From contig NZ_JAPCID010000072.1 of the NCBI RefSeq assembly GCF_027587175.1, positions 1-34,534 on the forward strand: a stretch of 34,534 bases of DNA, read 5' to 3'. The notes under the pieces are model-generated. The model saw nothing but the letters and a program-made list of their open reading frames with translations, was not told the DNA's origin and did not search any database. This DNA is from Solirubrobacter deserti. GTDB lineage: Bacteria; Actinomycetota; Thermoleophilia; Solirubrobacterales; Solirubrobacteraceae. Below are positions 1 to 34,534 of this stretch, piece by piece; the stretch's first letter is position 1; each line of letters opens with the position of its first letter. Both the position numbers and the translations under genes were made by a program.

Positions 1-919
1 CGCCGCGTCCGCCCGCCGCGCCGCCTTCTCCGCCCGCCCCGGCGGGCAGAGCCCCGATCCGGCCCTGCGCGGCCAGCCGGTACGCCGCCGCGGCGCGGCG
101 CAGCGACGTCGCCGCCTCCGGCCACGCGACCGCCGGGCCGAGCGCGGCCAGCGCCCCGTCCAGCGCGGTCTCCAGCGTCCTTCTCCGCCCCGGACCTTCC
201 GGGTCGGGGAGCATGACCACGGCGAGTCCGCCGACCGCCGCGCCCACCGCGCCCGGGCCCAGCCGCCGCGCCAATCTCGCCGCCATGCTGTCGAGCTCGT
301 CGGTCGCCTCGGGCTGCTCGGCCTCGCCGACCACCACCGCGGCCACGCGGCGGGGGAGCGCCCAGCCCGCGGATTGCGCGGCCGTGCGGACGGTCTCCTC
401 GGCCGCGGGCGGCTCCTGGGCGAGCAGCCGCACCAGCGCCCTGCGCCTTCGCTGCGACTCGCCGGCCGCCTCCGACTGCGCCTCCGCGAAGCCCGCGGCG
501 CTCTCGGCGGAGATCTCGTCGATGTAGGCGAACATCGCCTCGCCGAGGTCGTACAGCGCGTCGGGCGCGAAGCCCGCGCGCGTGCCGGCCTCGACGAAGC
601 GCCGCCACGCCCGCTTCGCGCCCACGCGGTAGGCGGCGAGCAGCGCGTCGAGCGTCCGGCCCGCCCGGTACTCGCCCGCGCCGAGCCGGACGTACGTGTC
701 ACGCGCGCTTGACTCGGAAATGGGCGCCGCGCCGCCCAGCACGTCGACGAACCGGTTGAGCGCGACCTCGACCCCGAAGCGCACGACCTCGCCGAAGCGG
801 CCCTCCATCGCGCGGGCGTAATCCGGCACCTCACGGGCGATCGCGGCGATGATGTCGTCCGCGAGATCGGGCAGCGTCGCACGCAGCGCGTCCGCCGACG
901 GCGGGGTGAGCGTCGCCAT
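1..919 (-). CDS. PucR/CdaR-type transcriptional regulator, C-terminus cut by window edge
   Basis: The reading frame opens at ATG 919 and stays open to the left edge, so only about 306 N-terminal residues are seen. The first ~160 residues form an all-helical region (LPDLADDIIAAIAREV, then FGEVVRFGVEVALNRF, then YVRLGAGEYRAGRTLDALL) like the RsbRD-type N-terminal domain of actinobacterial PucR/CdaR regulators. An alpha/beta GGDEF-like region follows (VAAVVVGEAEQPEAT ... GGLAVVMLPDP). Family members end in a PucR-type helix-turn-helix, which would lie outside the window. TAGCCT sits 8 nt before the ATG, so the mRNA is probably leaderless. It is divergent from the desaturase. Its target is not shown; family assignment is by overall pattern, without the HTH in view. 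Confidence 0.75.
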   Translation of the reverse strand, partial: MATLTPPSADALRATLPDLADDIIAAIAREVPDYARAMEGRFGEVVRFGVEVALNRFVDVLGGAAPISESSARDTYVRLGAGEYRAGRTLDALLAAYRVGAKRAWRRFVEAGTRAGFAPDALYDLGEAMFAYIDEISAESAAGFAEAQSEAAGESQRRRRALVRLLAQEPPAAEETVRTAAQSAGWALPRRVAAVVVGEAEQPEATDELDSMAARLARRLGPGAVGAAVGGLAVVMLPDPEGPGRRRTLETALDGALAALGPAVAWPEAATSLRRAAAAYRLAAQGRIGALPAGAGGEGGAAGGRG

Positions 920-933
920 TTGTCACGAGGCTA
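920..933 (-). promoter_or_regulatory. Leaderless promoter -10 for the PucR-type gene
   Basis: On the minus strand TAGCCT (933-928) matches the actinobacterial TANNNT -10 and lies 8 nt from ATG 919. No Shine-Dalgarno sequence lies between. Confidence 0.5.
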
Positions 934-991
934 CAGAAAAGGGCGACGGTAAGTGTGGCGACCGGTCATGAAGCGAGGGCCCTCCGGCGGG

Positions 992-1005
992 TAGACCTTG
1001 CCACT
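992..1005 (+). promoter_or_regulatory. Possible leaderless -10 for the desaturase
   Basis: TAGACC (992-997) stands 8 nt before GTG 1006, the geometry of the other leaderless starts here, although the final base is C rather than T. It favours GTG 1006 over the upstream in-frame GTG 955. Confidence 0.35.
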
Positions 1006-1893
1006 GTGACGTGGACCCATCGAGTACTGAACCTGGCGGGCGTCGTCCTGCCGTTTGTCGGCGTGATCGTCGCGATCGTCCTGCTGTGGGACAAGCTGGT
1101 CGACTGGACGTCGCTGGCGGTCATGGCGTTCATGTACGTCGTGACGATCATGGGCGTCACGCTCGGGTTCCACCGGCTGTTCACGCACCGTTCGTTCGCG
1201 ACCTACAAACCGGTCGAATATTTCCTGGCCGCGCTCGGGTCGGTGGCGGTCGAAGGCCCGGTCATGAACTGGGTGGCCGACCACCGCAAGCACCACGCGC
1301 ACACCGACCAGGAGGGCGACCCGCACTCGCCCCACGGCCACGGCGACGGCCTCAAGGGCGCGGTCTCCGGCCTCTGGTACGCGCACATGGGCTGGCTGTT
1401 CGACCACTCCGGGACGAGCGAGCACAGCAAGTACGCGCGCGACCTCTACGAGGACCGCGGCATGCAACTCATCCACAAGACGTTCGGCTTCTGGGTGCTG
1501 GTCGGGATCGCGGTTCCGGGGCTGCTCGGCCTCGCGCTCACCGGCAGCTGGCGCGGCGCGTTCGAAGCCGCGCTGTGGGGTGGCCCCGTGCGGATCTTCC
1601 TCGTCCACCACGTGACGTGGTCGATCAACTCGGTCTGCCACTTCTTCGGCCGCCGGCGCTTCGACGTCGACGATCACTCGACCAACGTCGCCTGGCTCTC
1701 GCTGCTCTCGATGGGCGAGTCCTGGCACCACAACCACCACACGTTCCCGCGCTCGGCCTTCCACGGCCTGAAGTGGTGGGAGCGCAACCTGGACCCGACG
1801 GGCTGGGTGATCCGCGCGATGCGGCGCATGAAGCTGGCCTGGAACGTGGTCGAGATCACGCCCGAGCGCCAGCGGCAGAAGCTCGCGGCCTGA
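1006..1893 (+). CDS. Acyl-CoA/acyl-lipid delta-9-type fatty acid desaturase
   Basis: This is a membrane di-iron desaturase that puts a cis double bond into saturated acyl chains and tunes membrane fluidity. All three histidine boxes are present: H56-x4-H61 (HRLFTH), H93-x2-HH97 (HRKHH) and H241-x2-HH245 (HHNHH), plus the conserved SINSVCHFFG stretch near residue 206. Hydrophobic helices lie at about 8-28, 37-54, 70-88 and 162-180. The 295-aa length fits bacterial SCD1-like desaturases. GTG 1006 gives a start just before the first helix and has a -10 in leaderless position; in-frame GTG 955 would add 17 charged residues. It ends at a hairpin shared with the converging kinase-fragment gene. The class is certain; double-bond position is inferred. 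Confidence 0.93.
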   Translation: MTWTHRVLNLAGVVLPFVGVIVAIVLLWDKLVDWTSLAVMAFMYVVTIMGVTLGFHRLFTHRSFATYKPVEYFLAALGSVAVEGPVMNWVADHRKHHAHTDQEGDPHSPHGHGDGLKGAVSGLWYAHMGWLFDHSGTSEHSKYARDLYEDRGMQLIHKTFGFWVLVGIAVPGLLGLALTGSWRGAFEAALWGGPVRIFLVHHVTWSINSVCHFFGRRRFDVDDHSTNVAWLSLLSMGESWHHNHHTFPRSAFHGLKWWERNLDPTGWVIRAMRRMKLAWNVVEITPERQRQKLAA

Positions 1894-1906
1894 GCGGGGG
1901 GAGTCT

Positions 1907-1928
1907 CGAGGGGGCGGCAGCGCCCTCG
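1907..1928. terminator. Bidirectional hairpin between converging genes
   Basis: CGAGGG (1907-1912) pairs with CCCTCG (1923-1928), with a further inner GC/GC pair. It lies 13 nt after the desaturase stop and directly after the 69-aa ORF stop on the other strand. No clear T-run follows. Confidence 0.45.
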
Positions 1929-1929
1929 G

Positions 1930-2139
1930 TCAATCTTCGAGCACGTCGTCCAGCAGCACGCGGAGCTCGTTCGCCGCGTCCTGGATGCGCTGCGCGAACT
2001 CGCGCCGGTCGGCTTCAGAGATGTTGCGCTCGCCGGCGAGCACCTCCGCGAAACCGGCGACGATCGTCAGCGGCGTGCGCAGGTCGTGGCGGAGGCGGCG
2101 GCGCGCCTCGGCGTCCAGCACCAGGTCCTCGTCGCTCAA
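1930..2139 (-). CDS. Stand-alone histidine-kinase dimerisation (HisKA) domain, 69 aa
   Basis: The whole protein is one HisKA/DHp helix pair. It holds a classic H-box, RHDLRTPLTIVAGFAEVLA, with the phosphoacceptor candidate H18 followed by D19 and P23. No sensor region and no HATPase domain is present, and the next gene downstream is the desaturase on the other strand, so the missing half is not in another frame. Its ATG overlaps the response regulator's TGA (ATGA), a sign of translational coupling, and pairs it with that regulator. It could be a phospho-relay intermediate or phosphatase fed by a separate kinase, a dimerisation inhibitor of a full kinase, or the remnant of a decayed kinase. 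The fold is clear; the role is inference. Confidence 0.75.
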   Translation of the reverse strand: MSDEDLVLDAEARRRLRHDLRTPLTIVAGFAEVLAGERNISEADRREFAQRIQDAANELRVLLDDVLED

Positions 2140-2753
2140 ATGAAGCCCTCACGGAGCGCGATCGCGATGGCGTGGACGCGCGTGTTGGCTTCCAGCTTGT
2201 TCATGGCGTTGCGGATGTGGGTCTTGATCGTCTCAGGTGAGAGGAACAGCCGCTCCGCCACTTGCTCACCGGTCAGGCCTTGTGCGAGCAGGTCCATGAT
2301 CTCGCGCTCGCGCTTGGACAGGCTCTTCTGCTTCTGCGTCGCGCGCTGGGACAGCAGGGCGGGATGCAGGCGCGGGTCCACGTACGTGCCGCCGTCGGCG
2401 ACCGTGCGCAGCGCGGTCGTGAGCTCCTCCTGCGTGCCGTCCTTGAGCGCGTAGCCGCGCGCGCCGGAGTCCAGGCCGCTGATCAGCAGTTCGATCTCGC
2501 TCGAGCCCGTGTAGAGCACGACGCGCCGCTCAGGGTCGGCATCGATCAGCTGCGCGGTGAGGTCGATGCCGGACTCCTCGCCGAGCCGGATGTCCACCAG
2601 CGCCACGTCCGGGTTGTGGCGCTCGATCAGCTCGCGGCCCTCGGCGGCGGTGCCCGACGAGGCCACCACGTCGATGCCCGCGCGATCGAGCAGCAACTCG
2701 AGGCCCTCACGGAGGGCCTGGTGATCCTCGATCAGCACAAGGCGAAGCGGCAT
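2136..2753 (-). CDS. NarL/FixJ-type response regulator (REC + LuxR HTH)
   Basis: This 205-aa protein is a phosphorylation-switched DNA-binding regulator. The receiver domain (1-120) has the acidic pair E9-D10, the phosphoacceptor D54 in ALVDIRLGEE, the switch T82 (LYTGSSE) and K104 (YALKDG). The C-terminal LuxR-type HTH (about 143-205) has the hallmark LSKREREIMDLLAQGLTGEQ followed by the recognition-helix stretch SPETIKTHIRNAMNKL. Start ATG 2753 sits directly before the first beta strand. Its stop overlaps the ATG of the mini-HisKA gene. It is divergent from pafBC with about 70 bp between starts. No full sensor kinase is nearby, so its phosphodonor is unknown. Confidence 0.92.
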   Translation of the reverse strand: MPLRLVLIEDHQALREGLELLLDRAGIDVVASSGTAAEGRELIERHNPDVALVDIRLGEESGIDLTAQLIDADPERRVVLYTGSSEIELLISGLDSGARGYALKDGTQEELTTALRTVADGGTYVDPRLHPALLSQRATQKQKSLSKREREIMDLLAQGLTGEQVAERLFLSPETIKTHIRNAMNKLEANTRVHAIAIALREGFI

Positions 2754-2806
2754 GCGGAAATGCGCAAAGAGCGCGGGAAGCCAGCATACGTCTTCGCGCC
2801 TCACTC

Positions 2807-2822
2807 TAAGGTGTGGCGCAGT
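2807..2822 (+). promoter_or_regulatory. Leaderless promoter -10 for pafBC
   Basis: TAAGGT (2807-2812) precedes TTG 2823 by 10 nt. It would overlap the in-frame GTG 2811, which argues that the later TTG is the true start. Confidence 0.4.
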
Positions 2823-4844
2823 TTGGCGAAGGACACGGAAAAGCTCATCCGCCAGCTGTCGCTGATCTCGTATTTGATGGCGGAGCGGCGACCGGTCACG
2901 GCTACGGAGATCCGGCGCGACGTGGAGGGCTACTCGGACATGACCGAGGACGCCTTCGCGCGACGTTTCTATGCGGACCGCGCCGAGCTCGACGCGCTCG
3001 GGATCCACCTCAGTGTGGACAAGCCCGCGGACGGCTTCTCCGAGCAGGAGAACTACTCGCTCGCGCCCGAGGCCTTCCACCTGCCGCCGATCGCGTTCAC
3101 GGACGCCGAGCGCGCCGCGCTGCAGACGGCGCTCACGCTGCTCGACGGCGAGTTCGCCTACGCCGAGCCGTTGCGGCTCGCGCTGCAGCAGATCACGTGG
3201 GGCCGCCCGTCCCCGCTGGGCAGCGACTCGCGCCAGACGATCGGGCTCGGCATCACGGCGTCGGCCGGCGGCGGTGAGGTCAGCGCCCGGCTGGCGAAGA
3301 TCGATACCGCGATCTACCGTCGCAAGCGGATCGAGTTCGAGTACCACACGATGGAGCGGGACACGACCGAGTCGCGCAAGGTCGACCCGTACCACCTGCT
3401 GTTCGAGGGCGGCCAGTTCTACCTGGTCGGCTACTCGCACGAGCGCAAGGACGTGCGCGTGTTCCGGCTCTCGCGCATCCGCGGGAAGGTGGCGTACGCG
3501 ACCAAGGCCGAGCACGACTTCCAGCGCCCGGAGGACTTCGACCCGCGCGGGTACGCGAACCGGATCCCGTGGCAGCTCGGCGAGCCGGTCGGCGTCGCCG
3601 AGGTCGAGATCCCGGAGGACCTGGTCTGGTACGTGCAGCGCCAGTTCGGCGAGTACGGCGAGTTCGAGGGCAACGTCTTCAAGACGCCCTACCGAAGCGA
3701 CCGGCTGCTGATCTCGTGGGCGCTCGAGTACGGCCTGCGCATCCTCGGCCCGCCCGCGTTGGTGGACGAGACGCGCACGCGCGTGGACCGCATCATCGAG
3801 GCGCACCGCGGCGAGCCCGAACCCGTCGTGGCGGCTCCCGCCGCGCCCGCGCCGCCGCCGGCCGAGAGCAACGGCCGCGGGCGCAGCGAGGCGGCGATCC
3901 GCCCGGAGCGCTTTGCCCGGCTCGTCACGCTGGCCACGGTGCTGATCGCGGCGGGCCGCAAGCGCGACACGCTGCTGGTGAGCGACGTGTGCGACCAGAT
4001 CCAGGTCTCCCCGCAGGAGCTGCGCGAGGACATCGCGGTGCTCAACGTCGTGAACTTCGGTGGCGGCGCGTACGTGATCTACGCCGAGGTGACGCCCACC
4101 GGCGAGATCGAGGTGGACGTCGAGCCCTACTCGGACACGTTCGACCGCCCCGCGCGGCTGCTCCCGATCGAGGGCAACGCGCTGGTCGCCGCCATCGACC
4201 ATCTGAAGGTCGTGCACGCGGACCTGCAGAGCGCGCGTCAGAAGGTCGTCGACGCGCTCGGCTTCGACCCCGTGGAGGAAGGGCTGCACATCGTCTCGCC
4301 GCGCGTGGACGAGGGGATCATGCACACCGTCGAGCGCGCGATGCACGACAACCGGCTGCTCCAGCTCGAGTACTGGACCCCGTCGTCGGATCGCTACAGC
4401 GAGCGCTCGGTCGAGCCCTACGCGCTCATCAACTCGCGCGAGGGCTGGTACGTGGCCGCCTGGGACCTCAAGAACGAGTCGCTGCGCCACTTCCGGCTGG
4501 ACCGCATCAAGTCCGCGCAGGTCGAGGAGCGGACCTTCGAGCCGCGTGAGGGCCTGAACCCCGCCGCGGACATCGGCGGCTGGCCGCGCACGGGCCGGAT
4601 CGGCGGCTCGCGCTCTGCCCGTGTGAAGATCAACGCCGAGCAGGCCCGCTGGGCGCGCGAGCGCCGCGACGTCCTGACCGAGCTCGAGGGCGGCGAGATC
4701 GTCGTCGAGATCACGTTCAAGGGCCTGGACTTCCTCGTCCGCGAGGTCTTGAAGGAAGCGGGCGACGCCGTCGTGCTCGAGCCCGCCGACGCCCGCGAGG
4801 CGGTCCTGGTGGCCGCCGAAGGCCTGATCGCCCGCGCGACGTGA
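2823..4844 (+). CDS. pafBC: Fused PafB-PafC-like WYL-domain transcriptional activator
   Basis: Two similar halves lie in one 673-aa chain. The first has a winged HTH (about 1-65, MAKDTEKLIRQLSLISYLM), a WYL domain (about 161-225, ending VRVFRLSRIRG) and a WCX-like end (255-325). A Pro/Ala linker (331-358) leads to the second half, with HTH near 360-425 and a second WYL region ending in HFRLDRIKSAQ. In mycobacteria the PafB/PafC pair activates the RecA/LexA-independent DNA-damage regulon; fused versions are known in other actinobacteria. TTG 2823 was chosen because it gives the usual N-terminus and has a well-spaced -10; GTG 2811 is the alternative. No Pup-proteasome genes are adjacent. Its stop overlaps the next start (GTGA). 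Confidence 0.9.
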   Translation: MAKDTEKLIRQLSLISYLMAERRPVTATEIRRDVEGYSDMTEDAFARRFYADRAELDALGIHLSVDKPADGFSEQENYSLAPEAFHLPPIAFTDAERAALQTALTLLDGEFAYAEPLRLALQQITWGRPSPLGSDSRQTIGLGITASAGGGEVSARLAKIDTAIYRRKRIEFEYHTMERDTTESRKVDPYHLLFEGGQFYLVGYSHERKDVRVFRLSRIRGKVAYATKAEHDFQRPEDFDPRGYANRIPWQLGEPVGVAEVEIPEDLVWYVQRQFGEYGEFEGNVFKTPYRSDRLLISWALEYGLRILGPPALVDETRTRVDRIIEAHRGEPEPVVAAPAAPAPPPAESNGRGRSEAAIRPERFARLVTLATVLIAAGRKRDTLLVSDVCDQIQVSPQELREDIAVLNVVNFGGGAYVIYAEVTPTGEIEVDVEPYSDTFDRPARLLPIEGNALVAAIDHLKVVHADLQSARQKVVDALGFDPVEEGLHIVSPRVDEGIMHTVERAMHDNRLLQLEYWTPSSDRYSERSVEPYALINSREGWYVAAWDLKNESLRHFRLDRIKSAQVEERTFEPREGLNPAADIGGWPRTGRIGGSRSARVKINAEQARWARERRDVLTELEGGEIVVEITFKGLDFLVREVLKEAGDAVVLEPADAREAVLVAAEGLIARAT

Positions 4845-5281
4845 GCTCCCGCCGCGCCGAGATCGCGATGTCCTCGGACGAGGTGCTCGCGTTCTTGGCG
4901 TCCGAACGGGTGCTGACGGTGGCGACGCTGGGGCAGGACGGGTGGCCGCACCTGATGCCGCTGTGGTATGTGGTCCGAGACGGCGAGTGCTGGGGCTGGA
5001 CCTACGGCAAGTCGCAGAAGGTGCGCAACCTCGAGCGGGACGAGCGGTGCACGCTGCAGGTCGAGGCCGGGTCCGAGTACCACGAGCTGCGGGGCGTGAT
5101 GATCAAGGCGCGCGCGGAGATCGTGCGTGACGCCTCGGTGATCGCCGAGGTCGGGAACGGGTTGTCCGCGCGGTACGGGGACGGGTCGCCGGTGTCGGAT
5201 CGCGTGGCCGCCAAGCGGGTGGCCCTGCGGTTCCGCGTCGAGTCAGTGGCCTCGTTCGACCACCGCAAGCTCGCCGGCTAG
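4841..5281 (+). CDS. PNPOx-like split-barrel flavin/F420-binding family protein
   Basis: This 146-aa protein has the pyridoxamine-5'-phosphate-oxidase fold: VLTVATLGQDGWPHLMPLWY is the typical first strand pair, then WGWTYGKSQKVRNLERDERC, where family members bind the cofactor phosphate. In actinobacteria many such small proteins use F420 or FMN, or bind heme. The substrate cannot be read from sequence. GTG 4841 overlaps the pafBC stop (GTGA), so the two are translationally coupled; ATG 4868 is the alternative start. Expression with pafBC suggests a link to stress, which is only inference. Confidence 0.85.
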   Translation: MSSRRAEIAMSSDEVLAFLASERVLTVATLGQDGWPHLMPLWYVVRDGECWGWTYGKSQKVRNLERDERCTLQVEAGSEYHELRGVMIKARAEIVRDASVIAEVGNGLSARYGDGSPVSDRVAAKRVALRFRVESVASFDHRKLAG

Positions 5282-5284
5282 CCA

Positions 5285-5333
5285 CGCGAGCGTTCACTCA
5301 CCCGCGCTCTCGCCGGGTTTCTGAACGCTCGCG
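5285..5333. terminator. 12-bp bidirectional terminator hairpin
   Basis: CGCGAGCGTTCA (5285-5296) pairs perfectly with TGAACGCTCGCG (5322-5333) around a 25-nt loop. It fills the gap between the converging PNPOx-like and GntR genes and can serve both. Confidence 0.65.
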
Positions 5334-5335
5334 CG

Positions 5336-5944
5336 TCAGCGGCCCCGGATGGTGTCGAGCGCGTTGTCGAGGTGCAGCCGCAACGTCTGCAGCGCGAGCG
5401 CGCTGTTGCCCGCGGCGATCGCGTCCGCCAATTCGCCGTGCTCGCGCATCGTGCGCTCGCGGATCTCCGCTCGGCGAGCCGTCGCGTGCGCCATCCGGCG
5501 CTGGCGGTCGCGCAGCGAGTCGTAGAGGCCCAACAGGATCTCGTTGCCGGTCCCCGCGACCAGCGTGCGGTGGAACGCGCGGTCGGCCTCGACGAAGTCC
5601 GCGCCCTCGAGCCCCTCCTGCGTCGCGACCGACTCGGCCAGCCGCGCCGGCACGTCGCCCGGGCGCTCGATCACGCGCTCGATCGCGTAGCGCTCGATCA
5701 CCCAGCGCGTCTCCATCACGGCCTCGGTCTCTGATGCCGAGACCGGCACCACCAGCGCGCCGCGCTTCGGGTAGAGCCGGAGCAGGCCCTCGGCCTCGAG
5801 CTGGCCGAAGGCGGCGCGCACCGGCGTACGGCTCATGCCCAGCGCTTCCGCGATCTCGCCCTCGCTGATCAGGTCTCCGCCGGGCAGCGAGCCGTCGAGG
5901 ATGCGGGCCTTGACGTCCTGGTAGGCGCGCTCGGAGGCGGACAC
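5336..5944 (-). CDS. GntR-family regulator, FadR/FCD subfamily
   Basis: This 202-aa protein has an N-terminal winged HTH (about 5-70, with ISEGEIAEALGMSRTPVRAA and the GLLRLYPKRGALV wing) and an all-helical FCD ligand domain (about 78-195). The metal-binding FCD residues are suggested by ADRAFHRTLVAGTGNE and the later HGELADAIAAG and LHLDNALDTI helices. FCD regulators usually bind small carboxylates and repress a neighbouring catabolic or transport gene. GTG 5944 has TAGGCT 6 nt upstream. It is divergent from the MFS gene at 6008, and the short intergenic region holds inverted repeats, so it most likely controls that transporter and itself. Confidence 0.92.
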   Translation of the reverse strand: MSASERAYQDVKARILDGSLPGGDLISEGEIAEALGMSRTPVRAAFGQLEAEGLLRLYPKRGALVVPVSASETEAVMETRWVIERYAIERVIERPGDVPARLAESVATQEGLEGADFVEADRAFHRTLVAGTGNEILLGLYDSLRDRQRRMAHATARRAEIRERTMREHGELADAIAAGNSALALQTLRLHLDNALDTIRGR

Positions 5945-5956
5945 ATGTGAAGCCTA
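5945..5956 (-). promoter_or_regulatory. Leaderless promoter -10 for gntR
   Basis: TAGGCT (5956-5951, minus strand) is 6 nt before GTG 5944. Its first base overlaps the inverted repeat at 5956-5976, consistent with self-repression. Confidence 0.5.
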
Positions 5957-5976
5957 TGTGTCCGACTCGCACACAT
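5956..5976. promoter_or_regulatory. Probable GntR operator (ATGTGT-N9-ACACAT)
   Basis: A perfect 6-bp inverted repeat with a 9-bp spacer lies between the divergent gntR and MFS promoters. It touches the gntR -10 and covers the expected -35 zone of the MFS promoter. A second, imperfect palindrome ATGCATACAT (5978-5987) lies just before the MFS -10 and resembles ATGTATACAT-type GntR sites. Confidence 0.55.
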
Positions 5977-5993
5977 CATGCATACATGTTGGA

Positions 5994-6007
5994 TACCATG
6001 CGCGCGC
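5994..6007 (+). promoter_or_regulatory. Leaderless promoter -10 for the MFS gene
   Basis: TACCAT (5994-5999) is 8 nt before ATG 6008. The same hexamer and spacing recur at the SDR gene at 9255. Confidence 0.5.
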
Positions 6008-7243
6008 ATGACGACGGCGTGGCGGATGTGGGCCTTGGCCGCGGCGTTCTATCTCGTTGCGATCTTCCATCGGATGAGCCTGGGCGTCGCGTCGCTGGAC
6101 GCGGCGGAGCGGTTCGGCGTGGCCGCGGGGACGATCGCGCTGCTGTCGACCGTGCAGCTCGGCTTCTACCTCGCGATGCAGATCCCGGCGGGCCTGCTCG
6201 CCGACCGCATCGGCCCGCGCCGGAGCCTCACGCTGGGCCTGGTGGCGATGGGCGTCGGGGAACTGCTGTTCGCGGTCAGCCCGTCGATCGGGCCCGCGAT
6301 CGCGGGCCGAGCGCTGGTCGGCATCGGGGACGCCTGCATGTTCCTCAACGTCCTGCGGGTCGCGGCGCACTGGCTGCCGCCGCGCCGCTACGCGCTCGCC
6401 GCGGCGCTGACGGCCGCGTGCGGCGCGTTCGGCCAGCTGCTCTCCACCGCGCCGCTCTCCGCCGCGCTCTCGGGACTTGGCTGGACGCCGACGTTCGCCG
6501 CCAGCGGCGTCCTCACCGCCGCGCTCGCCTACCTCGCCGTCAGCCGCATCCAGGACCGCCCGCGGGACCCGGAGCCCGCGCCGGTCCCGACGACGCTCGC
6601 CGAGCGCATCCGGACGGTCGCGCCGGAGCACCCGCCGATCGTGCCCGCGCTGCGCAAGGCGTGGCGGTCACCGGCCACCCGGCACGGGTTGTGGGTGCAC
6701 TTCGCGCTCAACGCCCCGTTCGTCACGCTCACGGGCCTGTGGGCGTACCCGTACCTCGTCGAGGGGCAGGGCGTCGCGCCCGGCACGGCCGCGGCGATGC
6801 TGGCGGCCGCGGTGATCACCTTCGGCGTCTCCGCGCCGGTGCTCGGCGCGGTCGCGGGCCGCATCCCGCACGCCGTCCCGACGCTCGCCGCGGCCATCGC
6901 CGTCACGACGGCGGCCGGCCTGGCGACGATGCTCGGCTGGCCCGGCGGCCATCCGCCGCTGGCGCTGATCGCCGCGGTGCTCGCCCTGTCGGGCTTCGCG
7001 GGCGCCGGCTCGATGCTCGCCTTCACGCTCGCGCGGGAGGGCGGAGGCAGCGCGTCCGGCATGGTGAACATCGGTGGCTTCGGGGCCGCGATCGTCGGCC
7101 AGGCGGCGATCGGGCTCCTGGTCTCGGTCCATCTGGACTACCGGCTCGCGCTCACGCCGCTGCTCGCCCTGGTGGTCTGGGGCGCCGTCCAGACGGTCCG
7201 CCACGCTAGCCTGCCGCTGCCATGGAGCAGCTCAAAGGCCTGA
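6008..7243 (+). CDS. MFS transporter, 12-helix type
   Basis: This 411-aa membrane protein has about 12 hydrophobic helices. The loop after helix 2 reads GLLADRIGPRRSLTLGL, the MFS signature motif A (G-x3-D-R-x-G-x-R-R). A charged cytoplasmic loop (about residues 184-228, with QDRPRDPEPAPVPT) divides the two six-helix halves. ATG 6008 begins right before helix 1 and has a leaderless -10; in-frame ATG 5978 upstream overlaps the operator region and is unlikely. It is divergent from gntR. The substrate is unknown; an FCD-type partner suggests an organic acid. Its last 22 nt overlap the start of rmlA. Confidence 0.93.
   Translation: MTTAWRMWALAAAFYLVAIFHRMSLGVASLDAAERFGVAAGTIALLSTVQLGFYLAMQIPAGLLADRIGPRRSLTLGLVAMGVGELLFAVSPSIGPAIAGRALVGIGDACMFLNVLRVAAHWLPPRRYALAAALTAACGAFGQLLSTAPLSAALSGLGWTPTFAASGVLTAALAYLAVSRIQDRPRDPEPAPVPTTLAERIRTVAPEHPPIVPALRKAWRSPATRHGLWVHFALNAPFVTLTGLWAYPYLVEGQGVAPGTAAAMLAAAVITFGVSAPVLGAVAGRIPHAVPTLAAAIAVTTAAGLATMLGWPGGHPPLALIAAVLALSGFAGAGSMLAFTLAREGGGSASGMVNIGGFGAAIVGQAAIGLLVSVHLDYRLALTPLLALVVWGAVQTVRHASLPLPWSSSKA
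7207..7221 (+). promoter_or_regulatory. Leaderless promoter -10 for rmlA
   Basis: TAGCCT (7207-7212), inside the end of the MFS gene, is 9 nt before ATG 7222. It would let rmlA be expressed independently of the GntR-controlled transporter. Confidence 0.45.
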
Positions 7244-8298
7244 TCCTCTCGGGCGGCAAAGGCACGCGCCTGCGCCCGATCACCTACACGTCGGCGAAGC
7301 AGCTCGTTCCCGTCGCGAACAAGCCGGTCCTGTTCTACGGGATCGAGGCGATGGCGGCCGCGGGCATTCGCGAGGTCGGGATCATCATCGCGCCGGAGAC
7401 CGGCGATGAGATCCGCGCGACCGCCGGCGACGGCTCGCAGTTCGGCGTCGAGATCACGTACATCCCGCAGTCCGAGCCGCTGGGGCTCGCGCACGCGGTG
7501 CTGACCGCGGAGCCGTTCCTCGGCACCGACCCGTTCGTCATGTACCTCGGCGACAACCTGCTGCAGGGCGGGATCGAGGAGCTCGTCGCGAACTTCCGCA
7601 CGAACCAGCCCGAGGCGCTGATCCTGCTCACGAAGGTGCCGGACCCGCAGAACTACGGCGTCGCGGAGCTCGACGCGACCGGCGGCGTCACACGCCTGGT
7701 CGAGAAGCCGGCCGAGCCCGCGACCGATCTCGCGCTCGTCGGCGTGTACATGTTCACGCCGCGCATCCACGAGGCCGCGAAGTCGATCCAGCCGTCCGGC
7801 CGCGGCGAGCTCGAGATCACCGACGCGATCCAGTGGCTCGTCGACGCCGGCGCGCCGGTCGAGTCGCACGTCGTCCGTGGCTGGTGGAAGGACACCGGCC
7901 GCCTCGCGGACATGCTCGAGGCCAACCGCTTGATCCTCGAGACCGTCATCCAGAAGGTCGACGGCGAGCTGATCGACTCCCAGATCGAGGGCCGCGTGGT
8001 CGTCGAGGCGGGCGCCGTGCTCGAGCGCAGCACGGTCCGCGGCCCCGCGATCATCGGCGCCGGCGCCCGGCTGGTGGACGCCTACGTCGGCCCGTACACC
8101 GCGGTCGGTCGCCACTGCACGATCGACTCGTCCGAGGTCGAGCACTCGATCCTGCTCGAGAACTCCTCGGTCTCCGGCCTCCAGGGCCGCATGGAGTCCA
8201 GCCTGCTCGGTCGCGACGTGACGATCAGCCGCGGCCAGTCCCAGCCGCGCGCCTACCGCTTCATGGTCGGCGACTCGAGCGAGATCGGAATTCTATAG
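7222..8298 (+). CDS. rmlA: Glucose-1-phosphate thymidylyltransferase (long form)
   Basis: This enzyme joins dTTP and glucose-1-phosphate to dTDP-glucose, the first step of dTDP-sugar (for example rhamnose) synthesis for cell-surface glycans. The nucleotide-binding loop LSGGKGTRLRP (about 9-19) is intact, with YTSAKQLVPVANKP after it, the metal-site MYLGDN near 110, VEKP near 160 and WWKDTG near 220. The 358-aa length, with an extra left-handed beta-helix-like C-terminal region of repeated hydrophobic hexads (VVVEAGAVLERSTVRGPAII), matches the StrD-like long class rather than the ~290-aa RmlA. rmlB, C and D are not adjacent. Confidence 0.93.
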   Translation: MEQLKGLILSGGKGTRLRPITYTSAKQLVPVANKPVLFYGIEAMAAAGIREVGIIIAPETGDEIRATAGDGSQFGVEITYIPQSEPLGLAHAVLTAEPFLGTDPFVMYLGDNLLQGGIEELVANFRTNQPEALILLTKVPDPQNYGVAELDATGGVTRLVEKPAEPATDLALVGVYMFTPRIHEAAKSIQPSGRGELEITDAIQWLVDAGAPVESHVVRGWWKDTGRLADMLEANRLILETVIQKVDGELIDSQIEGRVVVEAGAVLERSTVRGPAIIGAGARLVDAYVGPYTAVGRHCTIDSSEVEHSILLENSSVSGLQGRMESSLLGRDVTISRGQSQPRAYRFMVGDSSEIGIL

Positions 8299-8316
8299 AG
8301 GGCTCACCAAACCCTC
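8298..8316. terminator. Small hairpin between converging rmlA and HD genes
   Basis: GAGGG (8298-8302) pairs with CCCTC (8312-8316), overlapping both stop codons. It is short, so it is a weak candidate. Confidence 0.25.
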
Positions 8317-9205
8317 AGGCAGCGCGCGAGGCGAACCAGGCGCCGCCGCCGAGCGCGCGGTCGTAGCCCGACCACGCGGAGCCCTCGGGGAGCTCCTTCT
8401 CGAGCCGGTCGAACGAGCCGAGCCGGCCGCCGAGGTTGTCGAGCATGTGCACGAGCGTCGCCTCGCGCGTGCACGGGACGACCGGCGAGCCGTGCTCGAG
8501 CTGGCCGTGGTGGCTGAGGATGATGTGGAGCACGGCGACGGCGAGCTCAGACGGGAAGTCCGGCAGGTCCTCGATGATCCGGCGCACGCGGTAGTAGCCG
8601 AGCGGGATCTCGCCCTGGAGCTTGCCCAGGTCGGTCATGTCGATGGCCAGCGGGTCGCTCGTGTAGGCGTCGAGCTTGCCGATGTCGTGCAGCAGCGCGC
8701 CGGTGACGGCGACGTCGCGGTCCACGCCGCCGAAGGTCGCGCTGATCGCGGACACGCCCTGCGCGACCGTCAACGAGTGCTCGAGCAGCCCGTGCCGGTA
8801 GGCCTGGTGAAAGCGCTTGGCGGCCGGGGCCTCGCGGAAGCGCTCCCAGGTCTCCGTGCCCGGCCCGAACACGGCTTCCAGCAGCGCGCGCAGGTGGACG
8901 CACTGGATCGTGCCGATCAGCGTGCGCAGGTCGGCCTCCATCCGGTCCACGGGGATGCGCGGACCGTCCAGCAGGTCGTCCAGGTCGTACTCGCCGGCCT
9001 CCGCGTCCCGCACCGAGCGCACGTGCAGGCGCCCGCGCGGCTCCACAGTGCCCTCCACGCGCACGCAGGAACCGGCCGCGATCGGGCAGGGCGCCGCCTC
9101 CAGCGTTCCCGTCCGGTCGCCCAAGACCACGCGTCGCGCGTCGCTCGCCCGAACCATCAGGACCTGGTCGATCTCCTGGCCGGGTGTGAGGTCGCGGACA
9201 CGCAC
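8315..9205 (-). CDS. OB-fold + HD-domain phosphohydrolase, YhaM-like 3'-5' exonuclease family
   Basis: This 296-aa protein has an OB-fold-like N-terminus (about 1-70, VRDLTPGQEIDQVLMVRASD) and an HD domain. The metal-ligand pattern is visible: H143 in LLEHS, H173-D174 in LLHDIGKL, H232-H233 in ILSHHG and D256 in HMLDNLGG. YhaM/CBF1 proteins with this order trim RNA or single-stranded DNA 3' ends. GTG 9205 is chosen because TAGGGT lies 10 nt before it; ATG 9256 is also in frame but would overlap the divergent SDR start. Nuclease activity is inferred from family. Confidence 0.85.
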   Translation of the reverse strand: MRVRDLTPGQEIDQVLMVRASDARRVVLGDRTGTLEAAPCPIAAGSCVRVEGTVEPRGRLHVRSVRDAEAGEYDLDDLLDGPRIPVDRMEADLRTLIGTIQCVHLRALLEAVFGPGTETWERFREAPAAKRFHQAYRHGLLEHSLTVAQGVSAISATFGGVDRDVAVTGALLHDIGKLDAYTSDPLAIDMTDLGKLQGEIPLGYYRVRRIIEDLPDFPSELAVAVLHIILSHHGQLEHGSPVVPCTREATLVHMLDNLGGRLGSFDRLEKELPEGSAWSGYDRALGGGAWFASRAA

Positions 9206-9221
9206 TGTGCGGTGAACCCTA
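9206..9221 (-). promoter_or_regulatory. Leaderless promoter -10 for the HD gene
   Basis: TAGGGT (9221-9216, minus strand) is 10 nt before GTG 9205. It lies where the -35 of the opposing SDR promoter would be. Confidence 0.45.
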
Positions 9222-9240
9222 GGTCCACGGTCGGACGAAA

Positions 9241-9254
9241 TACCATCGCGCCCC
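9241..9254 (+). promoter_or_regulatory. Leaderless promoter -10 for the SDR at 9255
   Basis: TACCAT (9241-9246) is 8 nt before ATG 9255. Confidence 0.5.
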
Positions 9255-9902
9255 ATGCCCGCACGCACCGCGCTTGTCACCGGAGGCGCCGGCGGCCTCG
9301 GCCGCTCGGTGGTCGCCGCGCTCGTCGAGGACGGCTGGGACGTGGTCGTCCCGGTCACGACCGAGACGGATCTCGGTGAGCACGTCACCACGGTCGTCGC
9401 CGACCTCACCGACCCCGACGACGTCGCCCGCACGCTCCGCACCGCGCAGGATCCGCTGAAGGCGGTGGTGAACCTGGTCGGCGGGTTCGCGGCCGGGCAG
9501 CCGGTGGAGACGACGCCGCTGCAGGACTTCGAGCGCATGTTCACGCTCAACCTGCGCCCGACCTACCTGGTCACCCAGGCCGCGCTCCCGCGCCTGAAGG
9601 CCAGCGGCGGCGCGATCGTGTGCACGAGCTCCGCGACCGCGCTGAACCCGTTCAAGGGCTCCGCGGGCTACTCCGCGAGCAAGGCGGCCGTGATCGCGTT
9701 CACGCAGGCCGTCGCCAAGGAGGCGGAGAACGTCCGCGCCAACGTCATCCTCCCGACGATGATCGACACACCGGCCAACCGCGAGTCGATGCCGGCCGAG
9801 CAGCACCACAAGCTCATCCCGCCGGAGCGCATCGCGAGGACCGTCGCGTTCCTGTGCGACGACGCCTCGGCCGCGATCAACGGGGCGGCAGTTCCGGTCT
9901 GA
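9255..9902 (+). CDS. Short-chain dehydrogenase/reductase
   Basis: This 215-aa Rossmann oxidoreductase has the NAD(P)-binding loop TGGAGGLG (9-16), D50 in VADLTD, VGG in place of NNAG near 75-77, catalytic serine 125/126 (CTSSAT) and the active pair Y139-x3-K143 in GYSASK. It is shorter than the usual ~250 aa, mainly because the substrate-binding C-terminal region is compact. The substrate cannot be predicted. It starts back to back with the HD gene. Its 3' end overlaps the converging EcsC gene by 26 nt. Confidence 0.9.
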   Translation: MPARTALVTGGAGGLGRSVVAALVEDGWDVVVPVTTETDLGEHVTTVVADLTDPDDVARTLRTAQDPLKAVVNLVGGFAAGQPVETTPLQDFERMFTLNLRPTYLVTQAALPRLKASGGAIVCTSSATALNPFKGSAGYSASKAAVIAFTQAVAKEAENVRANVILPTMIDTPANRESMPAEQHHKLIPPERIARTVAFLCDDASAAINGAAVPV

Positions 9903-10539
9903 CGGACTGCCCATAGAAGTCGACGGCGCGCTTGCCCAGGCGGTTCGTGTCGCGCCGGTTGGACACGGCGCTGAAGGCGATCGCGAAGCCGGGGATGAGC
10001 TTGCCCGCGACCTTCTTGGCCCCGCTCTTGCCGACCATCTTCAGCAGCTTGGACGCGAGCGCCTCGTCGCGCTGGAGCTTGGAGCCGACCCAGTGCTCGG
10101 CGACGCTCACCTCTGCCGCGCCGTCCAGCGCCCGCCGCGCACCCGCAGGATCGCTGTAGAGCCCGGTGAGCGCCAGCAGCTCGGCCGGACGCATCGGGTC
10201 GCGCGGGTCCCACCCGTACGCGCCCGCGATGAAGAAGACCATGCGCGACTGCAGCCAGGCGAGCGCGACCAGGTCCGGGACGATCGTGACGATTCCGCCG
10301 ATTCCGGCCGCGGCACCCTCCGCCGAAGCCAGATTGGCATGGCGTTTGCGCGCCATCTCTCCCATCGCGATCGGGTGCAGGCCCATGACGTTGCGCTGGC
10401 GATGCGCCCAGGTGGCGGCGGGCGGGCCGAACGCGTCGGCGGCCGCCAGCGCCACGTGTTCCGGGGCACGGACCGGGTCGGCCCGCAGTCGCTCCAGCAG
10501 CGAGGCGGGCGGGGCGGCAGGCTCGTCCGCTTCGCTCAT
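9877..10539 (-). CDS. EcsC-family protein
   Basis: This 220-aa protein matches the EcsC family, named for the third gene of the Bacillus ecs ABC-transporter operon and of unknown biochemical role. Visible traits are the glycine-rich helix EGAAAGIGGIVTIVPDLVAL (about 75-94), the following WLQSRMVFFIAGAYGWDPRD and a late helix with KSGAKKVAGKLIPGFAIAFS. Start ATG 10539 is chosen over ATG 10551 because TATGTT lies 7 nt before it and overlaps the upstream ATG. No ABC transporter genes are adjacent. Membrane association is likely from the hydrophobic helices. Confidence 0.85.
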   Translation of the reverse strand: MSEADEPAAPPASLLERLRADPVRAPEHVALAAADAFGPPAATWAHRQRNVMGLHPIAMGEMARKRHANLASAEGAAAGIGGIVTIVPDLVALAWLQSRMVFFIAGAYGWDPRDPMRPAELLALTGLYSDPAGARRALDGAAEVSVAEHWVGSKLQRDEALASKLLKMVGKSGAKKVAGKLIPGFAIAFSAVSNRRDTNRLGKRAVDFYGQSVRPELPPR

Positions 10540-10552
10540 TTCGTCCAACATA
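10540..10552 (-). promoter_or_regulatory. Leaderless promoter -10 for the EcsC gene
   Basis: TATGTT (10552-10547, minus strand) is 7 nt before ATG 10539. The same hexamer is used at the beta-propeller gene. Confidence 0.5.
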
Positions 10553-10609
10553 GATCACATGCTTTGACGGCGTGTCATCGAGTGCCGATGAGCGGGTATG
10601 CCTCTGGAC

Positions 10610-11443
10610 ATGTCCTCCGTCATCGAACACCGCGTTGAGTTGGCCGGTCATGTCACGCGCGCGCTCGAGGTGGCGGGGGAAGGCCCCGGCATCGTCCTGC
10701 TGCACGGCTGGAACCACTCCGCCGACACCTGGCGCCCGCTGCTGAGCGCGCTCGCCGCGCGCGGGCGGCGCGCGATCGCCGTCGACCTCCCCGGCTTCGG
10801 CGAGGCGACGCCGCTCGAGCCCGGCGCCGTGCTCCCGCAGCTGGACGCGTTCGCCGCCGAGCTCGTCACGGCCTGGGCCGGAAGCGAGCCCGTCGTGATC
10901 GCGGGCGCATCGCTCGGTGGCTGCCTGGCGCTGCGCCTGGCCGAGCACCCGGGCGAGCTCAAGCTGGCGGGCGTCGTCCCGGTCTCCCCGGACGGGCTCG
11001 AGGTGCCGTCCTGGTTTGACCCGATCGAGGAGGACCCGATCGTCCGCCGGCTGCTCTCGCTGCCGGTGCCCGTGCCGGGCGAGATCGTGCGCCGGGCCCA
11101 CAAGGGCGCGCACCGGCCGCTGGCCTTCAGCGACGCGCAGCGCGCCGTCGTGGACGCCTTCGGGCGCAGCGGCGACACGCGGGCGGACGTCGCCGCACTG
11201 CTGGAGTCCGGGCGCGAGCTCGCGCCTGAGCTGCTCAACGCGCCGTTCGACCTGGTCGGCATCCGCTGCCCGGTGCTGCTCGTGTGGGGCGCCTACGACC
11301 GCATGCTGCCGCACAGCGACGCCCGCATGGCGCTGGACTCGCTGCCCACCACGCAGGTGGAGCTGATCGAGGGTTGCGGCCACCAGCCGCAGCTCGAGGC
11401 CACCGGCCGTCTGGTCGAGCTCCTGCTGCCGTTCGGCAGATAA
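10610..11443 (+). CDS. Alpha/beta-hydrolase
   Basis: This 277-aa hydrolase has the oxyanion motif HGW (32-34) in VLLHGWNHSADTWRP, the nucleophile elbow GASLGG with S101, the acid D230 (WGAYDRMLP) and H258 (GCGHQPQ). A lid of about 50 residues (125-195) separates the core halves. The profile is that of small esterases or C-C hydrolases; the substrate is unknown. ATG 10598, four codons upstream, is the alternative start; ATG 10610 is favoured because TATGCC (10597-10602) lies 7 nt before it. It is divergent from the EcsC gene. Confidence 0.88.
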   Translation: MSSVIEHRVELAGHVTRALEVAGEGPGIVLLHGWNHSADTWRPLLSALAARGRRAIAVDLPGFGEATPLEPGAVLPQLDAFAAELVTAWAGSEPVVIAGASLGGCLALRLAEHPGELKLAGVVPVSPDGLEVPSWFDPIEEDPIVRRLLSLPVPVPGEIVRRAHKGAHRPLAFSDAQRAVVDAFGRSGDTRADVAALLESGRELAPELLNAPFDLVGIRCPVLLVWGAYDRMLPHSDARMALDSLPTTQVELIEGCGHQPQLEATGRLVELLLPFGR

Positions 11444-11465
11444 GTTGCAGCGTTTCGGGGACGGC

Positions 11466-11479
11466 TAGGCTTTCCCGCC
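11466..11479 (+). promoter_or_regulatory. Leaderless promoter -10 for the L,D-transpeptidase
   Basis: TAGGCT (11466-11471) is 8 nt before ATG 11480. Confidence 0.55.
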
Positions 11480-12463
11480 ATGCGCCGTGCTCTGCTGCTG
11501 ACCTTCGCCTCGTTCCTTCTGCTCGCTCCGACGGCGTCGGCGCAAGAGCCGCGCATCCCGGCCGGCGTCACCGCCGCCGGCATCGACGTGTCGAACCTGA
11601 CGCTGCCCGAGGCCGCCAACCGGATCGCGTTCACGTTCACGACCACGATCAACAGCCCGCTGTCCACGCGCGTCGCCGGGCGGCGCTTCCTGCTGCGCAC
11701 GAAGGACGTGGACTTCAAGTTCGACGCGGCAAAGACGGCGCGGCGCGCGCTCAATGCCGGCCGCACCGCCGCCGGCGCCCCGGTCAACGTGCCGCTGTAC
11801 GTGAAGTTCAAGGTGGCCAAGGTCCGGACCTACGTCGACAAGGTCGAGAAGGGCATCGCGACCGCCCCGCGGGACGCGCGCGTGGACATCAAGCTCACGA
11901 AGATCGACCGGATCGAGCACCGCGACGGGCGCACGGTCGACAAGAAGGCGCTCGAGGCGGCGGTCATCGCGACGCTGAGCGACCCGGCCGCCAACCGCAA
12001 GCTGCGCCCGGAGCCCGTGGCCGTCAAGCCGAAGATCACGACCGGCAGCCTGGCCAAGGCCTACGGGACGATCCTCACGATCGACCGCGGGAACTTCAAG
12101 CTGCGCCTGTTCAAGAACCTGAAGCTCTCCAAGACCTACGGGGTGGCTGTCGGCGCGCCAGGTTATTCGACGCCGACGGGCCGCTACACGATCGCCAACA
12201 AGGCCGTCAACCCGGCCTGGACGGCGCCTGACTCGCCGTGGGCCGGCGCGTACCGCAACGAGGTCGTGCCGGGCGGCTCGGCCGAGAATCCCCTGAAGGC
12301 GCGCTGGATGGGCATCGTCGGCGGCGTGGGCATCCACGGCACGGGTGCCCCGGGCTCGATCGGCTCGCGCGCCTCGCACGGCTGCATTCGCATGACCGTC
12401 CCGGACGTGATCGACCTCTATGACCGGGTGCCGGTGGGCTCCCCGGTGTTGATCGGAAACTGA
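11480..12463 (+). CDS. Secreted L,D-transpeptidase (YkuD domain)
   Basis: This 327-aa wall enzyme makes 3-3 peptidoglycan cross-links or attaches proteins to the wall. A signal peptide (about 1-21, MRRALLLTFASFLLLAPTASA) ends at an ASA-Q site. Residues 25-185 look like the PG_binding_4 type domain that precedes many actinobacterial YkuD domains. The YkuD domain (about 190-326) begins ILTIDRGNFKLRLFKN and carries the catalytic H286-G-T-G, then S299-H300-G-C302-I-R (SHGCIRM), with C302 the nucleophile. It ends LIGN at the usual point. It has its own promoter after the hydrolase and is followed closely by rnd. Confidence 0.95.
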   Translation: MRRALLLTFASFLLLAPTASAQEPRIPAGVTAAGIDVSNLTLPEAANRIAFTFTTTINSPLSTRVAGRRFLLRTKDVDFKFDAAKTARRALNAGRTAAGAPVNVPLYVKFKVAKVRTYVDKVEKGIATAPRDARVDIKLTKIDRIEHRDGRTVDKKALEAAVIATLSDPAANRKLRPEPVAVKPKITTGSLAKAYGTILTIDRGNFKLRLFKNLKLSKTYGVAVGAPGYSTPTGRYTIANKAVNPAWTAPDSPWAGAYRNEVVPGGSAENPLKARWMGIVGGVGIHGTGAPGSIGSRASHGCIRMTVPDVIDLYDRVPVGSPVLIGN

Positions 12464-12486
12464 CACACACGCTCCGCGGGGCCGGG

Positions 12487-12501
12487 TAGGGTCGCGCCAG
12501 C
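12487..12501 (+). promoter_or_regulatory. Leaderless promoter -10 for rnd
   Basis: TAGGGT (12487-12492) is 9 nt before ATG 12502. Confidence 0.5.
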
Positions 12502-13659
12502 ATGCAGCAGACGCAGACGGAGGTGGACCGCCTCGCCGACATGGCGAAGGCGGAAGGACGGCTGGGACTGGACACGGAGTTCATGCCCGAGGGCCGCTAT
12601 CGGCCGCTGCTCTGCCTCGTGCAGATCGTGGTGGGTGAGCACGTCGAAGTGCTCGACCCGCTGACCTCGACCTTCAACCCGGCGCCCTTGGCCGCGGTGC
12701 TCGCCGACCCGGCGATCGAGATCGTGCTCCATGCCGGGCGCCAGGATGTTGCGATCCTGCGACGCGAGTGGAAGACGACGTTCACCAACGTCTTCGACAC
12801 CCAGGTCGCCGCGGGCTTCGCCGGGTTCTCCGCCCAGGCCGGCTACAACGGCCTGCTCCACGACGTCCTGCGCATCCGCCTGCCCAAGACGGCGAGCTTC
12901 ACGCGCTGGGACGCGCGGCCGCTGACCGACGAGCAGATCGCGTACGCGCGCGGGGACGTCGAGCATCTGATGCCGCTGGCCGACAACATCCAGGCCCGGT
13001 TGACCGAGCGCGGCCGGCTGGATTGGGCTCGCGAGGAGTGCGTCGCCATCGCGGAGGCCACCGACGAGCGCGACCCGCTGGAGGTCTGGCGCCGGCTCCC
13101 GCGCGTGAGCGGGCTGGACCCGCGCGAGCGCGCGGTCGCGCAGGCGATCGCGGGCTGGCGTGAGCGGACGGCCGCGGCCGAGGACCGCCCGGTCGGCGCC
13201 GTCGTACGCGACCCGACCGTGGTCGAGCTGGCCAAGCGCCAACCGTCCGGCCGCCGCGACCTGGCCCAGATCCGCGGCATCACACCCGACGTCGTGCGCC
13301 GGCGCGGGGACGACCTGATCGCGGCCATCGCGGCCGGCAAGGAGGCCGAGCCGATCCAGCTCGAGGAGGGCGACCGCTCGCCCACCGAGGCCGTCGACGG
13401 GCCGACGATCGCGCTCGCCGAGTCGCTGGTGCGCTCACGCGCGCAGGAGGCCGGGCTGGCCTACGAGCTGATCGCGGCGCGCGCGGACCTCTCGCCGATC
13501 GTCGTCGCCGCCCGCCGCAACCAGCCCGAGCCGGACGTCCGCACGCTGCGCGGCTGGCGGCGGGAGCTCGTGGGCGAGGAGCTGCTGGCGCTGCTCGCGG
13601 GCCGGTACACGCTCGGCGTCGGCCACGGCGGCCGAGTCGAGATCAAGCCCGTGGGCTGA
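12502..13659 (+). CDS. rnd: Ribonuclease D
   Basis: This 385-aa DEDDy-type 3'-5' exoribonuclease trims stable RNA 3' ends, classically tRNA. All catalytic residues are in view: D24 and E26 (LDTEF), D82 (GRQDVAIL), Y148 and D152 (YARGDVEHL). An HRDC domain lies at about 205-285, including QAIAGWRERTAAAEDRPVGA and LAQIRGI, and a second HRDC-like helical region closes the protein (about 300-370). Its last 17 nt overlap the converging tetR gene. Confidence 0.94.
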   Translation: MQQTQTEVDRLADMAKAEGRLGLDTEFMPEGRYRPLLCLVQIVVGEHVEVLDPLTSTFNPAPLAAVLADPAIEIVLHAGRQDVAILRREWKTTFTNVFDTQVAAGFAGFSAQAGYNGLLHDVLRIRLPKTASFTRWDARPLTDEQIAYARGDVEHLMPLADNIQARLTERGRLDWAREECVAIAEATDERDPLEVWRRLPRVSGLDPRERAVAQAIAGWRERTAAAEDRPVGAVVRDPTVVELAKRQPSGRRDLAQIRGITPDVVRRRGDDLIAAIAAGKEAEPIQLEEGDRSPTEAVDGPTIALAESLVRSRAQEAGLAYELIAARADLSPIVVAARRNQPEPDVRTLRGWRRELVGEELLALLAGRYTLGVGHGGRVEIKPVG

Positions 13660-14242
13660 GCCCGGCCATCACCGTTCCGAGCAGCTCGACGGGGTCGCCG
13701 AGCCCTTCTTCGTGCCCCCCGCAGATGATCAGGCGGTAGATGAACGGGCCGACCATCAGGTCGACCGCGACCTCGGTGTCCACGTCGGCGCGAATCTCCC
13801 CGCGCGCCTTCGCCCGCTCGACGATCCCCCGCACCACACGCCGGCGCGGCTCGACCAGGTGCTCGTGGAACAGCGCGTGCATCTCCGGCTCGCCGACCAC
13901 TTCCGAGAGCAGCCGCGGCATCAGCGAGAGCGCGCCCGTACGCGCCGCTCCCGCGAGCACGTTCTGCGCCGTGGCGGCGAAGTCGCCCTGCAGCGAGCCC
14001 GTGTCGTCGGGCAGCGGGATGTCCGAGTTCAGGTGCGCGATCGCCGCGCGCACGAGCTCCTCCTTGGAGCCGTAGCGGCGGTAGATCGTCGCCTTGCCGA
14101 CGCCGGAGCGCTCCCGCACGCGCTCCATCGTCAGCGCGCGATAGCCGTCCTCGGCCAGCAGCTCGAGCGCGGCCTGCAGGATGGCCTCGTCCGCCTCGGC
14201 GGAGCGAGGCCTTCCCGGAGGGCGCGTCTCGACGTCGCTCAA
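13643..14242 (-). CDS. TetR-family repressor
   Basis: This 199-aa regulator has a typical TetR HTH at about 18-65: ILQAALELLAEDGYRALTME, then RSGVGKATIYRRYGSKEELV. The rest is a helical ligand domain. The start is TTG 14242, which overlaps the TGA of the upstream MFS gene (TTGA), so it is translated as the second gene of an exporter-repressor operon. That order and the inverted repeat before the operon predict that it represses the exporter and itself and is released by a drug-like or hydrophobic ligand. Confidence 0.93.
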   Translation of the reverse strand: MSDVETRPPGRPRSAEADEAILQAALELLAEDGYRALTMERVRERSGVGKATIYRRYGSKEELVRAAIAHLNSDIPLPDDTGSLQGDFAATAQNVLAGAARTGALSLMPRLLSEVVGEPEMHALFHEHLVEPRRRVVRGIVERAKARGEIRADVDTEVAVDLMVGPFIYRLIICGGHEEGLGDPVELLGTVMAGLSPRA

Positions 14243-15732
14243 GCCGGCACGACCTCGCCGACCCGGCCGCGGCGCTCACGCGGCAGGAACACGGCCGCGA
14301 CCAGCGCGCCGGCGAGCGCGACGCCCACGGCGACGAGCGTTGCGGTCTGCATCGCGTCCATGAACGCGTTCTGGCCGGCTGCGATCAACTGCGGGTTGCC
14401 CGTCGCGAGCGCGCCCGCGAGCGAGTCGCGCGCCACCTCGGGAGCAGACTCCATGTCTCCACGGTAGCCGCTGGCCAGCAGCGAGCCGAGCACTGCGACA
14501 CCCAGCGAGCCGCCCGCCACGCGCGTGGTGTCGTTGATCGCCGATCCGACGCTCATCTTGGCCTCGGGCAGCACGCTCATGATCGCGTCGGTCGCGGGCG
14601 CCATCGCCGTCCCGATGCCGTAGCCGAGCAGCACCAGCGCGGCCGCGATCAGCCCGTAGGAGGAGCTCGCGTCGGCCAGCGAGATCAGGAACATGCCGGC
14701 CGCGACGAACACGAGCCCGAGCGGGACCACGGCACGCAGACCGATCCGCTCCGCGAGCTTGGTCGAGGACGGCCCGGCGAACACGAGCCCCGCGGCGACC
14801 GGCAGCGTCTTGATGCCGGCGTCGAGCGCGTCGTAGCCCTTGACCAGCTGCATGTACTGCGTCAGGAAGAAGATCATCCCGAACAGCGCGAAGAACGCGA
14901 GCGAGATGGCGGCGCTGGACGCGGTGAAGCGCGGATTGCGGAAGAGCGCGACGTCGAGCATCGGGGCCGGCGCGCGGCGCTCCCACGCCACGAACGCGGC
15001 GCCGACCGCGAGCGCGACCGCGAAGGCGCCGAGCACGAGGCCGTCGGTCCAGCCGCGCGCGGGCGCCTCGATCAGGCCCCAGATCAGCGTCGTGAGCGCG
15101 GCGAAGGAGAGTGTGAAGCCGCGCAGGTCCAGGCGCGGCGCACTCTCGTCACGGCTCTCGGGCACCAGCCAGCGGCCCGCGACGAGCGCGCCGAGCACGA
15201 TCGGGACGTTGACGAGGAAGATCCACGCCCAGTCGGCGCGCTCGATCAGCCAGCCGCCCGCCACCGGACCGATCGCGATGCCCAGGCCGGAGACCCCGGC
15301 CCAGATGCCGATCGCCTTCGCGCGCTCGTGCGCGGGGAACGTGGCGACGAGGATCGAGAGCGTGGACGGCATGATGAACGCGCCGCCGACGCCCATGATC
15401 GCCCGCATCACGATCAACAGGTCCGGCGAGGTGGCCAGCGCGGAGCCGAGTGAACCGGCGCCGAAGACGATCAGGCCGAGCGTGAGCGCGCGCTTGCGGC
15501 CGAAGCGGTCGCCGAGCGAGCCGGCGGTGAGCAGCACGCCGGCGAAGACGAGCATGTAGACGTCGACGATCCATTGCAGCTGCGAGGAGGTCGCGTCCAG
15601 GTCGCGCTGGAGCGTGGGCAGCGCGACGTTGAGGATCGTGTTGTCGAGCCCGATCACCAGCAGCGACAAGCACAGGACCGCCAGCGTCCACCAGCGGCGC
15701 GGGTTCAACGAATCGAGACTGTTCCGTTTCAT
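14239..15732 (-). CDS. MFS multidrug exporter, DHA2 (EmrB/QacA) type
   Basis: This 497-aa protein has about 14 hydrophobic helices. Helix 1 carries motif D1 (LDNTILNVALPTLQRDL, residues about 29-45), and motif A follows helix 2 (GSLGDRFGRKRALTLGL). Motif C is suggested by GVSGLGIAIGPVAGGWL in helix 5. These are the marks of proton-driven drug exporters with 14 helices. ATG 15732 is used since it lies right before helix 1 and TATCGT stands 7 nt upstream. It forms an operon with the coupled tetR gene. The exported compound is unknown. Confidence 0.94.
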   Translation of the reverse strand: MKRNSLDSLNPRRWWTLAVLCLSLLVIGLDNTILNVALPTLQRDLDATSSQLQWIVDVYMLVFAGVLLTAGSLGDRFGRKRALTLGLIVFGAGSLGSALATSPDLLIVMRAIMGVGGAFIMPSTLSILVATFPAHERAKAIGIWAGVSGLGIAIGPVAGGWLIERADWAWIFLVNVPIVLGALVAGRWLVPESRDESAPRLDLRGFTLSFAALTTLIWGLIEAPARGWTDGLVLGAFAVALAVGAAFVAWERRAPAPMLDVALFRNPRFTASSAAISLAFFALFGMIFFLTQYMQLVKGYDALDAGIKTLPVAAGLVFAGPSSTKLAERIGLRAVVPLGLVFVAAGMFLISLADASSSYGLIAAALVLLGYGIGTAMAPATDAIMSVLPEAKMSVGSAINDTTRVAGGSLGVAVLGSLLASGYRGDMESAPEVARDSLAGALATGNPQLIAAGQNAFMDAMQTATLVAVGVALAGALVAAVFLPRERRGRVGEVVPA

Positions 15733-15745
15733 AACGACGACGATA
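15733..15745 (-). promoter_or_regulatory. Leaderless promoter -10 for the exporter operon
   Basis: TATCGT (15745-15740, minus strand) is 7 nt before ATG 15732. Confidence 0.5.
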
Positions 15746-15752
15746 CGCCGCG

Positions 15753-15785
15753 TTGATACGAAACGCAACCGTTCCGTCTTGATAC
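15753..15785. promoter_or_regulatory. Probable TetR operator with flanking direct repeats
   Basis: GAAACG-N4-CGTTCC (15760-15775) is a one-mismatch inverted repeat covering the expected -35 of the exporter promoter. It is framed by two copies of TTGATAC (15753-15759 and 15779-15785). A further GAAACGGAAC-like half-site lies in the first codons of the exporter. Confidence 0.5.
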
Positions 15786-15870
15786 TCGAGCTAGCCGCAC
15801 CCCGGTCGCTTAATGAGCGGCTGGGGAAGCCCTTAAGGACATTTGAGGGTCGACTTACCGCTTCCTTGAG

Positions 15871-15876
15871 AAAGGG
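15871..15876 (+). promoter_or_regulatory. Shine-Dalgarno of the 23-codon gene
   Basis: AAAGGG, within GAGAAAGGG, stands 7 nt before ATG 15884, ideal spacing. This is unusual in a window where most genes lack such a site. Confidence 0.55.
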
Positions 15877-15883
15877 CTCCAAC

Positions 15884-15955
15884 ATGGCTCTCGTGATCAA
15901 CGTCGTGGCCGACACCCTCCCGACCCTCCTGGCCACGACGGCGTACACGCCCTAA
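15884..15955 (+). CDS. Free-standing 23-codon peptide gene of unknown function
   Basis: The ORF runs from ATG to TAA and encodes a hydrophobic 23-residue peptide that begins MALVINVVAD and ends LLATTAYTP. It has no Lys, Arg or Cys and a single Asp. A good Shine-Dalgarno site precedes it and a 16-bp perfect hairpin begins 29 nt after its stop, so it looks like a complete small transcription unit rather than a leader of a larger gene: the next gene lies on the opposite strand. Possible roles are a membrane micro-protein, a signalling or RiPP-type precursor, or the coding part of a dual-function small RNA. No modifying enzyme is adjacent. I do not recognise the peptide. Confidence 0.5.
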   Translation: MALVINVVADTLPTLLATTAYTP

Positions 15956-15984
15956 CCCCTCTCCTGGGCGTGGACAACCCTCAA

Positions 15985-16027
15985 CGCCGCGGCGCCCGGA
16001 ACTCCCTCTCCTCCGGGCGCCGCGGCG
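15985..16027. terminator. 16-bp perfect-stem terminator, probably bidirectional
   Basis: CGCCGCGGCGCCCGGA (15985-16000) pairs without mismatch to 16012-16027 around an 11-nt loop; CTCTTT follows on the plus strand. It is the strongest hairpin in the window and closes the 23-codon gene; on the other strand it lies about 100 nt beyond the beta-propeller stop. Confidence 0.8.
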
Positions 16028-16044
16028 CCCCTCTTTAAGCGAGC

Positions 16045-16123
16045 CCGCCGGGCAATACCGGCACGCGCGCTGCGGCACATCCACGGCTGCACCACATCGG
16101 GCGCACCGCACATTGCCCGGCGG
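16045..16123. repeat. 12-bp inverted repeat flanking a 55-nt segment
   Basis: CCGCCGGGCAAT (16045-16056) and ATTGCCCGGCGG (16112-16123) are perfect inverted copies. They enclose a 55-nt, partly self-complementary stretch just after the beta-propeller stop (minus strand). It may be a 3'-UTR structure of that mRNA. Confidence 0.5.
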
Positions 16124-16126
16124 ACT

Positions 16127-17965
16127 CTAAAAGGCCGTGTACTTGACGGCGCCGAGCGTCGCGATGTCGCTCGAGAGCACGCCGAGGTAGGACAGCGTGT
16201 AGAGGCGGTCGCCGATGACGAACGAGCGCTGGATCGGCACCTGGCCGCGCTCGGGCGTCTCATGCTCGAGCCGGCCCTGCTCGACCAGCGACGTCGGTCC
16301 GATCTTGATCGCGGCCGCGCCGGTGAACGGCGCCTCGCCGTAGCTCTCGACCGGCATCACGGCCAGGTTCGCGGGCGCCCAGTAGGTGAAGGCGTGCGGT
16401 TCGTTCTCGACCGGCGTGGAGCCGGAGCCGAACGGGAGCACCGCGAGCCGCGCCGGCGCGGCGGGGTTGGAGACGTCGAACAGCGACGCCTGCACGGCCT
16501 CGCCTTCGCGGCCGACGCCCAGCAACCGGCCCTCGCCGACCGGGTGCAGGTACGCGGAGTAGCCCGGGATCTTGAGCTCGCCGACGACCTTCGGCGCCTT
16601 CGGGTCGCGCAGATCGAGCGTGTAGAGCGGGTCGATCTGCCGGAAGGTGACGACGTAGCCCTGCTCGCCCATGAAGCGCACGGCGTAGATGCGCTCGCCC
16701 TTGCCGAGGCCGGTCACCGAGCCGATCCGGACGAGGCGGGCGCCCTGCTGGTCGAGCACGGTCACCGTGCTCTGGCTCTCCTGCTGGGAGCCGGGCGCCC
16801 AGCTGGGCTCCTCGGTCGAGGCGACGCGCAGCTTGCCTTCGTGCTCGGAGAGCGCGTAGTTGTTCAGGATGAAGCCGGGCACGACGCCCGTCGCCCGGTA
16901 GACCGTCTTCGTCGGGTCGGTGATGTCGAAGCGGTGGATCTCGGTCTGCATGCCCTCGGGCACCTCGCCGCCGGTCTCCAGCCCGCGCACGTAGCGGTGG
17001 CTGGCGACGTACAGCGAGCCGGCGGAGCCGTAGACGACCTGCGCGCTCGCCATCACGCCGTCGCGGTCCAGCGAGTACATGCCGCGATCCAGGTCGACCG
17101 TGAGGATCGCGAGCACGCCGAGGCCGGAGAACCGGCGCGGGTGCGAGACGGCGTCGCACGGCGTGAGGTTGCGGCGGAACGTCTTGCCCGAGAGGTTGCT
17201 CTTGAGCGTCGTGCGGCCGAGGAAGTCGCGCACGCTGGCTTCCGCCGGGTCCTCGACCGCCGCCGGCGCGCCCTCGAACACGAGCCGGGCGACCGCGCCG
17301 TTCTGGCGCGCGTCGACGAAGCGGCCGGGGACCTCCATCGTGCGCAGGACCTTCGGCGCGGCGCTGACGTCGAGCTCGGTGACGATCGTCGCCTGCTCCC
17401 CCGGCGGGAACTGCGCGTCGAGGCGCTCCTGCGGCCCGGAATCCCCGCTCTTGGCCGCGATCGCCAGCACGCGATCGCCGCGCAGCAGCAGCTGGTGGCC
17501 GTGGCCCTCCAGCGTCAGCGTGCCGGTGACCGTCCCGCTCTCGACGTCGATCACCCGCAGCGTGCGGTCGGTCACCGCGAACACCCGGCGGCCGTCCGTC
17601 TTGAGGATGTCCGGCTCGTCGACGCCGATCTCCTGCACGTTGGTGCCGGAGAACTCCGGGACGGCGCCCCCGACGGCCGCACCCGAGTCGCTCTCGCCCG
17701 ACACGGGAGCCGCGGCCGGCGGCGCTGAGGTGACGCGCTCGGCCGGCGGCCGGATCGGCGGCGTGGTGACGACATCGACCGGCATCGGCGCCGCGCGGCC
17801 CGTCACCCCCACTCCGCCGCCCGTGCGCTCGGCGCCCGCGCGCGCGTAGTCGACGAGCTGCGTGCACGAGGCGAACGCCTTCAGGCGCGGTCGCTTCGTG
17901 GCAGCGCCGGCGACGTCCGCGAACGCGATGGTCAGGACGAGGGTGACCGCCGCGAGAGCTCGCAT
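16127..17965 (-). CDS. Secreted beta-propeller protein (Beta_propel, COG4880 type)
   Basis: This 612-aa exported protein has a signal peptide (1-21, ending DVAGA-A) and a Pro/Ala-rich spacer to about residue 100. The family hallmark NVQEIGVDEPDILKTDG (109-125) opens the propeller. Repeated blades follow, each like RRVFAVTDRTLRVIDVESG, GYVVTFRQIDPLYTLDLRDP and GRLLGVGREGEAVQASLFDV. The family is found in actinobacteria and archaea and is thought to be surface-exposed; its biochemical role is not established. TATGTT lies 6 nt before ATG 17965 and overlaps the end of the amidase gene, so it has its own promoter as well as lying 13 nt behind the amidase stop. Confidence 0.9.
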   Translation of the reverse strand: MRALAAVTLVLTIAFADVAGAATKRPRLKAFASCTQLVDYARAGAERTGGGVGVTGRAAPMPVDVVTTPPIRPPAERVTSAPPAAAPVSGESDSGAAVGGAVPEFSGTNVQEIGVDEPDILKTDGRRVFAVTDRTLRVIDVESGTVTGTLTLEGHGHQLLLRGDRVLAIAAKSGDSGPQERLDAQFPPGEQATIVTELDVSAAPKVLRTMEVPGRFVDARQNGAVARLVFEGAPAAVEDPAEASVRDFLGRTTLKSNLSGKTFRRNLTPCDAVSHPRRFSGLGVLAILTVDLDRGMYSLDRDGVMASAQVVYGSAGSLYVASHRYVRGLETGGEVPEGMQTEIHRFDITDPTKTVYRATGVVPGFILNNYALSEHEGKLRVASTEEPSWAPGSQQESQSTVTVLDQQGARLVRIGSVTGLGKGERIYAVRFMGEQGYVVTFRQIDPLYTLDLRDPKAPKVVGELKIPGYSAYLHPVGEGRLLGVGREGEAVQASLFDVSNPAAPARLAVLPFGSGSTPVENEPHAFTYWAPANLAVMPVESYGEAPFTGAAAIKIGPTSLVEQGRLEHETPERGQVPIQRSFVIGDRLYTLSYLGVLSSDIATLGAVKYTAF

Positions 17966-17977
17966 GCGGTCAACATA
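17966..17977 (-). promoter_or_regulatory. Leaderless promoter -10 for the beta-propeller gene
   Basis: TATGTT (17977-17972, minus strand) is 6 nt before ATG 17965, just after the amidase stop. Confidence 0.5.
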
Positions 17978-17978
17978 C

Positions 17979-18584
17979 TCAACAGTCGAGCATCCGGGCG
18001 CGATATCTCTGCATCGTCGCGCGGGTGAAATCCCCGTGCGTCTGCGTCCGCAGCCGCTCGACGTTCTCCTTGTGGAACGGCGACGAGCGGTTCTCGTTGT
18101 GGCCGATCACGTTCTTGGTCTCGATGCCGTAGCGGCAGCGCAGCCAGCGCGTGAGCCGCAGCGAGGCCGCCAGCTGGCGCTGGTTGCCCATCACGTCGCC
18201 GTCGCTCATCCCGACGTGCTCGATCCCGAACGACGTGTAGTTCAGGCCCACCGTGTGGCGGCACATGATCGAGCGCGGGACGAGCTGGTAGATCGTGCCG
18301 TCGCGGTCGATCACGTAGTGCGCGCACGTGCCCGGCAGCTCCTTGAGCTCCGGGTCCGGGCGGTTGGGCGCGAAGGTGTTGTAGGTCTGCTGGAAGGTGG
18401 AGGTGACCGTGTAGTGCTGGACGATCACCTTCGGGTCGCGCAGCCGGTAGGAGTCGATGCCGTAGTGGCGGCGCGCGTACGCGGCCATCTGCTCCTTGCG
18501 CGCGCGGGGGAAGGGGATCGGCTTCTGCACGATCGTCGGCTGCGGGACCGCGGCCGCGAGCACCGAGGTGATCAGGGCGAGCAC
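17979..18584 (-). CDS. N-acetylmuramoyl-L-alanine amidase (Amidase_2/PGRP-like)
   Basis: This 201-aa zinc amidase would cut the bond between MurNAc and the stem peptide of peptidoglycan. A short hydrophobic N-terminus (MLALITSVLAAAVPQ) could be a signal peptide without much of a basic n-region. Core motifs are VIVQHYT with H57, TCAHYVIDRDGTIYQLVP (86-103), SFGIEHVG (E121, H122) and VIGHNEN with H161, then SPFHKE with H170 where AmpD has the Asp ligand. The zinc set is therefore probably H57, H161 and H170. GTG 18584 is the only start possible because an in-frame stop lies directly upstream. It is divergent from the SGNH hydrolase. Confidence 0.88.
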   Translation of the reverse strand: MLALITSVLAAAVPQPTIVQKPIPFPRARKEQMAAYARRHYGIDSYRLRDPKVIVQHYTVTSTFQQTYNTFAPNRPDPELKELPGTCAHYVIDRDGTIYQLVPRSIMCRHTVGLNYTSFGIEHVGMSDGDVMGNQRQLAASLRLTRWLRCRYGIETKNVIGHNENRSSPFHKENVERLRTQTHGDFTRATMQRYRARMLDC

Positions 18585-18641
18585 TCACTTGCAATTTGAC
18601 AGGTCGTCACCAGCGGAGGAACCTCGCAGCGGTCCACCACT

Positions 18642-18647
18642 GGGAGG
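18642..18647 (+). promoter_or_regulatory. Shine-Dalgarno deciding the SGNH hydrolase start
   Basis: GGGAGG lies 4 nt before GTG 18652 and selects it over the far-upstream in-frame ATG 18496, which would run through the amidase gene on the other strand. Confidence 0.6.
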
Positions 18648-18651
18648 TGTC

Positions 18652-19515
18652 GTGCACACTTTGCGCGCGTTCGCGGCCGTCGCCGCGACGATCGGAGCCC
18701 TCGCGGTCGCCCCGGCGTCCGCCAACGCGGCCTACTGGGTCGGCCTCGGTGACTCGTTCGCCGCCGGGCCGCTGATCCCCAGTCAGACGCTCAACCCGCT
18801 CGGCTGCCTGCGCTCCACGCGCAACTACGCACGGCAGGCGTCCGCACAGCTCGGCGTGTCGCTCCGGGACGTCTCGTGCAGCGGCGCCGAGACCGCCGAG
18901 ATGACGACCTCCCAGGAGACGTACGCCGGGACCAACCCGCCGCAGCTGGACGCGATCGCCGCTGACACGCGGGTGGTCTCGCTGCAGATCGGCGGCAACG
19001 ACATCGGCTTCACCGAGATCCTGACCAACTGCCAGACGGCGAACCCGTTCGGCCGCCCGTGCCAGGACCGCTACGTGCGCAACGGGGTGGACGAGCTGCG
19101 CCGGCGGATCGGGGAGACCGCGCCGAAGGTCGCGGCCGTCCTGCGCGACATCAAGGCGCGCAGCCTCGACCGGGCGCGGATCGTGGTGCTCAACTACGAG
19201 GCGATCCTGCCTTCGAGCGGCTCGGGCTGCTGGCCGCAGGTGCCGCTGGCCTGGGCCGACGTGCCGTACGTGCGCGGCATCCAGCTCGAGCTCAACGCGA
19301 TGATCGCCCGCCAGGTCACCGAGGCCAACCGCGAGTACGGGCCGGGTGTGCGGCTCGCGGACACCTACACGGCGAGCCTGGGCAAGGACGCGTGCAAGGG
19401 CTCGGGCACGCGCTGGCTGGAGCCGCTCGTGCCGGGCAACGCCGCCGCCCCGTTCCATCCGAACGCGCGCGGCATGACCGGCGTGACGCCGACGGTCGTC
19501 GCGGCGGCGAGCTAG
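18652..19515 (+). CDS. Secreted SGNH/GDSL hydrolase (esterase/lipase)
   Basis: This 287-aa exported esterase starts at GTG and has a signal peptide (about 1-26, AAVAATIGALAVAPASANA). Block I is GLGDSFAAGP with nucleophile S35, block III is IGGNDIGF with N116, and block V is FHPNARG with catalytic H269. At least six cysteines are spread through the chain, as in Streptomyces SGNH lipases with three disulfides. It probably cleaves acyl esters outside the cell. It is divergent from the amidase and ends in a strong hairpin. Confidence 0.92.
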   Translation: MHTLRAFAAVAATIGALAVAPASANAAYWVGLGDSFAAGPLIPSQTLNPLGCLRSTRNYARQASAQLGVSLRDVSCSGAETAEMTTSQETYAGTNPPQLDAIAADTRVVSLQIGGNDIGFTEILTNCQTANPFGRPCQDRYVRNGVDELRRRIGETAPKVAAVLRDIKARSLDRARIVVLNYEAILPSSGSGCWPQVPLAWADVPYVRGIQLELNAMIARQVTEANREYGPGVRLADTYTASLGKDACKGSGTRWLEPLVPGNAAAPFHPNARGMTGVTPTVVAAAS

Positions 19516-19526
19516 AGCCACCGGCA

Positions 19527-19553
19527 CCCGGCCGCGCGTCATGCGCGGCCGGG
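19527..19553. terminator. 11-bp bidirectional terminator hairpin
   Basis: CCCGGCCGCGC (19527-19537) pairs perfectly with GCGCGGCCGGG (19543-19553) around a 5-nt loop, between the stops of two converging genes. Confidence 0.7.
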
Positions 19554-19567
19554 CGTGACCCCCGGGG

Positions 19568-20110
19568 CTAGCGGCCTTTGCGGGAGTTGTCGATCTTGCC
19601 GCTCTTGAGCTTGGCGGCGGCGGCGCGGACGGACTTGCGGGCGAACTTGGCGCCCTCCACGTCCCACATCTGGCACTTCTGGCCGTCGGCGGTGCAGACC
19701 TGGCCGAAGTGCATGTCCTTGCCGCCGACCGTGCCGCGCGTGCGGATCAGCCAGGTGCCGTCGGCCCGCTTGGAGTAGACGCTCGTGGTGCTGCCGTCCT
19801 CGAGGGTGGTCGTCTTCTCGGCGCTGACACCGCCGGCTTCCTCGATGGTCGCGAACGCCGTCTGCGGGTCGCCCTGGAACTTGATGCACGGCATGTCGTC
19901 GTCCTCGGGCTCGGTCCACTCGCAGGCGAGCGTCTTGACCGTGGTGCCGGCAGCATCGAAGACCTTGGCGTCGACCTTCACGAGCGGGAAGTCGGTCACG
20001 GGGGAGACCGACGGTGCGCCGGCGCCGCCGCCGGCGACCTGGGCTTCGGCGACGCCGCCGGTGGCGAGAAGTGCGGCTAGCGCGATGGCGGAGAGAGTGG
20101 GGATTCGCAT
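19568..20110 (-). CDS. Secreted protein of unknown function, 180 aa
   Basis: I do not recognise this protein. A signal peptide (about 1-23, ending GVAEA-Q) is clear. The mature part has four cysteines (LACEW, MPCIKF, QVCTADGQKC) that could form two disulfides, strand-like segments such as FPLVKVDAKVFDA and TWLIRTRGTVGG, and a very basic tail (KSVRAAAAKLKSGKIDNSRKGR in part). ATG 20110 is the natural start for the signal peptide; the frame is open further upstream. It lies head to head with the sigma-fusion gene. Confidence 0.75.
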   Translation of the reverse strand: MRIPTLSAIALAALLATGGVAEAQVAGGGAGAPSVSPVTDFPLVKVDAKVFDAAGTTVKTLACEWTEPEDDDMPCIKFQGDPQTAFATIEEAGGVSAEKTTTLEDGSTTSVYSKRADGTWLIRTRGTVGGKDMHFGQVCTADGQKCQMWDVEGAKFARKSVRAAAAKLKSGKIDNSRKGR

Positions 20111-20206
20111 ACCTTCCACGTCGGTCGCGCCGCCGCCCGGTGTCGCGTCATCAAAAGTTTTCCGAACCTGCGACACATCTCCTGAGATCGAGCGTCAGCC
20201 GTGTGG

Positions 20207-21487
20207 ATGTCAGACGACCGTGAGCACGACCGACGGCTCGCCGAACGCGCGGGCGGCGGCGACGAGCGGGCTTTCGACGAGCTCGTGGAACGCCACCAGA
20301 AACCACTGCTGCGCTACGTCGCGCGGCGCTTCCGGCCTGAGCTGGCCGAGGATGCGGTGCAGGAGGCGCTGCTCGCCGCGCACCGGGCGCTGATCGCCGG
20401 CACGCGCCCGGCCGACGTGCGCGCGTGGCTGTCCACGATCGCGTGGCGGCGAGCGCTGGACATCGCCCGGCGCGAGCGCGACGCGCTGCCGCTCGACGCG
20501 GGCGTCGCGGCGAAGGTGTCCGACGATCCCGAGGCGCGCGCGATGCAGGCGCACGAGCTCGACCGCGTGGTGAGCGCGATGTGCGAGCTGCCCGAGCGCC
20601 AGCGCACCGCGCTGAAGCTCAGCGCGCTCGAGGGGCGCTCGCTGGAAGAGATCGGGCACGCGCTCGACGTCGGCGCCGACACGGCCAAGTCGCTGGTGGC
20701 CCGCTCGCGCCGTACGCTCACGCACCGGCTCGCGGCGGCGGACATGGACTGCGGCGACGTGCGCCTGGAGATGGAGGCGGCGGCGCTGCGCGGCGTGCGG
20801 CTCTCGGGCACGGTGACGCTGCACCTCGACGGCTGCCGTGCCTGCGCGCGGGCGCACCGCGCGATCCGGCGCCGCCGCCGCGTGGCGCTGCTGATCCCGT
20901 TCGGCCTGATCGTGCGCACGGCGGGCATCCGCGACAAGTTGCGCGACCTGATCGCGTTCAACCCCGCGTGGGAGATGCACGCGACCGCTGCGAAGATGTG
21001 CACGGCCGCGTGCCTGACCGCGGTCGGCACGGGCGCGGTGGCGGCGCCGACGGTGACGGTCGCGGTGCCGCTGGTGGTCCAGACCGCGACGCCGACGCCG
21101 ATGAAGGCGAAGCTCGCCAAGAAGAAGAAGCGCGCCAAGCCCAGGGCGACGCCCACGCCGACCGCGACGGTCGTCGTGGCGCAGGCGACCCCGGTGTGGA
21201 CGCCGACGGCGAACCCGACGGCCGCGGCGAAGAAGAAGAAGAAGGCCGACCGGCAGCAGGTGCCCGAGTGGATGCGGCACAAGAAGCGGCCGCAGGTCGT
21301 GATGGCGGGCAGCGGCGAGTCCGGGCCGGGCGTCGTCAAGCCCAAGCGGACCCCGACGCCGGCCCCCACGCCCGTCGCGACCCCCACGCCCGCTCCCCCG
21401 GCCGCGACGCCGCCGCCGCCCGAGCCGACGCCGACGCCTCCGGCACCGGTCGAGACGCCGGCGGCGACGGCGACGCCGACCGGTTAG
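20207..21487 (+). CDS. ECF sigma factor fused to zinc-finger anti-sigma motif, membrane segment and Pro/Thr-rich tail
   Basis: This 426-aa chain starts with sigma region 2 (about 19-80: RAFDELVERHQKPLLRYVAR, LAEDAVQEALL, RAWLSTIAWRRALD) and region 4 (about 117-171: LPERQRTALKLSALEGRSLE, then VGADTAKSLVARSRR). Next comes an anti-sigma zinc-finger signature H206-x3-C210-x2-C213 (HLDGCRAC). A hydrophobic stretch (about 265-291, AACLTAVGTGAVAAPTVTVA) can span the membrane. The last ~135 residues are Pro/Thr repeats with Lys clusters. This predicts a membrane-held sigma factor whose own anti-sigma element and wall-facing tail are in cis. ATG 20207 or GTG 20201 may start it. Sigma regions are clear; topology is inference. 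Confidence 0.85.
   Translation: MSDDREHDRRLAERAGGGDERAFDELVERHQKPLLRYVARRFRPELAEDAVQEALLAAHRALIAGTRPADVRAWLSTIAWRRALDIARRERDALPLDAGVAAKVSDDPEARAMQAHELDRVVSAMCELPERQRTALKLSALEGRSLEEIGHALDVGADTAKSLVARSRRTLTHRLAAADMDCGDVRLEMEAAALRGVRLSGTVTLHLDGCRACARAHRAIRRRRRVALLIPFGLIVRTAGIRDKLRDLIAFNPAWEMHATAAKMCTAACLTAVGTGAVAAPTVTVAVPLVVQTATPTPMKAKLAKKKKRAKPRATPTPTATVVVAQATPVWTPTANPTAAAKKKKKADRQQVPEWMRHKKRPQVVMAGSGESGPGVVKPKRTPTPAPTPVATPTPAPPAATPPPPEPTPTPPAPVETPAATATPTG
21340..21483. repeat. Low-complexity Pro/Thr-coding repeat tract
   Basis: Loose repeats of ACGCCGACG/CCCACGCCC encode the (TP)n-rich end of the sigma-fusion protein. Its length may vary between strains. Confidence 0.55.
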
Positions 21488-21515
21488 TTTCCGGCGGTCA
21501 CGTCGTTTGACCGCC

Positions 21516-22454
21516 ATGAGCCTCGACGAGATCACGTTCAACCGCGCGCTCGACGCCCACCGGCGTGAGCTGCACGTGCACTGTTACCGGATGCTCGGCT
21601 CCTTCGAAGAGGCCGAGGACGCGCTCCAGGACGCCTTCCTGCGCGCGTGGAAGGCGCGCGAGGGCTTTTCCGGCGGTGAAGGCCTGCGCGCGTGGCTGTA
21701 CAAGATCGCCACCAACACGTGCCTGGACGCCCTGCGCGCGAAGAAGCGGCGCGCACCCGCGCAGGGCGAGATCCCGTGGCTGCAGCCGTACCCGGACCGG
21801 CTGCTGGACGAGGTCGCGCCCAGCGAGCACGAGCCGGACGCGGTCGTCGTCGCGCGCGAGACGATCGAGCTCACGTACATGGCCGTCATCCAGCTGTTGC
21901 CGGCGCGCCAGCGCGCGGTGCTGGTGCTGCGCGACGTGCTCGAGTGGTCGGCGGCGGAGACGGCCGAGATCCTCGACCTGAGCGTGCAGGCGGCCAACAG
22001 CGCGCTGCAGCGGGCGCGGGCGACGCTCAAGGAGCGGCTGCCCGAGCGCCCGGAGGCGCGCGTCGAGCTCAGCGAGCCCGAGCAGCAGCTGCTGCGCGGG
22101 TTCATCGAGCACCACGAGAGCGGCGACTACGAGGCCGCGGCACAGCTCATGCGCGAGGACATCCGGGTCACGATGCCGCCGAACCCGGGCGAGTACGTGG
22201 GCCGGCAGGCGCTGCGCCCGCTGATCGCCAGCGCGCGCGAGATGGGCGAGTGGCGGCTGGTGGAGACGCGCGCGAACCGGATGCCCTGCGCCGCCTCCTA
22301 CCTGCGCCGCCCGGGCGACACGGTCTTCCGCGCGTTCAAGTTCGACGTGCTCCGGGTCGCCGACGGCGAGATCGCCGAGATCACCACCTTCGACTCCTCG
22401 CTCTTCAGCGCCTTCGGGCTGCCCGATGAATTGCCGGACGTGGCACGGTCTTAA
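21516..22454 (+). CDS. ECF sigma factor with SnoaL-like C-terminal domain (TIGR02960/SigG type)
   Basis: This 312-aa sigma factor has region 2 at about 1-75 ([40 protein letters not shown]) and region 4 at about 125-175 ([20 protein letters not shown], then [17 protein letters not shown]). A SnoaL-like NTF2-fold domain closes it (about 190-305, [20 protein letters not shown]). In this ECF class the C-terminal domain takes the place of a separate anti-sigma factor and modulates activity. ATG 21516 is preferred to TTG 21507. The VOC gene begins 5 nt after its stop, so the two are one operon. Regulon unknown. Confidence 0.92.
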
Positions 22455-22459
22455 TCCAC

Positions 22460-22834
22460 ATGTTCAAGGACACGAAGGCCTTCAGCGGCTTCTCGGCCCC
22501 CGACATCGAGGCCGCGCGCGCGTTCTATGCCGACACGCTCGGCATCGAGACCAGCGAGGACAACGGGATGCTGATCCTGCACCTCGCCGGCGGGCGCGAC
22601 ACGCTCATCTATCCCAAGCCGAACCACGAGCCGGCCACCTACACGATCCTCAACTTCGGGGTCGACGACATCGAGGCGACGGTCGACGAGCTGCTCGAGC
22701 GCGGCGTGGACATGGAGATCTACGACGGCTTCGAGCAGGACGAGCGCGGGATCGCGCGCAACGCCGGCCCGCCGATCGCGTGGTTCCGCGATCCCGCCGG
22801 GAACATCCTCTCGGTGATCGAGAACGAAAGTTAA
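22460..22834 (+). CDS. VOC-family (glyoxalase/bleomycin-resistance fold) protein
   Basis: This 124-aa single-domain protein has the paired beta-alpha-beta modules of the VOC fold: [20 protein letters not shown] at the start and [20 protein letters not shown] in the second half, ending [17 protein letters not shown]. Metal-ligand candidates include E118-like glutamate near the end and H32-type positions, but they cannot be set with confidence. It follows the ECF sigma gene by 5 nt, which is a common pairing for this sigma class and suggests a role in detoxification or resistance. Confidence 0.9.
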
Positions 22835-22885
22835 GGGCGTCGACCCGAGTGACACGGGCGGGCGCAGCCTCCAAGCTGCCCCGCC

Positions 22886-23368
22886 ATGCGCATCCTCCCC
22901 ACCGCAGCTCTGCTGACCCTCGCCCTGGCCGCCCCCGCCGCGGCCCAGTCCGACGTGAACCCGCCGGCCGGTCATGTGCCGTTCGACGCCGGGTTCGCGC
23001 TCGGTGTGCAGACCTACAAGTGCGACGGCACGGCCTGGGCCTTCACCGGCCCGCGTGCGACGGTCTACAGCCTCAACGGCCGCATCGACCACTACGCCGG
23101 CCCGACGTGGGAGGCTCGCGACGGCAGCACGGTCGTCGGGGCGAAGGTGGCCGAGGAGCCGAGCCCCGTGGGCGCGATCCCGCACCTGCTGCTGAAGGCC
23201 ACCCCCACGGCGCCGGGCCACCTCGGCAAGACGTCCTACATCCAGCGCCTGGCGACCACGGGCGGCGTCGCGCCGGCCGCGTCCAAGTGCACGGCGGCGA
23301 CCGCCGGCAAGGTCGCCGAGGTCCCGTACACGGCCGTCTACACGTTCTGGCGAGCGGCGCGCGCTTAA
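22886..23368 (+). CDS. Secreted DUF3455 protein
   Basis: This 160-aa exported protein has a signal peptide (about 1-20, ALLTLALAAPAAAQ) and the DUF3455 pattern: GVQTYKCDGTAWAFTGPRAT, then HYAGPTWEARDGSTVVGAK, and a C-terminal VPYTAVYTFWRA. Two cysteines (in YKCDG and SKCTA) probably form a disulfide. The family's function is not known; it occurs in bacteria and fungi. It sits 51 nt after the VOC gene and could share its transcript. Confidence 0.87.
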   Translation: MRILPTAALLTLALAAPAAAQSDVNPPAGHVPFDAGFALGVQTYKCDGTAWAFTGPRATVYSLNGRIDHYAGPTWEARDGSTVVGAKVAEEPSPVGAIPHLLLKATPTAPGHLGKTSYIQRLATTGGVAPAASKCTAATAGKVAEVPYTAVYTFWRAARA

Positions 23369-23372
23369 GGAG

Positions 23373-23388
23373 TACAGTCCGCTTCGCT
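23373..23388 (+). promoter_or_regulatory. Leaderless promoter -10 for the 1083-aa secreted protein
   Basis: TACAGT (23373-23378) is 10 nt before TTG 23389. An AAGGAG lies at 23368-23373, too far away to serve this start well. Confidence 0.4.
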
Positions 23389-26300
23389 TTGCGGAGCCTG
23401 ATCGCGTGCATGGTGCTGCTGCTGGTCTGGTGCGGCGTGGCCGGGGCCAAGACGCGCGTCGGCACGGGCGGCAACGTGCACGCGGTCGCGGACCCCGACG
23501 GGACCGCGCATGTCCTCTGGCGCAGCGGCAACACGATCACGTACTGCCGGGTCGCCCCGGGGACGGAGGCGTGCGCCGCGACGCGCACGTGGTCGAGCGC
23601 GGGCGGCGACATCGACATCGTGCGTGCGCCGGCCGGCGCGGTGCACGTGCTCGTCTCGGTCTGGTTCGCGGGCGGCGACTTCGGCACGCCGGGCCTGTGG
23701 GACGTCGTGCTCAGCGGCGGGACGTGGGCGGCGCCGAAGCGGATCACCAACACCGTCCCGGGAAACTCGCACCAGGGCACGATCTTCGGGCCGGGCGAGT
23801 TCCAGGTCGGTTGGCTCACCCAGGTCGGCACACCGACCGGCGCGCGGTTGACGTTCGGCACCACGAACTCGCCGGGCGTCAGCCAGGGTGCGGTGGACCT
23901 GATCGTCCCGGGCTCCTACGAGGCCGACGTCGGGCTCGCGACCACGGCCTCGCCGGTCGTCGTCTCCCGCAGCACGGGCACCGGGATCACCGCCTACCAG
24001 TCCCACAGCGGCGCGGGCGACGTGCGCAACGTCGCGAACTGGCGGGCGGCCAAGACGCTCGGTGACGTCGGCCCGACGATCGACCTCGCCGCCAATGCCC
24101 TCGCCGCGCCCGCGCTGGTCTCCTACCAGTACGTCGCGGGCACGGACTGGCGGATCAACGTGCGTCGCTACGACCATGCGTCCGACGCGTTCGGCGCGCC
24201 GGTCGTCGTCAACGAGGACGACGAGACGCGTGACGTGTGGGCGTTTCTGGACAGCGCGTCCAACGTGCACGCGCTGTGGCGCTCGGGCAGCCCGAAGTAC
24301 CGCGGTGCCGCCTCCGCGGCGCTCGTCTACAGCGCGTCCGCGACCGGCGAGGCGTGGCCGAAGAACGGCATCGTGCTCGACCAGGGCATGTCGAACGCGG
24401 TGCCGGCGCTCGCGGCGGGGTCCGGAGGGGCCGGCGTGGCGGCGTGGACGCGTGACGCCGGCGACGGCTCGACCGACGACGACGAGGTCTGGCTCGGCGC
24501 GATCGGCGGGCCGGGCAGCGCCTTCCCGCCCGATCCGCCGCCGCCCGACACGCCGCCGCCACCCGTCCAGCCGCCGCCGGTGGACCCGTCGTGCGTCAAG
24601 CAGCCGGCGCTCGGCGTCGCGAAGCTGCTCGCCACGGGCTGCTTCAAGAAGACGACGGGCTCGAAGCTGACGACGACGCAGCCGTTCCTGGTCAACGGGA
24701 TCACCGTCGACCCGGGCGGCAAGACCGTCACGGTCGACACCGCCAAGCGAACGCTCGCCGTCTCGAGCGCGTCGGTCGCGATGGGCGTGATCAAGCTGGG
24801 CAAGGCCAAGCTCGACTGGACGTTCCCGGCCTCGGGCACGTGGACGCGGCCCGGCGGCGCGATCGATCTCGACGCCGGCGGCTTCGGCGGCGAGCTGCTC
24901 GGCCTGAAGATCACGGGCGACGCGACGCTCAAGCTCACCGACGGCAAGGCGTTGCTGACCGGTTTCCTGCGCCTGCCCGCGCCCTTCGACGGCGTCACCG
25001 CGCAGCTGGACTTCCGCTCGGACAACTTCACCGGGCTGCAGCTGCAGGGCCTGAAGTCGCACATCGACGAGCTCGGGCTCGGCTTCCACGACCTCGACCT
25101 GGAGTACACGAGCGACCCGCCCACGTGGACCGGCAAGCTCAAGTTCCAGCCCTCCGTGCTCGAGGGGTCCGGGACCGACTTCGAGGGCGAGATCCGGCTC
25201 GTGAACGGGACGCTGGACAAGCTCGCGATCGCGGCCAAGTTCGACGCGCCCGGGCGGGAGCTGTACCCGCCGCTCGTGTACCTGCGCTACGCCGGGCTCG
25301 ACCTGGAGGTCAAGCCGCTGCAGATCACCGGGAAGGTGATCGTCGCGGGCGGTGCGTCGCCGACCGACACGCCGATCATCAGCGTCGGGCGCCCCTATGA
25401 CGACTTCGGGATCCTCAAGCTGCGCCTGGCCTCGCCGTTCTCCCTGCGGGCGGAGGGACCCGTGTACGTGCTGGGGACGCGGGTCGGCGGCGGCTTCTTC
25501 CAGTACACGCACAAGGGCGTGATCGACTTCGGCGCGGACGCGAAGATCGGGTCCTGCGACGGCGGGATCGCGGGCGCGGAGGCTTCGGTCAAGGGCTTCG
25601 TGGACGTGTCCGGCGGCTTGAAGATGAACGCCAAGGGCGAAGGCCGCGCGTGCCTGGGCGCGCTGTCGGCGAGCGCGACCGCGGTCGTCTCCTCCAAGGG
25701 CATGGCCGCCTGCGCCGACTTCAAGTTCCCGCCCATCAGCGCGGGCGCCGGGATCTTCTGGGGCGACGCACTGCCCGACCTCAAGCCGCTGCTGTGCAAG
25801 ACGAAGCCGTACGAGGTGGCGCAGGCGGCGCAAGCGGGCGGACCGATCCAGGTCGGCGCGGGCCTCAGGCAGCTCAACGTGATCGTCACGGGCGATGCCG
25901 GCGTGCCGGTCGTGACGCTGGTCGGGCCGAACGGGCTCCGGTACGCGGGCGCGGCGTCGGGCGTGGTGAGCTCGGCCACGGGCGTGTCGGTCGGCGAGCC
26001 CGCCCTCAAGCGCCAGACGTTCATGATCGCGCGGCCGCCCGCGGGCGCGTGGGCGCTGGAACTCGCGCCGGGCTCGCCGGGCGTGACGGGCGTGCAGGTG
26101 GCGCGCGACGCGCCGGCCCTGAAGGTGACGGGCCGGGTCGAGCGCGGCGAGCTGCGCTGGAAGCAGTCCGGCGGCTCCGGCCAGGTCGTGAGCTTCTACG
26201 AGCAGGGCGACGGCGTGTTCCGGCGCCTGGGCGTGGCGCGCGGGGCGTCCGGGACGCTGCGCTGGAAGCCGGCGGCGGTGCGCGGCGGCCGGCGGACGGT

Positions 26301-26640
26301 CATCGCCGTCGGCGAGCTCGACGGGCTGGCTTCCGACCAGTTCACGCTCGGCTCGTTCACGCTGCCGCGGCCCGCGAAGCCGGGTATCGCGCGGCGGCTG
26401 AAGGCGGCCAAGCGGGCGGGCGCGCTGCGGCTGACGTGGGTGCCGGGGCGCGGCGCCGCGCGGCAGGAGGTGCGCGTGCAGCTCTCCAACGGGATCGGGT
26501 TGGTGGAGCGCGTCTCCGGGCGCACGCGCCGGCTGCGGGTGCCGGGCGTGGCCAAGGGCGTGACGGGCCGCGTGACGGTCGTCGGGCTGCGCGCGGACGG
26601 GGTGGCCGGAAAGACCGCACGAGTCGTCGTGAGGCGCTGA
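23389..26640 (+). CDS. Large multidomain secreted protein of unknown function, 1083 aa
   Basis: I do not recognise the family. The chain starts at TTG with a signal peptide (1-20, SLIACMVLLLVWCGVAGA). Residues about 25-375 look like a beta-propeller: repeats such as HAVADPDGTAHVLWRSGN and NVHALWRSGSPKYRG. A Pro-rich hinge (about 380-403) leads to a long beta-rich middle (about 404-830; VNGITVDPGGKTVTVDTAKR, LKSHIDELGLGFHDLDLEY) with six or more cysteines. The last ~90 residues, after ASDQFTLGSF, resemble a fibronectin-III-like strand sandwich (GALRLTWVPG, TGRVTVVGLRADG). ATG 23410 is an alternative start that leaves a very short signal peptide. Modular surface or adhesion protein is the best guess. 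Confidence 0.8.
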   Translation: MRSLIACMVLLLVWCGVAGAKTRVGTGGNVHAVADPDGTAHVLWRSGNTITYCRVAPGTEACAATRTWSSAGGDIDIVRAPAGAVHVLVSVWFAGGDFGTPGLWDVVLSGGTWAAPKRITNTVPGNSHQGTIFGPGEFQVGWLTQVGTPTGARLTFGTTNSPGVSQGAVDLIVPGSYEADVGLATTASPVVVSRSTGTGITAYQSHSGAGDVRNVANWRAAKTLGDVGPTIDLAANALAAPALVSYQYVAGTDWRINVRRYDHASDAFGAPVVVNEDDETRDVWAFLDSASNVHALWRSGSPKYRGAASAALVYSASATGEAWPKNGIVLDQGMSNAVPALAAGSGGAGVAAWTRDAGDGSTDDDEVWLGAIGGPGSAFPPDPPPPDTPPPPVQPPPVDPSCVKQPALGVAKLLATGCFKKTTGSKLTTTQPFLVNGITVDPGGKTVTVDTAKRTLAVSSASVAMGVIKLGKAKLDWTFPASGTWTRPGGAIDLDAGGFGGELLGLKITGDATLKLTDGKALLTGFLRLPAPFDGVTAQLDFRSDNFTGLQLQGLKSHIDELGLGFHDLDLEYTSDPPTWTGKLKFQPSVLEGSGTDFEGEIRLVNGTLDKLAIAAKFDAPGRELYPPLVYLRYAGLDLEVKPLQITGKVIVAGGASPTDTPIISVGRPYDDFGILKLRLASPFSLRAEGPVYVLGTRVGGGFFQYTHKGVIDFGADAKIGSCDGGIAGAEASVKGFVDVSGGLKMNAKGEGRACLGALSASATAVVSSKGMAACADFKFPPISAGAGIFWGDALPDLKPLLCKTKPYEVAQAAQAGGPIQVGAGLRQLNVIVTGDAGVPVVTLVGPNGLRYAGAASGVVSSATGVSVGEPALKRQTFMIARPPAGAWALELAPGSPGVTGVQVARDAPALKVTGRVERGELRWKQSGGSGQVVSFYEQGDGVFRRLGVARGASGTLRWKPAAVRGGRRTVIAVGELDGLASDQFTLGSFTLPRPAKPGIARRLKAAKRAGALRLTWVPGRGAARQEVRVQLSNGIGLVERVSGRTRRLRVPGVAKGVTGRVTVVGLRADGVAGKTARVVVRR

Positions 26641-26676
26641 GTTCCCTCCGGCGCGTCTGCTTATCTGGCGCGTCCG

Positions 26677-27759
26677 ATGTCAGTCGACAAGCTTCAAGAG
26701 GCCGAGGAACAGGTCGCGCAGATGCGCGAGGCGGAGGAGGAGTCGCGCCGCGAGGACCTTCGCCGCCCGCCCCTGGACGAGACCGCGACCAAGGCGCACA
26801 GCGCCATCACGGCGCCGCTCGCGCAGGTGCGCACGATGACGAACATGCGCACGGGTCCGCTGGAGGCCATCCACGAGCTCGCGGTCTCGATCCGCGAGAC
26901 CGGGCTCCTGCACCCGCCGCTCGTGCGCGCGACCGAGGACGAAGAGCAGCCGTACGAGCTGCTCGCCGGCCAGCGCCGGTTCGCGGCCATGAAGCTGCTC
27001 GACCAGGCGGAAGAGCCGCGGGAGTGGCGCTTCACGCTCGTCGACGGCGTCTCCACGCGTGAGGCGCTGACGATGCAGTTCGCCGAGAACTTCCACCAGA
27101 GCAAGCCCGAGCCCGTCCAGTTCGCCCGTGCCGTGCGGCTGATCATGAAGGAGGACGAGTCGCTCACCGCCGCAGAGGTGTCGCGGATCGTGGGCGCGCC
27201 CGTGGACTGGACGCGCAAGTCGCTGAAGCTGCTCGAGCTGCCGGACACGATCCTCGCTCGCGTCGAGCGCGGGGACCTGTCGTTCACGACGGCCGACTTC
27301 GTGCGCCGCCAGGTCGCGCGCGGGGCCGTGACCGAGGCCAAGGCGCAGGAGCTCGTGGAGGCGCACACCGCCGGGGACATCAGCGCGACCGAGCTGAAGT
27401 TCGGCGCGGGCTACGTCCCGCCGCCGCCGGAGAACTACGAGGAGGTCTCGGCCCGCTTGGACGCCGCGCGGCGCGAGGCGTCCAAGCCGGTCCCGCGCGA
27501 GGAGCGCGACGAGGACTGGACGGAGGAGTCCGGCGGCGAGCCGACGCCCACCCCGGAGTTCCGGGACGGCCCGTCGGACGCCGAGGTGGACGCGTTCGTG
27601 CTCGGCGCGTTCCTGCACCACTCGGCGACCGCGCGCACCAAGAAGCTGCTCCGCATCACGGGCGAGGCCGACGCGCACGAATACGCGCGCTCCCTGCGCC
27701 CGCACGAGCGGCTGTCGGCGCTGCGGTCGTTTGCGCGCGAGGCGATCGACGCAATCTAG
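26677..27759 (+). CDS. Orphan ParB-like (ParB/Spo0J-type N-domain) protein
   Basis: This 360-aa protein has a ParB-type nuclease/CTP-binding domain: box I SIRETGLLHPPLV (71-83), box II AGQRRFAAMKLL (97-108) and box III AENFHQSKPEPVQFA (136-150). A HTH follows (LTAAEVSRIVGAPVDWTRKS, 163-182). Classical chromosomal ParB has GERR in box II; here the Glu is Gln (GQRR). An N-terminal acidic coiled region (1-35) and a long charged linker (250-305) lead to a helical end. No parA or parS-like site is seen nearby, so it is probably not the chromosome-segregation ParB; a gene regulator or nucleoid-occlusion-like switch is possible. Confidence 0.85.
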   Translation: MSVDKLQEAEEQVAQMREAEEESRREDLRRPPLDETATKAHSAITAPLAQVRTMTNMRTGPLEAIHELAVSIRETGLLHPPLVRATEDEEQPYELLAGQRRFAAMKLLDQAEEPREWRFTLVDGVSTREALTMQFAENFHQSKPEPVQFARAVRLIMKEDESLTAAEVSRIVGAPVDWTRKSLKLLELPDTILARVERGDLSFTTADFVRRQVARGAVTEAKAQELVEAHTAGDISATELKFGAGYVPPPPENYEEVSARLDAARREASKPVPREERDEDWTEESGGEPTPTPEFRDGPSDAEVDAFVLGAFLHHSATARTKKLLRITGEADAHEYARSLRPHERLSALRSFAREAIDAI

Positions 27760-27763
27760 GCCC

Positions 27764-27915
27764 GTGGGCGCCTGGGGAGCCGGCAACTTCGAGAACGACA
27801 CCGCGGCGGACTGGATCGCCGAGGAGTCCGAGCTGTACGACCTGTGGGCGAGGACGGCACGCTCGATCCGGAATGGGTCGCGGCCGTCCAGGATCTTCAG
27901 CGCCGGCTCGCCTGA
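27764..27915 (+). pseudogene. DUF4259 gene remnant (internal deletion plus frameshift)
   Basis: GTG 27764 opens with GAWGAGNFENDTAADWI, the conserved N-terminus of DUF4259 proteins. After only about 20 codons it joins ESELYDLW, which resembles the family's C-terminal end, and the frame is then lost. Adding one G in the GGG at the TGGGC restores GEDGTLDPEWVAAVQDLQRR and a TGA at 27913, a fitting family C-terminus. So about 80 middle residues are missing and one base is lost. The tail overlaps the converging lysR gene. Family call is from memory of the motif. Confidence 0.55.
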
Positions 27916-28790
27916 GCCAGCGCGTCGACGAGCGCCTGGGTCGCCGCGGAGCGGTCCGGGCGGGTGACGGCCAGAACCTCGCGCCGCACCGGGCGCGGGT
28001 CGTCGACGTTGATCGCGTGCAGGCCGGGCGGGAGCGCGTCCGCGAGCAGTGAAGGGATGACCGCGACGCCGAGCCCGGCGGCCACCAGGCCGAGGCGCGC
28101 CGGCCAGTCGCGCAGCGCGTAGGCGACGGTCGCGTCCTCCTGCAGCGTCGGCCACACACCGAACTGCGGGCCTTCGGCGGTGGCCTCGCCGACGATCCAC
28201 GTCTGGCCGTAGAGGTCGCCGACGTTCACCCACGAGCGGCCGGCGAACGGGTGCTGGGCGCCCACGACGAGCATCATCGCGCCGCGGTAGAGCGCGTCGT
28301 GGGTGAGGCCTTCGAGGTCGTACTCGGCGCTGGCGCCGGCCGCGATCACCGCGACGTCGACGCGCTCGGCCCGCAGCCGCCGCAGCTGCGCCGCGCTCCC
28401 GCCCTCGCGCAGGCGGACGCTGATCGCCGGGTGCTCTTGCTGCATGCGCTTCAGCGCCCGGGGGACGAGCGTGCTCAGCGCGGTCGGGAACGCGCCGAGC
28501 GTGAGCCGGTCCGTGAGCGTCTCCTCGAGCTGGGTGAGCGCGAGCGCGGCGGCGTCGACGCGGTCGAGGATCGGGTGGAGGTGCGCGAGCAGTGCGCGGC
28601 CGCGGGCGGTGGGCCGCACGCCGCGCGGCAGACGCTCGAACAGCGGCGCGCCGGCCGCCGCCTCCATCAGCGCGACCTGGCGCGAGATCGCGGACTGCGT
28701 GTATCCGAGCGCGCGGGCGGCGCCGGTGAGCGAGCCGCGGGCCGCCACCTCGCGGACGATCCGCATCCCGACAAGGGTCAGCTCAGCCAT
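27897..28790 (-). CDS. LysR-family transcriptional regulator
   Basis: This 297-aa LTTR has the winged HTH at 1-60 (GSLTGAARALGYTQSAISRQ, then FERLPRGVRPTARG) and a two-lobed periplasmic-binding-like effector domain (about 90-290; LTLGAFPTALSTLVPRALKR opens lobe I and AAGLGVAVIPSLLADAL is in lobe I/II). Start ATG 28790 gives the common short N-terminus. It is divergent from the SDR gene at 28861 with 70 bp between, the classic arrangement in which an LTTR controls the neighbour and itself. The inducer is unknown. Confidence 0.93.
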   Translation of the reverse strand: MAELTLVGMRIVREVAARGSLTGAARALGYTQSAISRQVALMEAAAGAPLFERLPRGVRPTARGRALLAHLHPILDRVDAAALALTQLEETLTDRLTLGAFPTALSTLVPRALKRMQQEHPAISVRLREGGSAAQLRRLRAERVDVAVIAAGASAEYDLEGLTHDALYRGAMMLVVGAQHPFAGRSWVNVGDLYGQTWIVGEATAEGPQFGVWPTLQEDATVAYALRDWPARLGLVAAGLGVAVIPSLLADALPPGLHAINVDDPRPVRREVLAVTRPDRSAATQALVDALAQASRR

Positions 28791-28808
28791 GCGCGTTTGC
28801 GATGGCTT

Positions 28809-28824
28809 CGATGCGAGATCATCG
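28809..28824. promoter_or_regulatory. Candidate LysR binding site
   Basis: CGATG-N6-CATCG is an inverted repeat of the size LTTRs recognise. A wider GCGATG...CATCGC pair surrounds it. It lies just before the -35 of the SDR promoter. Confidence 0.4.
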
Positions 28825-28825
28825 C

Positions 28826-28860
28826 TTGTTCGATAGCAGATCGGTCGTACGGTCGAAGGC
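28826..28860 (+). promoter_or_regulatory. Promoter for the SDR at 28861
   Basis: TTGTTC (28826-28831) and TACGGT (28848-28853) are 16 nt apart, a good sigma-70 pair. ATG 28861 follows the -10 by 7 nt, so the mRNA is probably leaderless. Confidence 0.5.
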
Positions 28861-29667
28861 ATGAAGACTTGGTTGATCACCGGAGCGGCGGCGGGACTCG
28901 GCCGCGAATGGACCGAAGCGGCCCTCGAGCGCGGCGATCGCGTCGCGGCCACGGGACGCAGCGGGCTCGAGCGGCTCGACGATCTGCGCGACCAGCACGC
29001 TGAGCGCCTGCTCGCGCTCGAGCTCGACGTCACCGACCGCGAGCGCGCGTTCGCGGTCGTCCAGGAGGCGGCCGACACGTTCGGGTCGCTCGACGTTGTC
29101 GTCAACAACGCCGGCTACGGGCACTTCGGCATGGTCGAGGAGCTCACCGAGGCCGAGGTGCGCGCGCAGATGGAGACGAACTTCTACGGGACGCTGTGGG
29201 TGACGCAGGCGGCACTGCCGATCATGCGCGCCCAGGGCGCCGGCCACATCCTCCAGAACACGAGCGAGGGCGGCATCATCGCGTACCCCGGCATCGGCGC
29301 CTACCACGCGTCCAAGTGGGCGGTGGAAGGGCTCACCGAGTCGCTCGCGCAGGAGGTCGCCGGGCTCGGCATCAAGGTCACGCTGGTCGAACCCGGCCCG
29401 TTCGGGACGGGCTGGCTCGACGCCGGCGTGCAGAGCGCGCGCATCCCCGCGTACGACCCCGTGCGCCCCGAGAACCTGGTGTGGGAGCTCGGCGACCCGC
29501 GCGCGACGCGCGAGGCGATCCTCAAGGTCGTCGACGCGCAGGAGCCGCCGCGGCGGATCTTCCTCGGGCGCGGCTCGTTGCCGCAGGCCGAGGCCGCCTA
29601 CGCCGAGCGGCTGGAGACCTGGCGCGAGTGGCAGCCGGTGTCCGTCGCGGCTATGGGTGCCGCTTGA
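28861..29667 (+). CDS. Short-chain dehydrogenase/reductase, LysR-linked
   Basis: This 268-aa oxidoreductase has the NADP-binding loop TGAAAGLG (7-14), D56 in ELDVTD, NNAG (82-85), S135 (LQNTSEGG) and the catalytic Y148-x3-K152 in AYHASKWAVEG. The length and the C-terminal FGTGWLD region fit classical SDRs that reduce carbonyls of small molecules. It is divergent from lysR, which probably controls it. Its last 17 nt overlap the converging DUF2000 gene. Confidence 0.92.
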   Translation: MKTWLITGAAAGLGREWTEAALERGDRVAATGRSGLERLDDLRDQHAERLLALELDVTDRERAFAVVQEAADTFGSLDVVVNNAGYGHFGMVEELTEAEVRAQMETNFYGTLWVTQAALPIMRAQGAGHILQNTSEGGIIAYPGIGAYHASKWAVEGLTESLAQEVAGLGIKVTLVEPGPFGTGWLDAGVQSARIPAYDPVRPENLVWELGDPRATREAILKVVDAQEPPRRIFLGRGSLPQAEAAYAERLETWREWQPVSVAAMGAA

Positions 29668-30073
29668 GGCCGCGCAGGATCTGATCGGCCTGGCGGTGCG
29701 GCGCACGGATCGCGACGCCGACGAGGTCGAGGTCGTCGGTGGCGACGGCCTTGACCGCGGCGCGGTTGTCGTCGTCGTGGCCGGTGCTGAACAGCTCGCG
29801 CGTGTAGATCGCCATGTCGGCCTCACGCTCCAGCGCGCGCCGGTGGGTCTTGGTCAGCGCGTCGGCGCTGCCCTCGAACACGAGCACGGGCTGGCGCAGC
29901 ATCGGGAGGTACTGGACGCCGTCCGCGTCCTCATAGTTCGGCCCGACGGTCTGCTCGTTGCCCGTGGCGATGATCCCGCTCATCAGGAACGCGGTGACGT
30001 TGAGCCGCTGCCAGGTGGCGAGGTCGTCGCGCACGACGACGGCGATCTTGGTCGGAAAGTCGGTGACGCCCAT
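29651..30073 (-). CDS. DUF2000-family protein
   Basis: This 140-aa protein shows the DUF2000 pattern near its start: TKIAVVVRDDLATWQRLNVT followed by AFLMSGIIATG, then QYLPMLRQPVLVFEG in the middle. The fold is alpha/beta; function is not established. It is the last gene of a minus-strand operon, 20 nt behind the AraC-type regulator. The AraC-DUF2000 pairing suggests the protein is the regulator's target or an accessory sensor. Confidence 0.87.
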   Translation of the reverse strand: MGVTDFPTKIAVVVRDDLATWQRLNVTAFLMSGIIATGNEQTVGPNYEDADGVQYLPMLRQPVLVFEGSADALTKTHRRALEREADMAIYTRELFSTGHDDDNRAAVKAVATDDLDLVGVAIRAPHRQADQILRGLKRHP

Positions 30074-30093
30074 CGGCTGGGCAGCTTCGCGCC

Positions 30094-30918
30094 TCAGGAC
30101 GCGGCCGTCTTGAACGTTCTTGCGCTCGCGTAGCGGGCGGGCGTGATCCCGACCGTGCGCCGGAACGTGCGCGTGAGGTGCGCCTGGTCGGCGAAGCCGC
30201 AGGTGAGCGCGACCTGCGCGGGCGTGTGCCCGCGGGTGAGGAGGTCGCGGGCGGCCTTGACGCGCAGGTCGGTCTGGAACGCGTGCGGCGGCAGGCCGAC
30301 CTGCGCGGTGAAGCGCCGCACGAGCTCGAACCGGCTCAGCTGCGCGACGCGCGCGAGCTCGGCCAGCGGGACGGGCTCGTCCCAGCGTTCGCGCAGGTGC
30401 TGCACGGCGCGCCGGACGGCGGCGTGTTCGACGCGGTCGCGCGCCGGCGGCGGGCCGGGCCGCAGGTGCGGCTTGAGCGTCTCGACCGCCTGCAGGACGG
30501 CCTCGTCGCGCTGCAGGCCCGCCGGCTCCTCGGCCAGCGCGCGGTGCGCGCGCAGCATCGCGGCCCGGAGCGCCGCGTCCTTGAACACGACCCAGCGGGC
30601 GGCGCGCGGCGCGGCCGCGTCCTGCTCGTCCCACGCCGACAGCAGCTCCGGCTCCAGGTAGAGCACCTTGTACGCCCAGCCCTCGGGCACCGCCGGCACG
30701 CCCGTGTGCACGGCCTCGGGTTCCAGCACGAAGCACTCGCCGTCGTCGGCCCGCTCCCGGCGCGCGTCGACCTGGAAGGCCGCCGCGCCGCGCTCCATCA
30801 CCGCGATCGTCCACGTCGGGTGGCTGTGCGGGCGGTACGCGTGGCGCTCGAAGTTCGCGTGCAGCGCCTCGACGCCGCTGAGCCCGTCAGGTCGGTACCA
30901 GCGGGCCGCTTCGCTCAC
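30094..30918 (-). CDS. AraC-family regulator with cupin sensor domain
   Basis: This 274-aa regulator has an N-terminal cupin (about 15-110; HAYRPHSHPTWTIAVMERGA carries the strand-pair histidines) and two C-terminal HTH units (about 170-270; PLAELARVAQLSRFELVRRF and TPAQVALTCGFADQAHLTRT, then FRRTVGITPARY, the AraC signature). The GTG start at 30918 overlaps the stop of the upstream 298-aa gene (GTGA), so it is translated by coupling. It probably regulates its own operon. Confidence 0.93.
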   Translation of the reverse strand: MSEAARWYRPDGLSGVEALHANFERHAYRPHSHPTWTIAVMERGAAAFQVDARRERADDGECFVLEPEAVHTGVPAVPEGWAYKVLYLEPELLSAWDEQDAAAPRAARWVVFKDAALRAAMLRAHRALAEEPAGLQRDEAVLQAVETLKPHLRPGPPPARDRVEHAAVRRAVQHLRERWDEPVPLAELARVAQLSRFELVRRFTAQVGLPPHAFQTDLRVKAARDLLTRGHTPAQVALTCGFADQAHLTRTFRRTVGITPARYASARTFKTAAS

Positions 30919-31811
30919 CGGGTGCGCTGGATGTTCGACACCGACGGGGGCAGCGAGTCCTCGCCGCCCTTGTAGGCGCCTTCGCTGAGCTGGACCGCGA
31001 TCGCCTCGAGCATCGCGAACCCGTCCTTGTAGCCGTCGACCTCCATGCCGAGCCGGTCGTAGATCATCAGGTAGTCGGGCTTGTCGTCGACCACGAGCTC
31101 CACCTCGCGCACCGTCGCGCCCGCGGGCAGCATGTGCCGCGGGCGGTGCGGAAAGCCCCCGCGAGCGAACGCCGCCTTGATCTCGTCGGTCAGCCCGGGG
31201 GCGACGTCGCCCGTCCACTCCGAGCTGGCGCCCACGAAGTGCAGCTCGAGCTTCGCGTGGTTGTCCTCGTCGATGATCAGCTCGATGCGCCCGAACGGGT
31301 TGCCGGGGTTGTGCTCGTTGCCGATCGAGTACCAGACGGACTGCCCGGCCGCGAGACCCGAGCGCCGGAACCGGAACACCGGGACGATCGCCACGCCCTT
31401 GGCGGCCTGCATGAACGCCTGCGCGTCCTCGTGGTTCCAGAACAGCCCGTGCGGGCTGAGGCGGTCGTCGAGGTCGTGCAGGCTGCGGTGCAGCAGCGCG
31501 GACTTGCCCTTCTTGTCGGCGACGTCGAAGCCCCGGAACTCCCACCACCCGCCGCGCTGATCGCCGAGCGCGACGTAGTCGTAGTTGTCGTTGCCCTGGC
31601 GCGAGAGGTCGATCAGCAGCTCACGGACGCCGTCGATGTCGTCCGCGGCCAGCAGCTCACGACCGCGCTCCGCGACATCCTGCGGGACCTCGTCGCCGAA
31701 GCTCTCGCGCTCGAAGCCCTCGTAGGCGTCGTCGCGCCGGAGCACGACCCGGCGCAGCTGCTCCCAGTCGATCTGCTCGCGGCGGCCGAGCAGCTTGTCC
31801 AAGCGCCCCAT
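30915..31811 (-). CDS. Conserved-looking cytoplasmic protein of unknown function, 298 aa
   Basis: I do not recognise this protein. It has no signal peptide or membrane helix. The first ~80 residues are helical and charged (MGRLDKLLGRREQIDWEQLR); the centre is strand-rich (GQSVWYSIGNEHNPGNPFGR, then IELIIDEDNHAKLELHFVGA) and the end is alpha/beta (PDYLMIYDRLGMEVDGYKDG). ATG 31811 shares one base with the stop of a 10-codon ORF (TGATG) and no Shine-Dalgarno is present, so its translation probably depends on upstream ribosomes. Its stop overlaps the AraC start. Confidence 0.82.
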   Translation of the reverse strand: MGRLDKLLGRREQIDWEQLRRVVLRRDDAYEGFERESFGDEVPQDVAERGRELLAADDIDGVRELLIDLSRQGNDNYDYVALGDQRGGWWEFRGFDVADKKGKSALLHRSLHDLDDRLSPHGLFWNHEDAQAFMQAAKGVAIVPVFRFRRSGLAAGQSVWYSIGNEHNPGNPFGRIELIIDEDNHAKLELHFVGASSEWTGDVAPGLTDEIKAAFARGGFPHRPRHMLPAGATVREVELVVDDKPDYLMIYDRLGMEVDGYKDGFAMLEAIAVQLSEGAYKGGEDSLPPSVSNIQRTR

Positions 31812-31843
31812 CAGCCGGCGATTGCGAAGTCGACCCTGATCAT
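31811..31843 (-). CDS. 10-codon leader/bridging ORF (MIRVDFAIAG)
   Basis: ATG 31843 overlaps the stop of the 99-aa ORF (ATGA) and its own TGA overlaps the ATG of the 298-aa gene (TGATG). A TANNNT hexamer also stands 7 nt before its ATG. It therefore looks like a coupling device: a leaderless upstream ORF, or a reinitiation bridge across a 27-nt gap. It may carry no peptide function. Confidence 0.45.
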   Translation of the reverse strand: MIRVDFAIAG

Positions 31844-32139
31844 GCGGTTGAGCGTAGCGAGGCCGGCTTCACGCGCGGCCGAACGGGAAAGGGCGCGGGG
31901 ACGCGCATCGCCTGCACGTCGCCGTAGACTGCGGAGCCGTCGCTGATCGTGTGCGGAACGCTCGCCCCGTGGGCGGCGGCGAGCTCGTCCGCGATCCACT
32001 CGACCCTGCGGGCGGGATCAGGGCTCCCGAGCATCAGGATCGCGCACGGCGCCTCGCCCGCCGCGAGCGTGATGTGCGCCGTCCGGGCCGGCGCATGCTG
32101 TTTCGCGCGCGCAAAGGCGGCATGCAGCACGCCGCTCAC
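31840..32139 (-). CDS. Small protein of unknown function, 99 aa
   Basis: The GTG-started frame has the strong G/C third-position bias of real genes here, unlike the overlapping plus-strand frames. The product has segments ARTAHITLAAGEAPCAILML, VEWIADELAAAHGASVP and YGDVQAMRVPAPFPVRPRV, with no signal peptide or membrane helix. No family is recognised. Its TGA overlaps the ATG of the 10-codon ORF, so it may be the first gene of the 298-aa/AraC/DUF2000 operon. Confidence 0.55.
   Translation of the reverse strand: MSGVLHAAFARAKQHAPARTAHITLAAGEAPCAILMLGSPDPARRVEWIADELAAAHGASVPHTISDGSAVYGDVQAMRVPAPFPVRPRVKPASLRSTA
31844..31856 (-). promoter_or_regulatory. Leaderless promoter -10 for the 10-codon ORF and operon
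   Basis: TACGCT (31856-31851, minus strand) is 7 nt before ATG 31843, within the end of the 99-aa ORF. Confidence 0.45.
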
Positions 32140-32200
32140 CGCACACAGATTCCGTCAAGCCCGGTGACGCGGTGAACCGGTGCCCGCATCGGGTTCGGTG

Positions 32201-32359
32201 CTAGAGCAAGAGGCGAGCCAGGAGGTAGCCGCAGCCGAAAAACCCGGCGACGACGACGAGGTACGTCAGCACGATGCCGGCGACGAACCCCGGATCCCAG
32301 GTGTGGCGCCTGCGCGGGCGAGCGGTTCGTGTGTCGCGCCTGCGGGTCGATGTCGGCAT
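32201..32359 (-). CDS. Small single-helix membrane protein, 52 aa
   Basis: ATG 32359 to TAG 32201 encodes a very basic N-terminus (RRRDTRTARPRRRHTWDP, residues 6-23) followed by one hydrophobic helix (about 25-48, FVAGIVLTYLVVVAGFFGCG) and a short LARLLL end. The charge pattern puts the N-terminus in the cytoplasm. It is too short for many gene finders. No family is recognised; no Shine-Dalgarno is clear. It could be a subunit-like or regulatory membrane peptide; the 61 nt between it and the 99-aa ORF hold only weak hairpins. Confidence 0.55.
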   Translation of the reverse strand: MPTSTRRRDTRTARPRRRHTWDPGFVAGIVLTYLVVVAGFFGCGYLLARLLL

Positions 32360-32571
32360 CTCCGAGGCGGCGAAGTCTCATCGCGGTCCGCCGGCCGGGC
32401 AAGCGCCGAGGCTGAAGCTCCACCCGAGGTCGCAGACCGACGGACCAGGCGTCGGGCCGGCCGGGCCGAGTGCGACCTTCGGTGGATGTGGCCGGGCAGC
32501 GCTTGTGCGCGCGAGCAGGCGAAGGGAGGGTTCCGGGACGTCGGCGCACTGCCGGCCGGATACGACCCCAC
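32360..32571. other. Gap of ~210 bp upstream of the aquaporin, no gene seen
   Basis: Frames here lack coding-like third-position bias on either strand. It holds short GC-rich palindromes (GGGCCGGCCGGGCC near 32452). A promoter for the aquaporin must lie here, but no convincing -10/-35 pair stands out. Confidence 0.4.
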
Positions 32572-32581
32572 AGGAGACTCG
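32572..32581 (+). promoter_or_regulatory. Shine-Dalgarno deciding the aquaporin start
   Basis: AGGAG (32572-32576), within CAGGAGAC, is 5 nt before ATG 32582. It rejects the longer upstream frame that begins at 32180. Confidence 0.6.
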
Positions 32582-33328
32582 ATGCACCCGCGCCGTATCA
32601 CTGCCGCCGAGTTCGTCGGCACGTTCGTCCTCGTCTTTGGCGGCGTGGGCTCTGCTGTGATCGCCGGGGAGGTGATCGGCGCACTCGGCGTCGCCTTCGC
32701 CTTCGGTCTATCGCTGCTGGCTATGGCGTACGCGATCGGCCCGATCTCCGGCTGCCACATCAACCCGGCGGTGACGATCGGCCTCGCCGTCTCTCGCCGC
32801 ATCACCTGGCGCGAGACGGTCGGCTACTTCGTCGGGCAGGTGCTCGGAGCCGTCGCCGCGGCGCTGCTGCTGCTCATCATCGTCAAGGCTCCTGACAGCG
32901 CCTACGACCTTTCCGAGCAAGGCTTCGGCGCGAACGGCTTCGGCGACCACTCACCGTCCAACTATCCGCTCCTTGCGGCGTTGCTCGCCGAGATCGTGCT
33001 CACCGGACTGCTGGTGTTCACGGTCCTCTCGGCGACCGATCGGATGGCCAACGTCGCGTTCGCCGGCATCCCGATCGGCCTCGTGCTCACGCTGATCCAC
33101 CTCGTCGGCATCCCGATCGACAACACGTCGGTCAACCCTGCGCGCAGCCTCGGACCGGCCGTATTCGTCGGGGGGTGGGCGCTGGAGCAGCTGTGGCTGT
33201 TCATCGTCGCGCCGATCGTCGGCGCGGTCGGCGGCGCGCTGCTGCACGGGTACCTGTTCACCGGCGCGGCGCCGGTGGACCCCGAGGCGTCCGCCGTCGC
33301 CGCCGAGCCGCCCTTGGCGACGACCTGA
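32582..33328 (+). CDS. aqpZ: Aquaporin Z (water channel)
   Basis: This 248-aa MIP channel has six membrane helices and two half-helices carrying NPA motifs: HINPAVT (N61) and SVNPARS (N185). The selectivity-filter residues read F41, H173, T182 and R188, the same set as E. coli AqpZ (F43, H174, T183, R189), so it should pass water and exclude glycerol. The Ala/Pro-rich C-terminus is cytoplasmic. A Shine-Dalgarno start sets it apart from most genes here. Two small hairpins follow the stop. Confidence 0.95.
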   Translation: MHPRRITAAEFVGTFVLVFGGVGSAVIAGEVIGALGVAFAFGLSLLAMAYAIGPISGCHINPAVTIGLAVSRRITWRETVGYFVGQVLGAVAAALLLLIIVKAPDSAYDLSEQGFGANGFGDHSPSNYPLLAALLAEIVLTGLLVFTVLSATDRMANVAFAGIPIGLVLTLIHLVGIPIDNTSVNPARSLGPAVFVGGWALEQLWLFIVAPIVGAVGGALLHGYLFTGAAPVDPEASAVAAEPPLATT

Positions 33329-33364
33329 CCGGCTGCCGGTCGCGGCCGCCCGTGCCGTGGCCGC
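33327..33364 (+). terminator. Tandem hairpins after the aquaporin
   Basis: GACCGG/CCGGTC (33327-33341, 3-nt loop) is followed at once by GCGGCC/GGCCGC (33342-33347 and 33359-33364). No T-run follows. Confidence 0.45.
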
Positions 33365-33527
33365 CGCAACGAGCGCCACCCGGCCGAGCGCAAACTCGTG
33401 GGGGGGTGAAACGCCGTCCGATCCGACGAAGGGGTGCACCGCAAACCCCGTCGCGGAGGACGTCATTGCCACACCAGGCGCAGCACCCTGAACCCGCTCG
33501 ACGCCAACGACGCGCCACCTCGTCGGC

Positions 33528-34313
33528 GTGATCGCGTCGCCTAAGAGCGCCGACCGCTACTGCAGTGGCTACTCGCGGCGGCTCGGCGGCGACGCCTGGG
33601 GCGACGACGAGCGGCTCGCGTGGTACGCACTGGACTGGATCACGACTGTGGTGCCGGCAGCAGCCGTCCTGTCGCCGGTGGACCGGCGTCTGGAGCTGTT
33701 CACCGCCGGGCCGGTGGTCGCAAAGGTCGACGGCCCGCAAGGACGACTCGACCTCACGCGGCTGCGTCCCGAGTACTTGAGCCGGGCCCGGACGTTCGAC
33801 CCGTTCGCGCCCTCGCGCTGGAACCGCGGCGCGGCAACGGTCGTCGGCCCGGCGGACGTCGGCGGCCAGGACGCCCTCGCGCGGTCGTCATACGGCGCGT
33901 TCCTGGCCGCCCACGGCGTGGGCACCCAAGTGTCGGTGTTCTTCCGCGACGGCGGGAGGATCGCCGGTGCGATGCTGCTCTTTCGCCGCCGCGACGATCC
34001 GCCGTTGACGCAGGCGGAGAGCGTGCTGCTGCGTCGCGTGCAGCCGTTCCTCGAGCTTGCGCTGGCCTACGGCGGGCGCGCGGTCGAGCCGGCGGCGACG
34101 GAGCCGCTGCTCGCCTCCGGCCTGACGCCGCGCCAGATCGAGGTGGCCCGGCTCGCCGCGGCCGGCGCCACCAACGCCGAGATCGCGCGTGCGCTGTTCG
34201 TGAGCATTCCCACGGTCAAGACGCACATGAACCAGGTCTTGGCGAAGCTCGGCCTGCGCTCGCGCACCGAGCTCGTGACCTTCTTGCGCGGTACGCGCGC
34301 AGGTGACGGGTGA
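33528..34313 (+). CDS. LuxR-family transcriptional regulator without receiver domain
   Basis: This 261-aa protein ends in a LuxR-type HTH (about 196-258): SGLTPRQIEVARLAAAGATN, AEIARALFVS and PTVKTHMNQVLAKLGLRSR. The first ~190 residues contain WYALDWITTVVPAAAVLSPV and a GAF-like alpha/beta pattern (QVSVFFRDGGRIAGAMLLFR), so it may sense a small molecule. There is no REC phosphorylation site. GTG 33528 is the first start in frame but no Shine-Dalgarno or -10 supports it strongly. About 200 bp separate it from the aquaporin. Confidence 0.85.
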   Translation: MIASPKSADRYCSGYSRRLGGDAWGDDERLAWYALDWITTVVPAAAVLSPVDRRLELFTAGPVVAKVDGPQGRLDLTRLRPEYLSRARTFDPFAPSRWNRGAATVVGPADVGGQDALARSSYGAFLAAHGVGTQVSVFFRDGGRIAGAMLLFRRRDDPPLTQAESVLLRRVQPFLELALAYGGRAVEPAATEPLLASGLTPRQIEVARLAAAGATNAEIARALFVSIPTVKTHMNQVLAKLGLRSRTELVTFLRGTRAGDG

Positions 34314-34319
34314 GCCGGG

Positions 34320-34534
34320 TCAGCGCAACTCGAACTCGCCCGCGCCGTCGCGGTCCCGCGGCGCCCGGCTCGGCGGCGCCGCGGGTGAAGCGACGCCGGG
34401 CCGGGGCGTGGCCGACGGCGCGACAGCGGGCGGGGCGGTAGGCGACGGCACGACGGCGGGCGGGGCCGTCGCCGTCGGGGCCGCGGCCCGCTGCCGCGCG
34501 GCGCGCGAGCGCGCCGCGTTGCGGCGGTGGCGCT
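34320..34534 (-). CDS. C-terminal Pro/Ala/Thr-rich tail of a protein entering from the right edge
   Basis: On the minus strand one frame is open from the edge to TGA 34320-34322 (about 71 codons). It starts basic (RHRRNAARSRAARQRAAAPT), continues as a Pro/Ala/Thr tract (TAPPAVVPSPTAPPAVAPSA) and ends DGAGEFELR. The composition resembles the tail of the sigma fusion at 20207. The domain it belongs to lies outside the window. Confidence 0.55.
   Translation of the reverse strand, partial: RHRRNAARSRAARQRAAAPTATAPPAVVPSPTAPPAVAPSATPRPGVASPAAPPSRAPRDRDGAGEFELR

What the first reader, a model, noticed from the sequence alone, without database searches (positions are those of the whole stretch)
20207..21487. 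Sigma factor, anti-sigma zinc finger, membrane span and wall-type Pro/Thr tail in one polypeptide
An ECF sigma (regions 2 and 4) is followed by an H-x3-C-x2-C anti-sigma signature, a hydrophobic span and ~135 residues of Pro/Thr/Lys repeats. This predicts a transcription factor anchored to the membrane in cis, with an outside tail that might sense the wall, and release by proteolysis or by zinc-finger change. Zinc-finger-fused ECF groups are known in actinobacteria, but the function of this type is poorly known.
Basis: partly seen in the sequence, partly recalled or inferred. Interest (0 to 1): 0.65.

Follow-up and report, generated by a model that had tools for sequence, protein, structure and literature searches.

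The report
Fused sigma switch with exported partner
A soil bacterium's gene switch carries its own brake and a possible membrane anchor in one protein, a layout already known elsewhere, but here it sits back to back with a gene for an uncharacterised exported protein that seems to share its promoter, which gives this poorly understood kind of switch a concrete partner to test.

Summary
Window 20207-21487 (+), from Solirubrobacter, encodes an ECF sigma factor, a C-x23-H-x3-C-x2-C finger, two weak hydrophobic segments and a 134-residue Pro/Thr/Ala/Lys tail. A membrane span is not clearly shown; the tail evolves almost freely, so tail sensing is unsupported.

Its homologues occur at 14 clear places in 146 family genomes; all 14 lie head-to-head with such a sigma gene, and these sigmas form one clade (100/97). 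Both genes carry one promoter pattern, YGWCAC-N16/17-CGWC, close before the start codon (11 of 12 sigma sides, 10 of 12 partner sides; shuffles about 0.1). Within the clade the finger was probably lost twice, while the partner and a [KR]xCxxxC motif are kept in 12 of 12.

Best reading: a self-contained envelope-signalling module with a small local regulon; a new variant of a known kind. Signal, topology, proteolysis and the partner's role are inferred.

The parts
20207..21487 (+). Fused ECF sigma / zinc-finger / hydrophobic segments / low-complexity tail gene (426 aa from the ATG)
   Evidence: orthologues
20282..20479 (+). Sigma region 2 (residues 28-93 from the GTG at 20201)
   Evidence: Pfam PF04542, 8.5e-10
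20561..20719 (+). Sigma region 4 (residues 121-173)
   Evidence: Pfam PF08281, 1.2e-9
20750..20845 (+). Finger C184-x23-H208-x3-C212-x2-C215
   Evidence: motif; four of 14 invariant columns in 32 finger-bearing members
20864..20932 (+). Hydrophobic segment A (222-244), weak, possibly interfacial
   Evidence: recalled dG scale 0.08; within the range of shuffles
20996..21064 (+). Hydrophobic segment B (266-288) with C267-x3-C271, candidate membrane span
   Evidence: dG 1.95; [KR]xCxxxC in 12 of 12 partnered sigmas, CxxxC in 1 of 31 unpartnered
21083..21484 (+). Pro/Thr/Ala/Lys low-complexity tail (295-428)
   Evidence: composition and pN/pS 0.83
19568..20110 (-). Divergent partner gene: 180-aa apparently exported protein with four Cys
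   Evidence: linkage; AF2 model
20170..20196 (+). Predicted sigma-gene promoter GCGACAC-N16-CGTC, 10 nt before the ATG
20120..20146 (-). Predicted partner-gene promoter GCGACAC-N16-CGAC, 9 nt before the ATG

Best explanation
This is a two-gene envelope-signalling module of Solirubrobacter and a few relatives. One polypeptide is both sigma factor and anti-sigma factor: the ECF domain is held inactive in cis by the zinc-finger helices and by tethering through the Cys-bearing hydrophobic segment B; the low-complexity tail is a spacer or stalk, probably outside the membrane. An envelope signal frees the sigma domain, most likely by regulated proteolysis as proposed for ECF52. The freed sigma then fires two back-to-back promoters of one consensus: its own (autoregulation) and that of the divergent gene, whose exported, probably disulphide-bonded protein is the module's main product and may feed back on the switch. 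Shown by sequence: anatomy, linkage, shared promoter pattern, clade, repeated finger loss. Inferred: cis inhibition, topology, proteolysis, recognition of these promoters by this very sigma, and the partner's role.
For: Sigma domains and finger. Partner homologues at 14 clear places in 146 family genomes, all 14 head-to-head with a fused sigma. The 12 non-redundant partnered sigmas are one clade, 100/97. YGWCAC-N16/17-CGWC on 11 of 12 sigma sides, 10 of 12 partner sides, 9 of 12 on both; shuffle means 0.14, 0.10, 0.001. With the start codon 9 nt downstream the pattern has 2 hits in the own genome, one of them the partner gene, and none in G002, which lacks the module. SH3 domain after the segments in paralogue L011. 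Published autoregulation and release model for SCO4117 (passages).
Against: Hydrophobic segments are within the range of shuffles and segment B is flanked by basic residues on both sides. AF2 is under 50 pLDDT beyond residue 222 and pTM is 0.39, so no cis complex is seen. The zf-HC2 Pfam model does not call the finger. 4 of 12 partnered sigmas lack the finger, so the finger is not essential to the module. The pattern was generalised from the same loci, and is missing on the C35 partner side, the G013a sigma side and, within 60 nt, the G013b partner side. A similar site lies upstream of another ECF gene in 5 of 5 Solirubrobacter genomes, so another sigma could read these promoters. M50 proteases are found in all 14 control genomes too, so their presence says little.
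Confidence: 0.5

Rival explanations
1. The exported partner is the sensor rather than the output: outside the cell it binds the tail or the membrane end of the sigma protein and locks or unlocks it, so that control moved to it and the finger became dispensable.
For: The partner was kept in 12 of 12 loci of the clade while the finger was lost in 4 of 12, about twice. A [KR]xCxxxC motif tracks with the partner (12 of 12 against 1 of 31). Sigma and partner genes are the only shared genes around the two own-genome copies on contigs C94 and C35 as read.
Against: No binding evidence. Ordinary targets of ECF factors are also often neighbours (ECF41, passages). The tail shows little sequence constraint. 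The sigmas are one clade, so the association is one origin, not many.
Confidence: 0.22
2. The full-length protein is cytoplasmic: the finger is a redox or metal switch and the basic tail binds nucleic acid, polymerase or polyphosphate.
For: Weak segments within the range of shuffles; Lys-rich tail; soluble anti-sigma domains are enriched in zinc motifs, about 72% (PMC7406223 passages).
Against: Two weak segments after the finger recur in most of the 26 family proteins scanned and are more hydrophobic than any stretch of three soluble control proteins; paralogue L011 has an SH3 domain beyond them; the partner looks exported.
Confidence: 0.15
3. The two genes are merely co-regulated by another ECF factor, for example the L010-type paralogue that has the same motif upstream; the sigma studied here has other targets.
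For: GCGACAC-N16-CGWC upstream of another ECF match in 5 of 5 Solirubrobacter genomes.
Against: The promoter pattern also occurs in the loci of G013 and G166 beside the partnered sigma clade, with small changes that follow the subtype (TGTCAC/CGTCAC in the finger-less subtype), as expected if the neighbouring sigma reads it. I did not look for L010-type genes in G013 or G166.
Confidence: 0.13

Closest known systems
ECF52 sigma factors (SCO4117 of Streptomyces coelicolor); ECF48 and ECF53 described alike
   Same: ECF sigma followed by zinc finger, membrane part and Pro-rich extension in one polypeptide; autoregulation and proteolytic release proposed (passages of PMC5826349; PMC8999054)
   Different: No carbohydrate-binding domain; different promoter pattern; obligate divergent exported partner; finger lost in part of the clade. 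ECF group models could not be run.
ECF41 (SigJ type; fused SnoaL_2)
   Same: Promoter TGTCACA-n16-CGTC resembles YGWCAC-N16/17-CGWC; neighbouring genes are the sole known targets (passages of PMC3426412)
   Different: C-terminal extension is SnoaL_2, absent here
IutY of Pseudomonas putida (ECF243)
   Same: Sigma and membrane-bound anti-sigma factor in one protein, activated by regulated proteolysis with Prc and RseP (passage of PMC8999054)
   Different: Iron cell-surface signalling with an outer membrane; part of an unrelated signalling system
Class I anti-sigma domains (zinc-binding, Hx3Cx2C)
   Same: Hx3Cx2C between second and third helix of the domain; zinc and non-zinc forms mix within groups (passages of PMC7406223)
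   Different: Fused in cis after sigma region 4; not called by Pfam zf-HC2

Membership tests
ECF (group 4) sigma factor | Sigma regions 2 and 4 only | tested here: met
   Pfam r2 and r4 above cut-off, TIGR02937 73.6 bits over cut-off 42.9; Foldseek ranks ECF sigma structures first
Zinc-binding class I anti-sigma domain | Hx3Cx2C spanning helix 2 and helix 3 | tested here: met
   Motif; AF2 helices 201-209 and 211-222 with H206, C210, C213 in ATG numbering, pLDDT about 56-68 per ten residues there; four-ligand pattern invariant in 32 finger-bearing members
Zinc-binding class I anti-sigma domain | Pfam zf-HC2 score above cut-off | tested here: inconclusive
   Not called in P0001; weak in two of ten other sigmas scanned, L006 12.3 and L009 11.2 bits against 22.2
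Zinc-binding class I anti-sigma domain | Packs against sigma 2 and sigma 4 | tested here: inconclusive
   AF2 pTM 0.39, low confidence beyond residue 222
ECF52 | Zinc finger, membrane region and Pro-rich extension after the sigma domain | tested here: inconclusive
   Finger and Pro-rich tail met; membrane region not clearly shown
ECF52 | Carbohydrate-binding domain at the C-terminus | tested here: not met
   No Pfam domain after the sigma regions at E <= 0.1
ECF52 / ECF48 / ECF53 | Phylogenetic placement in the ECF group | not testable with these tools
   Group models and the classification paper are not on hand
ECF41 | SnoaL_2-type C-terminal domain | tested here: not met
   None found in P0001; the downstream neighbour has it
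Sigma factors activated by regulated intramembrane proteolysis | Cleavage by site-1 and site-2 proteases | not testable with these tools
   M50 genes present, but also in 14 of 14 control genomes
Streptomyces subtilisin-inhibitor family (for the partner; lead from memory) | Shared fold | tested here: inconclusive
   Not among the 50 rows shown by Foldseek or by VIA-align

The most novel reading that the evidence does not exclude
A sigma/anti-sigma fusion whose inhibitory zinc finger has become optional because an exported, divergently encoded protein of an orphan family serves as its obligate extracellular sensor, acting on the CxxxC membrane segment or the tail; the sigma controls almost nothing but itself and that sensor.
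Probability: 0.22. Interest if true: 0.75.

Novelty: new variant of a known kind. Interest (0 to 1): 0.5.

Why it matters
Fused sigma/anti-sigma proteins with Pro-rich tails are known as a kind, but their signals and partners are poorly known. Here comparison of genomes names one constant partner gene, a promoter pattern and a dispensable finger, so the signalling question becomes a two-gene reporter experiment. It also points to an exported protein family without an assigned function.

Tried and rejected
Subtilisin-inhibitor-like fold of the partner (a guess from memory of that family): not supported. Foldseek best E was 0.06 and VIA-align Z at most 5.8, with unrelated rows, so no fold is assigned; this does not show a new fold. 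Pfam scans of 9 partner homologues gave only weak hits (best 0.022, Mago-bind, in 2 of 9). A profile hit to a de novo designed protein (4hxt, E 9e-6) is taken as chance. Carbohydrate- or wall-binding domain in the tail: none called. The finger against solved structures by sequence: nothing useful.

Weak partner matches in G112 (E 0.0087, 27 residues, no sigma match in the locus) and G244 (two partial hits inside long frames; their neighbours were not looked at) were rejected and not counted.

Pattern one search had a spacer one base too short and found nothing; it says nothing about the finger-less subtype's promoters and was not repeated.

Regulon search: GCGACAC-N16-CGWC has 21 sites in the own genome (reversed-pattern control 7) and 15, 15, 23 and 27 in G001, G003, G004 and G005 (controls 9, 14, 6, 8). 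The recurring ones that I recognised are the divergent pair (in G003 only its sigma side fits this exact pattern) and a site upstream of another ECF gene. I judged downstream frames only for the 21 own sites and did not test every site for orthology, so further targets are not excluded.

The first extraction of family proteins read minus-strand loci in the wrong orientation and was redone.

Literature: ECF + sigma factor + Thermoleophilia, 0 papers; Solirubrobacter + sigma factor, 9 papers, listing and abstract starts only, none on the topic by those; divergent/secreted terms, 12 papers, listing only; fused/Pro-rich terms, 122 papers, 15 listed. I saw no report of this module in those. The ECF re-classification paper (Casas-Pastor 2021, known from the review's references and from memory) is not held, so this group may already have an ECF number.

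Full report
What is there. The ORF at 20201-21487 (+) starts most plausibly at the ATG at 20207. Numbering is from the GTG at 20201 unless ATG numbering is stated. Pfam finds sigma region 2 (28-93) and region 4 (121-173) and nothing after them. After the sigma domain come C184, H208-x3-C212-x2-C215. The window is identical over 8,540 bp to a contig of Solirubrobacter sp. CPCC 204708.

The family. In 61 of 61 genomes searched (own plus 60 relatives) the protein has matches. Of 41 loci extracted, 37 carry H-x3-C-x2-C; the four without are L038, a true partnered relative, and L013, L026 and L029, other sigma proteins. In an alignment of 32 finger-bearing members 14 columns are invariant, and four of them are the ligand candidates. 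That alignment got 32 of 37 finger-bearing rows (five partial ones left out) and none of the finger-less ones, so the invariance holds among finger-bearing members only. The AF2 model of residues 1-300 (ATG numbering, five sequences) is good only in the sigma part: helices at 182-195, 201-209 and 211-222 put the motif between the second and third, but the model is under 50 pLDDT beyond residue 222 and pTM is 0.39. Foldseek ranks ECF sigma structures first.

Membrane span. Two hydrophobic segments follow: A (222-244) and B (266-288). On a recalled dG scale they score 0.08 and 1.95; a transporter of the window scores -1.69 to 0.23 in its eight best segments, three soluble proteins have best values of 3.18 to 4.88, and shuffles of residues 185-320 reach a median best of 1.95 with 5% at -0.17. 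A membrane span is therefore plausible, not shown. For a C-terminus outside: own-genome paralogue L011 has an SH3_4 domain above its cut-off after the same two segments, and a few paralogues have extra cysteines there. Against: basic residues flank segment B on both sides.

The tail. In six related tails P+T is 28-47% and K 6-13% (for S. soli, L130, the last 130 residues were used). The sequence is less kept: mean pN/pS over 15 pairs of six sequences is 0.83 in the tail against 0.33 in the sigma domain, 0.50 in the finger and 0.53 in the segments (uncorrected proportions, so rough). S. soli lacks the last part. This looks more like a spacer than a specific sensor.

The partner. Divergently from the sigma gene, 19568-20110 (-) encodes a 180-aa protein with an apparent signal peptide (judged by eye) and four cysteines. 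Among 12 homologues C63 and C75 are invariant; C139 and C146 are missing together in one, L146, which suggests that these two pair. No convincing Pfam family and no NCBIfam family was found. Its AF2 model has mean pLDDT 86-95 per ten residues over 41-150 (two strands, two helices, five strands, one helix). Foldseek and VIA-align gave no convincing relative, which does not show that the fold is new.

Linkage. A profile of nine partner homologues in 146 family genomes gave 9 genomes and 15 places. One place (G112) is rejected. The other 14, in 8 genomes, all lie head-to-head with a fused sigma gene. Two of the genomes are one species (G000 and G165), which leaves 12 non-redundant loci. In a class-wide draw of 399 genomes 7 had a match; outside the family only two partial hits in G244 appeared, which I rejected. 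G002, a congener without the partner, has no close relative of this sigma either (best match 32% identity).

One clade, finger lost about twice. In a maximum-likelihood tree of 44 sigma domains (12 partnered, 31 unpartnered, one outgroup) the partnered ones are one group, 100/97; several branches are long. 'Unpartnered' means that no partner homologue was found in the genomes searched, not all of which cover every row. The finger is absent in L038 and in L143-145, which lie in different subclades whose other members (L139, L146) keep it. All 12 partnered sigmas keep [KR]xCxxxC in the second hydrophobic segment; 1 of 31 unpartnered has CxxxC there, 26 of the 31 being at least 330 aa long. Relatedness makes the Fisher values of that call too small.

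Shared promoters. The gap between the two start codons is exactly 96 bp in six of the 12 loci, those of this subtype in Solirubrobacter. In five of these six both strands carry CGACAC-N16-CGWC, ending 10 nt (sigma) and 9 nt (partner) before the start codon; the sixth, the own C35 copy, has TGACAC on the sigma side and no match on the partner side. In the window these are the only two matches of CGACAC-N16/17-CGWC; 2.2 are expected by chance somewhere in the window, so the position is what counts. As YGWCAC-N16/17-CGWC within 60 nt of the start, the pattern is on the sigma side in 11 of 12 loci, on the partner side in 10 of 12 and on both in 9 of 12, against 0.14, 0.10 and 0.001 in 1,000 dinucleotide shuffles. 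Distances are 8-10 nt except one partner side (G166, 54 nt). The pattern was generalised from these loci, so the comparison is partly circular. With the start codon 9 nt downstream the pattern has 2 hits in the own 7.1-Mb genome, one of them the partner gene (reversed control 1), 2-3 in G001, G003, G004, G005 and G013, and none in G002. The predicted regulon is therefore small and local, though other targets are not excluded. One further site recurs: GCGACAC-N16-CGWC upstream of another ECF gene (L010 type in the own genome) in 5 of 5 Solirubrobacter genomes. This could be a cascade or a shared specificity, and leaves open which sigma reads the promoters.

Mechanism. Shown by sequence: the fused anatomy, the constant divergent partner, the shared promoter pattern, the single clade and the finger loss. 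Inferred: the finger helices hold the sigma domain in cis; segment B tethers it; a signal frees it, probably by proteolysis; it then drives itself and the partner. M50 (site-2 protease family) genes are present in the genome but also in 14 of 14 control genomes.

Comparison. The architecture is that of ECF48/52/53 and the release model is published for ECF52 (passages of PMC8999054 and PMC5826349). It lacks the carbohydrate-binding domain given for ECF52 and its promoter pattern differs from the putative one of SCO4117, so I do not file it there; it may work like one. The promoter resembles that of ECF41 (passages of PMC3426412), but there is no SnoaL domain. Zinc and non-zinc anti-sigma domains are known to mix within groups (passages of PMC7406223), so finger loss has precedent. 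The ECF group number could not be tested.

Verdict. What is new is the partner module. Interest 0.5; new variant of a known kind.

Noticed in passing
window 21516-22454 (+): Downstream neighbour is an ECF sigma with a SnoaL_2 domain (TIGR02960/SigX5, 333.9 bits over cut-off 264.75); it is also next door in L034, L035 and L036 but not beside the own C35 copy.
   Followed up: partly
L010 (G000:C11:41771-41797) and L156-L159: GCGACAC-N16-CGWC recurs upstream of another ECF gene in 5 of 5 Solirubrobacter genomes: a possible sigma cascade or shared specificity.
   Followed up: partly
L011 (G000:C22:98162-99352): Fused ECF paralogue with a bacterial SH3 domain after the two hydrophobic segments.
   Followed up: no
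L143, L144, L145, C-termini: The finger-less subclade's tails end in a shared CPRTQxALQxC stretch, a possible disulphide-bonded tip.
   Followed up: no
own genome G000: At least nine fused ECF sigmas with the finger among the 30 matches listed; six others examined had none and fifteen were not examined.
   Followed up: partly
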